Part shown: piece by piece, positions 1 to 64,000 of the stretch
Position numbering within the stretch: the stretch's first letter is position 1
Layout of the letters: each line of letters begins with the position of its first letter
Assembly: GCA_012513515.1 (NCBI GenBank)
Contig: JAAZCA010000009.1
Span: 38,084-102,083 of the forward strand
Length of the DNA stretch: 64,000 nucleotides
From: Myxococcales bacterium
Lineage (GTDB): Bacteria; UBA10199; 2-02-FULL-44-16; JAAZCA01
Direction: 5' to 3'
Translations under genes and position numbers: made by a program
The notes under the pieces: generated by a model
What the model saw: the letters and a program-made list of their open reading frames with translations, nothing else
Database searches by the model: none
Told to the model about the DNA's origin: nothing

Positions 1-2
1 TA

Positions 3-800
3 TGCTCGGGTAATTTCCATGGAAGGACGACGACGATAGTAAGTTTTTCCACAGACTCCACCTGCCGCGAAGGCTTCGGCCCGTTCACACCCGGTTTCGA
101 GGTGATACCCTACGACGATCCGGCAGCCCTTGAAAACGCGATCGACTCCAACACGGTGGCGTTCCTCGTCGAACCGATACAGGGGGAGGCGGGAGTCAAG
201 GTGCCATCGGACGGCTATCTGAAAAAATGCCGCGATATAACTAAAAAGCATGGCGTACTGCTAATCTGTGATGAAATCCAGACTGGGTTCGGAAGAACAG
301 GCAAGCTCTTCTGCTCCGAATGGGACGGCGTGCGTCCAGACATAATCTGCATGGGCAAGGCTATGGGCGGCGGAGTGTATCCGGTCTCCGGAATCGTCGC
401 TGATAACGAAATCATGTCAGCAGCATTTTCCCCGGGTAATCACGGATCCACATTTGGCGGAAACCCCATGGCATGCGCGGTGGCATCGGCATCGATAGAC
501 GTTATAATCGACGAACATCTCCCGGAGAGATCCCACGAGATGGGAGAGTTTTTCAGGGGAGAGCTTCGCAAAATTCAAAATTCCAACATAAAAGAAGTTA
601 GGGGCCGCGGCCTCCTCACCGGCCTTGAATTTCACACCGAATGCGCGCATGACTATTCCGTCGAATTGATGAAGCACGGCATCCTGGCAAAAGACACGCA
701 CGGAACTACTATACGATTTGCGCCTCCGCTGATCATAGGAAAAGATGAAATTTCCGAGGCCATAAAGATCATACGCAAGGTAATCGAAGGCGGAAGATGA
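3..800 (+). CDS. rocD: Ornithine aminotransferase (ornithine--oxo-acid transaminase), 5' partial
   Basis: A PLP-dependent class III aminotransferase, expected to move the delta-amino group of ornithine to 2-oxoglutarate, giving glutamate semialdehyde and linking arginine/ornithine to proline and glutamate. The frame is already open at the first base of the window, so the N-terminal part lies upstream. NFHGRTTT followed by FGPFTPGFEVIPYDD is the ornithine aminotransferase signature. CDEIQTGFGRTG carries the PLP-contacting Asp, MGKAMGGGVYPVSG the Schiff-base Lys, and HGSTFGGNP the phosphate-binding loop. GGGVYPVSG rather than the GG.P.GA form argues for ornithine over acetylornithine aminotransferase. 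The stop overlaps the Nudix start as ATGA, so the two are probably co-translated. Confidence 0.9.
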   Translation, partial: CSGNFHGRTTTIVSFSTDSTCREGFGPFTPGFEVIPYDDPAALENAIDSNTVAFLVEPIQGEAGVKVPSDGYLKKCRDITKKHGVLLICDEIQTGFGRTGKLFCSEWDGVRPDIICMGKAMGGGVYPVSGIVADNEIMSAAFSPGNHGSTFGGNPMACAVASASIDVIIDEHLPERSHEMGEFFRGELRKIQNSNIKEVRGRGLLTGLEFHTECAHDYSVELMKHGILAKDTHGTTIRFAPPLIIGKDEISEAIKIIRKVIEGGR

Positions 801-1303
801 AAAAAGAAACGATTTACTCCGGAAAGACAGTTACGCTCGCCAGGGAGGAGACAATCCTCCCTAGCGGCGTGCGTTACACACAGGAAATAATCCACCATCC
901 CGGCGGAGCATGCGTGCTTCCCATATTCGACAATGGTGACGTGCTATTGCTTCGCCAGTACAGATATGCCGCTGGCGGATATATCTGGGAGGCCCCGGCA
1001 GGAAAGCTTGACGTAGCCGGAGAAAATCCAGCGCAGTGCGCCTCGCGCGAGCTGATTGAAGAGGCAGGATACAGGGCATCCAATATCGAGCACCTCATCA
1101 CCATCCTCACCGCGCCGGGATTTTGCGATGAAAGACTTCACCTGTTCAAGGGAAGCGGACTGACCCCTGAAAAGCAGGATGTGGAAGAAAACGAGGTAAT
1201 CGAGGTGCACAGATTCGCCCGTGCTGAAATTTCCAAAATGCTGGCGTCGAAAGAAATTCTGGACGCAAAAACCTTAATAACCCTCAAGCTGTGTGGATAT
1301 TAA
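797..1303 (+). CDS. Nudix hydrolase, ADP-ribose pyrophosphatase type
   Basis: A 168-residue Nudix protein of the NudF/ADP-ribose pyrophosphatase type, predicted to hydrolyse ADP-ribose or a related nucleoside diphosphate sugar with Mg2+. The Nudix box runs from PAGKLDVAGENP to SRELIEEAGY. It has one more residue between the first Gly and Glu than the textbook G-x5-E spacing; the same LDVAGE arrangement is known in actinobacterial relatives, so the fold should be intact. The start overlaps the upstream aminotransferase stop by four bases (ATGA). The ADP-ribose substrate is inferred from the RQYRYAAG and EAPAGK context and is not certain. Confidence 0.85.
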   Translation: MKKETIYSGKTVTLAREETILPSGVRYTQEIIHHPGGACVLPIFDNGDVLLLRQYRYAAGGYIWEAPAGKLDVAGENPAQCASRELIEEAGYRASNIEHLITILTAPGFCDERLHLFKGSGLTPEKQDVEENEVIEVHRFARAEISKMLASKEILDAKTLITLKLCGY

Positions 1304-1363
1304 TCCGCCGCACGATCGATCAGAAGTGGATGCGGACAGTCGGATTCCATTGACAATTCAGGG

Positions 1364-1386
1364 GTTTAGACCTAAACGCCTATGAT
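1364..1386 (+). promoter_or_regulatory. Inverted repeat plus -10-like box upstream of valS
   Basis: GTTTAG-AC-CTAAAC (1364-1377) is a perfect 6-bp inverted repeat, followed four bases later by TATGAT (1381-1386), 40 bases before the valS ATG. An operator touching the promoter is plausible. A TTGACA at 1350-1355 is 25 bases from TATGAT, too far to be its -35, so the promoter assignment is weak. Confidence 0.3.
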
Positions 1387-1425
1387 ACTTATGCACTGAA
1401 ATTCCCAGGGTAAAAAGGAGATCGC

Positions 1426-4074
1426 ATGAGCGAAAAAGAGATGCCTAAGGCCTACGAGGCCAAAGAGACTGAATCCAAGTGGTATAAATATTGGGAGGAT
1501 AACGGCCTCTTTCACGTCCAGGATATCCCTGAAAAAACTTCATACACGATCGTAATACCCCCGCCGAACGTGACCGGCGCACTTCACATGGGACATGCTC
1601 TAAATAACACCCTTCAGGACATCCTGATAAGGATGAAGAGGATGCAGGGTTACTCGGCGCTTTGGCAGCCAGGGACCGATCACGCCGGTATCGCCACCCA
1701 AAACGTCGTCGAGCGACAGCTGATGGAAAAGGAGGGTAAGAAACGCCACGATATCGGCCGCGAAGCACTCATAGAGAGGATTTGGAAGTGGAGGGATGAA
1801 TATGGCGACAGAATTCTAAAACAGCTTCGCAGTTTGGGAGCAAGCTGCGACTGGGAGCGCACCCGCTTCACGCTCGACGAGGGGCTTTCTCGGGCGGTGC
1901 GCGAAGCCTTCGTCAAGATGTACGAAGAGGGGCTTATCTACCGAGGGAAATACATAGTCAACTGGTGCCCGCGCTGCCACACAGCGCTTGCCGATGACGA
2001 AGTCGATCACGAGGATGAAAATGGAAAACTGTGGCACATACGTTATCCATTCGCGGAAAGAGAAGGGTACGTGGTGATCGCCACGACTCGACCTGAAACG
2101 CTTCTCGGAGACACCGCGGTCGCCGTCAACCCAAAGGATGAACGCTACGCGAATCTCATCGGCGAGATGCTCCTTCTGCCGGAAACCGACCGCAAGATAC
2201 CGCTTCTGGCCGACGACTTCGTGGACGCATCATTCGGAACTGGCGCTGTAAAGGTCACTCCGGCCCACGATCCAAACGACTTCCAAATAGGTGAACGCCA
2301 CAATCTCCCTCGCATCAACGTGATGAATGAAGAGGCTGTCATGAATGATGAGGCGGGTGAAAAATACAAAGGACTTTCGCGCGACGACTGCCGAAAAAAG
2401 ATCGTCAGGGAGTTGGAAATACGGGGGCTGTTGGAAAAAATCGAGGATCACGCCCACGCTGTAGGTCACTGCTATAGGTGCAAGACAACGATAGAACCTT
2501 GGCTATCCGACCAGTGGTTCGTACGCATGCGCCCTCTCGCTGAAAAGGCTATTCGCGCTACCGAAGAAGGCAAGGTCAGTTTTCATCCAAAGCGCTGGAC
2601 GCAGTTCTACATGCAGTGGCTTGAAAACGCGCGCGACTGGTGCATCTCTCGCCAGATATGGTGGGGACACCGCATACCGGTATGGTATTGCAGCGAGGAG
2701 AGGTGTCCTCCTATCGTGGCGAAAGAAACTCCCGCGAAATGCCCGCACTGCAGCGGGACGGAGATCCGCCAGGATGAGGACGTGCTCGACACATGGTTTT
2801 CATCTTCGCTGTGGCCGTTTTCAACGTTGGGCTGGCCCGGCGATACGGAGCTTTTAAAAAACTACTACCCTACATCGACGCTGGTCACCGACCGCGGCAT
2901 CATATATTTCTGGGTAGCACGTATGGTGATGATGGGATTGGAGATGATGGGAGAGGTCCCCTTCTCAGATGTCTATATCCACGGCACGATCCTGGACGAA
3001 CAGGGGCGCAAGATGAGCAAGTCCCTCGGCAACGGGATAGACCCGCTTGAGATAATCGAAAAGTACGGTTCGGACGCGATGAGATTTTCGCTCGTTGTCC
3101 TCTCCACCGAAGGGCAGGACCTCAAACTATCCGAGTCTAAATTCGAGATGGGGAGAAACTTCTGCAACAAGCTTTGGAACGCAACCCGCTTTGCGCTCAT
3201 GAATCTCAAAGGTTTCGACGGCAACGCACAAAATGACTCGGAAAGAACTCTCGCAGACAAGTGGATCATCTCCAGGTTGGAACAAACTATAGCGGACGTA
3301 ACATCAGCGATGAACGATTTTAGATTCAGCGTAGCAGCTCAAACGCTGTATCATTTCGTCTGGAACGACCTCTGCGACTGGTATCTGGAAGCCAGCAAGC
3401 TCACCATGACAGGTAATGACGCCAAGGCAAAACATGCAGCACAGGCCACGCTATTTCACGCCCTCGGCACGACGCTGAAACTGCTCCATCCATTCCTCCC
3501 TTTCATAACGGAAGAGCTATGGCACCAGATAAACCCAGAGGCAGGCAGCATAATGGCCGAAGCCTATCCTGAAGCGGCTAAGGAAATCCCATTCAAGGAG
3601 GAGGCTGAGGAATTCGACATCGCACGCGAAATAATAAGCTCGCTCAGAAACATACGCGGTGAACACAATGTAAAACCTTCGAACAGGATAGATTGTTTCA
3701 TAAAAACTCCGAACAAGCTCACATCGAAAATGCTGGAAGCCTGCAGGGGCTACATCGAACACCTCTCCAGGATAGCTGACCTGCATATAGGGGAAAATAT
3801 CGCGCCCCCAAAAGAGGCTGCGACAGCAATGGTATCCGGATGCGAAATCAGCATACCCTATGCAGGATTGATCGATATCGAGGCGGAAAAAGCCAGGCTG
3901 AACAAGGAGATTTCCAAAGCGGAAGCCGAAACGGAATCGGTCAGAAAAAAACTCTCCAACGAAGGTTTTACCGCCAGGGCTCCGAAGGGGATAGTCGACA
4001 AGGAACGCGCGAGGCTCGCCGAAGGGGAAGAAAAACTCTCCAAGCTTCGTGAGGCTCTCGCAAAACTGGATTGA
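1426..4074 (+). CDS. valS: Valyl-tRNA synthetase
   Basis: Class I aminoacyl-tRNA synthetase that charges tRNA-Val, 882 residues, the usual bacterial length. Seen: the HIGH motif as HMGH (residues 54-57) after PPPNVTGAL, the KMSKS loop at 529-533, the CP1 editing domain (ATTRPETLLGDTAVAV, DFVDASFGTGAVKVTPAHD), the anticodon-binding region with WLEASKLT-like sequence, and the C-terminal Val-tRNA coiled coil (about 815-882, rich in Glu/Lys/Ala). AAAGGAG at 1414-1420 sets the start. Followed closely by nadC. Cytoplasmic and essential. Confidence 0.98.
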   Translation: MSEKEMPKAYEAKETESKWYKYWEDNGLFHVQDIPEKTSYTIVIPPPNVTGALHMGHALNNTLQDILIRMKRMQGYSALWQPGTDHAGIATQNVVERQLMEKEGKKRHDIGREALIERIWKWRDEYGDRILKQLRSLGASCDWERTRFTLDEGLSRAVREAFVKMYEEGLIYRGKYIVNWCPRCHTALADDEVDHEDENGKLWHIRYPFAEREGYVVIATTRPETLLGDTAVAVNPKDERYANLIGEMLLLPETDRKIPLLADDFVDASFGTGAVKVTPAHDPNDFQIGERHNLPRINVMNEEAVMNDEAGEKYKGLSRDDCRKKIVRELEIRGLLEKIEDHAHAVGHCYRCKTTIEPWLSDQWFVRMRPLAEKAIRATEEGKVSFHPKRWTQFYMQWLENARDWCISRQIWWGHRIPVWYCSEERCPPIVAKETPAKCPHCSGTEIRQDEDVLDTWFSSSLWPFSTLGWPGDTELLKNYYPTSTLVTDRGIIYFWVARMVMMGLEMMGEVPFSDVYIHGTILDEQGRKMSKSLGNGIDPLEIIEKYGSDAMRFSLVVLSTEGQDLKLSESKFEMGRNFCNKLWNATRFALMNLKGFDGNAQNDSERTLADKWIISRLEQTIADVTSAMNDFRFSVAAQTLYHFVWNDLCDWYLEASKLTMTGNDAKAKHAAQATLFHALGTTLKLLHPFLPFITEELWHQINPEAGSIMAEAYPEAAKEIPFKEEAEEFDIAREIISSLRNIRGEHNVKPSNRIDCFIKTPNKLTSKMLEACRGYIEHLSRIADLHIGENIAPPKEAATAMVSGCEISIPYAGLIDIEAEKARLNKEISKAEAETESVRKKLSNEGFTARAPKGIVDKERARLAEGEEKLSKLREALAKLD

Positions 4075-4089
4075 ATCAAGGTGCCTCAA

Positions 4090-4920
4090 ATGAACAATAC
4101 CGATGAGATCATCAATATCGCCCTGAAGGAAGATATCGGAAATGGCGACATCACAACAGAAGCCACAATTTCCAGAGATTCAATGGGATTTGCTAAAATC
4201 ATAGCGAAGAGCGATCTAATCCTCTCTGGAATTCTGGTCGCCGGTCGCGTCTTTGAAATTCTCGACCCTGAAACTGTTTTTACACCGCAAAAATCTGACG
4301 GAGAGCCATGTCGCGCCGGAGAAACGTTGGCATCCCTTTCCGGACGAATCCAGATCCTGCTCACTGGGGAAAGAACAGCGCTGAACTTCCTTCAACACCT
4401 TTCTGGAATAGCTACTGCCACAAAACATCTCGTAGAGATGACATCACAGTACGGCATAAAGATCTTGGATACCAGAAAAACGACACCTGGGCTTCGTATT
4501 CTTGAAAAGGACGCAGTAAGGCACGGCGGAGGAACCAACCACAGGATGGGTCTCTATGACCACTTCCTGATCAAGAACAACCACATCACGGCTGCAGGCT
4601 CCCTTTCAAAGGCCGTCGCCGCTGCCAAAAGGAACATGATCAAGGGGCAGAAAATTGAAGTCGAAGCAAGAGATATGGATGAAGTAAAAGAGGCGATCGC
4701 CTCAGGAGCCGACATCATAATGCTGGATAACATGGAACCGGAGCAGGTGAAGACCGCGGTGACTGTAATTGGCGGAGCAGCAAATACCGAGATATCTGGA
4801 AACATGACCGAAGAGAAGATCGTACGCTATCTCGATAGCGGAGTAGATTTCATATCTGTGGGCGCCCTAACACATTCGGCGAAGGCCGCGGACATTCACA
4901 TGCTGATAAAAATGAACTGA
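4090..4920 (+). CDS. nadC: Nicotinate-nucleotide pyrophosphorylase (carboxylating), quinolinate phosphoribosyltransferase
   Basis: Makes nicotinate mononucleotide from quinolinate and PRPP, the last step of the NadA-NadB-NadC de novo NAD route. Typical length (about 276 residues). Visible motifs: EDIGNGDITTEA at the N-terminus, GERTALNFLQHLSGIAT, LDTRKTTPGLR and KDAVRHGGGTNHR (substrate-binding Arg/Lys/His), IEVEARDMDEVKEA, and MLDNMEP near the C-terminus. An in-frame GTG exists at 4081, but AAGG at 4078-4081 sits eight bases before the ATG at 4090, which I prefer. It starts 15 bases after the valS stop. nadA lies separately at 11.5 kb on the other strand; nadB is not in the window. Confidence 0.96.
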   Translation: MNNTDEIINIALKEDIGNGDITTEATISRDSMGFAKIIAKSDLILSGILVAGRVFEILDPETVFTPQKSDGEPCRAGETLASLSGRIQILLTGERTALNFLQHLSGIATATKHLVEMTSQYGIKILDTRKTTPGLRILEKDAVRHGGGTNHRMGLYDHFLIKNNHITAAGSLSKAVAAAKRNMIKGQKIEVEARDMDEVKEAIASGADIIMLDNMEPEQVKTAVTVIGGAANTEISGNMTEEKIVRYLDSGVDFISVGALTHSAKAADIHMLIKMN

Positions 4921-4936
4921 CCTCTCGTGAACTATG

Positions 4937-6259
4937 TCATATCGGGGGAGATAAGCAGTTTGTGTCCTCCAAGGAGATTCGTTTTTCAAGCTGCTTTCTG
5001 TACAGATCCATATCATTAATCTTTCGCGTGGCCACCCCCGAACGCATTGCCGCCTCAGCCACCGCAGGGGCCTCCCAAAGAAGCACCCTCGGATCAAGCG
5101 CCTTAGGAATTAGATAGTCCTTACCGAACTCGAGGTGATCCAGACCGTACGCCTTCAAAACCTCCGGCGGAACCGGCTCCTTCGCCAGTGAAGCAAGGGA
5201 AAGAGCTGCTGCCCTTTTCATCTCTTCATTTATCTTGCTCGCAACAACATCAAGCGCCCCGCGAAATATGAAGGGGAAACCAAGCACATTATTAATCTGA
5301 TTCGGATAGTCGGATCTTCCTGTAGCAACTATTGCATCGGGACGCACAGCCATGACATCCTCAGGCATTATTTCCGGATCAGGGTTTGCCATCGCAAAGA
5401 CCACCGGGCATTTCGCCATGCTCTTTATCATCTCCTTTGAAACAACACCGCCTGCGGAAAGTCCAATGAAAACGTCCGCGCCGTACATGATTTCAGCCAT
5501 TTCCGTATGGGGAATGCACTTGGCAAACCGACCTCGGTGCGACTCGGCCCCTATCCTATCGCAGGTGACGAGGCCATGGATATCGTACATGAAGATATTA
5601 TCTTTATTAACGCCGAAAGATTCCAACATATGAGCACAGGCCACGGCAGCAGCGCCGGCTCCGGAAAAGACAACTTTGACCTCCGACGCCTTCTTCCCAA
5701 CGAGCTCCATCGCATTTATGAAACCGGCCGCGACTATGATAGCCGTCCCATGTTGATCATCATGAAAGACCGGAATCTTCATCGAATCTTTCAGCGCGTT
5801 TTCTATATCAAAGCACTCCGGCGACTTCACATCCTCCAGATTGATACCGCCGAATGTAGGCTCTAGCGAACGAACTATCTCGATGAACTTTTCAGGATCC
5901 TTTTCATCGATCTCGATATCGAAGACGTCGATATCCGCAAACCTCTTGAAGAGGACCCCCTTCCCTTCCATTACAGGTTTTCCGGCTAGCGGGCCGATAT
6001 CGCCCAATCCCAAAACCGCAGTCCCGTTAGTGATTACGCCAACGAGATTTCCTCTGGCCGTGTATTCGTGGACGAGGGCCGGATTCTTTTTGATCTCACG
6101 GCATGGCTCCGCCACTCCGGGGGTATATGCGAGTGAAAGATCCCACTGGCTTTTGCATGGCTTTGTGATCCCCAGCTCGATTTTCCCGGGACGCCCCTCG
6201 GAATGATACTTGAGCGCTGCAGCTTTTATAGACTCCTTCTTATCCAGACAATTTGACAT
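4937..6259 (-). CDS. NAD(P)-dependent malic enzyme (malate dehydrogenase, oxaloacetate-decarboxylating)
   Basis: Oxidative decarboxylation of malate to pyruvate, about 440 residues, the short bacterial form without the phosphotransacetylase-like tail of MaeB. Seen: [12 protein letters not shown] (catalytic Tyr), [16 protein letters not shown] (catalytic Lys), [12 protein letters not shown] and FHDDQHGTA (metal ligands), [15 protein letters not shown] (dinucleotide-binding loop) and [17 protein letters not shown] at 6268 is in frame, but GAGAGG eight bases before the ATG at 6259 supports MSNCLDKK as the N-terminus. It converges on nadC with only 16 bases between the stops. It supplies pyruvate and reducing power and can connect with the citrate/acetyl-CoA enzymes at 31-36 kb. 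Confidence 0.93.
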
Positions 6260-6324
6260 AGGAAGCACCTCTCGAATTGAAGCTGTACTGCCTACATCTT
6301 ATGGCCGAAAAAGGCAAGAAAACC

Positions 6325-6879
6325 TTAGAAGAGAAGATGTTCCAAAGGATCCAGGTTGATCCCAGATTTGGAAATTTCAAAATGCAGATGATTTCCAGTC
6401 GCCCTGCCGCTGTCGCCAACGAGTCCGAGCGGACTTTCTGCTACGACCCTCTCTCCGACGCGAACGAAAAACTTGGATAGATGGCAATATTTAGTGGCAA
6501 AGCCATCCTCATGTTTTATCAGCACGGCAAGCCCACACCCCCTGCGCCATCCGGCATCGGATACTCTTCCGGAATCCGCCGCCCTCACGACCTGGCCACG
6601 CGCCGCAGCGATATCTATACCTGCATGATGCGCTGATATATTCCGCACGGGATCTACACGCCATCCGAAGAAGGAGGATATTCTTCCATCGACCGGGAAT
6701 AGAAAATATTTTTTATAGTCGGGTTCTGAATTAGCCAGGAACACGGTGAGATCCTCGATCAGCATATCTACATCTGGCGAAGAGGGGAGTGATAAAAAAT
6801 GTTCGCTTATTTGAACAGCGGCATTCGCAGAGTTTGAAATCAGGAACAGGAGGATAGATATTTTAAATATTTTTAACAT
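6325..6879 (-). CDS. Secreted M23-family metallopeptidase (peptidoglycan endopeptidase-like)
   Basis: A 184-residue periplasmic LytM-type protein. A signal peptide (Lys-rich start, hydrophobic ILLFLISNSANA, then AVQ) precedes a short linker and the M23 domain. Zinc ligands are visible in HHAGIDIAAA (H-x3-D) and GNHLHFE (HxH), with SFFGWRVDP upstream, so the enzyme looks active, cleaving peptide cross-links in peptidoglycan. The start has no Shine-Dalgarno sequence. A good sigma54-type promoter lies at 6895-6910 on this strand, so transcription may depend on the activator encoded divergently at 7041. The start is placed by the signal peptide. Confidence 0.88.
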   Translation of the reverse strand: MLKIFKISILLFLISNSANAAVQISEHFLSLPSSPDVDMLIEDLTVFLANSEPDYKKYFLFPVDGRISSFFGWRVDPVRNISAHHAGIDIAAARGQVVRAADSGRVSDAGWRRGCGLAVLIKHEDGFATKYCHLSKFFVRVGERVVAESPLGLVGDSGRATGNHLHFEISKSGINLDPLEHLLF

Positions 6880-6894
6880 CTGCGATTCAACACA

Positions 6895-6910
6895 TGCACA
6901 CTCAGTGCCA
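6895..6910 (-). promoter_or_regulatory. Sigma54 (-24/-12) promoter candidate for the M23 peptidase
   Basis: Reading the minus strand, TGGCACTGAGTGTGCA places the GG (-24) and GC (-12) pairs at the exact spacing of the sigma54 consensus TGGCAC-N5-TTGCA. The main departure is G for the first T of the -12 element. The predicted start is near 6884, about five bases before the ATG at 6879. A sigma54 activator gene begins on the opposite strand at 7041. Confidence 0.55.
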
Positions 6911-6954
6911 CATCGCGATCATATTAAAACGCCTAGTTAGGTTGTGAGAGGTGT

Positions 6955-6966
6955 ATCGAATTCGAT
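6955..6966. promoter_or_regulatory. 12-bp palindrome ATCGAATTCGAT, possible activator site
   Basis: A perfect 12-bp palindrome between the M23 peptidase and the sigma54 activator. It lies about 70-80 bases upstream of the predicted sigma54 start site and about 40 bases upstream of the activator's own -35 box. That suits an enhancer-like site for a Fis-type DNA-binding domain. Inference from position and symmetry only. Confidence 0.35.
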
Positions 6967-7004
6967 CATCTGCATTATTTTTGCACACTAACCCATGTTA
7001 TATA

Positions 7005-7034
7005 TTGACATAAGCTGCACGTAGAAAATATAGA
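7005..7034 (+). promoter_or_regulatory. Sigma70-like promoter of the FHA-sigma54 regulator gene, apparently leaderless
   Basis: TTGACA (7005-7010), an 18-base spacer, and TATAGA (7029-7034). Only six bases separate the -10 box from the ATG at 7041, and no Shine-Dalgarno sequence is present. The predicted +1 therefore coincides with the start codon. Confidence 0.5.
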
Positions 7035-7040
7035 TCACGC

Positions 7041-8639
7041 ATGGTTTTGCTGAGGGTCAAATGCGAAGGTGAATTGTCATTTCAAATGACGATCGAAAGC
7101 TTTCCAATCACGATAGGAAGATCGCCTAACAACACGATATCGCTGCCAGACAAGTCGATCTCAAGAAAACATTGTTCAATCAGTTTTCAAAAAGGAAAAT
7201 ATAAGGTAGAGAATCTGTCCGCAACCGCATCAATGAATCAGGCAGAGGGCCCGAAGGAATTCAGCATCTCCGCAGGCGAAACAATAGATATAGGACGCTG
7301 GTCCATAGAAATACTGGAAGAACCCTCTGGTGCAGAAGATATCACCATATCATCGCCACTAGAAAAAACATCGGTGATGAGCTACGACCCCATGCGCTCA
7401 GTGATATCATCGCAAAAAATTGAAATATCTGCAAAGCTATCGGGGAAGAAATTAAAAAAAGTTCTGCAAGGGTCCAATTTCACATTCGGGTCAGATCCGG
7501 CCTGCGACGTAACGCTTGCAGATCCCTACGTCTCAAGAAAACACTGCCGTCTTTTCATACATGGGAATGCGATAAAGGTCATCGATCTGTCATCCACCAA
7601 CGGAACTTTTTATAATGAAGAAAGGCTGCCTGTTTTTTCTACCTCCGGAAGTGACAGCTTCAGAATCGGCAATTCTCAGATAGACTACAGGTTGATCAAC
7701 ACCGCTGAAAAAATCAGACCGCAGATTGAAAGCCGCCTTGGGGAAATGGTGGGGGCATCAAGGGAGATGCGAAAACTTTTCACAATTTTAAAAAAGGTCG
7801 CCGATGCAAAATGCACCATCTGCATAACCGGGGAAAGCGGAACTGGAAAAGAACTCGCAGCGCATGAAATCCACCGCATCGGACAGAGGCCGAGGGCGCC
7901 ATTTATTCCTGTCAACTGCGGAGCAATCCCCAAGGAGATAATAGAAAGCCAGTTGTTCGGCCATGAACGCGGGTCCTTTACAGGCGCTATCGAACGCATG
8001 ATAGGTTTTTTCGAACAGGCAAACGGCGGCACTCTCTTTCTCGACGAAATAGGCGAGATGCCCCTAAATCTTCAGACGCGCATGCTCAGGGTTCTCGAAA
8101 GCGGCACGCTGCGTAGAATCGGAGGAAAAGAGGATATAGCGATAAACTGCAGAATAATCTGCGCCACCAACCGCGATCTTAAAAAACTGGTATGCACCGG
8201 ATCGTTTCGTGAGGATCTCTTTTTCAGGCTGTACGTCTTCCCCATCACGATTCCGCCACTCAGGGAAAGAAAATCCGATATACCTATCCTCGCATCGCGT
8301 ATTCTAAAATCTATATCCGGAGAGGAAATAAAGCTGAGCAAGGAGGCGCTGAAAAAATTAAACGACCACGACTGGCCAGGCAACGTGAGAGAGTTGAAAA
8401 ATACCATCACCAGAGGAGTCATCTCATGCAATGGCTGCGTCATAGGAGAAAAGGACATCCATATAATCCCAATTGAACGCCATTTCAGCTCTTACGAAAA
8501 CATAGGTGCCGTAGAAAAGGGGCTGATCGTATCCTCCCTGAAGGAAAACAAAAACAACATTTCAAAAACCGCAAAACGCCTCGGGATGGCCCGAAGCACC
8601 CTTCAACAGAAGATAAAACGACTTGGAATCGAAACATAA
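7041..8639 (+). CDS. FHA-FHA sigma54-dependent transcriptional activator
   Basis: A 532-residue bacterial enhancer-binding protein. Residues about 1-95 and 125-220 are two FHA phosphothreonine-binding domains: the first shows IGRSPNNT and ISRKHC; the second shows VSRKHC and SSTNGTFYN but has FGSD where Arg is usual. The AAA+ domain follows with Walker A GESGTGKE, the sigma54-contact loop as GSFTGA (Ser for Ala in GAFTGA), Walker B GGTLFLDEIGEMP and an Arg-finger region RMLRVLESG. A Fis-type helix-turn-helix (NISKTAKRLGMARSTLQQKI) closes the protein. FHA domains instead of a receiver imply input from Ser/Thr kinases, as in myxobacteria; no such kinase gene is adjacent. A likely target is the divergent M23 peptidase. 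Confidence 0.93.
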   Translation: MVLLRVKCEGELSFQMTIESFPITIGRSPNNTISLPDKSISRKHCSISFQKGKYKVENLSATASMNQAEGPKEFSISAGETIDIGRWSIEILEEPSGAEDITISSPLEKTSVMSYDPMRSVISSQKIEISAKLSGKKLKKVLQGSNFTFGSDPACDVTLADPYVSRKHCRLFIHGNAIKVIDLSSTNGTFYNEERLPVFSTSGSDSFRIGNSQIDYRLINTAEKIRPQIESRLGEMVGASREMRKLFTILKKVADAKCTICITGESGTGKELAAHEIHRIGQRPRAPFIPVNCGAIPKEIIESQLFGHERGSFTGAIERMIGFFEQANGGTLFLDEIGEMPLNLQTRMLRVLESGTLRRIGGKEDIAINCRIICATNRDLKKLVCTGSFREDLFFRLYVFPITIPPLRERKSDIPILASRILKSISGEEIKLSKEALKKLNDHDWPGNVRELKNTITRGVISCNGCVIGEKDIHIIPIERHFSSYENIGAVEKGLIVSSLKENKNNISKTAKRLGMARSTLQQKIKRLGIET

Positions 8640-8696
8640 TTTTCTCTGGACATATTCTCGCCCTCGGATAGCCTCTGCACCCACACGGGGAAGAGC

Positions 8697-9725
8697 ATGA
8701 AAGAGGCGATGTTATATACTAAGGAAGAAAATGGAGCGGCACGTTGCGGAATGTGTCGCCACACCTGTCTCATCCGCGATGGTGAAAAAGGTATCTGCGA
8801 CGTGAGGATAAATCGGGAGGGACGGCTGTACTCCATCTTCTACGGAAAACCGATAGCCGTCGCCGTAGATCCCGTTGAGAAAAAACCACTCTTTCATTTC
8901 ATGCCCGGCACAAAAACCCTTTCTATAGCCACGAGAGGCTGTAACTTTCACTGCGACTTCTGCCAAAACTCGGACATATCACAGTTCAAGGGAGGGTCGA
9001 ACGACGAGCTTTCGGGCAGCGAGTTCACGCCAACTAAAATCGTCGCTGCCGCAAACTCCGGGCGCGCCAAAAGCATATCATACACATACACCGAACCGAC
9101 CGTATTTTTCGAATACGCCTACGACACCGCAAGGCTAGCAAAAGAATCCGGGCTCGGAAACATCTTCGTCACCAATGGCTACATGACACGCGATGCGATA
9201 GATGCGATCTCACCCTTTTTGGACGCCGCCAACATCGACCTTAAGTCATTCCGAAATGACACCTACCGCTCGGTTATAGGCGCAAGGCTTGACGGAGTTC
9301 TCGATTCCATAAAATATATGAAGTCTACAGGCATATGGATAGAGATAACGACACTCGTCATCCCAGGAATGAATGACAGCGAAGCTGAACTCTCGGACGT
9401 GGCTAATTTCATAGTTGAAACCGGACGCGATATACCATGGCATATAAGCAGGTTTACGCCTCGATATAAAATGAGTGACCGCCAGCCAACTCCGATTAAA
9501 ACACTGCAACGCGCGCATGAGATAGGCAAAAAAGCGGGATTAAAATACATCTATATCGGGAACCTTCCCGGCGATTCTTCTGAAACGACATTCTGCGCAG
9601 CGTGCGGATTTCAACTCATTGAAAGGTGCAGATACGAAATTACGCTTAACAACGTACCCCACGACGGGAACTGTCCAAAATGCGGCGCCAAAGTCGATGG
9701 GATCATGCTAAAAACGAAATCATAG
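8697..9725 (+). CDS. amrS: AmmeMemoRadiSam-system radical SAM enzyme (AmrS-like)
   Basis: A 342-residue radical SAM protein of the AmrS family, related to pyruvate formate-lyase activating enzymes. C82, C86 and C89 in GCNFHCDFC bind the 4Fe-4S/SAM cluster. The N-terminal CGMCRHTC and GICDVRINREG and the pair YTYTEPTVFFEY and NIDLKSFR are family hallmarks. The C-terminus holds a further Cys4 zinc-ribbon-like element (CAACGFQL and CPKCGAKV). The substrate of the family is not established. The usual partners, AMMECR1 and Memo, are not in the window. A secreted protein gene follows nine bases later. Confidence 0.88.
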   Translation: MKEAMLYTKEENGAARCGMCRHTCLIRDGEKGICDVRINREGRLYSIFYGKPIAVAVDPVEKKPLFHFMPGTKTLSIATRGCNFHCDFCQNSDISQFKGGSNDELSGSEFTPTKIVAAANSGRAKSISYTYTEPTVFFEYAYDTARLAKESGLGNIFVTNGYMTRDAIDAISPFLDAANIDLKSFRNDTYRSVIGARLDGVLDSIKYMKSTGIWIEITTLVIPGMNDSEAELSDVANFIVETGRDIPWHISRFTPRYKMSDRQPTPIKTLQRAHEIGKKAGLKYIYIGNLPGDSSETTFCAACGFQLIERCRYEITLNNVPHDGNCPKCGAKVDGIMLKTKS

Positions 9726-9734
9726 GAGATAGAT

Positions 9735-10331
9735 ATGCTTAAACAGGCTTCATTTTTGGTCTTAATTTTACTTTTCTTGTCAGCCTCCGCGTCGGCGCAG
9801 GATACGACCGCAGCCTCGATAACGCTTACAAGCCCTGACGCCGCAAAGATCGCGTCGCTTTGCGAATCTCAGCAGTTCAAAGGTAAAAAGCTATACTGGA
9901 AGGGGGTCATAGACGGACGCACGGAGAAATCAGTGGGAGTTCAGGATCAAAAAGGGAAAGAATCAATCAAAGTCTATGCCGACCCGGAGATATCGGCTGT
10001 CCTTAGCGACTCGCTTGCAGGTCTTTTCAGAACATGCGGCATGGAACTTATGAAAAAACCCGAAGAGGAAGGTAACTCTCTCTCGGCTACGCTGCACGAA
10101 TTTTTCGTCGATGTGGATAAAAAATTGATGTCGGGGATAAGCGCCTCAAAGGCCTCTATTACATTCTCGATGGACAGATCCGGCATAGCACAGTCGATCA
10201 CCCTCGGCACTGAAATAGATTCAAAGGGAGTGCGCTCCAGAAAACTCAAACAGCTTCAGAAATCCGCCGACCTTCTTCTCATGGAGCTCATCGAAGCTAT
10301 AGCGGAAAGCGATGATTTAAAGAAGATGTAA
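9735..10331 (+). CDS. Secreted protein of unknown function, weakly YajG-like
   Basis: 198 residues with a clear signal peptide (hydrophobic SFLVLILLFLSASASA, cleavage before QDTT), so exported to the periplasm or outer membrane. There is no lipobox Cys. The middle part (NSLSATLHEFFVDVD, then ASITFSM) recalls the YajG lipoprotein family of beta-sandwich proteins, a weak similarity judged by eye. AGGAG before the ATG and only nine bases after amrS indicate an operon. The bidirectional terminator at 10370-10398 ends this unit. Confidence 0.7.
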   Translation: MLKQASFLVLILLFLSASASAQDTTAASITLTSPDAAKIASLCESQQFKGKKLYWKGVIDGRTEKSVGVQDQKGKESIKVYADPEISAVLSDSLAGLFRTCGMELMKKPEEEGNSLSATLHEFFVDVDKKLMSGISASKASITFSMDRSGIAQSITLGTEIDSKGVRSRKLKQLQKSADLLLMELIEAIAESDDLKKM

Positions 10332-10369
10332 ACAAGCGCTCGATTCGCTGACTCATTACAGAAAAATAA

Positions 10370-10398
10370 AAAAAGCCGCTACAACTCAGCGGCTTTTT
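10370..10398. terminator. Bidirectional intrinsic terminator
   Basis: AAAAAGCCGCT (10370-10380), a seven-base loop, and AGCGGCTTTTT (10388-10398): a GC-rich stem with an A run on one side and a T run on the other, so it works on both strands. It lies between two convergent genes (stops at 10331 and 10420). Confidence 0.9.
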
Positions 10399-10419
10399 GT
10401 AAGATTATAGACCGAGACA

Positions 10420-11418
10420 TCACAACACTACGTCCATGGCCCCATCTTCCATCCTGGTCCTGGTTTCCTCTATTCTCTCCTCAAGATCGGACTCGCGCGA
10501 CGCGGCGAGGGCAAGCTGTTCCTCAAACTTGGCCCTGTTCGTATCCATTCGGTCGGACAGCAGCGATTTCTGTTCATCGACTCTAGTCGAAGCATCCGCA
10601 AGTTTTCTCTCCGAAAGCGCAAGGTTATCCCTCTCCCCTACGAAGCTGTCGTTCAGCGCATTTCTGCTGCTTGCGACTTTATTTCTGCTAGCCTGCACCT
10701 GATCGGATTGAGATTGCACAGCAATACTTCCCTGCCTAACATCGCCCTCCGCATCTTCCGCGGATTTCTCAGCCATAATAGCGCTTTGATCGCTGGGCTT
10801 CTCCCCGGCCATGGTTCGGACTTCGCGGGTAGAGGGCATGGTAGGTCTGAAATTGCTATCTGAACCCACCTGCGCCGCCGCCATAAGTTGATTTATGTAT
10901 GTTAGTTTGAGAAAGATCCAGTCGTTCATCTCCGCAAGCCTTTCCACGGCATCGCGCTTCAGGAGAAAGGCGTAGTCGCGCACGGCCTCCGAAAATAGAT
11001 TGCGCATGGTAACTGCGTATTCCCTGGCGCGCATGGCTGAGTTCTGACGCTCCGCCTGACGGGCTTTTTCGTGCACGACCTGCTGCTCCTGAGCGTCTAT
11101 CTCTCGAGACTGCGCGTCAATCTGTTTTGACTGGCTGTCGAGTTCCTGGTTTTTGATGCGATTTTGTTCGCGCACCTGGGAGAGCTGGCGCCCCAACTCT
11201 TCTCGCTGATTATTTAGTTCAGCAACCTGAGTATCATGTTCTCTGAATGAGGTGCTCTGCTGGGATTCTATAGCAGCAATTTCATTTTCGATATCTTTGA
11301 TGGCATTTTCAAGGCTCGATATCCTGTCCTGATAGTTCTCACGGCGCGCACGCCTGTTCTCTTCAATCTGGCGTGCAGCATCAGAACCCCTTACGGGCAT
11401 TTGACCACCAGCTCGCAT
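10420..11418 (-). CDS. Long coiled-coil protein of unknown function
   Basis: 332 residues, not recognised as a named family. It is mostly predicted coiled coil: residues about 17-125 (Glu/Gln/Arg-rich with heptad spacing) and about 225-325, separated by a shorter less charged stretch around DWIFLKLTYINQLMAAAQ (about 165-185) and a linker rich in Pro, Ser and Thr. There is no signal peptide, membrane segment or Cys. GGAGG nine bases before the ATG gives the start. It lies downstream of nadA on the same strand, 88 bases away, and ends at the shared terminator. A structural, cytoskeletal or scaffold role is possible but not shown. Confidence 0.75.
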   Translation of the reverse strand: MRAGGQMPVRGSDAARQIEENRRARRENYQDRISSLENAIKDIENEIAAIESQQSTSFREHDTQVAELNNQREELGRQLSQVREQNRIKNQELDSQSKQIDAQSREIDAQEQQVVHEKARQAERQNSAMRAREYAVTMRNLFSEAVRDYAFLLKRDAVERLAEMNDWIFLKLTYINQLMAAAQVGSDSNFRPTMPSTREVRTMAGEKPSDQSAIMAEKSAEDAEGDVRQGSIAVQSQSDQVQASRNKVASSRNALNDSFVGERDNLALSERKLADASTRVDEQKSLLSDRMDTNRAKFEEQLALAASRESDLEERIEETRTRMEDGAMDVVL

Positions 11419-11505
11419 ATAGACTTCCCTCCAGCAATATTATCGACAGCGGAGATGGCAGAGTTGCGTGTGGATATCAAATAATTATTCAATAATATCA
11501 ATAAG

Positions 11506-12558
11506 TTATAGATAAAGCATGCGCTCCAGGGCGAGTTTAGCATATTTTAAGATATCTTCGGGGACGATGACCTCATTGATATCCCCCAGCCTGTCCAGAG
11601 TCATCAGCAGGTCGCCTAGCCCTATTTTCATCATATTCGGACAAAGGGATCTTGCCAGAGGGATGATATTCTTATCGGGATGCAGATTGGCAAGCCTCGA
11701 CACCATGTTGATCTCAGTCCCGATCGCGATCGTAGATCCTGAACGGGCGTTCTCCACAAACTCCTTTAGATATCCGGTCGAACCTGCGCCATCGGCCGCC
11801 ATAACGACCGAGGGTGAGCACTCCGGATGAACGATCACCTCGCAACCTTTATGAGCGCGCCTTACTGCTTCGACATGTTCGACTGTGAAAAATGTATGGA
11901 TGTGGCAATGCCCCTTCCAGAGGATGAGTTTTTTCTCCAAAAGAGAATTTACATCGAAAGAACTCATCTTTAGATGAGGATCCCAGAGGAAGGTTGCGGA
12001 TTCGTGAATGCCGAAATCACGCGCAGCGTTTCTGCCAAGATTTTCGTCGGGGAAAAAAAATATTTTTTTATTCTGTTCCAAGGCCCACCTAAATGCCTTT
12101 CCTGCCGATGACGAGGTACAGACAAGCCCCCCGTTCCTGCCGCAGAACGCCTTTAGCTCCGCCGAAGAATTCATATAGACGATTGGGATAAAATTCGATG
12201 AAATATTTAGATCGCTAAGCACCTGCCATGCAGCCTCGACCTGATCTACAGATGCAAAATCAGCCAGAGGGCAGCCCGCCGTCGGATCAGGGATAAAGAC
12301 GCGCTGCCACTCTTTCGCTAGAATGGAGCTCGCCTCCGCCATAAAATAAACGCCACAAAAGACTATAAACTTGGCATCGGTATCGGATCCTGCTTTTGCT
12401 AGCTGCAAGCTATCTCCTTCATAGTCGGCGAGGCGAACTATCCCTTCACGCTGATAGAAGTGACCGAGGATTTTGAGATCTCCACCCAGACGTTTTTTAT
12501 GTTTGAGTATTCGCGCAATAAGCTCATCCTCTTGAAGCGACATATATTTTTCCTGCAT
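11506..12558 (-). CDS. nadA: Quinolinate synthase A
   Basis: Condenses iminoaspartate with dihydroxyacetone phosphate to quinolinate using a 4Fe-4S cluster; about 350 residues as expected. Visible: FYQREGIVRLADYEGDSL, VFCGVYFMAEAS, PDPTAGCPLADF, YMNSSAELKAF, VCTSSSAGKAFRWA and HPECSPSVV plus SLCPNMMKIGLGDLL, which hold the conserved cluster cysteines. AGGAG five bases before the ATG supports the start MQEKYMSL. It follows ligA by 136 bases. Together with nadC at 4.1 kb this gives two of the three de novo NAD genes. Confidence 0.96.
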   Translation of the reverse strand: MQEKYMSLQEDELIARILKHKKRLGGDLKILGHFYQREGIVRLADYEGDSLQLAKAGSDTDAKFIVFCGVYFMAEASSILAKEWQRVFIPDPTAGCPLADFASVDQVEAAWQVLSDLNISSNFIPIVYMNSSAELKAFCGRNGGLVCTSSSAGKAFRWALEQNKKIFFFPDENLGRNAARDFGIHESATFLWDPHLKMSSFDVNSLLEKKLILWKGHCHIHTFFTVEHVEAVRRAHKGCEVIVHPECSPSVVMAADGAGSTGYLKEFVENARSGSTIAIGTEINMVSRLANLHPDKNIIPLARSLCPNMMKIGLGDLLMTLDRLGDINEVIVPEDILKYAKLALERMLYL

Positions 12559-12667
12559 GAATTCTCCTAATCGGGATGCGTGTCCCCCGAAGTTTGTAGC
12601 CAGTCACAAGTTACGAGTCACGGAGTTTCCGGATCCCCGACAACATCGCTCGAGGATGACAACCTTC

Positions 12668-12695
12668 TTAATCCTTAATCCTTAATCCCTAATCC
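12668..12695. repeat. Heptanucleotide tandem repeat, four TTAATCC-type units
   Basis: Three perfect TTAATCC units (12668-12688) and one CTAATCC (12689-12695) run directly into the ligA stop codon. They lie in the 136-base ligA-nadA spacer. An AGTCAC...AGTCAC doublet lies about 50-60 bases further from ligA. Slippage would change the spacer, or at the edge the 3' end of ligA. Confidence 0.7.
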
Positions 12696-14602
12696 TAACT
12701 GATCATCTCCAGAAATTCTTTTTCTGAGATTATCTTAAGACCTTCTCCATCCGCCGCTATCTTCTGAGCTTTGGCGAGCTTAGAGCCCGCCCCGCCACCA
12801 TCCCCTACGACCAGATAATCCAGATTTTTACTGACGCCGCTGGCGATATTGCCGCCTAGCTCCTCGACGCGTTTTGCCGCTTCATCGCGGCCCATCGAAA
12901 GCATCTTTCCGGTGAAGAGAAAGTTCTTTGATGCATAGCCCCAGCCATACGCCGGTCCAGAATCGGAAGCTTTCTCTACCTTCAAATGCGAAAGCAATCT
13001 ATCGATTAGCGCGGACTTCTCTCTTAGACCGGAAACAACTTCGCGGGCTATGACTGGACCGATGGTATGTATATCAGAGAGTTCGGCCTCGGAAAGTTTG
13101 CGTATTTTTTCAACGCTGCCAAATTGTGCCAAAATCTTCGCTGCGTGTTTTCCGAGCTCCCTTATCCCAAGGCTCTTCAAAAAATCGGCCAGCAAGATGT
13201 TTCTGGAAGCATCGATATTTCTGATCAGCTTATCGGCAAGTGTATCGCCCATGCGCTCGAGCCCTAAAAGATCTTCCTTTGAAAGCTCATAAAGTTCCGA
13301 AGGGTCGGTGACAAGCCCTTCATGATAAAGTCTTTCCAGCAGTTTTTCGCCAAAGCCGTCTATCCCTGCAGCCTTTACAAAATGGTATAACTCACCGACT
13401 TTCCTGCTAACGCAATTATCGGGATCGGTGCAATACAGGAAATCATCATGCATCTCCACCGGCGAGTCGCAGGATGGGCATCTGTCCGGAATTTCAATCC
13501 GATCCGATCCGGGTTCAGCAACCGATTCCAGATTTGGAATCACCCCTCCCCTTCTCATCATGACTACCTTCGCCCCTTTTGACAGGCCGAGTTCTTTCAT
13601 GATTCCCACATTATGAAGCGAGGCCCGCCGCACCTTCGCCCCGGAAAGCTCGACCGGCTCTACAATGGCCACAGGGGTGATCACGCCCGTTCGCGACACG
13701 CTCCATTCGACATCGATGAGCCGGGTCGTACCGGAGTCCCCCTGAAATTTATATGCTATGACATATCTAGGATGATGCGCCGTGATCCCAAGCCTCTCCT
13801 GCTCGGAAAGATCGTCAACCCTAAAGACAACTCCATCCAATTCGAAATCGTAGCTGTCGCGCCTTGAAAGAAAATATTTATAGACATCTGAAATTTCGTT
13901 TCTGCCGATCTTCTTCCATTCGACGACATCGAAACCCAAAGTCTTGAGCCGTTTGTATTTTTCATTTTCGAACTCATCGTCGGAGCCGATCATGTCGTAG
14001 GCAAAAAATGACAGATTGTACGCACCGGTTCTTTTGGGATCCTTCTGCTTTATCGCACCCGCCGCCAGATTCCTGGGATTTGAGAATGTATCTTTAAAAC
14101 CGGCAAAGACGGAGAGCGGCATATATATTTCGCCACGCACCTCGACCTTGCCGAAGCTGATTTTCTGTGGAATCGAGGAAATAAATTTAACATTATTTGT
14201 AATTTCTTCCCCTTCAACTCCATCGCCGCGCGTCGCTCCCTGAAAGAGCTTTCCATTTGCATCGTATTTCAGACTGACCGCACATCCGTCTATCTTCGGA
14301 CTCGCCACTATCCCGCCTTCGAATTTGGCAGCCCAATCCAGCGCACCCTTATCATCGTAACATTTGTCCAGTGAGAGCATAGGTCGGTCGTGGCGCACCT
14401 TTTTTGCCGAAGAAGAAATATCCGAAATTATGTCATGCAACACCTTTGAATCCGGCTTACGACGGCGCAGCGCCTCAACCATCCTGTCGAATTCGTAGTC
14501 TGAAATCTGCGGAGAATTCTCAACAAAGTAGAGGCGGTTATGGCGCTCGATTTCAGCCTCAAGCTCAGCGATGGGAATTTTTTTATAGTCTACATCCGTC
14601 AT
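12695..14602 (-). CDS. ligA: NAD-dependent DNA ligase
   Basis: Joins nicked DNA with NAD+; essential for replication. Starting at MTDVDYKK the protein has 635 residues. Domains: Ia (HNRLYFVENSPQISDYEFDR), adenylation domain with KIDG (K103 the AMP-accepting lysine), LFQGATRGDGVEGE, VRGEIYMP and NPRNLAAG, OB domain, Cys4 zinc finger (CPSC...YCTDPDNC), helix-hairpin-helix repeats and a C-terminal BRCT domain (FLFTGKMLSMGRDEAAKRV to the end). A longer reading from 14659 would overlap the upstream phosphatase by more than 50 bases. The TGATATG junction at 14606-14600 favours coupled initiation at 14602. Confidence 0.96.
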   Translation of the reverse strand: MTDVDYKKIPIAELEAEIERHNRLYFVENSPQISDYEFDRMVEALRRRKPDSKVLHDIISDISSSAKKVRHDRPMLSLDKCYDDKGALDWAAKFEGGIVASPKIDGCAVSLKYDANGKLFQGATRGDGVEGEEITNNVKFISSIPQKISFGKVEVRGEIYMPLSVFAGFKDTFSNPRNLAAGAIKQKDPKRTGAYNLSFFAYDMIGSDDEFENEKYKRLKTLGFDVVEWKKIGRNEISDVYKYFLSRRDSYDFELDGVVFRVDDLSEQERLGITAHHPRYVIAYKFQGDSGTTRLIDVEWSVSRTGVITPVAIVEPVELSGAKVRRASLHNVGIMKELGLSKGAKVVMMRRGGVIPNLESVAEPGSDRIEIPDRCPSCDSPVEMHDDFLYCTDPDNCVSRKVGELYHFVKAAGIDGFGEKLLERLYHEGLVTDPSELYELSKEDLLGLERMGDTLADKLIRNIDASRNILLADFLKSLGIRELGKHAAKILAQFGSVEKIRKLSEAELSDIHTIGPVIAREVVSGLREKSALIDRLLSHLKVEKASDSGPAYGWGYASKNFLFTGKMLSMGRDEAAKRVEELGGNIASGVSKNLDYLVVGDGGGAGSKLAKAQKIAADGEGLKIISEKEFLEMIS

Positions 14603-14603
14603 A

Positions 14604-15224
14604 TCAGAGGTCGTTTCCAAATCCGTTTCTATGGTTGTAGAGTATGATGCGCGGGCCAATATCCGGATCTATTCTCACAAGAGTCATCGAACAGTTATCC
14701 ACTCCAAATTGATAGATTCTGTCCATGTCCATGGAAAGGAGGTTGAGCAACGCCACCTTGATTACATCGGCATGGCTGACAAAAACCACCCTTCCCTTCG
14801 AATAGGATGAGATCACGTCATCTATCAGCTCCTTCGTTCGTTTTGCCACATCAGCGATGGACTCCCCGCCCGGGATCTCCACCTTTGCGGGTTTCAGATG
14901 ATAGTTTTTCCATACCTCGGGGTACTCCCTTTCGACATCGGCAAAACTCTTTTTCACCCAGTCACCGTAGTTTATCTCGGAAAGGCGCTCATCCATGATG
15001 ATTTTTATTTTGGGATGCTTCGATGCAATCGCCTGAGCCGTCTGTGCGGCACGAAGGACGGGGCTAGCATGTATCGCATCTATCTTAGCGCTGGCAAGAT
15101 ACTGCGCGATTCCCTCCGCCTGTTTTTTTCCGATATCATTGAGCGGCACGTCGAGCCGCCCCATCACCCGCTTCTCTACATTCCAATCGGTCTGTCCGTG
15201 CCTGACAAGAAGAATCTCCAACAT
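14604..15224 (-). CDS. Histidine phosphatase family protein (phosphoglycerate mutase-like)
   Basis: A 206-residue cytoplasmic histidine phosphatase. LLVRHGQTDWN holds the RHG motif (R8 H9), with phospho-acceptor His9. SPVLRAAQTAQAIA supplies the second Arg, LSEINYGDW the catalytic Glu, and VFVSHADVIKV the distal His. This pattern fits CobC/GpmB-like broad phosphatases (alpha-ribazole phosphate, sugar phosphate or nucleotide substrates); the substrate cannot be decided here. AAGGA shortly before the ATG at 15224 fits better than the ATG at 15266. The gene is immediately upstream of, and probably coupled to, ligA. Confidence 0.88.
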   Translation of the reverse strand: MLEILLVRHGQTDWNVEKRVMGRLDVPLNDIGKKQAEGIAQYLASAKIDAIHASPVLRAAQTAQAIASKHPKIKIIMDERLSEINYGDWVKKSFADVEREYPEVWKNYHLKPAKVEIPGGESIADVAKRTKELIDDVISSYSKGRVVFVSHADVIKVALLNLLSMDMDRIYQFGVDNCSMTLVRIDPDIGPRIILYNHRNGFGNDL

Positions 15225-15337
15225 TTCACTTTCCTTTCCCATTTTCGAATGATAAAAATTCCGCATGAAACTAGCAAATTCCTTTGAAATATCAACAAGA
15301 TTTGCTTCATGACCGAAACGGGTCGATCGGGGGTAAA

Positions 15338-17884
15338 ATGGCTAGGAAAGAGTTCAAACTCAAAAACGGAATGCACGTCCTTCTCGAAGAAAACCACAAC
15401 GCCAAGGTAGTCTCCTTCACCGCGCTCGTCAACGTCGGCAGCGTCGACGAGACCGATGATGAGGCCGGAATCTGCCACGTCATCGAGCATATGCTTTTCA
15501 AGGGAACGCCGAAGCGCCCTGAAGGGACCATCGCAATGGAAGTGGAGGCCGCAGGCGGCGACATGAACGCCTACACCTCCCTCGACCAGACCGTTTACTA
15601 CATAAACATGGCGACGCGCTTTGCAGCAAAGGGGCTTGAGATACTCGCCGATGCCGTAATGAACCCCCTGTTCGATTCAGAAGAACTGAAAAGGGAATCT
15701 GAGGTTATCCTCGAAGAGATAAGGCGTGAACAGGACAACCCCTCAAGGATGGCGGCGGAATACCTCTTCCAGCATGCATATAAAGTTCACAACTACAGAA
15801 GGCCTATCATCGGATATCCGAAAACGGTAAAATCCTTCACACATCAGGATCTCACATCCTTTCACCGCAGATGGTACACACCAAAAAACATATCCTTCAT
15901 CGTAGTCGGCGATTTCAACACAAAGAAAATGTTATCCGATATCGAAAAGGCATTCGAAGGTTTTGAAGGAGACGAGATACCGTCAAGGATATCGAAGCCG
16001 GAGCCGCGCCAATCCAGCCCCCGCATAATAGTCAAAGAGATGAACGTTCAGAGCACATATCTATCGATGGGATTTCACATCCCCAATTTCGTTTCCGCAG
16101 ATACTCCGGTTCTTGACCTGCTTTCGCACATACTGGGCGGGACGGATTCGTCGCGCCTTGAACAGGTGGTTAAGGAAAAAAAGAGATTGGCACATGCGAT
16201 ACATTGCAGCGCATATACACCAAAACACCCCGGCCTATTCTATGTCGGAGCCATGGTTTCCGACTCCAACGCCGCAAAAACCATCAACGCTATTAGTCAG
16301 GAAGTTGGAAAACTTAAGACGAATTTCGTCGCTTCCGATGAACTCGCACGTGCCAAGATCAACATGAGATCAAATGAGATCTACGAAAAGGAAACGGTCG
16401 GCGGTCAGGGCGCCAAAATAGCATCGTTCATAGCATCGTCTGGAGAGGCCTCGTTCGAACGAACCTACTATCAGAGGATGGCGGAAGTCACGCCAGAAGA
16501 CATCTCCGAAGCGGCTAAAAAATACTTAAACTTTTCTTCGGCAACAACCGTCCTGATCGTTCCGAAGAAATCGAAATGGACGAAGAACAAATCGCAGATA
16601 AAATCTGCTCTCAGCTCCAAAAAAACAATCCCCCTGAAGAAATCTTGCGACAAGAGTGAGCCAAGACAGATCATGCTGAAAAACGGCGCAAAGCTGATCG
16701 TAAGGGAGATAAAAAACATACCGGTGGTATCCATCTGTTCAGCGGCTTTGGGAGGAATAAGAAGCGAAACCAGGGCTAAAAACGGCGTCTCCGCCATGCT
16801 CGCGCGCACGCTTACAAAAGGGACGCGCGAAAGAAAGGCCCTTCGCATCGCACGCGACATCGAAAAGATCGCCGGCAGCATTGACGGATTCTGCGGAAAA
16901 AACACATTCGGAGTCAGATGTGAATTTTTGAGCGAATACGTCTACGACGGATTTGAACTTTTTGCCGATGTTTTAACGCATCCATCATTCGAACCGGAAG
17001 AGGTAGCCAACGAAAAGCAGATATTGCTCAAGGCGATAAAAGATCAGGAAGACAACCTTTCCTCGCTGGCATTCGCAAAATTTCTGCAAACCCTCTATCC
17101 GAGGCATCCGTACGGACTGCGTTCCATCGGAATGGAAAAGAGCGTAAAATCGCTGACTAGAAACGACCTCATCGCGCACCACCGTGAAATGACGAAGGCA
17201 TCGGGGACGGTGATAGCGGTAGTGGGAGATGTATGCACCGATGAGATAGAGGCGCTGGCCAACGAATATCTCTGCGACATGAGCCTTGGTAAACCGAAAA
17301 ATCTTGCACTTAAAAGCGACCCAAGGCCCAAGTCCCCAAGGCTATGCACAATCAAAAAAGATGACAAACAGCAGGCGCATATCGTCATGGGTTTCCAGGG
17401 AACGCGCTTCTCCAATCGTGATAAATACGCCATGACAGTCCTAAACAACATCCTCTCAGGACAAGGGGGGCGTCTCTTCCGCGTACTCCGCGATCAGATG
17501 AGCCTCGCTTATGCCGTAAGTTCGGTAAATCAGGAGGGAGTCGAACCTGGATACTTCGCTGTATACATCGGCACCGATCCGTCCAAAATAGACATCTCCG
17601 TCGATGCGATGAAAACCGAACTCATAAAGGTCTGTGAAAAAAAGATTACAAAGGAAGAGCTTTCACGCGCAAAGCAGTACCTGGTTGGCACCTACGATCT
17701 CGAACTGCAGCGCTACGGTGCCATTGCCAATATGTACTGCTTCTACGAACTCTACCATCTAGGGCTGAAGGAGATCGACAAATACCCCGAAAGGATAATG
17801 TCGGTAACGGCTGAAGAAGTCCTGGCAGCCGCCAAGCGCTATATCGACATAGATAACTACACCATGGCGATAGTGAAACCGTAA
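15338..17884 (+). CDS. M16 family zinc metallopeptidase, two-repeat form
   Basis: About 848 residues with two tandem M16 halves, each itself two domains, as in PqqL/pitrilysin-like peptidases. The N-terminal half carries the inverted zinc motif H47-V-I-E50-H51 (HxxEH) in HVIEHMLFKGTPKR, with the distal Glu in SEVILEEIRREQ. The C-terminal half (from about residue 445, ARTLTKGTRERKA) lacks HxxEH and ends with GGRLFRVLRDQMSLAYAVSS, the R/Y pair that completes the active site. No signal peptide is seen. GGGGGT ahead of the ATG at 15338 is preferred to a TTG at 15284. It probably degrades peptides of limited size. Transcribed divergently from the phosphatase-ligA unit. Confidence 0.92.
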   Translation: MARKEFKLKNGMHVLLEENHNAKVVSFTALVNVGSVDETDDEAGICHVIEHMLFKGTPKRPEGTIAMEVEAAGGDMNAYTSLDQTVYYINMATRFAAKGLEILADAVMNPLFDSEELKRESEVILEEIRREQDNPSRMAAEYLFQHAYKVHNYRRPIIGYPKTVKSFTHQDLTSFHRRWYTPKNISFIVVGDFNTKKMLSDIEKAFEGFEGDEIPSRISKPEPRQSSPRIIVKEMNVQSTYLSMGFHIPNFVSADTPVLDLLSHILGGTDSSRLEQVVKEKKRLAHAIHCSAYTPKHPGLFYVGAMVSDSNAAKTINAISQEVGKLKTNFVASDELARAKINMRSNEIYEKETVGGQGAKIASFIASSGEASFERTYYQRMAEVTPEDISEAAKKYLNFSSATTVLIVPKKSKWTKNKSQIKSALSSKKTIPLKKSCDKSEPRQIMLKNGAKLIVREIKNIPVVSICSAALGGIRSETRAKNGVSAMLARTLTKGTRERKALRIARDIEKIAGSIDGFCGKNTFGVRCEFLSEYVYDGFELFADVLTHPSFEPEEVANEKQILLKAIKDQEDNLSSLAFAKFLQTLYPRHPYGLRSIGMEKSVKSLTRNDLIAHHREMTKASGTVIAVVGDVCTDEIEALANEYLCDMSLGKPKNLALKSDPRPKSPRLCTIKKDDKQQAHIVMGFQGTRFSNRDKYAMTVLNNILSGQGGRLFRVLRDQMSLAYAVSSVNQEGVEPGYFAVYIGTDPSKIDISVDAMKTELIKVCEKKITKEELSRAKQYLVGTYDLELQRYGAIANMYCFYELYHLGLKEIDKYPERIMSVTAEEVLAAAKRYIDIDNYTMAIVKP

Positions 17885-18082
17885 TCGTTATGGAGAGATC
17901 TCAAAAATCAGAAAATTTCTTATCTCTACGCAGCCAAATATTTTTAAATTTTCTACATCCTAAAAAACTATCTGCTGTCGTCGCCTGCCCAGGGCAATTT
18001 TTGAATCTGGAGCAAGCTTCACCTGCGAAGATACGTGAATTCCCCGAGGCAGGCGGCTTCATAACCGATATCGAAACAGTAA

Positions 18083-18730
18083 CTACCTATTCCAATTTCC
18101 AAGCGGGCAGGCGTCACAGTGCGGAATCTTGCGGCAGAAATTTTTGCCCGTCTCTACGATGAGCGCATGGTATTCGTTAAAAAGCGGCACATCCCATTCA
18201 AGGTTATCCATAAAAATTTGCTGAATTTCAACGTACCCATCTTCCTCGCAGCAAAGCGAGTGTCTTAGAAGAATTCTCTTCGTGTACGCGTCGACGACAA
18301 ACATGGGCCTATTAAGCGCATAGAGAAGAATCGAGTCGGCCGTCTCGGGACCTATTCCCTTCACGGAGAGAAGCTCTTCGCGCAAGGTCGAAGTTGAAAT
18401 CTCTTTCATCCTCTCGACATCGCCGCCGTAATTTAAAATAAAATATTCTATGAAGTTTTTCAGCCGCCCAGCCTTCAACCTGAAATATCCGGCAGGTCTT
18501 ATGAGTTCTGCAAGCGCCGCATGCTCGCACCCATGAATCGCATACACGTCGAGCATTCCGGCATTTTTAAGGTTTTCTATCGCACGCTCGACGTTTTTCC
18601 AGTTGGTATTCTGTGTGAGCATCGCGCCAACCATAACCTCAAAGGGGCTCTGCGCCGGCCACCAGCCCAGATGGCCGAAATGCGACAGCATCGCATCATA
18701 CGCCTCTTTAAGAGTTTTCCTCGATGCCAT
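18083..18730 (-). CDS. HhH-GPD DNA glycosylase, MagIII-like (endonuclease III superfamily)
   Basis: A 215-residue base-excision repair glycosylase. The HhH motif reads VKGIGPETADSILLYA and the catalytic Asp lies in VVDAYTKR. Where endonuclease III has its beta-lyase lysine (GVGRKTA) this protein has Glu (GIGPETA), as in Helicobacter pylori MagIII, a monofunctional 3-methyladenine glycosylase. The C-terminal Fe-S region is reduced: FCRKIPHCDACPLG gives Cys-x5-Cys-x2-Cys and the protein ends before a fourth Cys. Alkylated purines are therefore more likely substrates than oxidised pyrimidines. GAGG five bases before the ATG supports the start. Confidence 0.85.
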   Translation of the reverse strand: MASRKTLKEAYDAMLSHFGHLGWWPAQSPFEVMVGAMLTQNTNWKNVERAIENLKNAGMLDVYAIHGCEHAALAELIRPAGYFRLKAGRLKNFIEYFILNYGGDVERMKEISTSTLREELLSVKGIGPETADSILLYALNRPMFVVDAYTKRILLRHSLCCEEDGYVEIQQIFMDNLEWDVPLFNEYHALIVETGKNFCRKIPHCDACPLGNWNR

Positions 18731-18745
18731 CAGGACCTCGCATGG

Positions 18746-18779
18746 AAAGAAAAATCGCCCATCCTCTGCGAATGGGCGA
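18746..18779 (-). terminator. Intrinsic terminator after the zinc-finger protein gene
   Basis: On the minus strand TCGCCCAT, a nine-base loop and ATGGGCGA are followed by TTTTTC. It ends the unit of the two small genes at 18815-19450, just before the glycosylase gene. Confidence 0.8.
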
Positions 18780-18814
18780 AATTATCACACAAAAACCAGA
18801 AACCACATCAGCAC

Positions 18815-19093
18815 TTAAGCCCCCGTGGGAGCCGCTTCCGGTGCGACAGCAGGAGCCTCGGCGGCAGCAGCCTGCGGACGTTTGGATGCTATCCAAGCCT
18901 CGTAGTGCTGTTTGCACATGCCTCCCTTGAAAGTCTCTGTGCGGCAATTCTCCGCGCTGCAGATCCTATAGTGGGGCTTTTTCGGCATCTCGCCGCGACG
19001 CCACTTGCGGAAGTGGATGTTGCAATACCCTTTCGCCCTATATGGCCTCTTGCACCCTTCGACTTTACACGTTCTCTCTTTGCTGACTTCCAT
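18815..19093 (-). CDS. Small protein with two tandem CX4CX9CX2H zinc motifs ('vegetative protein' type)
   Basis: 92 residues. Two copies of the same motif are visible: CKVEGC...GYCNIH (residues about 9-27) and CSAENC...GMCKQH (about 45-63), each Cys-x4-Cys-x9-Cys-x2-His, followed by an Ala/Pro-rich tail. The linker FRKWRRGEMPKK is strongly basic, which suggests nucleic-acid binding. Similar short proteins occur in myxobacteria under the name vegetative protein; function unknown. AAAAGGAG lies before the ATG. It is downstream of, and probably co-transcribed with, the membrane protein gene at 19109-19450, and is followed by an intrinsic terminator. Confidence 0.75.
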   Translation of the reverse strand: MEVSKERTCKVEGCKRPYRAKGYCNIHFRKWRRGEMPKKPHYRICSAENCRTETFKGGMCKQHYEAWIASKRPQAAAAEAPAVAPEAAPTGA

Positions 19094-19108
19094 CGTAAAA
19101 TCTCCTTT

Positions 19109-19450
19109 TTATTTCACGGGCTGAGCTGCCTCGACCTTTTGAGGAGGTAAAGCCTCCTGTCCCGGAGCTCCATCGATCTTGGTGCCCTTGTTCAGTTCCT
19201 CTTTTAAAACATCCTCGAGCTGCTTGCGCTCTGAATCAGTGATATCCTCGGAAATTGCCTCACCTGCCGCTTTCAACCCCTCTCCTACGAGCGACCTGAT
19301 ATCGTGCACGGCATCTTTGACCATGGGAGTCTCGGTCAAGGGTTTCAGATGTTCCTGAATCGTTTTTCCACCCACTTTATAGCCTGTTATCCAGAGGAGT
19401 ATCCCGGCCACAATAGCTATAAAAAGCAACCACTTGATAAGTCTGAACAT
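19109..19450 (-). CDS. Small single-pass membrane protein, unknown function
   Basis: 113 residues with one N-terminal membrane helix (LIKWLLFIAIVAGILLWITG, about residues 4-23), then a charged, mostly helical soluble part (EISEDITDSERKQLEDVLKE-like) and a Pro/Gln-rich tail. No family recognised. GGGGGAGGG precedes the ATG. Its promoter at 19480-19508 carries a palindrome over the -35 box. The zinc-motif protein gene follows 15 bases downstream. Confidence 0.7.
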   Translation of the reverse strand: MFRLIKWLLFIAIVAGILLWITGYKVGGKTIQEHLKPLTETPMVKDAVHDIRSLVGEGLKAAGEAISEDITDSERKQLEDVLKEELNKGTKIDGAPGQEALPPQKVEAAQPVK

Positions 19451-19479
19451 AAAACCCTCCCCCTGGCAAATTTCGGCAG

Positions 19480-19518
19480 AAGATAGAGGGACAAATAGCC
19501 CCTGTCAATACAGTATTG
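19480..19518 (-). promoter_or_regulatory. Promoter with overlapping palindrome upstream of the 19109-19450 gene
   Basis: On the minus strand: TTGACA (19508-19503), 17-base spacer, TATCTT (19485-19480). A perfect palindrome CAATACAGTATTG (19506-19518 on the plus strand) overlaps the -35 box, as an operator for a repressor would. Confidence 0.5.
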
Positions 19519-19592
19519 GCGGGACGATCACCAATCCGCAACTCCATGCAACTGTAAAAGCGCTCGACCAAGAAAACTATCCGCGGAGATTA

Positions 19593-19621
19593 TAGACATA
19601 ACCGACCGACTTTGTTATACA
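19593..19621 (+). promoter_or_regulatory. Sigma70-like promoter of the HD-GYP regulator gene, apparently leaderless
   Basis: TAGACA (19593-19598), 17-base spacer, TATACA (19616-19621), then six bases to the ATG at 19628, with no Shine-Dalgarno sequence. Same geometry as at 7005-7041. Confidence 0.5.
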
Positions 19622-19627
19622 ATTCGC

Positions 19628-20581
19628 ATGCGAAAACCACTGATACTCATCGTCGATGACAACCCCACGATAATCGAGCTCCTGAAGTCCCAGCTCAAGG
19701 CCTACGATTTCGACCTGCAGGTCGCCTATGATGGAGAAGAGGCTCTCGAAAAGATCCGCAATAGGGCCCCAGACCTCGTGCTTCTGGACCTCATGATGCC
19801 CAAAATTTCGGGATTCGAAATATGCAAGAGGATCAAGGAAAACAAAAACACTCAGTTCATCCCGATAATTGTCATAACGGCGCTTCATGAACAGCATGAC
19901 AAACTGCGCGCGATAGAGCTCGGCGCCGACGATTTCCTTATTAAACCCATAAACAAGATAGAGTTGATCACCAGGATCAAGTCGCTGCTTCGAATGAAAC
20001 TTTTACATGACGATGTGGATACCAGCGAAAGCATACTTTTCTCTCTGGTCGTTGCACTCGAGGCAAAGGATTTCTACACCAAAGGACACTCGGAAAGAGT
20101 TGCCGATATCGCAGTTGGCATCGGCAAAACGATGTCTCTCCCAGAAGCGCAGATCGACGCCCTCAAAAAGGGAAGCCTGATACACGACATCGGTAAAATA
20201 GGGGTAAAAGAGTCGGTGCTTCTCAAGCCCGGTCGACTCACCGACGAAGAAATGTCCCACGTCAAAAGCCATCCGAGGCTCGGATTCGACATCTGCTATC
20301 CTCTGAAAAGTCTCGAGAAATGCCTCTGCATAATAAGATCCCACCATGAACGCATGGATGGCAACGGATATCCGGACGGCCTGCAGGGAAGCGAAATTCC
20401 ACTGCTTTCGCGCATAGTCGCCGTTGCCGACGCATACGACGCCATGACGACCGACAGACCCTATCGAAGCGGGATGGGGGAGAACAAGGCCATGGCCATT
20501 TTCAAAAATGAAATCAACAGCGGGCAGTGGGATCCCGATTGTGTAAAAGCCTTCCTCACCATGCAAAAAAGCGCTTCCTGA
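19628..20581 (+). CDS. Two-component response regulator with HD-GYP phosphodiesterase output
   Basis: 317 residues. REC domain 1-120 with phospho-acceptor D54 (LVLLDLMMP) and conserved K106 (IKPI). HD-GYP domain about 135-315: HSERVADIA, H186-D187 in LIHDIGKIG, HPRLGFDI, HHERMDGNGYPDG and VADAYDAMTT. All metal and GYP residues of an active cyclic-di-GMP phosphodiesterase are present. Phosphorylation of the REC domain should control c-di-GMP breakdown; no histidine kinase gene is adjacent. The epimerase gene begins seven bases after the stop. Confidence 0.94.
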   Translation: MRKPLILIVDDNPTIIELLKSQLKAYDFDLQVAYDGEEALEKIRNRAPDLVLLDLMMPKISGFEICKRIKENKNTQFIPIIVITALHEQHDKLRAIELGADDFLIKPINKIELITRIKSLLRMKLLHDDVDTSESILFSLVVALEAKDFYTKGHSERVADIAVGIGKTMSLPEAQIDALKKGSLIHDIGKIGVKESVLLKPGRLTDEEMSHVKSHPRLGFDICYPLKSLEKCLCIIRSHHERMDGNGYPDGLQGSEIPLLSRIVAVADAYDAMTTDRPYRSGMGENKAMAIFKNEINSGQWDPDCVKAFLTMQKSAS

Positions 20582-20587
20582 TATAAC

Positions 20588-21586
20588 ATGGCAGCCTCAG
20601 AAAAAATACTGGTCACCGGGGCCGGAGGGCTCATAGGATCCGCAGTCTGTTCAAGGCTGTATTCGATGAATATCGAGTTCAGGGCCATGTTGTGGAATGA
20701 TGAATCGGAAGAAAATATCTCCCATCTGGATGGAATAGAGAAAATTCGCGGCGATGTCAGAGACCGCCAATCCATAAAAAAGGCGCTCTCGGGATGTACG
20801 GGCTGCGTCCACTGCGCCGCACTAAACCGCCTCTGGAATGAAGATCCTCGCGAATTCTTGGAGATCAATATAGATGGCACCAGAAATATCTGCGATGAAT
20901 CCCTCTCTTCCGGCATAAAAAAAATCGTATTCACGAGCAGCTGCGATGCAATGGGCCCATCCACGGATGGCAAACCCAGAAACGAAGACTCCCCAATAAA
21001 TCGCGCCTCGGTAAAAGGCGGATACGAACGCAGCAAGTTGGAATCTGAAGAGATAATAGCATCGCTGTCCGGAGAAAAGATAAGCCATGCGATAATCAGG
21101 CCGGCGGCGGTAATAGGCCCCGGCGATATACACCTCACTCCACCAGGAAAGCTGATAAGAAATTTTTTAAGCGGAAAGCTACCAGCCTATTACAACGCCG
21201 GAATCAATTTCGTAGATTCGCGGGACGTAGCAGCGGCTCACGTCAAGGCAATCACCACCCCCGGCATCGAAGGAACCTTCATCCTGGGCGGACACAATAT
21301 CTTTTTGCATAAACTTTTCACAATGTTGAAAAAAATTTCCGGCATAGATTCGCTACCTGTAAAAATTCCTTATCCACTTGCGCTAGCTACGGCATTTGTA
21401 CTAGAGGTCAAGGGTGATGTGTCCAGGTCCGACCCTGGTATAACCGTAAACGGCGTAAAGACGGTAAAACATCCGTGGTTTTTTGATTCAACAAAGGCTG
21501 AAAAAATGCTAGACCACCGTCCGAGACCGATAGAACAAACGCTCAGCGATGCGATGGAATGGCATAAAAGGAGGATGACATTATGA
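20588..21586 (+). CDS. NAD(P)-dependent epimerase/reductase, extended SDR, HpnA-like
   Basis: 332 residues with an N-terminal Rossmann loop TGAGGLIGS (about 9-17), catalytic Tyr/Lys in GGYERSKLE, preceded by the FTSSCDAMG Ser region, and RPAAVIGPGD. It resembles hopanoid-associated sugar epimerases (HpnA) and dihydroflavonol-4-reductase-like enzymes. The substrate is unknown; a nucleotide sugar or a polar lipid intermediate fits. It lies between the HD-GYP regulator and a CruF-like membrane protein, overlapping the latter as ATGA, so the two probably act in one lipid or carotenoid pathway. Confidence 0.8.
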   Translation: MAASEKILVTGAGGLIGSAVCSRLYSMNIEFRAMLWNDESEENISHLDGIEKIRGDVRDRQSIKKALSGCTGCVHCAALNRLWNEDPREFLEINIDGTRNICDESLSSGIKKIVFTSSCDAMGPSTDGKPRNEDSPINRASVKGGYERSKLESEEIIASLSGEKISHAIIRPAAVIGPGDIHLTPPGKLIRNFLSGKLPAYYNAGINFVDSRDVAAAHVKAITTPGIEGTFILGGHNIFLHKLFTMLKKISGIDSLPVKIPYPLALATAFVLEVKGDVSRSDPGITVNGVKTVKHPWFFDSTKAEKMLDHRPRPIEQTLSDAMEWHKRRMTL

Positions 21587-22317
21587 TAAATGAATTTTTA
21601 ACATCGGTAATACACAGGCCCTACGTATTCATTTTCCTGGCCTCATATCTTGTGCTTGCAAAAATTCGTTGGGGCACGACGAAAACCCTGATCTGGCTTG
21701 TTTCAGGGTATATCATAGCCTGGCTCAGCGAATACTCCTCTATCAACACCGGCTTTCCTTACGGAGAATACCACTACATATACGCCAGCATGCCCGGGGA
21801 ACTGATGATAGCGGGGGTTCCATTCTTCGACTCCCTCTCCTACCCGTTCATGATATTCGCAGGCTTCACGACGGCAGCCCTGCTGATGAAAACAGAGCGA
21901 GGGTTGAAGGTCGCATTCCTCGGGGCTATTTTCACGACCCTGCTCGATGTGATCATAGACCCAATATCCAAGCTGGGGTCCCAGTGGTTTTTAGGAAAGA
22001 TCTACTACTACGTGGAGAATGGATTCTATTTCGGAATACCCTTTTCAAACTTCGCCGGATGGTTCCTAGTATCCCTCGCGGTTATTTTGTTCAATCAGGG
22101 GATATGGCAACTTGTCGGGGAGAAGGGAAAACCCTTGAGCATGAGCAAGAGGGAGATTTTATATCCGGCGTTCTACATAAGCATAGGGCTTTTCGGAGTA
22201 GCGGTAGCGGCCTACATATCCGCCTACCGGATATTCGCGGCGAACTTCATAATCGTGATAGTCATGATGATTGCGACAATGAAATCTCTTAGAAGTTCTA
22301 TACGCGCTCTTCCTTAA
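21583..22317 (+). CDS. Carotenoid biosynthesis protein, CruF-like (DUF422) integral membrane protein
   Basis: 244 residues with about seven hydrophobic segments. Conserved DUF422 features are visible: EYSSINTGFPYGEYHY, VPFFDSLSYPFM, LDVIIDPI and GIPFSNFAGWFLVS, rich in acidic residues and His within membrane helices. CruF is a 1',2'-hydratase of gamma-carotene/lycopene, and other members act in C50 carotenoid synthesis. No crtB, crtI or other carotenoid gene is in the window, so the exact substrate is open. ATGA overlap with the upstream epimerase. The 3' end overlaps the convergent spoVR gene by 20 bases. Confidence 0.82.
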   Translation: MINEFLTSVIHRPYVFIFLASYLVLAKIRWGTTKTLIWLVSGYIIAWLSEYSSINTGFPYGEYHYIYASMPGELMIAGVPFFDSLSYPFMIFAGFTTAALLMKTERGLKVAFLGAIFTTLLDVIIDPISKLGSQWFLGKIYYYVENGFYFGIPFSNFAGWFLVSLAVILFNQGIWQLVGEKGKPLSMSKREILYPAFYISIGLFGVAVAAYISAYRIFAANFIIVIVMMIATMKSLRSSIRALP

Positions 22318-23815
22318 CCTCTGTTCCGTCGTAGCTGATCAGCGTGGGAACTCCATCGCTCAAGGTCTCTACCGCAACCGGCCTTTTCCAGATGTTAAAA
22401 AGCCTCTTCAGAGTTTCGCATGCATAATCGTGCTTGAGCTCCCTTCCCTCGTGCGAATGCTTGAGCAGCAGTTCGCCGCGGTTTCGGAAGTTGCCATCAA
22501 CCACGTTGATTATAGGATGGCCGAAGTTAGTGAGCTGAAAGAGAAGCTGCTGTTTTATTTTGCTGAACTCTCGGCTGGCTATCTCATACTGGTCCGATGA
22601 GATATTGTAGGAATATATGAAAAGTTTATGTTTCTCGCAGAACTCCGGCGTGAGAAATTCATCTATGAACATGACGTCATTATACAGCTTCCTTACCTCA
22701 AAAATTTTCTGACGGCCCAGACCCAGCTTCAAATCCCAGTTGGCCTTGGCAACCATATCGGTACACTCCTCATAGGCCTTGCCAAAGCGGCCGGTGTTCC
22801 ATCTCTCTTCGACATCGCGGAACAACTCTATACCCACCTTGTAGGGATTGAAATTTCTGGCGCTCATCGCAACCGTGCCGGAATGATGGTCGGCATAGTC
22901 GATAACCTCGGAATCGGTAAGGGCGCGCTCGGTCATTATCTTGGAATGCCAATAACTGGCCCACCCTTCGTTCATTATTTTGGTCAAGCCCTGAGGGGCA
23001 AAATAATACGCCTCTTCGCGTATTATCGAGAGGATATCCCGTTCCCATTTCTCCAACGGAGCATAGTCGAGCAGGAATAGTAAAACATCCTTTTCTGGAT
23101 GCTCCGGAAATTTCTTTTCCAGCTGCATCTCATCCTCTATTGCTTTTCTCTGTTCCTCCATGAATTCCTGAGGGTTGATATACTTATCCATGTACTGATG
23201 ATTTATCTTCAGTTTTCTTATCGGACGCCTCGGACCTTCGAGTTCTCTGCCTGCTGGAGCGCGCCGCCTTATTGCATGGGCATGGTGATCTATAAGATCC
23301 TCTATCGCCAAGCAACTATCTATAAAGCTCTCTACGCGGTCCATGCCATATTCATCTATGTATCTCAGAACGCGGGTCTTGTGATTTGCCATCTCGTCCA
23401 TCATCTTGCGATTGGTATGTGCAAAAAACAGGTTGTTCTTGAAAAAATCACAGTGCGCGTAGACGTGCGCCATCACCAGCTTCTGATCCACCATGCCGTT
23501 TGAATAGAGAAGATATGCATAACAAGGATCGGTATTTATGACCATCTCGTATATCTTGGAAAGGCCGTAGGCATAGCTTTTTGAGAGCTGTTCGTATTCC
23601 ATCCCAAAGCGCCAATGAGGATACCTGTTCGGAAACCCCCCATAGGCTGCCACTTCATTGATCTGGTTCCAATCTAGAACCTCGAATATGACATCGTAGA
23701 AATCGAGTCCGAATTCGCGGGCGTACCCCTCTATTTTAACCCTCTCCGCCTCAAGATCGGCAGGAAGATGGGTGTCGTACTTCGTAGGCCTGCTTTTTCT
23801 GAAACTTCTTCGCAT
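22298..23815 (-). CDS. SpoVR family protein (YcgB)
   Basis: 505 residues, full-length SpoVR/YcgB. Recognised from FGLDFYDVIFEVLDWNQINE, AAYGGFPNRYPHWRFGMEYE, AHCDFFKNN, NEGWASYWHSKIMTE and FNPYKVGIELFRDVEERWN. The biochemical role is unknown; in Bacillus it affects spore cortex formation, and in many Gram-negatives it forms a conserved operon with a YeaH/YhbH protein and PrkA. Here it is the last gene of that trio, 13 bases after yeaH. His/Glu-rich blocks hint at metal binding, which is inference. Confidence 0.94.
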   Translation of the reverse strand: MRRSFRKSRPTKYDTHLPADLEAERVKIEGYAREFGLDFYDVIFEVLDWNQINEVAAYGGFPNRYPHWRFGMEYEQLSKSYAYGLSKIYEMVINTDPCYAYLLYSNGMVDQKLVMAHVYAHCDFFKNNLFFAHTNRKMMDEMANHKTRVLRYIDEYGMDRVESFIDSCLAIEDLIDHHAHAIRRRAPAGRELEGPRRPIRKLKINHQYMDKYINPQEFMEEQRKAIEDEMQLEKKFPEHPEKDVLLFLLDYAPLEKWERDILSIIREEAYYFAPQGLTKIMNEGWASYWHSKIMTERALTDSEVIDYADHHSGTVAMSARNFNPYKVGIELFRDVEERWNTGRFGKAYEECTDMVAKANWDLKLGLGRQKIFEVRKLYNDVMFIDEFLTPEFCEKHKLFIYSYNISSDQYEIASREFSKIKQQLLFQLTNFGHPIINVVDGNFRNRGELLLKHSHEGRELKHDYACETLKRLFNIWKRPVAVETLSDGVPTLISYDGTEVKEERV

Positions 23816-23828
23816 ATATTATATAAAC

Positions 23829-24932
<1,104 letters not shown>

Positions 24933-24941
24933 TTACGCCTT

Positions 24942-27035
24942 TCAGTTCTGCGATCTCTTCTCGCGTATATCGCCGCGAGCGAATATCGAGGCGACGAAGT
25001 TGAGGACATCGGTAGAGCAGGTCTCGCAGTATCCGTAATTCTTGATGAGCCTGCTCTTTACCACATCTATCTTCTCCTGCGTATCCTTGTCGATTACGCT
25101 GGAAACGAGGCTCGTAAGTTTTATCGAATCCTTCTGATCCTCGAAGAGTTTCAGCTCAAGCGCTTTATGAAGGCGCTCGTTGGTCCGGTAGCTGAACTTC
25201 TTTCCTTCCAGAGATAGCGCGCCGATGTAGTTCATTATCTCGCGCCTGAAATCATCCTTGCGGCTCTCAGGAATATCTATTTTTTCCTCGATCGAGCGCA
25301 TTAGTCTCTCGTCGGGCTCCTCATTCTGACCGGTGTATGGATTCTTGACCTTCTCCCTCTGCGTATAGGCCTTGAGGTTATCGATATAGTTCGAGCACAG
25401 TCTGGATATCGCCTCTTCATCGGCGGATATCGCCCTCTGCACTTCGTTCTTCACGATATCTTCATATTCCTCTTTGACGACGGTGAGCATCTCAAGGAAT
25501 TTTTTTCTCTGCTCATCGCTTTTAATCATGGAGTGATGGCGCAGGCCGGACTCAAGTTCATTGATTACCATGAAGGGATTTACACACCCGCCGCCGACAT
25601 CAGAAACCAGGGCGTTGGAAATTTTATCCTGAATGTAACGCGGCGATATCCCCTCGAGCCCCTCGCGCTTGCCTTCCTTGCGCAACTCCTTGACGTTGTC
25701 CTCGGTAAAACCTGGGAGAGACTTGCCGTCGTAGAGCTTTAGCTTCTGCATCAGGGTAAGGTTGGCTTTCTTCGGCTCTTCAAGCCTAGTGAGAATCGCC
25801 CACATCGCCGCCATCTCGATCGTATGCGGAGCTATATGCTTTCCGCTGACGCGATTCGGACCGTAGTCCTTCTGATAAACCTTAACCTCCTCTGAAAGTT
25901 TGGTAATATACGGGATATCTATTTTTACGGTTCTATCGCGCAGAGCCTCCATGTACTCATTGCTCAGCAGCTTATTGTATTCCGCCTCGTTGGTATGGCC
26001 TATGATAACTTCATCGATATCGGTCTGAGCAAACTTCTTTGGCTTAACTTTATGCTCCTGCGAAGCGCCCAGCAGGTCGTAAAGGAATGCGACGTCCAGC
26101 TTCAAGACCTCTATGAACTCGATGAGACCTCTGTTGGCTATATTGAATTCACCGTCAAAATTAAATGCCCTCGGATCGGAGTCGGACCCGTATTCAGCGA
26201 TCTTCCTGTAGTTAATATCGCCCGTCAGCTCTGTAGAATCCTGATTCTTTTCATCCTTCGGCTGGAATGTTCCGATGCCCACGCGATCTTTTTCGGAGAG
26301 AATCATCCTTCTGACCTTTATGTGCTCTATGACCTTGGACCAGTCTCCATCATAGAGCTTTGAAAGCTCACGATAGATATAGCGGCAGCTCGGGCAGAGG
26401 TCGCCTTGGAGAATTATCCTCTGCTCGGGCTGAAGCCCCTTATTCAGTTCAGCTAGGATTTTATCCCTGAGTTCGATCGGTATCAGATGGAGAGGCTCTT
26501 CATGCATCGGACAGGGTATCTCAGCTGAAGACCCAAATATCATGTTGCGATCGTCAAAGTTGCCCTTCACCCAAGAGTATGTATAAAGAGCACCATCCGG
26601 TCTTTTCGAATATGCTTCGAGGCCCTTTTTCAAAAGCCTGGCTATCGTTGACTTTGCACCGCCGACAGGCCCATGAAGCAGAAGGATTCTTTTTTCCGTC
26701 CCGTAGCGCATGGCAGCCGAACGAAATGCATTTACCAGCTTCATCAGAGGAAGATCGAGACCGTAAAGCGCATCCTTACCATTTTCTATCGGGTCTTCAA
26801 AAAACTTGTAGTGCACAATTTTCTTTTTATACTCGGTGTATTCCTCGAAACCGTATGAAAGGATCATGTCGTAAATCCGCTTGAACGCGGTGTCGGCAAC
26901 TTTCGGATTTTTGCTGACGATGTTGAGATAATCCTGATATGACCCCTCCCAATGCAACTCCTGATACGATTTGACATCATTTAACGACGCGATCATCTGC
27001 ATTAAACCATTTACGGGCTTCCCCTGTTCCGACAT
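24942..27035 (-). CDS. prkA: PrkA family serine protein kinase / AAA+ protein (YeaG)
   Basis: 697 residues. An N-terminal AAA+ region has a P-loop GPVGGAKST (122-130); [11 protein letters not shown] and [13 protein letters not shown]-type sequence are typical of PrkA. The C-terminal segment (from about 540) is the kinase-like PrkA domain. Described both as a protein kinase and as an AAA+ protease-like factor in Bacillus. First gene of the prkA-yeaH-spoVR operon, with GGAGGT before the ATG. A perfect palindrome CGAAATTTCG lies at 27072-27081, about 40 bases upstream of the start, and may be a regulatory site. Confidence 0.94.
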
Positions 27036-27120
27036 GACTACCTCCAGTCATTGTTTTTCAGATATACATCTCGAAATTTCGCCCCGCCAGCAACGCACGG
27101 ATGATAGCAGAGCGGCGTTA

Positions 27121-28044
27121 TCATTTCAACTCACGCTTATCATTTTCTGTCATCGTGGTCCTTACCACTGCGCGAAGAAGCCTGTTCCGATTCGCCTTGC
27201 CAAAGAGCGACCTCATCTCGTCGTATAGAGACGGATCCATCACCAATCTGCCGACAGTCCCCTCGCCACGCCTGACAGCGTCCAGTACGATCTTCAGATC
27301 TGCAGAGGCAGCCCTCATATTGGCTATAAGACCCCCTATGTTGCCTTTGGACTCTTCCTCGGCACCAGCGAGAATTCCCTTAACGGACTTCATAGCAGCG
27401 GAGAGGTTGGAGATCACATCCTCGCCTTTGGGATCGTACACGAGCGCATGAACAAGGCTATTTCCCTTTTCGACCTGTTCGACGGTCTTGCGCACGGATG
27501 ATATAATAGCCTTTATGTCTCCGCCGCCTTGGGGAGTTAACGAAGAAATCATATCATTGATGGATTTCGAAGCACCGCTAATATCATCGAGAATCGTCCC
27601 TGCTTTTTCAGCCAGCGAGAATATGGAGGTTACGTCTTTCGATGGCAGAATTCCTCTGTCAGGAATCACCGACTGCGCCTCGCTCCCTACAGACACATAT
27701 ACAAACTTATCCCCCAAAAGCCCTTGTGTTTCGATAGTAGCGACGCTGTCGGTCCTTATCCTAGATTGATATTCCTTGTTAAGGCTTAGCCTCACTGTTA
27801 TCTCCTGCGAAGCTGGATCATCTGGAAAACTAATTTTGTCCACATGCCCTACTTTGAAACCCGCAAGCTGAACAGGGGCGCCGACTCTCAGCCCCGATAC
27901 GGTTTTAAAGTTGGAAAAAAGGACATACTTCCTCTGAAAGAGTTCACTGTCGCTCCCTATCATGAATATCACCACCATAGCCAGAACAAGGCCTACGCTG
28001 ATAAAAACACCTACCCTGAACTCGTCTAATCTGTTGCGCGGCAT
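27121..28044 (-). CDS. mlaD: MlaD/MCE family lipid-binding protein
   Basis: 307 residues. One N-terminal membrane helix (VGVFISVGLVLAMVVIFMIG) anchors an MCE domain (about 35-115: FKTVSGLRVGAPVQLAGFKVG, then ETQGLLGDKFVYVSVG), followed by a long helical region (about 140-290) that could form a tunnel-like coil. It would carry phospholipids in the periplasm between the MlaFE ABC unit and the outer membrane. Last gene of the four-gene unit that begins at 30198. GGAGGGGG precedes the ATG. The helical tail is longer than in E. coli MlaD (183 residues) and recalls longer MCE proteins. Confidence 0.9.
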   Translation of the reverse strand: MPRNRLDEFRVGVFISVGLVLAMVVIFMIGSDSELFQRKYVLFSNFKTVSGLRVGAPVQLAGFKVGHVDKISFPDDPASQEITVRLSLNKEYQSRIRTDSVATIETQGLLGDKFVYVSVGSEAQSVIPDRGILPSKDVTSIFSLAEKAGTILDDISGASKSINDMISSLTPQGGGDIKAIISSVRKTVEQVEKGNSLVHALVYDPKGEDVISNLSAAMKSVKGILAGAEEESKGNIGGLIANMRAASADLKIVLDAVRRGEGTVGRLVMDPSLYDEMRSLFGKANRNRLLRAVVRTTMTENDKRELK

Positions 28045-28068
28045 AAAACCCCCTCCAATTCACATTGC

Positions 28069-28818
28069 TCAACCATCCCCGGTGGCCATCTCGCCCCTGA
28101 TAAAACTTTGAACTGCCGGATCGGAAGAGGCCCTCGCCTCCTCCACGCTTCCGACAAAACCTATACGCCTGTCATATATCATGGCGAGCCTGTCTGTTAT
28201 CGAGAACGCCGCCTCCATGTCGTGAGTGACAACCACTGAGGTGACCTTCATCTTCTCTTGCAGCTCCCTGATAAGACGGCAGATCCTCTTCGTATTCGCC
28301 GGATCTAGTCCGGTGGTAGGCTCGTCGTATAGAATGACATCCGGATCGGTCGCAATGGCCCTCGCCAATCCTACGCGCTTCTTCATGCCGCCGGAAAGGT
28401 CGGACGGCATCATTCCTCCTATCCCTGGAAGGCCTACCATGGCGAGTTTATCATCGACTATTTGTGAAATTTTATTTTCGCCATACTCAAAATGCTCCCT
28501 TAGAGGATAGGCAACATTCTCCTTCACCGTAAGGGAATCAAAGAGAGCCGCCCCCTGAAAGAGCATCCCTATCCGCCTTCGCATCCGTGAAAGCTTTCTT
28601 TCATTCATCTCCGAAAGGGGTTCACCGTCGAAAAAGATCTCGCCGGAATCGGGACGCATCACCCCGAGAAGCAGTTTCAGAAAAACGCTCTTCCCCGTCC
28701 CGGATCCACCTATGATAGTGAGGGTTTCACCAGGGGAAATAGAAAGCTCCGCACCGACGAGCACGCCGTGATCGCCAAATGACTTATGGACATCCTTGAA
28801 TTCGATTATAGGTTTCAT
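28069..28818 (-). CDS. mlaF: ABC transporter ATP-binding protein, MlaF family
   Basis: 249 residues. Walker A GGSGTGKS (37-44), Q-loop FQGAALFDSLTV, signature LSGGMKKRVGLARAI, Walker B VILYDEPTTGLDP and H-loop VVTHDMEAA. LSGGMKKR is typical of the Mla/Ttg2A lipid-transport ATPases. It powers lipid movement through MlaE at the inner membrane. The start is one base after the mlaE stop, so the two are translationally coupled. Confidence 0.95.
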   Translation of the reverse strand: MKPIIEFKDVHKSFGDHGVLVGAELSISPGETLTIIGGSGTGKSVFLKLLLGVMRPDSGEIFFDGEPLSEMNERKLSRMRRRIGMLFQGAALFDSLTVKENVAYPLREHFEYGENKISQIVDDKLAMVGLPGIGGMMPSDLSGGMKKRVGLARAIATDPDVILYDEPTTGLDPANTKRICRLIRELQEKMKVTSVVVTHDMEAAFSITDRLAMIYDRRIGFVGSVEEARASSDPAVQSFIRGEMATGDG

Positions 28819-28819
28819 C

Positions 28820-29638
28820 TTAAAAATACAAAGCCAGCTTCGTCAGGAAAAAATCCGAGACGAAAATAGTAATGGACGAGAAGACCACAGCTCGCGTCGT
28901 CTGCCGTCCTACCCCCTCGGTACCTCCGTAAGTAGCAAGCCCCTGATAGCAGGAAATTATCGATATAAAAAACCCGAAGAAGACAGCCTTTATGATGCCG
29001 CTTGCAAAATCATCGATGATCAGCGTCCTGGAAACCTGGTCGAAGTAGAAACGCGGAGTGACACCGGCCTCTATGACAGTTATCACCATTCCACCTACAA
29101 CCCCTATGACGTTTGCCATTATTGTGAGAAGTGGATTAGTTATCGTAGTGGCGAGAACCCTCGGAACCACCAGCTTCTGCACCGGATTGGCCCCCATCGC
29201 CTCTATAGCAAGAACCTGCTCGGTGACGACCATGGAACCGAGCTCGGCTGCCATCCCGCTTCCAACCCTCGCCGCTACCATTATCGCAGTAAGGACGGGG
29301 CCGAGCTCCCTGAAGATGGAGAGAGCGACTATCTGACCGACGTAGAGCTTCAGTCCGAATCTGCCGAGACCTACGGAGAGCTGCAGCGCTATGACCAGGC
29401 CAGTAAAAAAAGCTATCAGAGCCACTATCGAGAAGGATTTATTACCCACCTGGACAAACTGCTTTAGAAGCTCATCGGTCGAAAGGCGGTGTGTAAAAAG
29501 AACCCTTATTGTGCTAAATGCCAAGGAGGTGATACCCCCGACGAGCTTGACGAAAGAAACCACACCAGCGCCGACTTTGGATACCATCGGACGAAGGCAA
29601 GATCGCCTTATATTATCTGTAGGTGCTGAAATGGTCAT
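28820..29638 (-). CDS. mlaE: ABC transporter permease, MlaE family
   Basis: 272 residues with about five membrane segments after an amphipathic N-terminus (about 25-55). MlaE features: FFTGLVIALQLSVGLGRFG, ELGPVLTAIMVAARVGSGM, AELGSMVVTEQVLAIEAMG and PRVLATTITNPLL. It forms the MlaFE core with MlaF and receives or delivers phospholipid through MlaD. No Shine-Dalgarno sequence is evident at 29638; an internal ATG at 29587 is possible. 23 bases after the putative lipoprotein gene. Confidence 0.94.
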   Translation of the reverse strand: MTISAPTDNIRRSCLRPMVSKVGAGVVSFVKLVGGITSLAFSTIRVLFTHRLSTDELLKQFVQVGNKSFSIVALIAFFTGLVIALQLSVGLGRFGLKLYVGQIVALSIFRELGPVLTAIMVAARVGSGMAAELGSMVVTEQVLAIEAMGANPVQKLVVPRVLATTITNPLLTIMANVIGVVGGMVITVIEAGVTPRFYFDQVSRTLIIDDFASGIIKAVFFGFFISIISCYQGLATYGGTEGVGRQTTRAVVFSSITIFVSDFFLTKLALYF

Positions 29639-29661
29639 CTGTCAAAACCGTTTTCGGAAAA

Positions 29662-30198
29662 TCATTCAAAGTGAAACTGCTGAAAAAAACCTTCAAAGGC
29701 CGAACGGGTCGCCTGATTCTGTCCGCCCGGAGAAACAGCGTAGAAATCAAAAACGCATCCGTCTTTCCTGATCGTCACCAGATCGACCATCGAGACAACA
29801 CCATCCATGCTTCCGCTGGTAAGAATTCTAACCGCTCCCCTGCCGTTCAGCATCAGTTTTTCTTCGCTCAAAACACTCCTGTTTTCAAGCGTACCGAGAA
29901 TCTCCCCACTCAGGGCATCAGGACGCAAACCCTCTACACCCCTCCCACAGAATGCGCTGGTGGAGATAGAGGCCCCCGCCTCCGGACTGTAAAATGTCAC
30001 CGACCTGACCTTGGTATCGACCCTCTTCCAATCGTCAGGAAGGATACCCACCTTATAAAAATTCTTGTTCATGAGGTAGACGCAACCATCGCGATATGAC
30101 ATAACGCCAATGAATTTGGGCGGACCGAAGATACACGCCACAAAAAGGACGGATAACAGCGCCAAAGTTATGACAAGAGCCCCCCTAGTGAGAAACAT
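29662..30198 (-). CDS. Exported protein, possible lipoprotein, first gene of the Mla unit
   Basis: 178 residues, family not recognised. A hydrophobic N-terminus (ALVITLALLSVLFVAC) ends in a lipobox-like FVAC with Cys22; Phe at -3 makes lipidation uncertain. The rest is a small soluble domain with WKRVDTKVRSVTFYSPEAGA and Cys residues in FCGRGVEG and KDGCVFDFYAV. Its place ahead of mlaE-mlaF-mlaD suggests a part in outer-membrane lipid handling. There is no Shine-Dalgarno sequence. The -10 box ends six bases before the ATG, so the mRNA looks leaderless. Confidence 0.72.
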   Translation of the reverse strand: MFLTRGALVITLALLSVLFVACIFGPPKFIGVMSYRDGCVYLMNKNFYKVGILPDDWKRVDTKVRSVTFYSPEAGASISTSAFCGRGVEGLRPDALSGEILGTLENRSVLSEEKLMLNGRGAVRILTSGSMDGVVSMVDLVTIRKDGCVFDFYAVSPGGQNQATRSAFEGFFQQFHFE

Positions 30199-30204
30199 GG
30201 CGGG

Positions 30205-30233
30205 ACTATACCCAATATGTCCACTGTTGACAA
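30205..30233 (-). promoter_or_regulatory. Promoter of the Mla unit (leaderless geometry)
   Basis: On the minus strand: TTGTCA (30233-30228), 17-base spacer, TATAGT (30210-30205), six bases CCCGCC, then ATG at 30198. Both hexamers match 5/6. The -35 box overlaps the -35 box of the divergent yggS promoter. Confidence 0.6.
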
Positions 30234-30256
30234 GGAGTTAGGCTGTTTGAAATGAT
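30227..30256 (+). promoter_or_regulatory. Promoter of yggS, overlapping the Mla promoter
   Basis: TTGACA (30227-30232), 18-base spacer, AATGAT (30251-30256), seven bases to ATG at 30264. Its -35 shares bases 30228-30232 with the opposing Mla -35 box, so polymerase can probably occupy only one of the two at a time. Confidence 0.45.
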
Positions 30257-30263
30257 TAAAACC

Positions 30264-30947
30264 ATGAGCGAAATTGAGAAAAATCTGAGTGTCGTCAGAA
30301 AACGGATAGAAGCGGCTTGCGCCGGATCTTCAAGGGATCCCTCAGGCGTAAAGCTAGTAGCCGTTACAAAAAACGTGACTACGGATCAAATAGCTGAGGC
30401 GTTCAAATTCGGTCAGCTGGTCTTCGGCGAAAATTATGCGCAGGAACTTCGCGACAAGTATAAAGAGCTCTCCGACCTTCCGATCGAATGGCATTTCATA
30501 GGCCATCTCCAGAAAAACAAGGTCAAATACGTAAGCCCTGTAGCTGCGCTCGTGGAAACGGTAGATTCCACGGATCTCGCAGATGTGATATCGGCAAGAG
30601 CGGTTGGCACAATCGACTGCCTCATCGAAGTGAACATATCCGGCGAAGCAAGCAAGTCCGGATGCTCCGAAACCGAAGTTGCAAAGATCGCGGCACATAT
30701 AGAAAAACTTCCTAACCTCAATATGCGTGGTCTGATGACGATGCCCCCATATTCCGATAATCCTGAAAAGAGCAGACCCTATTTCAAAAAATTAAAAACG
30801 CTTCTCGACAAGCTCAACGATGAACTCTTTCCTGCTGAACCGTATAGGGAGCTATCGATCGGAATGAGCCACGACATGGAGGTGGCGATTCAGGAGGGAG
30901 CCACGATAGTAAGGGTCGGGACCGCCATATTCGGGGAAAGGTCATAA
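30264..30947 (+). CDS. yggS: YggS family pyridoxal phosphate homeostasis protein
   Basis: 227 residues, cytoplasmic, single-domain alanine racemase-like barrel that binds PLP and keeps free PLP levels in balance. PLP lysine in KLVAVTKNV; FGENYAQELRDKY, WHFIGHLQKNKVK, MRGLMTMPPYSDN and LSIGMSHDMEVAIQEGATIVRVGTAIFG (in parts) are family blocks. The start MSEIEKNL aligns with E. coli MNDIAHNL, so I choose the ATG at 30264 over that at 30252. No Shine-Dalgarno sequence. Divergent from the Mla unit. Confidence 0.93.
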   Translation: MSEIEKNLSVVRKRIEAACAGSSRDPSGVKLVAVTKNVTTDQIAEAFKFGQLVFGENYAQELRDKYKELSDLPIEWHFIGHLQKNKVKYVSPVAALVETVDSTDLADVISARAVGTIDCLIEVNISGEASKSGCSETEVAKIAAHIEKLPNLNMRGLMTMPPYSDNPEKSRPYFKKLKTLLDKLNDELFPAEPYRELSIGMSHDMEVAIQEGATIVRVGTAIFGERS

Positions 30948-30972
30948 CGGAATTTCCACCTGCCATGCCATC

Positions 30973-31004
30973 GTCGGCGACCTAGCCCGCTGAAAGCGGA
31001 GGCT
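30973..31004 (+). other. Structured segment between yggS and the YkgJ-like gene
   Basis: GTCG-g-CGAC (30973-30981) is followed by an 8-bp stem AGCCCGCT / AGCG-ga-GGCT with a GAA loop and a two-base bulge (30984-31004). No T run follows, so it is not an ordinary terminator. It could be a structured 5' leader of the gene at 31051; no known riboswitch class was recognised. Confidence 0.35.
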
Positions 31005-31050
31005 CAAGGCGTGCGGAAACGACTTTTGGCGATATCATTGAAAAAGATAT

Positions 31051-31425
31051 ATGAAAAAAAATAGGCGTGAACAGAGAAGGCTGCAATCGATTCGTCATGG
31101 GTGCAAGTGCCCCGAATGCGTTGAGTGTTGCGAACGCGACCCTGGCTGGTTTATGCCAGACGAAGTAGCGATAGCCGCCCGATATCTCGGGCTGAATGAA
31201 AATGAGTTCATAGAAAAATATTGTACCGAACACATCTATGATGGGACTAGGACTCTATCACCGGCCATGAAAAATGGAGGCAGTTCCTGCATATTCCTGA
31301 ATCGTGATAAGGAATGCTCAATACACGAAGTAAAACCTTTCGAATGCAAAAAGGTCTACGGCTGCGGGGCCAATTATAGACACAAAAGGCTTAGGGAAAT
31401 GATAAGCAAGAACTGGAAAAAGTAA
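31051..31425 (+). CDS. YkgJ-type CxxCxxCC putative zinc/iron-chelating protein
   Basis: 124 residues. The N-terminal CKCPECVECC carries the CxxCxxCC signature, followed by PDEVAIAARYLGLNENEFIEKY, GGSSCIFLNRDKECSIHEVKPFEC and KKVYGCG. The full set of eight or so Cys in this order defines the UPF0153/YkgJ family, thought to bind zinc or an Fe-S cluster; role unknown. The ribosome binding site is weak (AAAAAG). It converges on the aclA gene with ten bases between stops. Confidence 0.83.
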   Translation: MKKNRREQRRLQSIRHGCKCPECVECCERDPGWFMPDEVAIAARYLGLNENEFIEKYCTEHIYDGTRTLSPAMKNGGSSCIFLNRDKECSIHEVKPFECKKVYGCGANYRHKRLREMISKNWKK

Positions 31426-31435
31426 CTTCACCCAA

Positions 31436-33271
31436 TTACCACTCATTCATATACGCGATATCTTCGTAGGGAACTCTGTACAGAGGCTGTTTCAGACGTT
31501 TCTGGTCGAATATGTGCCCGAACAGGCCAATCGAACGGCCTACGACAAATAGCGCGTTCAGACATCCCATCTCGATTATATCATCCGTCTCTTCCTTGCT
31601 AAAGAGATCGGCGCACGACCACAAAAGATCTACGAATGTGACGCCGATACATCCATCGACATTAAGTATCAAGCTGCCTTTTTTCTGTGTCGTTATTTTT
31701 TCAACCTCTAGAGCATAATCCAGAAGTTTAGATTGAGGAAAATTCTTTTTCACAAGCTCCTTCAGCTGAGTAACGCGCATGTCGGGATTGGTAACGCTTT
31801 TGACGCGATGGCCTATGCCCGGAATATTTATCCCCTGTTCCTTCATATGTTTCACAAAATCCTCGGCAGAGAGTCCCGCTTCAAATGCCTTCTTGAAAGA
31901 CTGCGCAGCGCCGTCGATCGCACCACCAAAACGAGGGCCTATGGTGAGAAGCCCTGAAACGAGGCTGGATATAATATCCTTTCCGGCTCTTGCAGCGACT
32001 ATCGAATTGTGCGCGCCGGAAACCGCAGGGCCATGATCTGCGGTCAAAACCAGAGCGGTCTCAAGATAGTTGGACGCAAACTTCGGCAAATGCTTTTTAA
32101 ACCAGAGCAGACCAATAACGCCACCTATTCCATAACCCTCGCCAATGATCTTGGAAATCGGGGTATCCAGATAGTATAATTCTTCACCTTTATCATTGGA
32201 TATCGTGCATATAAATTCGGTCGGCTTCCTTATCGACCCCTCCTTGAGCGCCCGCGAATAATCCGCAGGAAACTTTGGAACCTCCTTGTCAGGTGCTGGC
32301 TTGATATTTCCGTCATTCAGGATTTTTTTGTAGGTAATCTTTATGGCCTCCCCATAGTCATCGAAAGATTTTGGAACTACAGCCCCTGCGTTTCTAAGCG
32401 CCTCATTTTTTGCATCAGCTGTTTCAAGTACGCTATCGGCCTTAGCACCGGCATGTCCGAATTGAACACCTGCTGGAAACATCTTCGAGCATGTCCCTGT
32501 CACCCATATCACGAGAGGCTTTTTAATATTTCCCGCCTTGAGAGCCTCGACGATCTTGAGTTCCTCGGTTCCGCCAATCTCGCCGAGAGCAGCGATCATC
32601 TTGACGGCCGGAATCTTTTCATAGCGCATGATATGATCGAGCAGGGTCGAACCCGGATATGCATCTCCGCCGATAGCCACACCTTCGTAGAGCCCGTCGC
32701 TGTTGCGCGCGATTATATTGTAGCACTCGTTGGAAAGCCCGCCGGATTTGGAAACGAAACCCACGCTCCCCGCTCTATGCAACTTCGAATCGATTATATT
32801 ATCTATCGTTCCGGCGGTATTGCCTATTTTGAAACAGCCGGCCTTTATTCCGCCTACCGTTGCCGGACCTATAATGCACTTCCCCATATTCTTGGCGGCT
32901 GAGGCCATCATCCGCGCCTTTCTCTCGGGAACTCCTTCAGCGATCACGACGACCGTCCTTATATTATCATTTGCCAAGGACTCCATCGTGGTGTCATACG
33001 CGCTTCGCTGTGATGAGAAATTTATTACTACATCAGAGGATGGGTGTTTTTCTGCGGCCCTTGAAAAACTCCTGTACATCGGAATCAGGATCTCTCTCTT
33101 GCCAAAAAATACTTTATGGATCCCATCCCTGGAGGGGTTTACGATGGCGGCGACCGAAGGTTTCTCCCTCCCGCATGCAAAATCGAAATCGAGCATGCGC
33201 TGAATGGCATTTTGCTGATAGCCGTAGACTATCGCCTCGGTATCCTTTGAAAAAAGTTCTGGAGAATTCAT
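31436..33271 (-). CDS. aclA: ATP-citrate lyase, large subunit (citryl-CoA synthetase-like plus citryl-CoA lyase domains)
   Basis: 611 residues, equal in length and layout to the AclA subunit of Chlorobium and to the C-terminal half of animal ACLY. A CoA-binding/ligase part (1-340) carries the phosphohistidine H273 in QFGHAGAKA. The citrate-synthase-like lyase part (about 365-611) shows NYLETALVLTADHGPAVSGA, GLLTIGPRFGGAIDGAAQ, GIGHRVKSVTNPDMRV, LLDYALEVEKITT and LGLFGHIFDQ-type sequence (GRSIGLFGHIFDQKRLKQ). It cleaves citrate with ATP and CoA to acetyl-CoA and oxaloacetate. The ATGA overlap with aclB shows coupled synthesis of the two subunits. Confidence 0.95.
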   Translation of the reverse strand: MNSPELFSKDTEAIVYGYQQNAIQRMLDFDFACGREKPSVAAIVNPSRDGIHKVFFGKREILIPMYRSFSRAAEKHPSSDVVINFSSQRSAYDTTMESLANDNIRTVVVIAEGVPERKARMMASAAKNMGKCIIGPATVGGIKAGCFKIGNTAGTIDNIIDSKLHRAGSVGFVSKSGGLSNECYNIIARNSDGLYEGVAIGGDAYPGSTLLDHIMRYEKIPAVKMIAALGEIGGTEELKIVEALKAGNIKKPLVIWVTGTCSKMFPAGVQFGHAGAKADSVLETADAKNEALRNAGAVVPKSFDDYGEAIKITYKKILNDGNIKPAPDKEVPKFPADYSRALKEGSIRKPTEFICTISNDKGEELYYLDTPISKIIGEGYGIGGVIGLLWFKKHLPKFASNYLETALVLTADHGPAVSGAHNSIVAARAGKDIISSLVSGLLTIGPRFGGAIDGAAQSFKKAFEAGLSAEDFVKHMKEQGINIPGIGHRVKSVTNPDMRVTQLKELVKKNFPQSKLLDYALEVEKITTQKKGSLILNVDGCIGVTFVDLLWSCADLFSKEETDDIIEMGCLNALFVVGRSIGLFGHIFDQKRLKQPLYRVPYEDIAYMNEW

Positions 33272-34539
33272 ATGGCCTCCGACAGAGCTAGGGATACGAT
33301 CCTCGTCATGTGCGTCTCAGGGCCGTAAACCTCGATCGGAATCCCGAGAGTTTGTCCGAGTTCCCTCATGCGCGAAAGCCCCTCTTTGTAATTTGGGCCG
33401 CCGCGACGGACGAATACGCGGACATCATTTTCTATCAACTTATCTTTGAATTCCTTTAGTGCCTGAATGATTCCGGTGAAGGTAGCAGCCACGTCGGTAA
33501 AATTCGCTATTCCGCCGCCTATAAGAAGAACCTTGCCACGGGGATCCTTTTTTCTAGTCATGAGATCTAAGATCGTCTTTGCATACTGATACGTCAATTC
33601 CTTAGACGGATCTCCGGAATATTCGCCGTAGTTGGCCAACTCCTTTGAAAAACCGATATCGCAAACGGTATCGGCATAAATCACGGAGGCCCCGCCTCCG
33701 GCAACCATTGTCCAGACGCGCCCCTCTGGGTTTAGTATCGTCAACTTGAGCGATGCCCCGCTCTGATCGTCGAGATGCTTCACGAAGCGTTCCTCGGCGG
33801 TCATCGACGTTCCAAAAGAGGGCGGAAATTCGAGCTCGCCCCAAATCTTTCTACAGTCGAAGGCGGCGGCATCATCGACCTTGGCCACGAGATCGAGAGG
33901 AACTATAGCACCACCTGAAACCGTGAACGGATTTATTTCAAGATACGAAAAACCGCTTTCTGCGTAAAACGCATGCAGCGCGGCGATAAACTCCGCTACA
34001 AGCTCCTTATCTTTTTTCAGATCGGAAATTTTTGCGAGGATATCCGCCTTGCTCGCCTCCTGCAGAACGGGGACCTCTATTTTGATAACTTTGTCCCAGT
34101 TTTCCTCGACGAAGATCCCGCCCTTGACCGAAAAATATATCACGTCGCATTCGCGCTCATCCTTGATCGCTACATAGTACTCCTCATCTTCTGAATGTGG
34201 AGTGAACGGTTCGACCAAAAAGTGCGTCAGCTCGCCGGAGACCTTTCCGATCGTAGCGGGCTTGCCCATGCGCTCCCCTATCCATTTCTTCACGCCGTCG
34301 AAGTCTGAATTTACAAGAAGGAGCCCGTGTTTACCGCGCTTTCCGAATAGCTGATCCGGCTTGGCAACAAGTTTTCCCTTCGAAATCCAAGGACAATTCT
34401 TCCTCAGCGATTCCATATCTGTATCTGGAGAAATCAGCGCAACATTCCCGTCGTATTTCCATGAATCGCCCAAACGCCGTTTCATGAAAGCGGCCAGCAT
34501 CCTCTTTCCGTCGAATTCCCTGATTCCACGCCTTGCCAT
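33268..34539 (-). CDS. aclB: ATP-citrate lyase, small subunit (ATP-grasp domain)
   Basis: 423 residues matching the N-terminal half of animal ACLY and bacterial AclB. ATP-grasp lysine/loop region LVAKPDQLFGKRGKHGLLLV, VEPFTPHSEDEEYYVAI, YLEINPFTV, then SGASLKLTILNPEGRVWTMV (in parts), GGGASVIYADTVCD and the citrate-binding GGGIANFTDVAATFTGI. It activates citrate by transferring phosphate through the AclA histidine. AclB begins 29 bases after the aconitase gene and overlaps aclA by four bases, so aconitase, AclB and AclA are made from one mRNA. Confidence 0.95.
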   Translation of the reverse strand: MARRGIREFDGKRMLAAFMKRRLGDSWKYDGNVALISPDTDMESLRKNCPWISKGKLVAKPDQLFGKRGKHGLLLVNSDFDGVKKWIGERMGKPATIGKVSGELTHFLVEPFTPHSEDEEYYVAIKDERECDVIYFSVKGGIFVEENWDKVIKIEVPVLQEASKADILAKISDLKKDKELVAEFIAALHAFYAESGFSYLEINPFTVSGGAIVPLDLVAKVDDAAAFDCRKIWGELEFPPSFGTSMTAEERFVKHLDDQSGASLKLTILNPEGRVWTMVAGGGASVIYADTVCDIGFSKELANYGEYSGDPSKELTYQYAKTILDLMTRKKDPRGKVLLIGGGIANFTDVAATFTGIIQALKEFKDKLIENDVRVFVRRGGPNYKEGLSRMRELGQTLGIPIEVYGPETHMTRIVSLALSEAI

Positions 34540-34567
34540 AAAACCTCCCGATAAACAAAAAACGGAT

Positions 34568-36499
34568 TCAGTTTCCTTTGGTATAATTTAGAAGTCCACC
34601 CGCAAGAACTATCATCCTCTGGCGTTCAGAAAGATCCGCTTTGCAATTTATAACATCCCCCGTCTTCTTGTTGCGCAGCGCCACTTTTCCTCCGCTCAAT
34701 GCCGATGCCACCGAATCTATCGCCAGCTCATCTCCCTGAGAAATTTTATCGTAATCCGCAGGATCGGCAAAGGTAAGCGGCAAAATACCGAAGTTCACAA
34801 GGTTTGCCGCGTGTATCCTCTCGAAGGATTTGGCGACCACAGCCTTCACTCCGAGATACATCGGACAAAGGGCCGCGTGCTCACGGCTGGAGCCTTGTCC
34901 GTAAGACTCGCCGGCGATGATGATACTGCCAACTCCGGACTCCTTGGCTTTCATGCAGCGCGAAGGAAAATCAGGATCGACATTTTCGAAAACGAAAGTC
35001 GAGTACTTCGGAACGTTCGACCTGTATTTTAGCCTCGCACCGGCGGGCATTATGTGATCGGTGGTTATCTTGTCCCCGACTTTTATCATCGCCACTCCGG
35101 AGAGATTTTCCGGCATGCGGTCGTTTCTCGGCGGTTCTCCGATATTGGGGCCTCTCTTCACCTCGCAATCACAAGGCACGGCGGTCGGAAAAATAAACAT
35201 CCCATCGTCAATAAGATATTTCTCAGGCATATTCACACTCGGATAGTCTATACCGAGCTTTCTGGGGTCGTTGAGTCTCCCCTCAAGCGCAGCGACAGCG
35301 GCAACCTCGCAGCTGGTGAGATAAACCTGGGCATCCTTTGTGCCGGAGCGCCCTTCGAAGTTCCTGTTGACTGTGCGGACAGAAATGCTGCCGGAACCTG
35401 GAGACATCGAGTTGCCGATGCAAAAACCGCACGCCGACTCGAGGATTCTCGCACCGGAATCTATTAGATCGGCGAGATATCCTTCCTTGGCTAGCATCGC
35501 CAGGACCTGCCGCGAACCCGGCGCGATGCCAAGACTAACCGACGGGCTGACCTTTTTCCCCTTCAAAATTTTTGCCACGGTCACGAGGTCTTTGTAAGAG
35601 GAATTCGTGCATGAACCTATGCAAACCTGGCTCACCGCAAGCCCTGCGATCTCGGAAACTTTTTTGATATTTCCGGGACTATGCGGCGCGGCCGCGAGCG
35701 GCTCGAGCGCAGAGAGATCGATATCTATCACCCTGTCGTATGAGGCATCGGCGTCGGCGCAAAGTTCTACCCAGTCCTTTTCACGCCCTTGAGCCTTGAG
35801 AAATTTTCTGGTCTCCGCGTCGGATGGAAAGATGGAACAGGTTACCCCCATCTCCGCGCCCATGTTCGTGATGGTCGCCCTTTCAGGGACCGTTAAAGTC
35901 GCAACTCCCGGCCCGCCGTATTCGAGCATTACACCAACGTTACCCTTGGTCGTAAGGATCTCCAACATCTTGAGGATTAGATCCTTCGCGGTAACCCACG
36001 GTTTCAACTCCCCCGTTAGATTTACCTTATAGACCTTCGGAGCGGTCAGATAGAAAAGCCCGCCCCCCATCGCTACAGCTACATCAAGACCGCCGGCACC
36101 GATGGCTATCTGCCCTATCCCTCCGCCGGTTGGCGTATGGGAATCGCTTCCCAAAAGGGTCGTGCCCGGTTTCCCAAACCTCTCCAGATGAACCTGATGA
36201 CAGATGCCGTTGCCAGGGCGCGAAAAGACTATGCCGTATCTCGCCGCAACGCTCTGCAGATAGGCGTGGTCGTCGGCATTTTCAAAACCGACCTGGACTG
36301 TATTGTGATCCACATACGAAACGGAGATGTCGGTCTTTACCTCTTTCATCCCCATCGCCTCGAATTGCAAATATGCCATCGTCCCGGTTGCATCCTGCGT
36401 CAGCGTCTGATCGATCCGTATGCCTATTTCGTTTCCGACTACGAGTGCCCCCTCCTTCAGATGCGCTTCTAAAATTTTACCGACTATGCTTCTCCCCAT
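34568..36499 (-). CDS. Aconitate hydratase, Aquifex-type
   Basis: 643 residues. Converts citrate and isocitrate through cis-aconitate using a 4Fe-4S cluster held by Cys in CIGSCTNSSYKD and ACGFCIG. GSDSHTPTGGGIGQIAIG, APGSRQVLAML, GRSGTKDAQVYLTS and the C-terminal swivel domain GESYGQGSSREHAA confirm the fold. It is shorter than AcnA/AcnB and fits the 'Aquifex type' clade that is common in deltaproteobacteria. An ATG at 36511 lies inside the ribosome binding site GGAGG, which is correctly spaced for the ATG at 36499. A terminator-like hairpin abuts this site. First gene of the citrate module. Confidence 0.94.
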   Translation of the reverse strand: MGRSIVGKILEAHLKEGALVVGNEIGIRIDQTLTQDATGTMAYLQFEAMGMKEVKTDISVSYVDHNTVQVGFENADDHAYLQSVAARYGIVFSRPGNGICHQVHLERFGKPGTTLLGSDSHTPTGGGIGQIAIGAGGLDVAVAMGGGLFYLTAPKVYKVNLTGELKPWVTAKDLILKMLEILTTKGNVGVMLEYGGPGVATLTVPERATITNMGAEMGVTCSIFPSDAETRKFLKAQGREKDWVELCADADASYDRVIDIDLSALEPLAAAPHSPGNIKKVSEIAGLAVSQVCIGSCTNSSYKDLVTVAKILKGKKVSPSVSLGIAPGSRQVLAMLAKEGYLADLIDSGARILESACGFCIGNSMSPGSGSISVRTVNRNFEGRSGTKDAQVYLTSCEVAAVAALEGRLNDPRKLGIDYPSVNMPEKYLIDDGMFIFPTAVPCDCEVKRGPNIGEPPRNDRMPENLSGVAMIKVGDKITTDHIMPAGARLKYRSNVPKYSTFVFENVDPDFPSRCMKAKESGVGSIIIAGESYGQGSSREHAALCPMYLGVKAVVAKSFERIHAANLVNFGILPLTFADPADYDKISQGDELAIDSVASALSGGKVALRNKKTGDVINCKADLSERQRMIVLAGGLLNYTKGN

Positions 36500-36862
36500 T
36501 TTTTCCTCCATAAAAAAGGGAATCTCAACGGAGATTCCCCATCATTTTTTTTGAAACACAAACTGTAAAAACCACAGCGCATGCCCGGCAAAAAGTCTCT
36601 TCGTGCCTCAAGATCTTCGAAAAAACCACTTGGGAAAACACCCCCTAACAATACGGCGAAAAGTTTTTGGATACGAGGGCGAGCTATATCGGATTAAAAT
36701 TTTTTGTACACCAGATTTTTGAAATTTGGATAGTCGCATCTTTCGGTCTCAAAGATGGTAATTGCCCAAAGCGCCTGTTCACTTCAACTAATTGAAAAGT
36801 AACGACTATTTACCTAAAAATATTCTCTCCAGGCGGGCGGCAGCATTCAGAGTTTCTTTATT
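36500..36862. other. 363-base intergenic region upstream of aconitase
   Basis: No gene seen. It holds the hairpin at 36518-36539 and, on the minus strand, a weak promoter candidate (TGTACA 36710-36705, 16 bases, TATAGC 36688-36683). That would give an aconitase leader of roughly 180 bases ending in the hairpin. The rest is AT-rich without repeats. Confidence 0.3.
36512..36552. terminator. Terminator-like hairpin directly upstream of the aconitase ribosome binding site
   Basis: GGGAATCTC (36518-36526), four-base loop, GAGATTCCC (36531-36539). Six A's precede it on the plus strand and eight T's follow, so it has terminator form in both directions. On the minus strand the T run is followed at once by ATGGAGG, the aconitase ribosome binding site. 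It may end transcripts from the upstream minus-strand genes, attenuate the acn-acl operon, or mask the ribosome binding site. Confidence 0.7.
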
Positions 36863-37900
36863 TTATGATTTCCCGAGCATTCTGACTTTGAGTTCAAATA
36901 ACCCAAACGGGCCCGCTCCAAAATCGAGGCGGTTGTAATCGCGATCTTTATAGACGGACCTGCTCTCGAATGACATTCGGTCGAATATCCATCCCCCCGA
37001 AAGCCTTATCTCGGCCCAGCGAGATGGCCGAATTCTCAGCCCAGCGGATATTCTCTTATCTACAAGAAAGAGCCTTCGCTTCTTGTCCGGCTGATCGTTG
37101 CGAAAGTAAATCTCGCTCGACCATTTAAATTCCGTAAAAAGCCTGAGGGGCGGGATGAAATCGTAACCGAGTTCCGAAGTGATATTCAAAAGCGGAAGGT
37201 AGGTCAGTGAAAGATTGAGCTTCGATTTCGGCAAAAGCGTCAGAGCCACGATGGGAACACCCAAAAGCCCACGGCACCATTTATTGTCGCCGAAGGAATA
37301 ACCGAAACCCGGGATTGGAATGTGATTCGCAAAGTCCCTGTTGTTGGAATAGTTGAGAAAAAAGAGCCACGCATTGCTGCCCCCCGACGGCATTCTCAAA
37401 AACCACGATGCCATAAACTCGCTGTCGTCGTACTTGGCAAAGGGCTTGTCGCTGGCGGAACCGGCCTGGATATTTATCCCGGTAACCCAGCCGTTTCCGA
37501 AGCTGTGCCTATAAGTCGGCCCGAAGCGGACATCGGTCAGATTTTTCGGAAAGGGGCTGCCGGTTGTCGGCATAATCGCTTCGGTCTGTATTACGTTTCC
37601 CCTGACGCTACCCTGAAAGGTTATTTCATCCGAATCGCTCTGCCAAACCGGGACCGACAAAAAGAGCGACTGTTCCAAAGATGAAAATGTGGCGGCCTGC
37701 CCGCGCACCGGCTCCGATGGGAATGCGAATAGCTGATATCTAAATGCCGGCTTTGCCTTTCCAACGACGGGGCTGGCAAAAGCGGCAAGGGCCTCCTGCG
37801 CAACTGATTCTGTCGGCAGAAAAAGCAGGGCAAGAAAAAGAAACAGAGCGGCTGTGTATGTGGATTTCACGAAGGGCAAAGTGGGGCACTCTCTTTTCAT
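36863..37900 (-). CDS. Outer-membrane beta-barrel protein, DUF6268-like
   Basis: 345 residues with a signal peptide (FLFLALLFLPTESVA, cleavage before QEAL). The mature part alternates aromatic and polar residues in short strands (FRYQLFAFPS, GSVRGNVIQTE, WVTGINIQAGSA, FGAGPFGLFELKVRML at the end), typical of an outer-membrane barrel, and ends in a short strand rather than the usual terminal Phe. Function unknown. A TTG at 37915 would overlap hsdS; the ATG at 37900 is more likely. It lies directly after hsdS on the same strand, yet its composition and secretion signal make it an unlikely part of the restriction locus. Confidence 0.75.
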   Translation of the reverse strand: MKRECPTLPFVKSTYTAALFLFLALLFLPTESVAQEALAAFASPVVGKAKPAFRYQLFAFPSEPVRGQAATFSSLEQSLFLSVPVWQSDSDEITFQGSVRGNVIQTEAIMPTTGSPFPKNLTDVRFGPTYRHSFGNGWVTGINIQAGSASDKPFAKYDDSEFMASWFLRMPSGGSNAWLFFLNYSNNRDFANHIPIPGFGYSFGDNKWCRGLLGVPIVALTLLPKSKLNLSLTYLPLLNITSELGYDFIPPLRLFTEFKWSSEIYFRNDQPDKKRRLFLVDKRISAGLRIRPSRWAEIRLSGGWIFDRMSFESRSVYKDRDYNRLDFGAGPFGLFELKVRMLGKS

Positions 37901-37907
37901 AGGCGGG

Positions 37908-39074
37908 TCATCCAAAATACCTCTGCATGAGGGCGTTGAAGCAGTTGTTCATTTGCTCAAGGCTTTCCTTCATTTTTTGTTTTGTTGATTCGACTTGTCC
38001 GACAATTGCTGCGAATTTGTTTTGGAGGTCGATGGGGGGTGTCGGAACACGGAGTTCGCGCAATATTTTTAAGTTTATGTTTTTCTGTGCCGACTCTGGA
38101 GCTTTATCTTCAATAGATTTCTGAAGAAATGATAACCACATTTGAATATACTCGGTGCGAACGCTGGAGCTAGGTGAAAATCCCACCACACTGTCCGGAA
38201 AACAAGCTTCGAACGTAAGAATGCCAGTTTTTGCAATATTTGCCGCGATGGTTATGCATAATGTTCCGACAGGCCACAATTTGCTTTGTTTTAAACCTAT
38301 CTCCGAATAGGTTTGGTTGTATGATTTTATATAGCCATTCGAATTTGCAACATCGCCTGTTTGAACCAGAGGATATGGGCCACCAAGTAATTCGGGGGCA
38401 TTTCTTGGTCTGTGTTTGGATTTTCCTCTGTCTAGGTTTCCTAGTTCTGAAAACATTTTTGCATCCCATAATCTGTCATTTAATTCCGGATCACCGAACA
38501 TTTCGAGGAAGGTGGAGCGAAGAAAATCGTCGAGGAGTTTTATGGATTGTTTGCGTGTGTGCCGCACCATGTCCGTCTCTTCGAGGACAGAAGCAATTCG
38601 AGCTTGTTCGGGAAGGGAATGAAAAGGTATTTTTAGTCTGCAGACATCTTTTGGGTATAGGTGAATTCCTTTTACAAGTCCCTTGATGGCATGAATTGTT
38701 TTGTTTGCCCTGAAAAAAAAGTGCAAATAATCAGGGCTTACCTTTCCTTTTTTTGCTCTAACTATGAGCCACTCACCTGTTGCAATAGATCCAGTTACTT
38801 CCTCTGTAGCTTTGTATTGTTTTGATCCTACATAATTAGCATTGTGAGCAGCATTTAAAATTAAGGTGTCATTCGCTTCTATTGTCTTTAGTGAATATTT
38901 ATCAAAAAATTCTTTGTCTACAAATGATGTAAAATTACCAGAAAACACTCCATCAGCGGATATATCCTTGATTTTTAGCACAGGATGGCCAGACTCCCTT
39001 TGCTCCATTTTGGAAGGTGTTTTGCCATTAAAGACATCTGCAATTTCTGTAAGTATTATTGAATTATTAGTCAC
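37908..39074 (-). CDS. hsdS: Type I restriction-modification specificity subunit
   Basis: 388 residues with two target recognition domains (about 1-165 and 200-360), each followed by a conserved helical spacer: LPEQARIASVLEETDMVRH after the first and IDLQNKFAAIVGQVESTKQ after the second. HsdS chooses the bipartite DNA target of the complex; the target cannot be read from sequence. It starts with GTG overlapping the hsdM stop by four bases (GTGA). Base composition is AT-rich relative to the flanking housekeeping genes, which fits horizontal transfer. Confidence 0.93.
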   Translation of the reverse strand: MTNNSIILTEIADVFNGKTPSKMEQRESGHPVLKIKDISADGVFSGNFTSFVDKEFFDKYSLKTIEANDTLILNAAHNANYVGSKQYKATEEVTGSIATGEWLIVRAKKGKVSPDYLHFFFRANKTIHAIKGLVKGIHLYPKDVCRLKIPFHSLPEQARIASVLEETDMVRHTRKQSIKLLDDFLRSTFLEMFGDPELNDRLWDAKMFSELGNLDRGKSKHRPRNAPELLGGPYPLVQTGDVANSNGYIKSYNQTYSEIGLKQSKLWPVGTLCITIAANIAKTGILTFEACFPDSVVGFSPSSSVRTEYIQMWLSFLQKSIEDKAPESAQKNINLKILRELRVPTPPIDLQNKFAAIVGQVESTKQKMKESLEQMNNCFNALMQRYFG

Positions 39075-40627
39075 TTAATCATTCCCTCGAGTGTATTCAA
39101 TTTCTTTTGGATATCTTCTTCCATGTCGTTAAGTCGTGATAAAATCACTTCCGGCCTTTTATATTCCACTCTTTCATACGTAACTTCCTTGTATCTATTT
39201 ATGCTTAAATCGTAATTGTTCTCTACGATATCGCGCACTGGGACGAAGAAGCACTTTGCCTTTCGATCCTGCATCTTTTCTTTTGTGCGCGTCTTCCACT
39301 TGGCGACGATATCGAGAAGGTCGCTTTGATCGATCTTTTCGCGCTTATCATCGAGTGAATATCCGTCTGCCTGCATGTCGTAGAACCAGACCTTTTCCGT
39401 TTGGCCGCCCTTGACGAAGATGATGATTGCCGTGCTCACTCCGGCATAGGGCTTAAAAACACCGGAGGGCATAGAAACCACGCCTTGCAGCTCGCAGGAC
39501 TTGATGAGCATTTCTCGAAGCTGTTTATGCGCATTGCTCGACCCGAAGAGAACACCGTCTGGAACGATCACGGCGGCACGTCCGCCTATTCTCAATGAAT
39601 TGATGATTCGATTGACGAAGAGAAGCTCAGTCTTTGTTGTTGAAACCTTCAATGTTTCATTGATATCGCCCTTGTCGATACTTCCCTTGAATGGCGGATT
39701 TGCCAGAATGACATCATATTTATTATCTTCATTGTATTTTTTCGAAAGCGTATCCTTTCGATCCACCGATGGGTTTGGAATTCCATGCAAAAGCAGATTC
39801 ATGAGACCGATTCTTACCATGGTTGAATCAAAGTCATATCCGAATAGGGTGTTTTCCTTGAGCTGCTTCCAGAGACGATCATCTGATATTTTGTCGGCAA
39901 GGAGGCCCTTGGTAAAACCATTTTCATCTTTAAACTGATGCTCCTTACTCGTATGGGTCGTCAAAATATGCTGATAGGCCCCTAGAAGAAAACCACCTGT
40001 TCCACAGGCTGGATCGCAGATGCTTTCAGGAAGCTTGGGATCCAATAGCTCGCACATGAGCTGGATGATATGCCTTGGCGTTCTGAACTGGCCGTTCTTT
40101 CCCGACTGTGAAATCTCCGAAAGAAGATATTCATACATGTCGCCCTGTGTGTCGTTGAAGGTCTGACCCGACTGGATTTCCTTGTCGATATCGTTGTAAA
40201 GCTCATCGATGATACCCACGGCCTCAACAAGGAGCGAAGGCTTTGGAATGATAAAGACGGCATCTTCCATAAACTTTGCAAATCTGGAACCAAGGCCGTT
40301 TAGATTCTTTATGAAGGGAAAGACGCGAAGCTGCACGTGTTTGAGCATCTCGCCGCCTTCCATCTGTTTGAAATGGCTCCATTTAAGCGTCGCCTTGTCG
40401 ACCTTGTCGTTTGTGTTGGGAATTTGAAAGGTGCCCTTGAAAACGGATTCGTATTTCTCGCCGGTAAACTCCGCATCCTTGACTTTCTTTGTGTCGATTT
40501 CATCCAGTCGGCGCATGAAGAGAAGATAGGATATCTGTTCCATCGCTGTCAGTGGGTTGGATATTCCCCCGCTCCAAAACTTATCCCAGAGCTTATTTAT
40601 TTTAGCTTTAAATATTGCTGATAGCAT
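39071..40627 (-). CDS. hsdM: Type I restriction-modification DNA methyltransferase subunit
   Basis: 518 residues. An N-terminal HsdM bundle (INKLWDKFWSGG, MEQISYLLFMRRLDE) precedes the methyltransferase domain with SAM motif DPACGTGGFLLGAY and catalytic NPPF (VILANPPFKGS), which marks an N6-adenine methyltransferase. It methylates the host's own target sites with HsdS. AGGGGAA before the ATG at 40627 is the best start; that ATG follows the fic stop by one base, so fic, hsdM and hsdS are translated from one message. Confidence 0.95.
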   Translation of the reverse strand: MLSAIFKAKINKLWDKFWSGGISNPLTAMEQISYLLFMRRLDEIDTKKVKDAEFTGEKYESVFKGTFQIPNTNDKVDKATLKWSHFKQMEGGEMLKHVQLRVFPFIKNLNGLGSRFAKFMEDAVFIIPKPSLLVEAVGIIDELYNDIDKEIQSGQTFNDTQGDMYEYLLSEISQSGKNGQFRTPRHIIQLMCELLDPKLPESICDPACGTGGFLLGAYQHILTTHTSKEHQFKDENGFTKGLLADKISDDRLWKQLKENTLFGYDFDSTMVRIGLMNLLLHGIPNPSVDRKDTLSKKYNEDNKYDVILANPPFKGSIDKGDINETLKVSTTKTELLFVNRIINSLRIGGRAAVIVPDGVLFGSSNAHKQLREMLIKSCELQGVVSMPSGVFKPYAGVSTAIIIFVKGGQTEKVWFYDMQADGYSLDDKREKIDQSDLLDIVAKWKTRTKEKMQDRKAKCFFVPVRDIVENNYDLSINRYKEVTYERVEYKRPEVILSRLNDMEEDIQKKLNTLEGMIK

Positions 40628-40628
40628 T

Positions 40629-41681
40629 TCATTCCCCTTTGTTGATCCATTTGGCATTTCTGCCTTTGCCTTGCAGGACGATCTTTCCTTCGCTTTTTAA
40701 TTGTCTCAATACGTTTCGCACCATATCCCTGCTGGTATTGAAACACTCTCTTTCAATATCTGAGATTGAAAATGGCCCTATTTTTCTGCCTACGGTTTGT
40801 CGTATCTGATCGGTTTTGGAGCCCTTGCCAATTTTGACATTGCCAACCCGCTGCTCAAATTCGCGATAAGCCCGAAGCAATGCTCCCCAGAAATAGGTCA
40901 TCCATGAAAGCGGGTCATGTTTCGATTCATGCCAACCCTGCGAGCTTTTTTCCAAACTTTCGTAATAGGTTTCCTTCGATTCTTCGAAGATGCGCTCGAG
41001 GCTGATAAAACGACCGACCTCGTAACCGAATTGATAGAGAAGCATCAGGGTAAGAAGCCTTGCCACGCGACCATTTCCATCTGAAAATGGATGTACACAG
41101 AGGAAATCAAGAATCACCAAAGGCAGGATGACGAGGGGCTCCCTGCCATCCTGATGGATGGCCTGCTTATAGTTATGTATAAGCTCATCCATGAATCCGG
41201 GCGTGGCAACTGCGGATACGGGTTTGAAACGCACCCTTATGATAGTACCATCAGGATTCTTTTCGACGATGTCATTCTCGGTCATTTTCCATTGGCCTGC
41301 AGTAGCGGGCATATATCTGTGAATAAGAGCGTGGAGCTGCAAAATAATGTTATTGCTCAAATCCATATGCATTGCTGACTCGTGGATGAGGTTCAGCGCA
41401 TCACGATAGCCTGCGATTTCCTGTTCCGATCTGTTCTTGAGATCTGTCTTTTTAAGGACGATATTTTCGATTCTTTCATGCGGAGCTGTTATTCCCTCGA
41501 GCCTGTTAGAAGACTCGCTGGATTCAATGATGGCCACCTGTTTGAGAGATTCAAGTATTTCCGGGGTTTGCTGAAAAAAAAGGGCCTGTTTGCCCTTATA
41601 TTCCCCTATTTTTTGGAGGGTAGAGGTATTTGATTCTGTAAAACTTAAAGATTCTAAGTATTTATCTGATAACGAAGGCAT
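40629..41681 (-). CDS. Fic family protein with N-terminal inhibitory motif and C-terminal winged helix
   Basis: 350 residues. The Fic core motif HPFSDGNGR begins at H197, so AMP or another nucleotide group can be transferred to protein hydroxyls. The antitoxin-like inhibitory motif S-x3-E-G is present in the same protein (S58-NRL-E62-G63), which keeps such enzymes silent until released. A C-terminal winged-helix segment (about 290-350, DIERECFNTSRDMVRNVLRQ) suggests DNA binding. The gene sits between hsdR and hsdM, has its own promoter with an operator-like repeat, and is coupled to hsdM. It might regulate the restriction system or modify a host target. Confidence 0.9.
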   Translation of the reverse strand: MPSLSDKYLESLSFTESNTSTLQKIGEYKGKQALFFQQTPEILESLKQVAIIESSESSNRLEGITAPHERIENIVLKKTDLKNRSEQEIAGYRDALNLIHESAMHMDLSNNIILQLHALIHRYMPATAGQWKMTENDIVEKNPDGTIIRVRFKPVSAVATPGFMDELIHNYKQAIHQDGREPLVILPLVILDFLCVHPFSDGNGRVARLLTLMLLYQFGYEVGRFISLERIFEESKETYYESLEKSSQGWHESKHDPLSWMTYFWGALLRAYREFEQRVGNVKIGKGSKTDQIRQTVGRKIGPFSISDIERECFNTSRDMVRNVLRQLKSEGKIVLQGKGRNAKWINKGE

Positions 41682-41704
41682 ATCTTATCCCTTATTTATT
41701 GGAT

Positions 41705-41747
41705 AAAATATTGCATAAATAGGGTAATGTCAAGCGCATATTACCCT
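41705..41747 (-). promoter_or_regulatory. fic-hsdMS promoter with inverted-repeat operator
   Basis: On the minus strand: TTGACA (41733-41728), 17-base spacer, TATTTT (41710-41705), and AAGGGA just before the fic ATG. The inverted repeat AGGGTAAT (41721-41728) and ATTACCCT (41740-41747) brackets the -35 box; a related GGGTATTACC lies at 41757-41766. This is where a repressor, perhaps the winged helix of Fic itself, would bind. Confidence 0.6.
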
Positions 41748-41770
41748 GTTTATTGTGGGTATTACCTTGT

Positions 41771-44566
41771 TTAGGCGGCTATTTTTCCCACCAAACCAAG
41801 GATTTCATCGATTTCGGTCTTTGTGAAGATCCCCCTGATCCCCTCAGGATGAATCTGGGTGAATGGCGCGCTCACGAGGTCGCGTTTATCAACTCTACCC
41901 CGCTGCAGGATGAAGGATTTGAGCACGAGCAAAAACTGAATCTGCCGCTGGCTGTAGTTGTTGTGAGCCCTGATAAAACCATCAAAGAGGAAGGAGACCT
42001 CTTCCGTGAATGTAGCCAGTGGTTCCAAACCCAATATGTGTTTGATGATCTGAGCAAATTTCGCACTGCGATTGTCATATATCTTTTGAAGGTTTTCTTC
42101 TGTGGCATTCGGGCATTTTTCTTTCAGGATGAGGGCGATTTCCTCAATTTCATCGCTCGTCAAATCATCTCCTGCGATGAGTTTTTGAAGAACCTTGTTC
42201 GATTGTACAAGGCTGTGGATGGCTTCCTCGATCTTCTTTCGATAGTTGTCGACAGATAACCTTTCATGCTCCGGGCCGAATTCGATATATTCCGTAACCG
42301 TCAAGAGATCTATCAGATCCGTTTTGACCTGTTCTAAGCCTCCACGATCCCTGTATTTCATAAGTGGAGCAAGCCTCTCAATCATTTCGTCGAGGTCGTC
42401 GTCTGTAAAGGAAGCCCAGAAATGATTGCTCGTTACCTTTTCGATATAATCCTTTTCTTTTGCAACGACATTGACCGTGAGTGGAAGTTCTTCGATGGTT
42501 TCGATAACGCCTTCTTTGAGAGTATCAAATTTTTCGAGGTCATTATTGAGGCGAGCCGTTGCAAGCTCTACGACATCGAGCTCAAAGTGCATTGCCTTGA
42601 AATCAGCATCCGACTTAGCTCGCATGACTGGAGCAATGTATTGCCTCAAATAATCGACTGATTCATCTTTAACGTTTTTCCAGAACGCCTCATCTGAAAC
42701 CCTGTCGAGATACTTTTTGTTGTCGATGACCGTTACGCTATTTACAGGCAGTGATTTGATATCTTTCCTGAGCTCAATCTTTACCTTATCGACAATTTCT
42801 GTCTTCGAAGCCTCGTTTGCGGCAATGAGTTTTTCGATTCTTGCTTCAAATAATCTTACGGGAAGAGGCCTTGTCGGGCTCGGTTCCTTGCCCTTGGGTT
42901 TCATCTTGAAATATTCAAAATTCTCCCAGCAATCCATTATCAGAAACTTATCTTTGTGGGGACACCACGGTTTAATCTTTTCTGGACTCAGTATTCTCGT
43001 GCCCCTACCGATCATCTGCCAGAATTTCGTGTAAGAGAAGACGGGCTTTGCAAAAACGAGGTTGACGATTTCAAGAACATCGATGCCTGTATCGAGCATA
43101 TCGACGCTTATTGCTATGCGGGGCATGTCTTCGGTTTTGAAACGGTCTAATATGCCACCCTTGCCATGAACACCCTTAACGTCGGAGATAATAACTTCCG
43201 CAAGCTGGCCCTTATATTCAGGATATAACGAATTAAACACTTCGCACAGTCTATAGGCGTGTTTCTTTGAGATTGCGAAGAACACGCTCTTTCCGGGCAA
43301 GACACCGTTTGGATCTTTAATACACTCCTCCATAAACTTTCGAACGATCAGCGTATTCGTGCCCTTGTTTGAAACCCTTTTTTCAAGCTCCGTGCCCTCG
43401 AAGTCGTATTGATCTGGGTCTTTGCCTTCAGCCAGCAATCGTTTCCTGTCTATATCCGCTATGGTCTGGCTGTTGATGCCTTCTTGCTGGAATTTCGTTC
43501 GTATTTTTAAAACCTCATAATCACATAGGTATGGGGGCTCATTGTTGACGGCTTCTTCATAGGAGTATGCATAGGTAGGATAACCGTCTTCACACTCAAA
43601 GAGCTTGAATGTGTTATGATCTACATGATCCTTCGGTGTTGCGGTAAGGCCGAGCTGGATGGAATCAAAATATTTAAATATGTTTCCATAAACATTGTAG
43701 ATCGAGCGATGGCTTTCATCAGCTATGACAAGATCAAAAAAATGAGGTGTTAAGGGGCATTCATCCTGCTCGATGATGTTGAGCATTGTCGGATAGGTTG
43801 CCACGTATACACGCCTATCTTTGACGAATGACGTTTCACCTTGTTTAGGCCAGACAGGTGCATTGGGAAGGAATTCTTTAAAGGCCTCCATAGCTTGCTC
43901 GCGAAGGGCAATTCTATCTACGAGGAAGAGAATCCTCTGCGCCCAATTGGTGCGCATCAAAACATCGATAAAAGCCATGGCTGTTCGTGTCTTGCCCGTA
44001 CCAGTCGCCATGACCATTAAAAATCTTCGGTGTTTCTTAGCAACCTGTTCCAGAACGGCCCGAATCGACTCGATCTGATACGGCCTGCCAGCAATACCTG
44101 TGTTGATAAGTTCGCTTGAAAGCTGCCTGCTGTTATTTCGTAAAAACTGCATTCTTTCGAGATCTTCAGGAGAGGGAAAGCCGTAAACCCTGCGTGGAGG
44201 ATAGCGCTCCGTATCCCAGAAGAAAATATCGTAGCCGTTTGTATAAAAGACAAACGGCATGGGGCATTCCCATTTGTTTTTGATCTTTTCAGCATAGTTT
44301 CTGGCCTGCTCTTTGCCGACCTCCGCATTGACAGAAGTTCTTTTCGCTTCGACAACGGCAATGGGCTTGCCGTCATCACCAAGCAACGCATAATCAGCAA
44401 ATAAATGGCCCTGATAGGGTGATGTTGGATCTATCGCTTCTTCCGGAAGACCTGCCCAGATATCAAGTTCCTGCGTAACTCTAAGGGGATTATCGACATA
44501 CCAACCAGCTGAAATAAGCTTTTTATCGATAATCTCTCTGCGTGTTTGCGCTTCTGTTCTATCCAT
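41771..44566 (-). CDS. hsdR: Type I restriction enzyme, R (endonuclease/translocase) subunit
   Basis: 931 residues. An N-terminal nuclease domain has the PD-(D/E)xK lysine in VVEAKRTS. The SF2 translocase follows with motif I MATGTGKTRTAMAF, motif II DESH and motif VI QMIGRGTR; the C-terminus (from about 800) is the EcoEI-type helical domain that docks on HsdM. It cuts unmethylated DNA after ATP-driven translocation. First gene of the locus, separated from fic by 89 bases that contain a second promoter. A 7-bp hairpin (44582-44602) lies 15 bases before its start. Confidence 0.94.
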   Translation of the reverse strand: MDRTEAQTRREIIDKKLISAGWYVDNPLRVTQELDIWAGLPEEAIDPTSPYQGHLFADYALLGDDGKPIAVVEAKRTSVNAEVGKEQARNYAEKIKNKWECPMPFVFYTNGYDIFFWDTERYPPRRVYGFPSPEDLERMQFLRNNSRQLSSELINTGIAGRPYQIESIRAVLEQVAKKHRRFLMVMATGTGKTRTAMAFIDVLMRTNWAQRILFLVDRIALREQAMEAFKEFLPNAPVWPKQGETSFVKDRRVYVATYPTMLNIIEQDECPLTPHFFDLVIADESHRSIYNVYGNIFKYFDSIQLGLTATPKDHVDHNTFKLFECEDGYPTYAYSYEEAVNNEPPYLCDYEVLKIRTKFQQEGINSQTIADIDRKRLLAEGKDPDQYDFEGTELEKRVSNKGTNTLIVRKFMEECIKDPNGVLPGKSVFFAISKKHAYRLCEVFNSLYPEYKGQLAEVIISDVKGVHGKGGILDRFKTEDMPRIAISVDMLDTGIDVLEIVNLVFAKPVFSYTKFWQMIGRGTRILSPEKIKPWCPHKDKFLIMDCWENFEYFKMKPKGKEPSPTRPLPVRLFEARIEKLIAANEASKTEIVDKVKIELRKDIKSLPVNSVTVIDNKKYLDRVSDEAFWKNVKDESVDYLRQYIAPVMRAKSDADFKAMHFELDVVELATARLNNDLEKFDTLKEGVIETIEELPLTVNVVAKEKDYIEKVTSNHFWASFTDDDLDEMIERLAPLMKYRDRGGLEQVKTDLIDLLTVTEYIEFGPEHERLSVDNYRKKIEEAIHSLVQSNKVLQKLIAGDDLTSDEIEEIALILKEKCPNATEENLQKIYDNRSAKFAQIIKHILGLEPLATFTEEVSFLFDGFIRAHNNYSQRQIQFLLVLKSFILQRGRVDKRDLVSAPFTQIHPEGIRGIFTKTEIDEILGLVGKIAA

Positions 44567-44581
44567 AACCGGCCTTTTTTA

Positions 44582-44602
44582 AACGACCCTACAAAGGTCG
44601 TT
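44582..44602 (-). other. Hairpin in the hsdR leader
   Basis: AACGACC (44582-44588), seven bases, GGTCGTT (44596-44602), 15 bases upstream of the hsdR ATG. No T run. It could be a protein-binding operator or a leader stem that limits HsdR synthesis. Confidence 0.4.
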
Positions 44603-44689
44603 AGATATTAACCAGTTACACTTCTGCACCGCATAAATCAAATGTTTTATGAAGTCTAGGGGATATCGGGAGCAACTAACGTCAGAAAA

Positions 44690-44716
44690 TTGAAATGAAA
44701 CAACTTTTCATTTGAA
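44690..44716 (-). terminator. Weak terminator candidate after the Pif1-WYL gene
   Basis: Two 11-base arms (44690-44700 and 44706-44716), 10 of 11 positions paired across a five-base loop, followed on the minus strand by ATTTTC. It starts 11 bases after the stop codon. AT-rich, so weak. Confidence 0.4.
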
Positions 44717-44727
44717 CCTTTGTGCTA

Positions 44728-46269
44728 TTATTCCACAACCCTCATCTCTAGGATCCTGTCGACGCGGAAGCTGCGCTCTTCGCGGCGAAGCTCGCAGATG
44801 CCGCGCAGGCCAATAAAGCTCCACTCGTCATAGTACATTTCGCCAACTTCGAGAGGACGAATAACGCGTTTCGACCTCGTGTCATTAGCCTTTAGATAGA
44901 GGATTTCAAGCTTCTGTCTCTCATTTATAGCCTTCTCTATAATCGCAATCTTCTTGTCGAGTGGGAGTTTGTCTTCTGAAATAGCGTAACGATGAGAGGT
45001 GAGAAAGCGAACGACCCTCCAGTCGACGCGGACATGAGATTTTTTCAACGGGTGCGCGAGGCGGATCCCTTCCAGAGTTCTGAGCCTGCTCAGCGCGACG
45101 TAGACCTGCCCCGGGGCAAAGGCCCTTCCTGCATCTATAACGGCGTTATCGAAAGTCTTTCCCTGCGACTTGTGAATTGTAACCGCCCATGCGAGCATCA
45201 CAGGAAGCTGGGTGAAATTCCCGACCGGTTCGGAAACGATATGACGCGCGTGCTCGTTGAATTCGTAGCTAAACATCTGCCAGCTGTGCGGTTCGACCTC
45301 TTCGACGCTGCCATCTTGGAGTTCGACATCTATCGAATCGGACCTCATCGCGACGACGCGCCCTATCGTGCCGTTGACCCACCTACCGAACTGATCGTTG
45401 TTTAGCATCATCACCTGCGCGCCAACTTTCAGAGAAATATGCGGGTCGGCAGGAAAGGCTTTTTCATCAAAATCACCTTGAAGCTCCGCTTTATACCTGC
45501 GGCTCTTGCCTTTAAGTTTGGCGAGCTTCGCCTCGTTAACCGCATCGGCCTCGCGGTTAAGGGCGGTGAGATAGATAGCTCCATCATCGATATCGACGGC
45601 ATCGACAGCGACCCTCGCGTTTAAAATTGAAAGGCCCGAATGATCGATGGTGTTATTTCTGACCGCGCCGAGAAGATCGATAAAGAGGTCGTCGTGCTGC
45701 CGATATATCTTCTCAAGTTCGAGAACAGACACATCCATCTCCGGATATACGTTCGAATCGAAGAAAAACGGGCTCTTGTAATGCTTAGAGAATATCTCCC
45801 GCTCTCTCGACGTTACCACAGGCGGAAGCTGGTAGAGATCGCCTATCATGATCACCTGAACACCGCCGAACGGTTCGGATTTCACCTCGCGGACGGTACG
45901 CAGGAACTGGTCCGCACAGTCGAAGAGATCGGCGCGCACCATCGATATCTCGTCGATGATCAGGGTCTCCATCCTGCGATAGAGTTTTGCTTTCCCATCC
46001 TCGGATGCTTTTTTGGCCAAATACCTGGCCTTTTCGACTGTGACATCCGGCCTAAAGCCGAAAAATGAATGCATCGTCTGTGCGCCGACGTTGACAGCGG
46101 CAACGCCGGTGGGGGCGACAACGACTACCTCGCGGCTGGTCGACTGGCGAAAATGCGACAGCAGGGTGGACTTGCCGGTTCCAGCCTTGCCAGTGATAAA
46201 GGCATTACGTTTCCCCTCCTCCATCAGCTGCAATGCCTTCGCAAATTGTTCGTTTATCTCTATCTTCAT
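44728..46269 (-). CDS. Pif1-like DNA helicase with C-terminal WYL domain
   Basis: 513 residues. SF1B helicase: Walker A GKAGTGKS (27-34), APTGVAAVNVGAQTMHSFFG (motif Ia), DEISM (motif II), GDLYQLPPV (motif III), TALNREADAVNE, and the UvrD-like C-terminal block TIHKSQGKTFDNAVID ending in YVALSRLRTLEG. Residues about 430-513 (ERQKLEILYLKANDT to the end, with WSFIGLRGICELR) form a WYL domain, a ligand- or nucleic-acid-sensing module mainly found in regulators and defence proteins. I choose the ATG at 46269 over a GTG at 46287; neither has a Shine-Dalgarno sequence and the promoter lies at 46278-46307. It neighbours the restriction locus. Confidence 0.87.
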   Translation of the reverse strand: MKIEINEQFAKALQLMEEGKRNAFITGKAGTGKSTLLSHFRQSTSREVVVVAPTGVAAVNVGAQTMHSFFGFRPDVTVEKARYLAKKASEDGKAKLYRRMETLIIDEISMVRADLFDCADQFLRTVREVKSEPFGGVQVIMIGDLYQLPPVVTSREREIFSKHYKSPFFFDSNVYPEMDVSVLELEKIYRQHDDLFIDLLGAVRNNTIDHSGLSILNARVAVDAVDIDDGAIYLTALNREADAVNEAKLAKLKGKSRRYKAELQGDFDEKAFPADPHISLKVGAQVMMLNNDQFGRWVNGTIGRVVAMRSDSIDVELQDGSVEEVEPHSWQMFSYEFNEHARHIVSEPVGNFTQLPVMLAWAVTIHKSQGKTFDNAVIDAGRAFAPGQVYVALSRLRTLEGIRLAHPLKKSHVRVDWRVVRFLTSHRYAISEDKLPLDKKIAIIEKAINERQKLEILYLKANDTRSKRVIRPLEVGEMYYDEWSFIGLRGICELRREERSFRVDRILEMRVVE

Positions 46270-46277
46270 CGGCTGAG

Positions 46278-46307
46278 GTAAAACCACGTCAATCGTTCAC
46301 ATGTCAA
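46278..46307 (-). promoter_or_regulatory. Promoter candidate of the Pif1-WYL gene
   Basis: On the minus strand: TTGACA (46307-46302), 18-base spacer, TTTTAC (46283-46278), eight bases to ATG 46269. The -10 box is poor (3/6). Start-codon distance matches the leaderless pattern elsewhere in the window. Confidence 0.3.
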
Positions 46308-46375
46308 GACTACATAAAATCCAGATTAATAAGTTGTAAAAAAGATCGCTTTAAAATGACGATGAAGCTGAAGAC

Positions 46376-46726
46376 TTAAGATGCCGGATTAAACTTCTTC
46401 AGATTGATGATCATCGCGTACGCCCTGCGAAGCAGCGTTTTCAGCTCCTCCTGATAGCCTGCCGATATATATCCATAAACCGACAAGATATCGATAATCG
46501 AGGCGACCTCGGCTATTGACCCTAGCGAAATATCGAAAAACCGATTTCTGTCTCTCTGCAACCTCCTGCCGTTTCCCTCCGCCAAGTTAAGTAGCGTGCT
46601 AGAAAGCGCCCGTTTAAGCTGATCCTCCAGATAGTAATTCCCCCTTGGAAGGGATCCGATTAGCTCTGGCATCTTTTTTGCGACCGAAAGCAAAAGTCCG
46701 TAGCAGTGAAGCCGCTGATGATTCAT
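46376..46726 (-). CDS. Four-helix-bundle protein (S23/IVP family), copy 1
   Basis: 116 residues, all helical: HQRLHCYGLLLSVAKKMPEL, QLKRALSSTLLNLAEGNGRR, FFDISLGSIAEVASIIDIL, YQEELKTLLRRAYAMI. This is the four-helix-bundle family first seen in 23S rRNA intervening sequences and related to Avd of diversity-generating retroelements; members form pentameric barrels and bind nucleic acid. GGAGGGGG precedes the ATG. It faces a close paralogue at 46813 across an inverted repeat. No rRNA or reverse transcriptase is near. Confidence 0.87.
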   Translation of the reverse strand: MNHQRLHCYGLLLSVAKKMPELIGSLPRGNYYLEDQLKRALSSTLLNLAEGNGRRLQRDRNRFFDISLGSIAEVASIIDILSVYGYISAGYQEELKTLLRRAYAMIINLKKFNPAS

Positions 46727-46740
46727 TTAAAACCCCCTCC

Positions 46741-46801
46741 TTGTGATTTTAATTTCAAAACCTCTCACTTCGGTCGGGAGGTTTTGAAATTAAAATCACA
46801 A
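46741..46801. repeat. 24-bp perfect inverted repeat with UUCG-type loop between the S23 genes
   Basis: The left arm 46741-46764 and right arm 46778-46801 are exact reverse complements over 24 bases. The 13-base centre adds ACTTCGGT (AC-UUCG-GT), a cUUCGg tetraloop, plus two more pairs with one bulged base. Both arms lie in the leaders of the two genes, next to each Shine-Dalgarno sequence. An RNA copy from either strand would form an unusually stable stem of about 28 bp. Confidence 0.9.
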
Positions 46802-46812
46802 AGGGAGGCGTT

Positions 46813-47148
46813 ATGTTCGGACATCAGCGGCTTTACTGCTACAATCTTTGCCTTGGGGTGGCAAAAAGGATGCCAGAGCTAATCGACTCTTGGCCCTCGG
46901 GATCGGGCTATCTAGTGGATCAGCTTAAAAGGGCACTTTCGAGCGTTATACTAAATATCGCGGAGGGGAACGGCAGGAGGTCGATCAAGGAGAGAAGGAG
47001 GTTTTTCGATATCGCGATAGGATCTGCTACCGAAGTATCCTCTATCTTCGATGTCGCTATCGCTTATGGATATATCAGCAAGCCTATCTACGAGGAGCTT
47101 CAATCGGCGCTGCTTCAGGCGGTGAGGATGCTCTACAAACTGAAGTGA
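46813..47148 (+). CDS. Four-helix-bundle protein (S23/IVP family), copy 2
   Basis: 111 residues, about 60% identical by eye to the divergent copy at 46376-46726 and of the same length and layout: HQRLYCYNLCLGVAKRMPEL, QLKRALSSVILNIAEGNGRR, RRFFDIAIGSATEVSSIFDV, YEELQSALLQAVRMLYKLK. The conserved AEGNGRR turn and FFDI are in both. AGGGAGG (46802-46808) four bases before the ATG. The two coding starts share CATCAGCGGCTT at DNA level, so the pair arose by inverted duplication that included the leader. Confidence 0.87.
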   Translation: MFGHQRLYCYNLCLGVAKRMPELIDSWPSGSGYLVDQLKRALSSVILNIAEGNGRRSIKERRRFFDIAIGSATEVSSIFDVAIAYGYISKPIYEELQSALLQAVRMLYKLK

Positions 47149-47272
47149 TCGTCGGTCGTGGTCGCTAATCTCTGATCTTTAATCCGATTTTGTCTAACCT
47201 TATTAATATTCTACAAAATTGAGCTATCTCAAAGAATAAGATTTTTGTTCACGAGACATTCATATGTTTTAC

Positions 47273-47300
47273 TTGCCTTGTCGTCTCTTTTACCTATACT
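47273..47300 (+). promoter_or_regulatory. Promoter of the isochorismatase operon
   Basis: TTGCCT (47273-47278), 16-base spacer, TATACT (47295-47300). The start site would be near 47307, giving a leader of about 70 bases that includes a small GGTT/AACC stem (47322-47335) and the terminator-like hairpin. Confidence 0.5.
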
Positions 47301-47334
47301 CCCGCTTCGACGGTTATGACAGGTTCCACGAAAC

Positions 47335-47367
47335 CACCCAGGCCGAAGGGCCCGGGTGTTTTTTTTT
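47335..47367 (+). terminator. Terminator-like hairpin in the isochorismatase leader (attenuator candidate)
   Basis: CACCCAGGCC (47335-47344), loop GAAG, GGCCCGGGTG (47349-47358), one mismatch, then nine T's (47359-47367). GGAGG begins at 47368 and the ATG is at 47377. A full intrinsic terminator therefore lies between the promoter and the ribosome binding site, with no room for another promoter after it. Confidence 0.75.
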
Positions 47368-47376
47368 GGAGGAGAG

Positions 47377-47946
47377 ATGAAAAATGTAAGTCTTAAAAAG
47401 GCCGCCCTAATCGCAATAGACATGCAGCGCTATTTTCTCGAACCGGGGGAACGAGCATGCATAGAGGGGGCAAAAAAAATCATTCCCAATATCGCGTCTC
47501 TTATGAATGAGTTTCATATCCGATCAAAACCCATCATCTTCACCAGACATGGTTATGAGATGAATGAGGATACAGGAATGATGGGAAAATGGTGGGAGGA
47601 AAAGCTCCCCATGTTGGAAGACGATGAATCGCATCTAATTGAAGAAATGAATCCCGCCCCTGCCGACCTCATCATCATAAAGAAGAGCTACAGCGCCTTT
47701 CACGGTACTGAGCTAGATACAATTCTCAAGAAAAACGACACCGAGGCCCTCGTCATCTGCGGCGTCATGACAAACCTTTGCGTTGAGACTACAGCGAGAC
47801 ACGCCTTCATGCTTGGCTATCAGCCGATCGTGGTTTCCGATGCATGCGCCGCGAAGAATATGCAGCACCATGAAGCGGCCCTTTTGAACTTGAGTTATGG
47901 ATTCTCACCGACCCCTACTACCGGAGAGCTCCTGAAATGGTTCTAA
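47377..47946 (+). CDS. Isochorismatase-family cysteine hydrolase
   Basis: 189 residues. The Asp-Lys-Cys catalytic triad is visible: Asp in AIDMQRYFLEPG, Lys in IIIKKSYSAFHGTEL, Cys in CGVMTNLCVETTARHAF, with the cis-peptide GVMTN before it. Family members hydrolyse nicotinamide, isochorismate, ureidoacrylate, N-carbamoyl compounds or similar; the metal-binding D-x-H set of nicotinamidases is not evident, so the substrate is open. GGAGGAGAG directly before the ATG. First gene of a three-gene operon with a flavoprotein and an RlmN-like radical SAM protein. Confidence 0.9.
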   Translation: MKNVSLKKAALIAIDMQRYFLEPGERACIEGAKKIIPNIASLMNEFHIRSKPIIFTRHGYEMNEDTGMMGKWWEEKLPMLEDDESHLIEEMNPAPADLIIIKKSYSAFHGTELDTILKKNDTEALVICGVMTNLCVETTARHAFMLGYQPIVVSDACAAKNMQHHEAALLNLSYGFSPTPTTGELLKWF

Positions 47947-48770
47947 ATTACGGACTTGCAATAGTCGGAGGGGGGCCAGCTGGGATTGCCGCAGCGATAC
48001 ACGCTTCAAGACTGGGGCTTACAACTGCACTAGTCGAAAAAAACGAACTCGGCGGTCAGGCAAACATCGCCCCCTGGATAGAGAATTATCCGGGATTCCC
48101 GGATGGGATACGGGGTAGAGATCTAATTTCCAACTTCAAGGATCAACTCGCAAGATGGAAGGTGAAAGTAATTTCAGCCGAGGCGGTATCACTTAACTTG
48201 GACGAAAATGTCTTCGTATTAAAAACGAGCGCCGGGAATATTCTAGCTCTAAATATCATAGTAGCCACCGGCATGTCCCCGAAAACGATCGGGATAAAAA
48301 ATGAAATCCCCTATGCCGATCCGGCGAAGACCCCTCACGACGGCAAAGATGTTCTCATCGCGGGAGGTGGAGACTGCGCCTTCGACCTCGCTGCAGAGTT
48401 CGCACTCAACGCGAAAAGCGTCACTATCTCCATGCGCGGCGAAAAAATATCGGCGATCCACAGGGTGGCAGAACGAGCAAAAAAGCGCGGCGTGCGGATA
48501 ATAAAGAATTCCGATCCAACGAAAATACCGTACGACATCCTCATAAGCTGCATAGGTAAAAACTCTGAGGTCCCCTTCGTTCAAAATATCATCAAAAATT
48601 TCGCAGGCCTTACAATATCGCCCGGAGAGGCAAAGGCCCCAAAAGGGCTTTTCTTCGCCGGGGATATCTGCCGGGGCAGGCTGAGGCACATCGCAATCGC
48701 AGCAGGGGATGGGATAGCTGCGGCACAGTCCGCATATGAAAGGCTTAAAAAAGATGAAAATAATAAGTGA
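47937..48770 (+). CDS. FAD/NAD(P)-binding oxidoreductase, thioredoxin reductase-like, lacking the redox CxxC
   Basis: 277 residues. FAD-binding GGGPAGIAAAIHA near the N-terminus, GGQANIAPWIENYPGFP (thioredoxin reductase hallmark), IVATGMSP, second dinucleotide motif GGGDCAFDLAAEFA and a C-terminal FAD motif GLFFAGDICRGRLRHIAIAAGDG. Between the two nucleotide-binding motifs, where thioredoxin reductases carry CATC, the sequence is short (NEIPYADPAKTPHDGKD) and has no Cys pair. It therefore cannot reduce thioredoxin in the usual way and is better seen as an oxidoreductase for a small molecule or another protein. Overlaps the hydrolase gene by ten bases. Confidence 0.88.
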   Translation: MVLNYGLAIVGGGPAGIAAAIHASRLGLTTALVEKNELGGQANIAPWIENYPGFPDGIRGRDLISNFKDQLARWKVKVISAEAVSLNLDENVFVLKTSAGNILALNIIVATGMSPKTIGIKNEIPYADPAKTPHDGKDVLIAGGGDCAFDLAAEFALNAKSVTISMRGEKISAIHRVAERAKKRGVRIIKNSDPTKIPYDILISCIGKNSEVPFVQNIIKNFAGLTISPGEAKAPKGLFFAGDICRGRLRHIAIAAGDGIAAAQSAYERLKKDENNK

Positions 48771-49650
48771 AAGCGGCGACAAGAATCTCGCCGAGGTGTT
48801 CGTAGCCAAATTTAGGGGGGATGAAAAATTTCTCGCGGAGTTCGTGGACGCCAAGGACCCGACGATGCCGCGCAACAAAAAATGGGTCATGATATTATCG
48901 ACACAGTTCGGCTGTCCGGTGAAATGCCCTATGTGCGATTCCGGCGGAAATTATCATGGGGATCTCTCCGCCGATGAAATTCTCTCCCAGGTTCGCCACA
49001 TCCTGTCGAGATACCCGGATGAGTTCGCAAATTCTTGCGAAAAGCTCAAAATACAGTTCGCTAGAATGGGGGAACCGGCGCTAAACAACTCCGTGCTAGA
49101 AGCGCTGCGAGCACTCCCCTCCCTTGTTGCGCCGAAGTTGATGATCCCGTGCGTCGCCACGACCGCCCCCGCCGCGTCGAAGAGGTGGTTCGAAGAATTG
49201 CTGGAAATAAAAAATGAGCTTTATTCAGAACATCTCTTCCAAATACAGTTCTCGATAAATTCAACCGATCCCGCGCAAAGGGACCATATGATGCCGATAG
49301 CCAAGATGTCTTTCGACGAAATATCGAAATTCGGTAAGCGGTTCGTAAGAAGGGGAGAAAGAAAGGCAGCGCTCAACTTCACCACGGTAAAGGGACTCGA
49401 TTATGACGCCGATGTCATAGCCAGACATTTCTCCCCTGAACACTTCTGCGTAAAGATGACGCCGCTAAACCCTACCGAATCGGCCGATGAGGCAGGGCTT
49501 AGATCTTCTTTCGAAGAGATAGCCGAGCCTTTCGCGGAGAAGCTCACAGGGCACGGATTCGATGTCATACTTAGCATCGGAGATCTCAAGGAAAACGAGA
49601 TCGGCTCGAACTGCGGCCAATCGGTGCGCAGGCTTCATAAATCCATATAA
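48754..49650 (+). CDS. RlmN-like radical SAM protein
   Basis: 298 residues. The cluster motif C-x3-C-x2-C lies in FGCPVKCPMCDSG. RlmN-type blocks follow: RMGEPALN, QFSINSTDPAQRDHMMPI, NFTTVKGLDYDA and VKMTPLNPT, and near the end NCGQS, the position of the methyl-carrying Cys355 of RlmN. The N-terminal helical RNA-binding domain of RlmN is missing and the position of Cys118 is Ile (MILSTQFGC). It may methylate an RNA or small molecule, or do other chemistry. The ATG at 48754, inside the flavoprotein reading frame, has AAAGG ten bases upstream; 48736 is possible. Confidence 0.85.
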   Translation: MKIISESGDKNLAEVFVAKFRGDEKFLAEFVDAKDPTMPRNKKWVMILSTQFGCPVKCPMCDSGGNYHGDLSADEILSQVRHILSRYPDEFANSCEKLKIQFARMGEPALNNSVLEALRALPSLVAPKLMIPCVATTAPAASKRWFEELLEIKNELYSEHLFQIQFSINSTDPAQRDHMMPIAKMSFDEISKFGKRFVRRGERKAALNFTTVKGLDYDADVIARHFSPEHFCVKMTPLNPTESADEAGLRSSFEEIAEPFAEKLTGHGFDVILSIGDLKENEIGSNCGQSVRRLHKSI

Positions 49651-49653
49651 AAT

Positions 49654-49752
49654 TATATACGATAATATATAAAAAATATTATTGACTGGATTTTTATATT
49701 CGATATAATATAAAAGAATCTATGGTGTATTTTTTATATACTATCTAATATA
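49654..49752 (+). promoter_or_regulatory. hipBST promoter with three phased AT-rich operators
   Basis: TTGACT (49682-49687), 16-base spacer, TATAAT (49704-49709), start near 49716. Three related 18-mers lie at 49654-49671, 49695-49712 and 49735-49752: TATATTCGATATAATATA is the middle one. Spacings are 41 and 40 bases, near whole helical turns. The middle site covers the -10 box, fitting autorepression by HipB. Confidence 0.6.
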
Positions 49753-49770
49753 AACTGCCGTGGAGAAGCT

Positions 49771-49986
49771 ATGCAGCTCAACTTAAAAAGTTTTCTAAAA
49801 AAACAAAGGAAGGTAATGAATCTCACACAGGAGGAGCTGGCCCTAAAGGCCGGAGTAGGTCTCTGTTTTGTCCGCAGCATGGAGCAAGGGAAAAAATCCC
49901 TCCGCATGGATAAGGTCAATCAAGTACTTTCCCTTTTCGGTTGTGAAATGGCGCCGATCGACAGCAAATCTGTGGAGGCGGAATGA
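49771..49986 (+). CDS. hipB: HipB-type helix-turn-helix antitoxin/repressor
   Basis: 71 residues with a Cro/CI-type HTH: LTQEELALKAGVGLCFVRSM then EQGKKSLRMDKVNQVLSLFG. In HipBST systems HipB binds the operators and tethers the HipST complex. GGAG lies before the ATG. ATGA overlap with hipS. The upstream operators are described at 49654-49752. Confidence 0.9.
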   Translation: MQLNLKSFLKKQRKVMNLTQEELALKAGVGLCFVRSMEQGKKSLRMDKVNQVLSLFGCEMAPIDSKSVEAE

Positions 49987-50306
49987 CCAGAAAAGCAAAT
50001 GTATTCTATTCAGATATTCTAGCAGGATACCTCGTAGAGGATTCAGAGGGATATAAATTTTTCTATGACAAAAAATATATCTCGGAAATCGACGCAAAGG
50101 CGGTCAGCCTCACTCTTCCTATATCGGAAGGGATCTACAATTCGAAAACTCTCTTCCCCTTTTTCGACGGTCTGATTCCGGAGGGGTGGCTGCTAGAAAT
50201 ATCGGTCGATCTCTGGAAACTCGACCCGAGGGACAGAATGGGACTTCTCCTTGCTTGTTGCAAAGACTGCATCGGAGCTGTATCGCTGGAGGCGGCAAAT
50301 GAGTAA
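49983..50306 (+). CDS. hipS: HipS-like protein (HipA N-terminal subdomain 1)
   Basis: 107 residues matching the small N-terminal subdomain of HipA as a free protein: VFYSDILAGYLVED, FFYDKKYI, AVSLTLPISEGIYNS, FPFFDGLIPEGWLLE and DRMGLLLACCKDCIGAVSL. In the tripartite HipBST system of enteropathogenic E. coli the separate HipS is the antitoxin. Overlaps hipB (ATGA) and hipT (eight bases). Confidence 0.88.
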   Translation: MTRKANVFYSDILAGYLVEDSEGYKFFYDKKYISEIDAKAVSLTLPISEGIYNSKTLFPFFDGLIPEGWLLEISVDLWKLDPRDRMGLLLACCKDCIGAVSLEAANE

Positions 50307-51243
50307 GTGCCTTATATGCTACGAAGACGTGAAGAACGCCGATTACCATGAAAAATGCGCAAAGCGTTTTTTTCAAACGCATTCCGTTCCACTGCTCCCC
50401 TATAAAATTGAAGAGCTGAAAGAAATTGCAAAAAATGAAATAAGGGAAAGCTGTGCAAATATCACCGGAGTTCAGAAAAAGATTTCGTTGGGCGTGAGGA
50501 AAAGTAAAAAAGAGAGACGTTTGACCTTTACGAACGTCTGGGGACGTTTCATTTTAAAACCTCCTGCCGACAGATATCCCGAAATGCCCCAAGTTGAGCA
50601 CCTCTCGATGATGCTTGCCGAGGCTGCAAACATACAAGTTGTCCCCTACGCACTCATAAGGCTGGCTTCAGGAGAACTCGCGTATATTTCAAGACGAATA
50701 GACAGACCCAAAGACGGCGGAAAGCTTCACATGGAAGATATGTGTCAATTGACCGAACGATTGACGGAAGACAAGTACAAGGGCTCTATGGAAAATATTG
50801 CAAAGGCAATTAGACAATATTCTTCCGCGCCGATGCTGGACATTGTTAGATTTTTTGAACTAGCCATCCATTCTTTCTTGATAGGCAACGCCGACATGCA
50901 TCTTAAAAATTTTTCACTTATCATGAAAGATCCCGAGAAATTCTTCCTCTCCCCCGCATACGATCTGCTATCAACTAGGCTCTTGATCCCCGAGTCAGTA
51001 GATTCGGAGGAAATGGCGCTTCCCATATGCGGAAAAAAGAAAAAACTCAGCGGTAATGATTTTTATATTTTCGGCGAAAACATAAATCTCAACAAAATCC
51101 AGATCAAAAATGCGATTAATCTTTTTTTGGACAGACTGGAGATATTCTACGAAATCATAGATAAATCATTTCTCACCGACGATATGAAAAATGAATTTAA
51201 GGGGCTTATTAAATCCAGAGCTCTAAGGTTGCGACACTCTTAA
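50299..51243 (+). CDS. hipT: HipT-like serine/threonine kinase toxin (HipA C-terminal kinase)
   Basis: 314 residues. A short N-terminal Cys/His cluster (C4, C7, H17, C20 in CLICY...YHEKC) may bind zinc. The kinase core follows: the Gly-rich ejectable loop with autophosphorylation Ser region SCANITGVQKKIS, ATP-binding GRFILKPPADRYPE, catalytic loop HSFLIGNADMHLKNFSLI and the metal-binding LSPAYDLLST. HipT toxins phosphorylate an aminoacyl-tRNA synthetase (TrpS in the E. coli O127 case). GGAGG six bases before ATG 50299 fixes the start. The order B-S-T matches the tripartite system. Confidence 0.9.
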   Translation: MSKCLICYEDVKNADYHEKCAKRFFQTHSVPLLPYKIEELKEIAKNEIRESCANITGVQKKISLGVRKSKKERRLTFTNVWGRFILKPPADRYPEMPQVEHLSMMLAEAANIQVVPYALIRLASGELAYISRRIDRPKDGGKLHMEDMCQLTERLTEDKYKGSMENIAKAIRQYSSAPMLDIVRFFELAIHSFLIGNADMHLKNFSLIMKDPEKFFLSPAYDLLSTRLLIPESVDSEEMALPICGKKKKLSGNDFYIFGENINLNKIQIKNAINLFLDRLEIFYEIIDKSFLTDDMKNEFKGLIKSRALRLRHS

Positions 51244-51257
51244 TAACAGAGGACACA

Positions 51258-52610
51258 ATGTCAACGGACAGCTCAAATTCAGGCAACAATGAAGGGTTGA
51301 TATTCGGGCTTAACGACCGGCCAAACCTTCGCCAGTCGCTATTTGCGGCGCTGCAGCATCTGCTCGCAATATATCTTCCGATAATAACGCCGCCCCTTCT
51401 GCTTGCGCTGGCCATGGGGCTCGACCCCAAAACGACTCAATATCTCATCGGGGCCTCACTCCTCGTTTCGGGGGTAGCCACATTCATACAGGTCAGAAAA
51501 GTCGGACCGATAGGTTCTGGAATCCTAAGCATACAGGGAACGAGTTTCTCCTTCGTACCGCCGCTTATCGCAGCGGGAAAGGCCGGCGGACTACCGATGG
51601 TATTCGGCCTCACGATAGCCGGATCATTCATAGAAATTTTTATAAGCAGATTTCACGGCGCGATACGCAGGGCGATTTCGCCACTCGTAAGCGGGATAGT
51701 GGTAACGCTAATAGGCCTCACCCTCATCGGCGTCGCCGTCGAGCAGTGCGCGGGAGGAGCGCAAGCAAAGGCCCTAGGGGAATTCGGCAGCCCGACAAAT
51801 CTCACAGTTGCCGCATCTGTGATTCTGACGATAATCATCTTCAACAATTTCAAAAATATCTACCTGAGGATGGGGGCGATAACATTTGGGCTCGTCGTTG
51901 GATACATCGTTTCATTCGCGTTTGGAACGGTCGACTTCTCTTCAGGCACCGACGCGGGCTCAATAATAGCTCCATTGCCGCTGAAATTCGGCCTTTCTTT
52001 TGACATCTCGCTATTTGTCCCGGTGGCTCTCATATACGTTATCACGGTCATGGAAACGATCGGAGACCTGACCGCCACCTCCGTCGTATCTGGCGAGCCG
52101 GTGGAGGGAGACCTCTACTACAAGCGCATATCCGGCGGAGTTCTCGGCGATGGAATAAATTCCCTCATCGCAGGCCTTTTCGGATCGATGCCCAATACGA
52201 CATTTTCGCAGAATAACGGAATCATACAGCTAACCGGAATCGCGAGCAGAAAGGTGGGCTATTTCATAGCGGGGATGCTGGCACTTCTCGGCCTCTGCCC
52301 ATTTACCTCGGCGATATTTTCGGCAATGCCGGCCCCGGTTCTTGGTGGAGCGACGCTTCTCATGTTCGGAACGGTGGCAGCCGTGGGAATAAGAATCATC
52401 TCGCTCACCAAAATCGATGCGCGATCGACGATGATCATGGCGATATCCTTCGGATGCGGGATCGGGGTTGTCATGCACCCAGAGGGGCTTTCCGCACTGC
52501 CTCCATTCATAGCAGAAATGTTTTCATCTGGAATAGCATCGGGGGGAATCGCCGCGATCGTAGCGAATTTAGTTCTGCCTCGTCGGGGGACGCGTACTCA
52601 CTCCGCGTGA
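51258..52610 (+). CDS. NCS2-family nucleobase:cation symporter (uracil/xanthine permease)
   Basis: 450 residues, about 14 hydrophobic segments. NCS2 features: QHLLAIYLPIITPPLLLA, GSGILSIQGTSFSFVPPLIA, AGGAQAKALGEFGSPTNLTV, VTVMETIGDLTATSVVSGEP (the conserved Glu of TM8) and GLFGSMPNTTFSQNNGIIQL. Inner-membrane uptake of uracil, xanthine or urate with H+ or Na+. Long forms with Q-NNG usually take xanthine or urate, but specificity is uncertain. AGAGGA before the ATG, 14 bases after hipT but functionally unrelated. Confidence 0.93.
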   Translation: MSTDSSNSGNNEGLIFGLNDRPNLRQSLFAALQHLLAIYLPIITPPLLLALAMGLDPKTTQYLIGASLLVSGVATFIQVRKVGPIGSGILSIQGTSFSFVPPLIAAGKAGGLPMVFGLTIAGSFIEIFISRFHGAIRRAISPLVSGIVVTLIGLTLIGVAVEQCAGGAQAKALGEFGSPTNLTVAASVILTIIIFNNFKNIYLRMGAITFGLVVGYIVSFAFGTVDFSSGTDAGSIIAPLPLKFGLSFDISLFVPVALIYVITVMETIGDLTATSVVSGEPVEGDLYYKRISGGVLGDGINSLIAGLFGSMPNTTFSQNNGIIQLTGIASRKVGYFIAGMLALLGLCPFTSAIFSAMPAPVLGGATLLMFGTVAAVGIRIISLTKIDARSTMIMAISFGCGIGVVMHPEGLSALPPFIAEMFSSGIASGGIAAIVANLVLPRRGTRTHSA

Positions 52611-52639
52611 AAACGTCCCCAAGCCAATTATATTCGAAG

Positions 52640-54613
52640 TTATTCGTACCTCAGGGCCTCGACAGGATCTAGCTGCGAGGCGCGTTTTGCAGGCCACATC
52701 CCGAAGAATAGTCCAACGGCTCCGGAGAATGTGGTCCCGAGAAAAATTGCGAAGATAGTCACATTAGTTGTCCAACCAGCAAAATAAGAAAGTGTAAAAG
52801 CAGCGAGCCATCCTATCGCAACGCCAAGACATCCTCCGGAAAGGGTCATGACGACAGACTCTATCAAAAACTGCGCCATGATATCTATGCGTCTAGCGCC
52901 GATCGCGAGCCGAAGTCCAATCTCGCGCGTGCGCTCCGTAACCGAAACCAGCATGATATTCATGATGCCGATTCCACCGACTACAAGGGATATAGCGGCG
53001 ATGGAGCCGAGGAGCATGCTCATCGTATTCATCGTCGTGGTGAGCATCTGCTGAATCTCGCTCATGTCCCTTATATCGAAGGTATCCTCAGTGTTATAAA
53101 GTCTGTGGCGTTTCCTTATTATATCCTCGATGAGACCTTGCACGTATCGCGTGGAATGCCCATCAGCGACTTCCACATACATCGCATCGAGATAATTCTT
53201 GCCGAGCAGCCTGTACATCGCAGTCGTCAATGGTAGATAGATGACATCGTCCTGATCGCGAGGACCCATCGAACCCTTCTCCGGTGCGATACCGATAATG
53301 TCGTAATTGATTCTGTTTATCTTGATAGTCCTGCCAATCGGACTTACATCACCAAAGAGTTTAGCGATGACCGTTCTGCCTATTATCGCAACCCTGCGAC
53401 GCTTTTTCATATCGTCATCATCGAACCATCTGCCGACATCGGGGCGCGCCGCTCTCATATCGGCAAAATCGATGCCGACCCCTTCTACGTAAGTATTCCA
53501 GTTTTCGTTTCGGTAAACGACCTGCGCGCTGCCGCTTACCGTTCCCGAAACGCGATTTACCATCTCGCCGAGCTCTCTTATAGCATCCACGTCCTGAAAG
53601 GTGAAACGAGTCACCGCTCCGCTGCCGATGGATACCCCTCTATGCCTTGATGAGCCACCCCGCACAACCAACAGGTTCGAACCCAATGACTTTAAGTTTT
53701 CCTCTATAGACATCTTCGCGCCGGAACCTATCGCGAGCATAGCTATCACTGCGGCGACACCTACCAGGATTCCGAGCATAGAAAGAAAGGAACGAACGCG
53801 ATTGGATACGATGGTCTGAATCGCCTGTTTGAAATATCCAAAAAGCTCATCGCGATTTAGAGAAGACCTCTTCGCGGTGAAAACTTCACATGGGATTTTA
53901 TCGTTCGCGCTTTCGCGGCCGGGGATATGATTTTGCTCGTCGGAAACTATCGCCCCGTCCCTCATCTTTATTATCCTGCTGGCGTACGAGGCTATCTCAG
54001 GCTCATGGGTCACCATGATTATGGTTTTACCCTCGGCATTTAGCTGCTGCAAAATGCGCATGATATCCTGTTCGCTCTTGGAATCGAGGTTGCCTGTCGG
54101 CTCATCGGCAAAGATGATCATCGGATCGTTGATGAGGGCCCTGGCAATTGCCACGCGCTGCTGCTGTCCGCCGGAAAGCTCTCCGGGGCGATGTAAAGCC
54201 CTATCCTCCAGCGCGACGCCAGCTAGTTTTTCCATCGCGCGTTCATGGGAAGCCGGAGCCGAACTGCTATAGATAAGGGGAAGATGAACATTTTCGAGAG
54301 CGTTCATCCTTCGCAGGAGATGAAACTGCTGAAAGACAAATCCGAATGAAAGATTTCTCAAGCTTGCGAGCTCATTATCGGATAGCGAGCCTACCTTTCT
54401 AGAACATATGGAATATTCTCCGCCATCCGGGCGGTCGAGACATCCGAGTACGTGAAGCAATGTTGATTTCCCGGAACCGGAGGGCCCCATGATCGCAACG
54501 AATTCACCGGGCATGACGGAGAGGGAGACGCGGTCAAGAGCTCTGACCTCGACATCCCCCATTCGGTAGGTCTTCGAGACATCGCGAAGTTCTATGATGG
54601 CCTTGCCCGTCAT
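52640..54613 (-). CDS. macB: MacB-type ABC exporter, fused ATPase-permease
   Basis: 657 residues. ATPase domain 1-225: Walker A GPSGSGKST, signature LSGGQQQRVAIARAL, Walker B IIFADEPTGNLD, H-loop MVTHEPE. Then the MacB membrane part: TM1 (FLSMLGILVGVAAVIAMLAI), a large periplasmic domain (about 300-520) and three C-terminal helices (LLGSIAAISLVVGGIGIMNI, then two more) ending in KRASQLDPVEALRYE. It drives efflux of macrolides, peptides or lipids from the periplasm through TolC by mechanotransmission. Overlaps the adaptor gene as ATGA. Confidence 0.95.
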   Translation of the reverse strand: MTGKAIIELRDVSKTYRMGDVEVRALDRVSLSVMPGEFVAIMGPSGSGKSTLLHVLGCLDRPDGGEYSICSRKVGSLSDNELASLRNLSFGFVFQQFHLLRRMNALENVHLPLIYSSSAPASHERAMEKLAGVALEDRALHRPGELSGGQQQRVAIARALINDPMIIFADEPTGNLDSKSEQDIMRILQQLNAEGKTIIMVTHEPEIASYASRIIKMRDGAIVSDEQNHIPGRESANDKIPCEVFTAKRSSLNRDELFGYFKQAIQTIVSNRVRSFLSMLGILVGVAAVIAMLAIGSGAKMSIEENLKSLGSNLLVVRGGSSRHRGVSIGSGAVTRFTFQDVDAIRELGEMVNRVSGTVSGSAQVVYRNENWNTYVEGVGIDFADMRAARPDVGRWFDDDDMKKRRRVAIIGRTVIAKLFGDVSPIGRTIKINRINYDIIGIAPEKGSMGPRDQDDVIYLPLTTAMYRLLGKNYLDAMYVEVADGHSTRYVQGLIEDIIRKRHRLYNTEDTFDIRDMSEIQQMLTTTMNTMSMLLGSIAAISLVVGGIGIMNIMLVSVTERTREIGLRLAIGARRIDIMAQFLIESVVMTLSGGCLGVAIGWLAAFTLSYFAGWTTNVTIFAIFLGTTFSGAVGLFFGMWPAKRASQLDPVEALRYE

Positions 54614-55563
54614 CGGGCCCCTCTGCGAGTCGGCATAAAAGGGCTACCACTTGGGCTCTTTTTTGAATGGATGCCGGTATCTATCGGTATCAGAAGGACC
54701 GCACCCTTTTCCAAACCCGAAACTATCTCCGTAAGGCCGTTGCTCTGAAGGCCGATCTCTATGGAGGTCTTTTCCCCCTTTCCGGAGGAATCTTTGAGAA
54801 GGACGGTCGCGCCTTCATCGTCCTGTGAGATCGCCCTCGATGGAACGGTTAGCGCGCCTTCTTTGTTGCTCACTATGATTTCAACATTCGCGCTCATGCC
54901 GGAACGGAAAATTTCCGGAACCTCCTCGGGAAGGATATCGACCTTGTATATAGTAACGTTATTCAAGATCTGAGACTCGTAGGAGATGTGATCGACTATG
55001 GCCTTAACCTTCACATCGGGATAGGCATCGAGGCCTACCACCGCATTCTGCCCTACCGAGACATCGCCGATATCGGTCTCATCGACATCTGCCTGAACGA
55101 TCAGCCGGTCCGATATGACGAGCACCGCATCGCTGGGGGAAACCGTCTGCCCCGGCTCGACATTTCTGACTATTATCGTGCCGTCGATTGGCGCCACCAA
55201 AGGGGTCTCCTTGTATGCGTTCTGCCAGTATCTTAGCTCTTCTCCACCCTTGATCCTCGCCGCATCGACCAGAGTCGCCCTGTCGGTGGAACTCATGAAG
55301 GCGAGGATATCCCCCGACTTCACCTCATCCCCTTCCCTCACGAGGATCCTTTCGATCCGCCCCTGTATCGGGGGTTTGATCTCCAACCGATTCTGCGGGT
55401 TGACCGTTCCCACAGTTGAAATGACATGCCCTATTCGCCCCACTTCAGCTTTCACCTCTTCAAATTTCTCCGGCGAACCGCCAAGGCCGAAAAAAAGCCA
55501 CAGTGATGCGAGTAAGGCTGCAGCCATAGCAACCAAAATTACAATCTTCTTTCTATTGTTCAT
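54610..55563 (-). CDS. macA: MacA-like periplasmic adaptor, short hairpin form
   Basis: 317 residues. An N-terminal membrane anchor (IVILVAMAAALLASLWLFFG), a split lipoyl domain (IERILVREGDEVKSGDILA and PLVAPIDGTIIVRNVEPGQ), beta-barrel and membrane-proximal domains. Only about 35 residues join the lipoyl halves (STDRATLVDAARIKGGEELR and neighbours), much less than the helical hairpin of E. coli MacA, so the bridge to TolC must be short or completed by another part. It starts inside the 3' end of tolC (11-base overlap) and overlaps macB by four bases. Confidence 0.9.
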   Translation of the reverse strand: MNNRKKIVILVAMAAALLASLWLFFGLGGSPEKFEEVKAEVGRIGHVISTVGTVNPQNRLEIKPPIQGRIERILVREGDEVKSGDILAFMSSTDRATLVDAARIKGGEELRYWQNAYKETPLVAPIDGTIIVRNVEPGQTVSPSDAVLVISDRLIVQADVDETDIGDVSVGQNAVVGLDAYPDVKVKAIVDHISYESQILNNVTIYKVDILPEEVPEIFRSGMSANVEIIVSNKEGALTVPSRAISQDDEGATVLLKDSSGKGEKTSIEIGLQSNGLTEIVSGLEKGAVLLIPIDTGIHSKKSPSGSPFMPTRRGAR

Positions 55564-56833
55564 ATCCGAGATCCCCTCCGCGGGCCATCACCCACGCCGC
55601 CTCCGCGATCAGCATCTCCGCCTGCGCATTGACGTAGCTTTTCTGAGCCTTGATATAGTTATCCTCGATGATGATCCAGTTATCGAATATTTGAAGCCCG
55701 TTGGCATACTCCGCGCGCGAAATCTTGGCACGCACCTCTGAGGCCTTTAGGTACTTTTCCTGAACGCTCACGTTTTCAATCGAATCCTGAAATTCCTGCC
55801 AGCTTTTTTGCAGATCCGAAAGGACGCCTTCATACTTGCTCTGCGATTCGAACTGGGACTGCATGTAGGCTGCCCTGCTCTTTTTGAGATTCGCTATGTT
55901 CTCGCCCCCATTGAATATAGGCAGCGTGAAATCGATTCCAGCGGACCAGCCATGTTCCTGACTGCTCAAGCTTATCGGTTTTATTTTTCCAGCCTCAGCA
56001 CTTAACTTTACCACAGGAGAAAACTCCGCCTTTGCGGAATCGAGATCGTACTGTGCCGCCCTAGATTCAGAGCGAACCTTATCCACTGCAGGATGAACCT
56101 CGGCGATGGATGCTAAATCGGGGGCACCCTTAGCATCGGAGCCGACTTTAAAATCTCCTGTTACGCGAACGGGAATCCCCTCGTCCCGACCTAGAGCCTT
56201 GTTCAACGCATACTGTGCGATCGAGATATCGCGCTCCGCCCTTTTCAGATCGTACTGGGCCTGCGCGAGATCGGCCTCTGCCAAAAGCAGCGACCCCTCG
56301 TGCTCACGGCCGGATTCGTATTTGAGCCTGATCATTGAAAGGTTCTGTTTTCTGCGTTCTATTATCCCTTTCATTATCGGCACTAGGCTCTGCGCACGAA
56401 GGAGTCCCACAAAGGCGCTCCTTAACTCGTAGCGAACGGAGGCGGAAGTGACGGTATAACCGTACTGTGAAGCCTTTACCCCCTGTTTCGAAGACTTTAT
56501 TTTGCTGAAGGTCTTAAATCCGTCGAATACGAGCTGTTCACCACGAACCTTGTACTGATTTTCATCGCGAGAGGCATTTCCTGAGAAATCATCGGAGCGC
56601 CCAAGGCTTGCAGTCGCACTTATCTGCGGCAAGGTAGGGCTCGCGGAAATCCACTGTTCAGCCTTCGACTGACTGACAGCCTGAGAAGATCCGGCGAGAT
56701 CGGGATTATTTTTTGCCGCCTCGGCAACGCAGTCGCTCCATTTCATCTCAACAGGGGCTGCTGCCGATGCACCTTGCGAAATAAGGAGAATGCATAGAAA
56801 GGTAAGGAAAATTCCTATCATCTTTGAAAACAT
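55553..56833 (-). CDS. tolC: TolC-family outer-membrane efflux protein
   Basis: 426 residues with a signal peptide (IFLTFLCILLISQGASA). Two outer-membrane-factor repeats: NNPDLAGSSQAVSQSKAE, QLVFDGFKTFSKI and ESGREHEGSLLLAEADLAQA in the first; GIDFTLPIFNGGENIANLKK and EYANGLQIFDNWIIIEDNYI in the second. It forms the outer-membrane channel for the MacAB genes that follow. No Shine-Dalgarno sequence is seen. A promoter candidate at 56840-56868 places the start of the mRNA at the ATG. A hexanucleotide microsatellite lies 84 bases upstream. Confidence 0.93.
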   Translation of the reverse strand: MFSKMIGIFLTFLCILLISQGASAAAPVEMKWSDCVAEAAKNNPDLAGSSQAVSQSKAEQWISASPTLPQISATASLGRSDDFSGNASRDENQYKVRGEQLVFDGFKTFSKIKSSKQGVKASQYGYTVTSASVRYELRSAFVGLLRAQSLVPIMKGIIERRKQNLSMIRLKYESGREHEGSLLLAEADLAQAQYDLKRAERDISIAQYALNKALGRDEGIPVRVTGDFKVGSDAKGAPDLASIAEVHPAVDKVRSESRAAQYDLDSAKAEFSPVVKLSAEAGKIKPISLSSQEHGWSAGIDFTLPIFNGGENIANLKKSRAAYMQSQFESQSKYEGVLSDLQKSWQEFQDSIENVSVQEKYLKASEVRAKISRAEYANGLQIFDNWIIIEDNYIKAQKSYVNAQAEMLIAEAAWVMARGGDLGYEQ

Positions 56834-56839
56834 TGGGGA

Positions 56840-56868
56840 TATGTATCAACTAGAAGACCGCGAGTCCA
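56840..56868 (-). promoter_or_regulatory. tolC-macAB promoter candidate (leaderless geometry)
   Basis: On the minus strand: TGGACT (56868-56863), 17-base spacer, TACATA (56845-56840), six bases, ATG 56833. Boxes match only 4/6 and 3/6, but distances equal those at 7041, 19628 and 30198. Confidence 0.3.
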
Positions 56869-56916
56869 GAAAAGACGAAGGCAGCGGCAAATCGCTTTAA
56901 AATAAGGATCTAATAA

Positions 56917-56956
56917 GATAGAGATAGAGATAGAGATAGAGATAGAGATAGAGATA
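56917..56956. repeat. Hexanucleotide microsatellite (GATAGA), 6.7 copies
   Basis: Forty bases of uninterrupted GATAGA repeat, 84 bases upstream of the tolC ATG. Perfect short tandem repeats change length by slippage, and here this would alter the distance between any upstream element and the tolC promoter. Confidence 0.9.
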
Positions 56957-57237
56957 ATGTTCTGAATATAACTCATCATCTATCTACTCTCCAGAATGGA
57001 GTTTTGTTTTATTTATAATAGCGATAAAAAGCGGGGCATTTAGCGGCTTCGGCTGGTTCCAGGCAAAACAAGATTCTTTCCTCTTCAAAATGATCGATAA
57101 AAACGGCGGAGTTTTTTACACGAAAATTTGGGAAAGGGAATAAAAGTCGGCTCAATTCAAATAAGAAGAACACCACCTAAAAACCGCGCATACAATGCCG
57201 CACCGGAAAAATTTTTAAGTAAGGATAGTTTGAAAAT

Positions 57238-57639
57238 CTAGACCTCATAAGGCTCAGTGATGATCTGCCCGGCGTTGTAATTAATGGTAACGCAAAACTG
57301 CCTGAAAAAATCGAGACCGATCAGGGCATCGACGCCCCAGTGCTTTTCGAAGTGCGATACATAGACTTGCATATCTTCGATGACGTGGCCACATATATCT
57401 ATTCTAAGCAGTTTGAGCCTCCTGTATTTCTGCGTCTGCAATCCATGTTTGGTTGAAACAGATGAAGCAATTCCGGGAAGGACTCCTGCTGCATGAAGAA
57501 ATTGATCGGAAAACTCAGTAAATGGAGCGCCTGTATCAAGAATGGCGCGATACTCGTAATCAAGACCTGCGGCAGTTCTCATGCGCCCAACTAACCTGAC
57601 ATGGTATTCACTAGGGTCAAAAACAGTGATGTTCGGCAT
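57238..57639 (-). CDS. Retropepsin-like aspartic protease domain protein
   Basis: 133 residues. The retropepsin signature Asp-Thr-Gly is in YRAILDTGAPFTEFSD, and the second hallmark ALIGLDFFRQF (hydrophobic-hydrophobic-Gly) is near the end. The length equals one retropepsin monomer, so it would act as a homodimer. No signal peptide. It may cleave an unknown host protein or itself. The start at 57639 (MPNITVFDP) is chosen because a longer reading would overlap the upstream gene more; the ribosome binding site is unclear. Paired with the small gene at 57617-57856. Confidence 0.8.
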   Translation of the reverse strand: MPNITVFDPSEYHVRLVGRMRTAAGLDYEYRAILDTGAPFTEFSDQFLHAAGVLPGIASSVSTKHGLQTQKYRRLKLLRIDICGHVIEDMQVYVSHFEKHWGVDALIGLDFFRQFCVTINYNAGQIITEPYEV

Positions 57640-57856
57640 GGTCACGGAACCCCCTGAACGTCGACTCACCGGTGTACTCGAACGCACAGTCCTTATTCAG
57701 GGATGGCAAACGATAAACCTCGTCCTTGTCCGTCGAATGTCTTTCCACAACACCTACTGAGAGGTTACCGTACCGGTCTCGCTCATAATCTGTAACCAAC
57801 AGCCACTCATTCGGATAAGCCTTCTTCATTTCTTCCCACGTCATTTTTTGCGCCAT
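57617..57856 (-). CDS. Small protein of unknown function, partner of the retropepsin-like gene
   Basis: 79 residues, soluble, with MTWEEMKKAYPNEWLLVTDY at the start and a predicted beta-rich remainder (LSVGVVERHSTDKDEVYRLP). I know similar small proteins only as unnamed neighbours of retropepsin-like genes. AAGGAGG before the ATG. Its 3' end overlaps the retropepsin gene by 23 bases, so the two are coupled. Whether it is a substrate, an inhibitor or an antitoxin is open. Confidence 0.72.
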   Translation of the reverse strand: MAQKMTWEEMKKAYPNEWLLVTDYERDRYGNLSVGVVERHSTDKDEVYRLPSLNKDCAFEYTGESTFRGFRDHAEHHCF

Positions 57857-57970
57857 GACAAACCTCCTTCCATCTGAAACAAATCCTACGCTAGCGCCAG
57901 TCCACTTTTCAAGGGGAATATTGATTTTTTGGAGCCCTTAATGCGAATAATTAGCAATTATATTGTTGAT

Positions 57971-57980
57971 TATCCGGATA
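57971..57980. promoter_or_regulatory. Palindrome TATCCGGATA in the divergent intergenic region
   Basis: A perfect 10-bp palindrome in the 233-base gap between the small gene (57856) and the deacetylase (58090). A possible operator; short enough to be chance. Confidence 0.2.
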
Positions 57981-58089
57981 TATGGCGACAAAGTGGAAAC
58001 TCGGTGTAAAAATGCGAGGAGTTTGGATTGATTTCAAGACGTAGATTGTATAGTTCAAATTACACTCAAACAAAACTTTGAAAGGCCTT

Positions 58090-58938
58090 ATGAACAAGAC
58101 TGTAATTATAAACGCAGATGATTTTGGAATAACGACAGATGTCAGTAAAGGCATTTTAAAGGCTGCTGAAGGGGGCTCCGTAAGGGCAACGAGCGTAATG
58201 ACGAACTGTACCGAATTTCAGGAATCGATCGCACTATTAAATAAATCAGAACCCAATCTCGATATCGGATTGCATATAAACCTCACATGGGGAAGACCAT
58301 TGACGAATCCCTCGGAGATACCATCACTAGTCGATGACCAAGGCCGTTTTTTATCCAGATCCAAACTGCTTGTGAAATGTTTCATGGGTCTCATAAACAG
58401 TGATCATGCCTATAAGGAACTGTACGCACAGGCAGAAAAACTTGCTTCGCAGGGGATCAACATAACCCATCTCGATGGCCATCATCATATACAGGCATTT
58501 CCCAAGATAACCGAAGCGGCGGAAAGAGTCTCGCGTGAGTTTGGCATTTCATATGTCAGGTCTTCATTTGAAGGAAAATGGTATTCCCTTCACAAGGCAG
58601 CCCTGAGGCGTTTTGCAATTCTACTGATGCCGGCATCCAGACCCAAATACTGGAGAAACAGGAGTTTTGTCACCTCCGATAATTTCGGAGGTTTTAACCT
58701 TGGATCAGGACCAAAAATAAAAGAGAGGTGGCTGAAAGCAGCTAAAAGAATTCAGGAGGGAACAACTGAAATCATGGTTCATCCAGGATATTGTCCCGAA
58801 AAATTAGACGGCTATGGAGCTATGAGAGAAGATGAAGTCCCAATTCTTTCAGACACATGGCTAAAAAAGATAATGGAAGAACACCAAGTTGAAATCTCAT
58901 CTTTTAGAGAACTGATCCAGAAAAAGCAGAATAAATAA
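58090..58938 (+). CDS. YdjC/ChbG-family carbohydrate deacetylase (HpnK/NaxD-like)
   Basis: 282 residues. Family motifs: INADDFGITTDVSKGI (metal-binding DD), LDIGLHINLTWGRPL (metal His) and THLDGHHHIQAFPKI (His-x-His). These enzymes remove acetyl groups from N-acetylated sugars with a divalent metal. The relative NaxD of Francisella deacetylates undecaprenyl-phosphate-linked GalNAc; HpnK occurs in hopanoid clusters. With a GT2 and a GT39 gene converging next to it, the NaxD role is the best fit. The ATG at 58090 follows AAAGG by four bases. Cytoplasmic. Confidence 0.88.
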   Translation: MNKTVIINADDFGITTDVSKGILKAAEGGSVRATSVMTNCTEFQESIALLNKSEPNLDIGLHINLTWGRPLTNPSEIPSLVDDQGRFLSRSKLLVKCFMGLINSDHAYKELYAQAEKLASQGINITHLDGHHHIQAFPKITEAAERVSREFGISYVRSSFEGKWYSLHKAALRRFAILLMPASRPKYWRNRSFVTSDNFGGFNLGSGPKIKERWLKAAKRIQEGTTEIMVHPGYCPEKLDGYGAMREDEVPILSDTWLKKIMEEHQVEISSFRELIQKKQNK

Positions 58939-58940
58939 TT

Positions 58941-59924
58941 CTATACTGCAGGGCCATCGCCCCTTAAAAAGGCCTCTTTGATGGCATATATGGTGCGCTC
59001 ATGGGTTGCATGATACGTTCTTACAGAAACCTCAAGGGACAGACCCAACGCTATAAGCTGAATGCCCAAAACCATACAAAGAAGAGAAAAAATAAGATTC
59101 CCAAGATGGTCATTTATCGCAAGGTCGCTGAAATAATACATAAGAGTTATAATTGAGGCCACACCAAAGCCGGCTGAAAACAACAACAAACCTCCAGCAC
59201 CAAAAAAATGAAGAGGACGGGTTATGTAACTAATCAGGAATTTAACCGTCAACAGGTCCATCAAAACTCGAAAACTTCTCGAAAGGCCATAGTTCGATTT
59301 ACCCTTCTGCCTCACAATATTTTGGACTGGCACCTCGGCTATGGATATCCCCTTCCAGCTCGCAAGGGCTGGAATGAATCTATGCAACTCACCGTACAAA
59401 TTAAGATCTTCGATAACTTCCCTGCGATAGGCCTTAAAAACACTGCCGAAGTCGTGTAAGCGAACACCGGAAAGGCAGGCCATGAGTTTGTTTGCAATTA
59501 GCGAAGGCAGCCTCCGCAGAAAAAAATTGTCAACCCTGTGTTTGCGCCAGCTGCTCGCTACATCAAAGCCCTCGTCTATTTTTGCCAGCAAAAGGGGAAT
59601 ATCTTCCGGGAAATGCTGAAGGTCACCATCCATGGTTATAACTATCTTCCCCGAAGCGTGATCTATGCCAGCTGCCAGCCCCGCAGTCTGACCGAAATTC
59701 CTGCGAAGCCTTAGAAGCGACAGATGCGAATCCGACAACTGAAGCTCCCTTGCAATGGCGAAGGTTCGGTCTTTGCTGCCGTCATCGACAAAAATAATTT
59801 CATAGCTTCTACCTATTCCCTTGAGGACCTTTCCAAGGCGCGAGTGAAGCTCGCTAACATTTTCTTCCTCATTATACAGCGGAACAACTATAGAGATCTC
59901 ACAGTCATTCATATTTCCCCGCAT
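58941..59924 (-). CDS. GT2 family polyprenyl-phosphate glycosyltransferase (ArnC/FlmF/DPM1-like)
   Basis: 327 residues. GT-A fold: ISIVVPLYNEEENVSELHSR, FVDDGSKDRTFAIA, NFGQTAGLAAGIDHASG, DGDLQHFPEDIP (metal-binding) and the C-terminal two membrane helices (HFFGAGGLLLFSAGFGVASI and LIFSLLCMVLGIQLIALGL). It attaches a sugar from a nucleotide donor to undecaprenyl phosphate on the cytoplasmic face. GGAGG five bases before the ATG at 59924 fixes the start. It follows the GT39 gene by 18 bases and converges on the deacetylase with two bases between. Confidence 0.92.
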   Translation of the reverse strand: MRGNMNDCEISIVVPLYNEEENVSELHSRLGKVLKGIGRSYEIIFVDDGSKDRTFAIARELQLSDSHLSLLRLRRNFGQTAGLAAGIDHASGKIVITMDGDLQHFPEDIPLLLAKIDEGFDVASSWRKHRVDNFFLRRLPSLIANKLMACLSGVRLHDFGSVFKAYRREVIEDLNLYGELHRFIPALASWKGISIAEVPVQNIVRQKGKSNYGLSRSFRVLMDLLTVKFLISYITRPLHFFGAGGLLLFSAGFGVASIITLMYYFSDLAINDHLGNLIFSLLCMVLGIQLIALGLSLEVSVRTYHATHERTIYAIKEAFLRGDGPAV

Positions 59925-59942
59925 ACCTACCTCCAATTATCA

Positions 59943-61481
59943 CTAAGGCATCCTGCGCCTGTATATGTCAGCTCCTGCGATCGTTATTTCGAAAAGATAG
60001 TTTTCGTTAACATAATTCAAAAGATTGGGAAATTTATTAATCGGATACTTCCCATAGTCGTGATGGTTTCCTGGAGATGTATCTATGAAATAAACGGGTT
60101 TATTTACACGCATATCCTCAAAGAAGAGGCCCCAACTGTCTGCCGCTATGAAAGAGTCAGTTCTGAAATCGGGATCTTTTGCAGACTGAGTCCCAGAAAC
60201 CCGGCCAGTGAGCCAGTCACACCATAGAAACCGCGAGGCCCCAAGCCTGTTTGAAAGCGTGTATATCGGAGTGGCAAACCCCCAGACAAATATTTTGTCA
60301 TCCTCTTTTGTATTTGAACTAATATACTCCGCTATCGATTCGTACACGGAGGGGTCCTCTTCACCAACTGCAGCATATATTTTACCCGCATATAGCCTGG
60401 CTATGAAAAAACCTGTCGCTGGTATCAAGATGCAGGCCACGAGCAAGGGCAAAAACTTTTTTGAAAACCTGCTGCCTACGCCTCCGGCAAGGATGCACAT
60501 GCCCGGAAGGAGCTGTATAAAATAATGTCCATAAAATTTACCCCCCGCAGAGACGGCAACCATGGAAAGTAAGAACCATAGAAGCAAAAGCACTTCCGAT
60601 GATTCGCCCCTAGGGGAAAGCTTCAGAAGCCCTCGAACTATTCGAACTGCTGCGATGGAGGTCAAAACCCATATAAGAAGGCTGGAAGCGATAAATGTTC
60701 CGCCACGCAAAATAAGATTGTGCCAAAAATCTGTGAGCATGGATGCAGCACCTATGTAAGCGCCACTACCAGACAGACTCCATCTAACAAACTCACCCCA
60801 GACTCCAGCGTAAAAGAGATAACCGGCAAAGGCAGCCCCAACCAAAGATCCACCCAAACAGAAAAACGAAAACTCTATCCATCTGATTTTTCGATCGTAA
60901 AAAAAAGGTCTGAGCACCAACAAATACACGGCCATCACAACGAGATTTATTCCGGCCTGATACTTAAACAGGGATGCAATTCCCCAAAAAACACCGGAAA
61001 GACAGATCCATCGCATTTTCTCAGAACGATCCCACACAATGGCAGCATATATGCTGGCTGTAAGTGGTAGCATCATAATAACGACAATTGAGGTCGATAT
61101 AAATTTGGGTATATAGACGGTGCTGAAAACGACATAAAATAATGCGGCTAAAAACCCGGCCCTTTTCGAATAGACATTACGAGCTGAAAAATAACAGAAA
61201 AGAGCCGTGACCCCGACCCAAAGTGCGGTAACAAGGTGCACAGCTATCATATTGTTGCGCCCAAAAACAGCGAATATAGCGGCAAAAAACCAATATATGC
61301 CAAGCGGCTTGGTATCTAGCGAACTGACATACGGAAGACCGCCATGAAGCAGCCAATCGGCAAATCCGGCAAACTGGGCCTCATCCACGTCAAGTATAGG
61401 CGTCCAAAAGGCCGGCAGACGGAGAAGGAACAGAATCGCAATGATAACAAGCACTCCAAATGTAGTTCTCTTTGAACACAT
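59943..61481 (-). CDS. GT39-type membrane glycosyltransferase (ArnT/FlmK-like)
   Basis: 512 residues with about 11-12 membrane helices. The first periplasmic loop carries the catalytic Asp-Glu pair in PILDVDEAQFAGFADWLL, followed by DTKPLGIYWFFAAIFAVFG. The C-terminal third (about 380-512) is a periplasmic domain. Such enzymes move a sugar from undecaprenyl phosphate to lipid A or another acceptor. I start at the ATG 61481 (MCSKRTTF); a longer reading to 61553 would include the TTGACA at 61515-61520. No Shine-Dalgarno sequence. Confidence 0.86.
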   Translation of the reverse strand: MCSKRTTFGVLVIIAILFLLRLPAFWTPILDVDEAQFAGFADWLLHGGLPYVSSLDTKPLGIYWFFAAIFAVFGRNNMIAVHLVTALWVGVTALFCYFSARNVYSKRAGFLAALFYVVFSTVYIPKFISTSIVVIMMLPLTASIYAAIVWDRSEKMRWICLSGVFWGIASLFKYQAGINLVVMAVYLLVLRPFFYDRKIRWIEFSFFCLGGSLVGAAFAGYLFYAGVWGEFVRWSLSGSGAYIGAASMLTDFWHNLILRGGTFIASSLLIWVLTSIAAVRIVRGLLKLSPRGESSEVLLLLWFLLSMVAVSAGGKFYGHYFIQLLPGMCILAGGVGSRFSKKFLPLLVACILIPATGFFIARLYAGKIYAAVGEEDPSVYESIAEYISSNTKEDDKIFVWGFATPIYTLSNRLGASRFLWCDWLTGRVSGTQSAKDPDFRTDSFIAADSWGLFFEDMRVNKPVYFIDTSPGNHHDYGKYPINKFPNLLNYVNENYLFEITIAGADIYRRRMP

Positions 61482-61490
61482 AAGACGGGG

Positions 61491-61520
61491 TATATGTCTG
61501 GTTTTACGCTTAAATGTCAA
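61491..61520 (-). promoter_or_regulatory. Promoter of the GT39-GT2 unit
   Basis: On the minus strand: TTGACA (61520-61515), 18-base spacer, CATATA (61496-61491), start near 61484, three bases before the ATG at 61481. Alternatively TATACC (61494-61489) ends seven bases before the ATG. Near-leaderless. Confidence 0.4.
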
Positions 61521-61561
61521 TAGGTTAACATCTAAAAATTCCTCTCCACACAAAAGCTGAG

Positions 61562-63967
61562 CTACTTACTTTTTATATTTTCCATTAATCTAAGCAACGC
61601 AGGAAACGAGATGACGGCGGCAAAAAGACAGGTTGCTATACCGATAACCGCAAGAGTTCCAAGGGATGAAAGCCCCATGTGATTGGCAAGAATCAGCCCG
61701 GCAAAACCAAGCATCGTAGTAGTTGCCGTTATAAAAATCGCACTGCCTGTATGACGCATAGCCTCCGGCACGCTGCCTGGGCCATCCTCTAGATAACGAT
61801 GATAGAAGTACACTCCATAATCTACGCCAAGACCTAGAAGGGTTGGAAGCACTATCATATTGTAGAAATTGAGCTTCAAACCGAAGATGCACATAATGCC
61901 GAACATCATCATCACGCCGACAGCCAGCGGAAAAGAAACTATAGCAACGCGTTTCCACGATCTAAAATCTATCCACAAAACAACTACAACCGCTAAAAGG
62001 ACAAGGGGTATCGCCCGTTTCGAATCGCGAAGCATGGTATCCAAGACATCCGCAAAGATAAGATTCGCCGATGTGGCATGATACACTCTATCACCGACCC
62101 TGATTTCCCTCACTTCGTCGGCAAATTTCATAGCATTGCGGCCATCGTCCAACTCAACACCTTTTCTAGGAGAAATAATAACAAGCTGACCAGGGACATC
62201 TTCCTTCCCAAAAAATGATTTACGAACGGAAGGGGGCAGGCTTTCAGCAGTGACCTCATCGGGCTTCAACATACTTCTGAAATCGTCTATTTTTTCTTTT
62301 TCATCATCCTTGAGCAGTTTTAAAGCTTCACCATCAAATCTCTTGTCTATTCTTGCCAAAACTTTCTTTTTTTCCTCTTGTTTATCAGGAACGAAACGAT
62401 CAAAAGAATAGAATTTATCTGCTATTGACCCCTCTGATGCTGCTATTTTCTCAACTTGCCTTCGAATTTCAAAAATATCATTTTCCTCATCAACCAATAC
62501 AACAGCCGCAGCTCCACCGCCACGCACGCTTTCGCGCATCTTGTCTTTAGCGACATCGGCGCCCTCAATTCTAGCTTTCAACTTCTTGAAGTCATACTCA
62601 AAATGAAGTCTAGGCACAATCGCGGCAGCAGTAGTCACAAACAAGATAACAACGACAATGATAGTCGCTCTCGGATGACGCCAACCAACATTGAATACGC
62701 TTATAACAGGTTCAGCAACAGTAAGGGGAGGAGAAAAACCAAGCCTATCTGCAAGTATTAATAAACAGGGGAATATTGTTAGAAAGCTTGCAACAGAAAG
62801 AATAAGTCCAGTACCAGCAATAAAACCAAATTCTGAAAATCCCTTAAATGTATTTATCATCAATAAATAAAACGCAGGGGCGGTCGTAAGGCCGGCCGTG
62901 ACACAAGACCGGCCTGTGGTCGATATTGTTCTGGCAATAGCAGGAGGAAGATCAAGCCCTTTATGTCTCTCCTCCCAGTAGCGGGCGAGCATATGTATGC
63001 CGAAATCGACCCCCATTCCGAATAGTATGGAAAAAAGAAAGGCGGTAACAACATTTAGTTTGCCAACGACTTTCGCCGCTATTGCAAAATTCCACAAAAG
63101 GGCAAATCCAAACGGCACGAATATAAATACCAGCGCCTGAAACCTACGAAATCGCCATATCAAAAAAAAGCTTATTCCTAGCAATGCTACAATACCGGCA
63201 ATACGCAGATCTTGTGTAAGAATATTGTACTCGTTAATACGCGTAACAAATCCACCTGCATAGTAAACACTGGCAACTCCGTTTTTTACTATCTCCATTA
63301 CATTTACCCTTGTCTTCACATCATCTAGCATATCTTGCATGTAGGCAAATGTAGGATAAGGGTCACTGGCATACAAGAGAACTGAATATACAGTACCCTT
63401 TTCATTTACATAATATCTAGTGGGAAAACTTGAAGTCTCGCTCGCATACTTGTCACGAAAGCTACTAAAATCAAAAGTCTCTTTATCATTTGCATCGTCA
63501 TCGAAATCTATATACAGCCCACCGAGTTTCCTTTTTTGAATTTCTCTATCGATGCGATTATCTAGGTCCTCAATTTTTTCTAAAGAAAGAAACATCATCC
63601 CGTTCTTTTCGAAAAAATCATAACCTTCCCTTTCAAAGTCCACGTCAGTAACATAAGGACTCTGTGATATATAATCAGCAATACCTGAAAGATATTCAGC
63701 TCCAACCTTAGGTTCATTAAATTCAAACACTACACTGACAGCCCATACATGCTGATCTACTTTTTTCTCCACTTTCTCAGCAGCTAAAACTGACGGATAA
63801 TCTTCAGGGAGTAAAGCTTTGAGATCTGTGTCTATATTTCGAAATAAGTGGATCGTTGGAACCGCTGACCATACTGACAAAAAAACTACTAGCAAAAGAA
63901 AAACATGATATATTTTTTTTAAAAACGCGACATACAAACCAACGACGGATTCAAAGGATTTAAACAT
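61562..63967 (-). CDS. RND-superfamily MMPL exporter (HpnN-like)
   Basis: 801 residues, two repeats of one plus five membrane helices with large periplasmic loops (about 45-255 and 450-640). First repeat: LNVVTAFLFSILFGMGVDFG, then ARTISTTGRSCVTAGLTTA; second repeat: LNFYNMIVLPTLLGLGVDYG, then AMRHTGSAIFITATTTMLGF. The GxGVD(F/Y)G motif carries the proton-relay Asp. HpnN-like exporters shuttle hopanoids or other lipids to the outer membrane; with lipid A-type genes next to it, a lipid substrate is plausible. GAGG before the ATG. The window ends 33 bases upstream of its start. Confidence 0.88.
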   Translation of the reverse strand: MFKSFESVVGLYVAFLKKIYHVFLLLVVFLSVWSAVPTIHLFRNIDTDLKALLPEDYPSVLAAEKVEKKVDQHVWAVSVVFEFNEPKVGAEYLSGIADYISQSPYVTDVDFEREGYDFFEKNGMMFLSLEKIEDLDNRIDREIQKRKLGGLYIDFDDDANDKETFDFSSFRDKYASETSSFPTRYYVNEKGTVYSVLLYASDPYPTFAYMQDMLDDVKTRVNVMEIVKNGVASVYYAGGFVTRINEYNILTQDLRIAGIVALLGISFFLIWRFRRFQALVFIFVPFGFALLWNFAIAAKVVGKLNVVTAFLFSILFGMGVDFGIHMLARYWEERHKGLDLPPAIARTISTTGRSCVTAGLTTAPAFYLLMINTFKGFSEFGFIAGTGLILSVASFLTIFPCLLILADRLGFSPPLTVAEPVISVFNVGWRHPRATIIVVVILFVTTAAAIVPRLHFEYDFKKLKARIEGADVAKDKMRESVRGGGAAAVVLVDEENDIFEIRRQVEKIAASEGSIADKFYSFDRFVPDKQEEKKKVLARIDKRFDGEALKLLKDDEKEKIDDFRSMLKPDEVTAESLPPSVRKSFFGKEDVPGQLVIISPRKGVELDDGRNAMKFADEVREIRVGDRVYHATSANLIFADVLDTMLRDSKRAIPLVLLAVVVVLWIDFRSWKRVAIVSFPLAVGVMMMFGIMCIFGLKLNFYNMIVLPTLLGLGVDYGVYFYHRYLEDGPGSVPEAMRHTGSAIFITATTTMLGFAGLILANHMGLSSLGTLAVIGIATCLFAAVISFPALLRLMENIKSK

Positions 63968-64000
63968 TATCTACCTCGAAGAAACTACGTTCAAAAATAA

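Follow-up and report, generated by a model that had tools for sequence, protein, structure and literature searches.

Three overlapping genes in the window, the 64,000-nucleotide stretch of Myxococcales bacterium DNA that we analysed, almost certainly make up a single undescribed functional unit, judging by the conserved order, co-occurrence, and correlated divergence of their sequences. They encode an isochorismatase-superfamily cysteine hydrolase, a thioredoxin reductase (TrxR)-like FAD/NAD(P)H flavoprotein, and an RlmN/Cfr-like radical SAM (rSAM) protein, and each of the three departs from its kind within a known superfamily. In our preferred reading, to which we assign a probability of roughly 45%, the cassette specifies an NAD(P)H-fed module in which a mobile cysteine would pass a methylene group to a substrate that is not ribosomal and probably small; an amide would be hydrolysed either ahead of this step or following it.

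Organisation of the locus

All three genes are encoded on the forward strand. The hydrolase gene (47377..47946, 189 aa) overlaps the flavoprotein gene (47937..48770, 277 aa) by 10 bp, and the latter overlaps the rSAM gene (48754..49650, about 300 aa) by 17 to 35 bp, depending on the rSAM start: the reading frame is open from 48736, but by the family alignment the ATG at 48754 is the likelier start. A sequence-only reading of this DNA had correctly described the genes as overlapping, but its claim that they share one promoter was not borne out. The putative sigma-70-type promoter found in a consensus scan (TTGCCT-16-TATACT, 47273..47300, forward strand) matches only 9 of 12 consensus positions, and a terminator-like hairpin followed by nine T residues (47336..47367, forward strand, fold about -18 kcal/mol) separates it from the first start codon. 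Because the hairpin directly abuts the ribosome-binding site of the hydrolase gene, transcripts from upstream must read through it. It is not kept at most other loci, and strong counterparts exist at a few (e.g., L077 and L090). The region upstream of the hydrolase gene gave no credible Rfam match when searched for known riboswitches and attenuators.

Conservation of the cassette in unrelated bacteria

Using a profile built from 12 orthologues, we found the rSAM family in 34 of 385 sampled genomes, which represent 23 families by their classification codes. Members score at least 257 bits, and every other match in the 385 genomes scores at most 81 bits. Two further relatives were found, in MAGs labelled Elusimicrobium and Myxococcota, and scans of viral contigs returned no member of the family.

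Synteny was compared across 36 loci, the one in the window included. The order hydrolase-flavoprotein-rSAM is present in 26 of these, mostly with overlapping genes, and a search for the triplet across genomes, as the sequence-only reading had proposed, thus recovered it in many lineages. At 35 loci the rSAM gene is immediately preceded by the flavoprotein gene, the exception being a contig end, and the junction between the two is a 4-bp overlap at 14 loci; RlmN differs from the cassette protein in lacking this constant position beside a flavoprotein. No other neighbour recurs, and no fourth gene is conserved across the 36 loci.

The linked hydrolase clade occurs in 26 of the 34 genomes that carry the rSAM gene and in none of the 351 that lack it (p = 1e-33, relatedness ignored). 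Seven carriers possess a hydrolase of the sister clade alone, encoded elsewhere in the genome, and in the hydrolase tree the unlinked hydrolases of carriers belong mostly to this sister clade and not to the linked clade. Sister-clade hydrolases are enriched in carriers (p = 4e-10, again with relatedness ignored) but not exclusive to them, because 12 genomes without the rSAM gene also have one; given these 12 and the seven carriers, the hydrolase may matter less to the unit than its two partners. Compared pairwise, the three proteins remain correlated in their distances once RlmN distance is controlled for (partial Mantel r 0.58, 0.31, and 0.41). The earlier proposal that the three genes act together is thus strongly supported by conserved order and overlap, near-exclusive co-occurrence, and divergence that is correlated beyond the RlmN control.

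These features could also be accommodated by a cassette that is not biosynthetic and serves to repair metabolite damage, to detoxify, or to salvage; the flavoprotein and hydrolase would then act on an unwanted heterocycle or amide that the rSAM protein makes processable. Such a role would suit a unit that is complete in itself, lacks neighbours for biosynthesis or transport, and is spread patchily over 23 families, but we saw no links to toxicity, stress regulation, or transporters, and the co-divergence of the three proteins is compatible with either reading; we consider this alternative unlikely.

A separate clade of RlmN/Cfr-like radical SAM proteins

A phylogeny, which had been suggested as a check, placed the rSAM protein in a clade of its own: in a tree of 61 sequences, the 34 full-length members are monophyletic (support 90), and 16 RlmN sequences lie apart. 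The RlmN model TIGR00048 matches the window protein with 49.3 bits, far under its curated cut-off of 290. The source genome encodes a separate true RlmN (378 bits, labelled C29) that is not an orthologue of the cassette gene. A true RlmN is also present in 30 of the 34 carriers, and on this ground we rejected the idea that the rSAM protein replaces RlmN.

RlmN and Cfr, the characterised radical SAM methylases of class A, act on adenines in RNA and depend on two cysteines. Either enzyme traps the covalent adduct when its Cys118 equivalent is lost. In RlmN, Glu105 activates the mobile cysteine (C355), a Cys-bound methylene radical attacks the adenine, and the electron that regenerates the cysteine comes from an unidentified source; in both RlmN and Cfr, the Cys118 equivalent is required for adduct release (PMC9692996).

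The window protein has the cluster cysteines C60, C64, and C67, the MGEP motif, and the mobile cysteine C293 (in SNCG), and it carries Ile53 at the position of E. coli RlmN Cys118. Its match to TIGR00048 opens at model position 97 of 355, leaving out the RNA-binding N-domain, and its N-terminus consists of the strands that precede the cluster. The sequence-only reading had recognised both the retained RlmN-type features and these losses, and they extend to the whole family. The CxxxCxxC motif, the counterpart of Glu105 in E. coli RlmN, and the mobile cysteine are invariant in all 34 aligned members, the Cys118 equivalent is replaced by Ile, Val, Leu, or Met in all 34, and the N-domain is absent throughout. 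The family thus resembles RlmN and Cfr (class A; TIGR00048 and TIGR04432) in its radical SAM core, CxxxCxxC, Glu105 equivalent, MGEP, NP motif, and mobile cysteine, but differs in lacking the N-domain, Cys118 (Cfr Cys105), and a basic core. The mean net charge of the core is -0.73 per 100 aa, compared with +2.36 for RlmN from the same genomes, and it is the lower of the two in 26 of 27 pairs (Wilcoxon p = 9e-6).

Judged by its residues, the protein probably performs mobile-Cys chemistry. The weak RlmN score might point to a degenerate RlmN, but that candidate was rejected on the invariant catalytic residues and the separate clade, and a chance neighbourhood is ruled out by the conserved gene order in unrelated genomes; we give the two next to no credence.

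The sequence-only reading had offered either a small-molecule route or an RNA modification, and the two can now be weighed. If the target were RNA, the rSAM protein would methylate tRNA or rRNA away from the RlmN site, aided by a dedicated reductase, and the modified base, or a nucleoside related to it, would be processed by the hydrolase. The nearest characterised relatives are indeed the RNA methylases RlmN and Cfr, and the SAM and mobile-Cys chemistry appears to be kept. However, the RNA-binding domain and, in 26 of 27 pairs, the basic charge have been lost, carriers keep a true RlmN, and it is hard to see what an amidohydrolase would contribute to RNA methylation, so we regard an RNA target as improbable. 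The same losses, together with the retained RlmN, favour the small-molecule route, and we lean towards a small molecule as the substrate.

Since loss of Cys118 traps the adduct in RlmN and Cfr, an intact methylation cycle is not assured in the rSAM protein. The Cys-bound methylene might instead end in a stable thiomethylene, a crosslink, or a cyclopropane, a product that the flavoprotein and hydrolase would complete. The substitution of the releasing cysteine by an aliphatic residue or Met in 34 of 34 members would fit such an outcome (PMC9692996 for the role of this cysteine), but the base could come from another residue or from the substrate, and we think this outcome quite unlikely.

Several phage proteins resemble the cassette family in part. 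RlmN-like proteins of Bacteroides phage Versailles and phrog_24834 also lack the N-domain, and the Versailles protein, which keeps the mobile cysteine and has Thr at the Cys118 position, is sister to the cassette family (support 99 for the two together). The phage genes are solitary, in contrast to the cassette, and the other phage groups keep or have lost both cysteines. The phage RlmN-like proteins without an N-domain (L038, L039, L040, and L094-L100) form three groups: one with both cysteines kept, one with both lost and a shortened C-terminus, and one with Thr at the Cys118 position and the mobile cysteine (Versailles). Another RlmN-like protein without the N-domain is encoded at L035 (3243-4094); it keeps both cysteines, and a second radical SAM gene adjoins it.

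The flavoprotein

The flavoprotein (Pfam Pyr_redox_2, PF07992) has both Rossmann nucleotide-binding motifs and, as had been read from the sequence, has lost the CATC redox pair; CxxC is absent in 35 of 35 cassette flavoproteins, which separates them from thioredoxin reductase (TIGR01292). Fold searches for the cassette identified Cfr and TrxR as the nearest structures, and AlphaFold modelling, with three sequences as input, produced models of low confidence (pLDDT 61 and 60).

TrxR-like proteins without CxxC work as ferredoxin or flavodoxin reductases, and in these TrxR-type FNRs a C-terminal extension stacks on the FAD (PMC10294844). The cassette flavoproteins share the TrxR fold motifs, the two nucleotide-binding motifs, and the absence of CxxC with these ferredoxin/flavodoxin-NADP+ reductases, but lack the FAD-stacking extension and score closer to TrxR in profile comparisons. 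Their tail is shorter than in the FNRs and ends where TrxR ends, with about 27-50 residues between the GD motif and the C-terminus. With neither CxxC nor a C-terminal extension in the way, a docking partner should be able to reach the flavin. The linkage of the genes and the lost motifs suggest that the flavoprotein serves as an electron donor, for which we see even or slightly better odds. A precedent for this role is LipT, an FAD oxidoreductase encoded with the rSAM enzymes LipS1/S2 (PMC10332631). The LipS1/LipS2-LipT lipoate assembly resembles the cassette in pairing rSAM enzymes with an FAD, NAD(P)H-dependent oxidoreductase as the proposed donor; by the papers' descriptions, it is set apart by its different rSAM enzymes and by having no isochorismatase-type hydrolase.

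The hydrolase

Pfam PF00857 (Isochorismatase) matches the hydrolase with an E-value of 1.4e-45. The Asp-Lys-Cys triad noted earlier is present as D15, K102, and C135, and it occurs in every orthologue and sister-clade protein examined, except that L084, at a contig end, lacks the D position. Cys135 occupies the position at which true isochorismatases (EntB/PhzD) have Gly in place of a nucleophile. From what is known of the superfamily, the retained triad and the Cys for Gly exchange favour C-N hydrolysis by way of a thioester over isochorismate cleavage. The triad and fold are shared with superfamily cysteine hydrolases such as 3irv, RutB, biuret hydrolase, and N-carbamoylsarcosine amidase, but the cassette hydrolase scores low on the RutB, BiuH, and PncA equivalog models and belongs to its own clade, which is tied to the rSAM gene. 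The PncA model gives 48 bits against a cut-off of 174, and TRH stands, by inspection alone, where the nicotinamidase metal site (DxH...H) has DxH.

Proposed mechanism and novelty

Under the methylene-transfer reading, the three genes would encode a self-contained enzymatic module. As in RlmN and Cfr, one SAM would methylate the mobile Cys293 and a second would give a 5'-deoxyadenosyl radical; the resulting Cys-S-CH2 radical may then attack a substrate at an sp2 carbon. This substrate is probably not rRNA but a small molecule, either heteroaromatic or olefinic. To release the adduct, a base other than Cys118 would be needed, contributed by the enzyme itself, its substrate, or a partner. The flavoprotein, with a flavin uncovered by CxxC or a C-terminal lid, would act as a dedicated NAD(P)H-to-FAD electron donor, and its electrons could serve to reduce the cluster, to quench the thiyl radical after fragmentation, or both. 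The hydrolase is predicted to act via a thioester on either the precursor or the product, breaking a bond of the amide, ureido, or carbamoyl type.

Family models, structure entries, and the open-access literature contained no named system or description of the three-gene set, in agreement with the sequence-only reading; an earlier description outside the open-access literature is possible. There is a fair chance that the pathway is wholly new. The cassette could represent a third functional class of RlmN/Cfr-type enzymes, which would do without the resolving cysteine in passing methylene to a small molecule and which, together with a dedicated flavoprotein donor and a cysteine amidohydrolase, would form a new, widespread pathway leading to a novel metabolite. 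If the preferred reading is true, the rSAM family would extend RlmN/Cfr chemistry to another substrate, and the cassette would offer a system from nature in which to look for the electron donor and the base that complete the RlmN/Cfr cycle. The presence of the set in many unrelated bacteria points to a metabolic pathway that is open to testing, and because the unit is small, self-contained, and found in about 9% of sampled genomes, it should be easy to express and test.

Neighbouring genes

In the window, type I restriction-modification genes with a Fic-like gene lie upstream of the cassette (37908-44566), and a HipBA-like pair lies downstream (49774-51243). Despite these restriction-modification and HipA-like genes, a role in anti-phage defence was rejected, as PADLOC models gave one weak match (E 0.006). 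Two divergent four-helix-bundle (S23-like) paralogues (46376-47148) flank a palindromic stretch at 46727-46818. An OsmC-like gene directly 3' of the rSAM gene was found in only two related genera (L030 and L031), the same two that have a carbamate-kinase-like gene. At L118 and L119, where the cassettes lack a hydrolase, a sister-clade hydrolase gene lies beside or near the carbamate-kinase-like gene, which is a faint hint of ureido or carbamoyl chemistry; at L119, the carbamate-kinase-like gene is broken into two ORFs.
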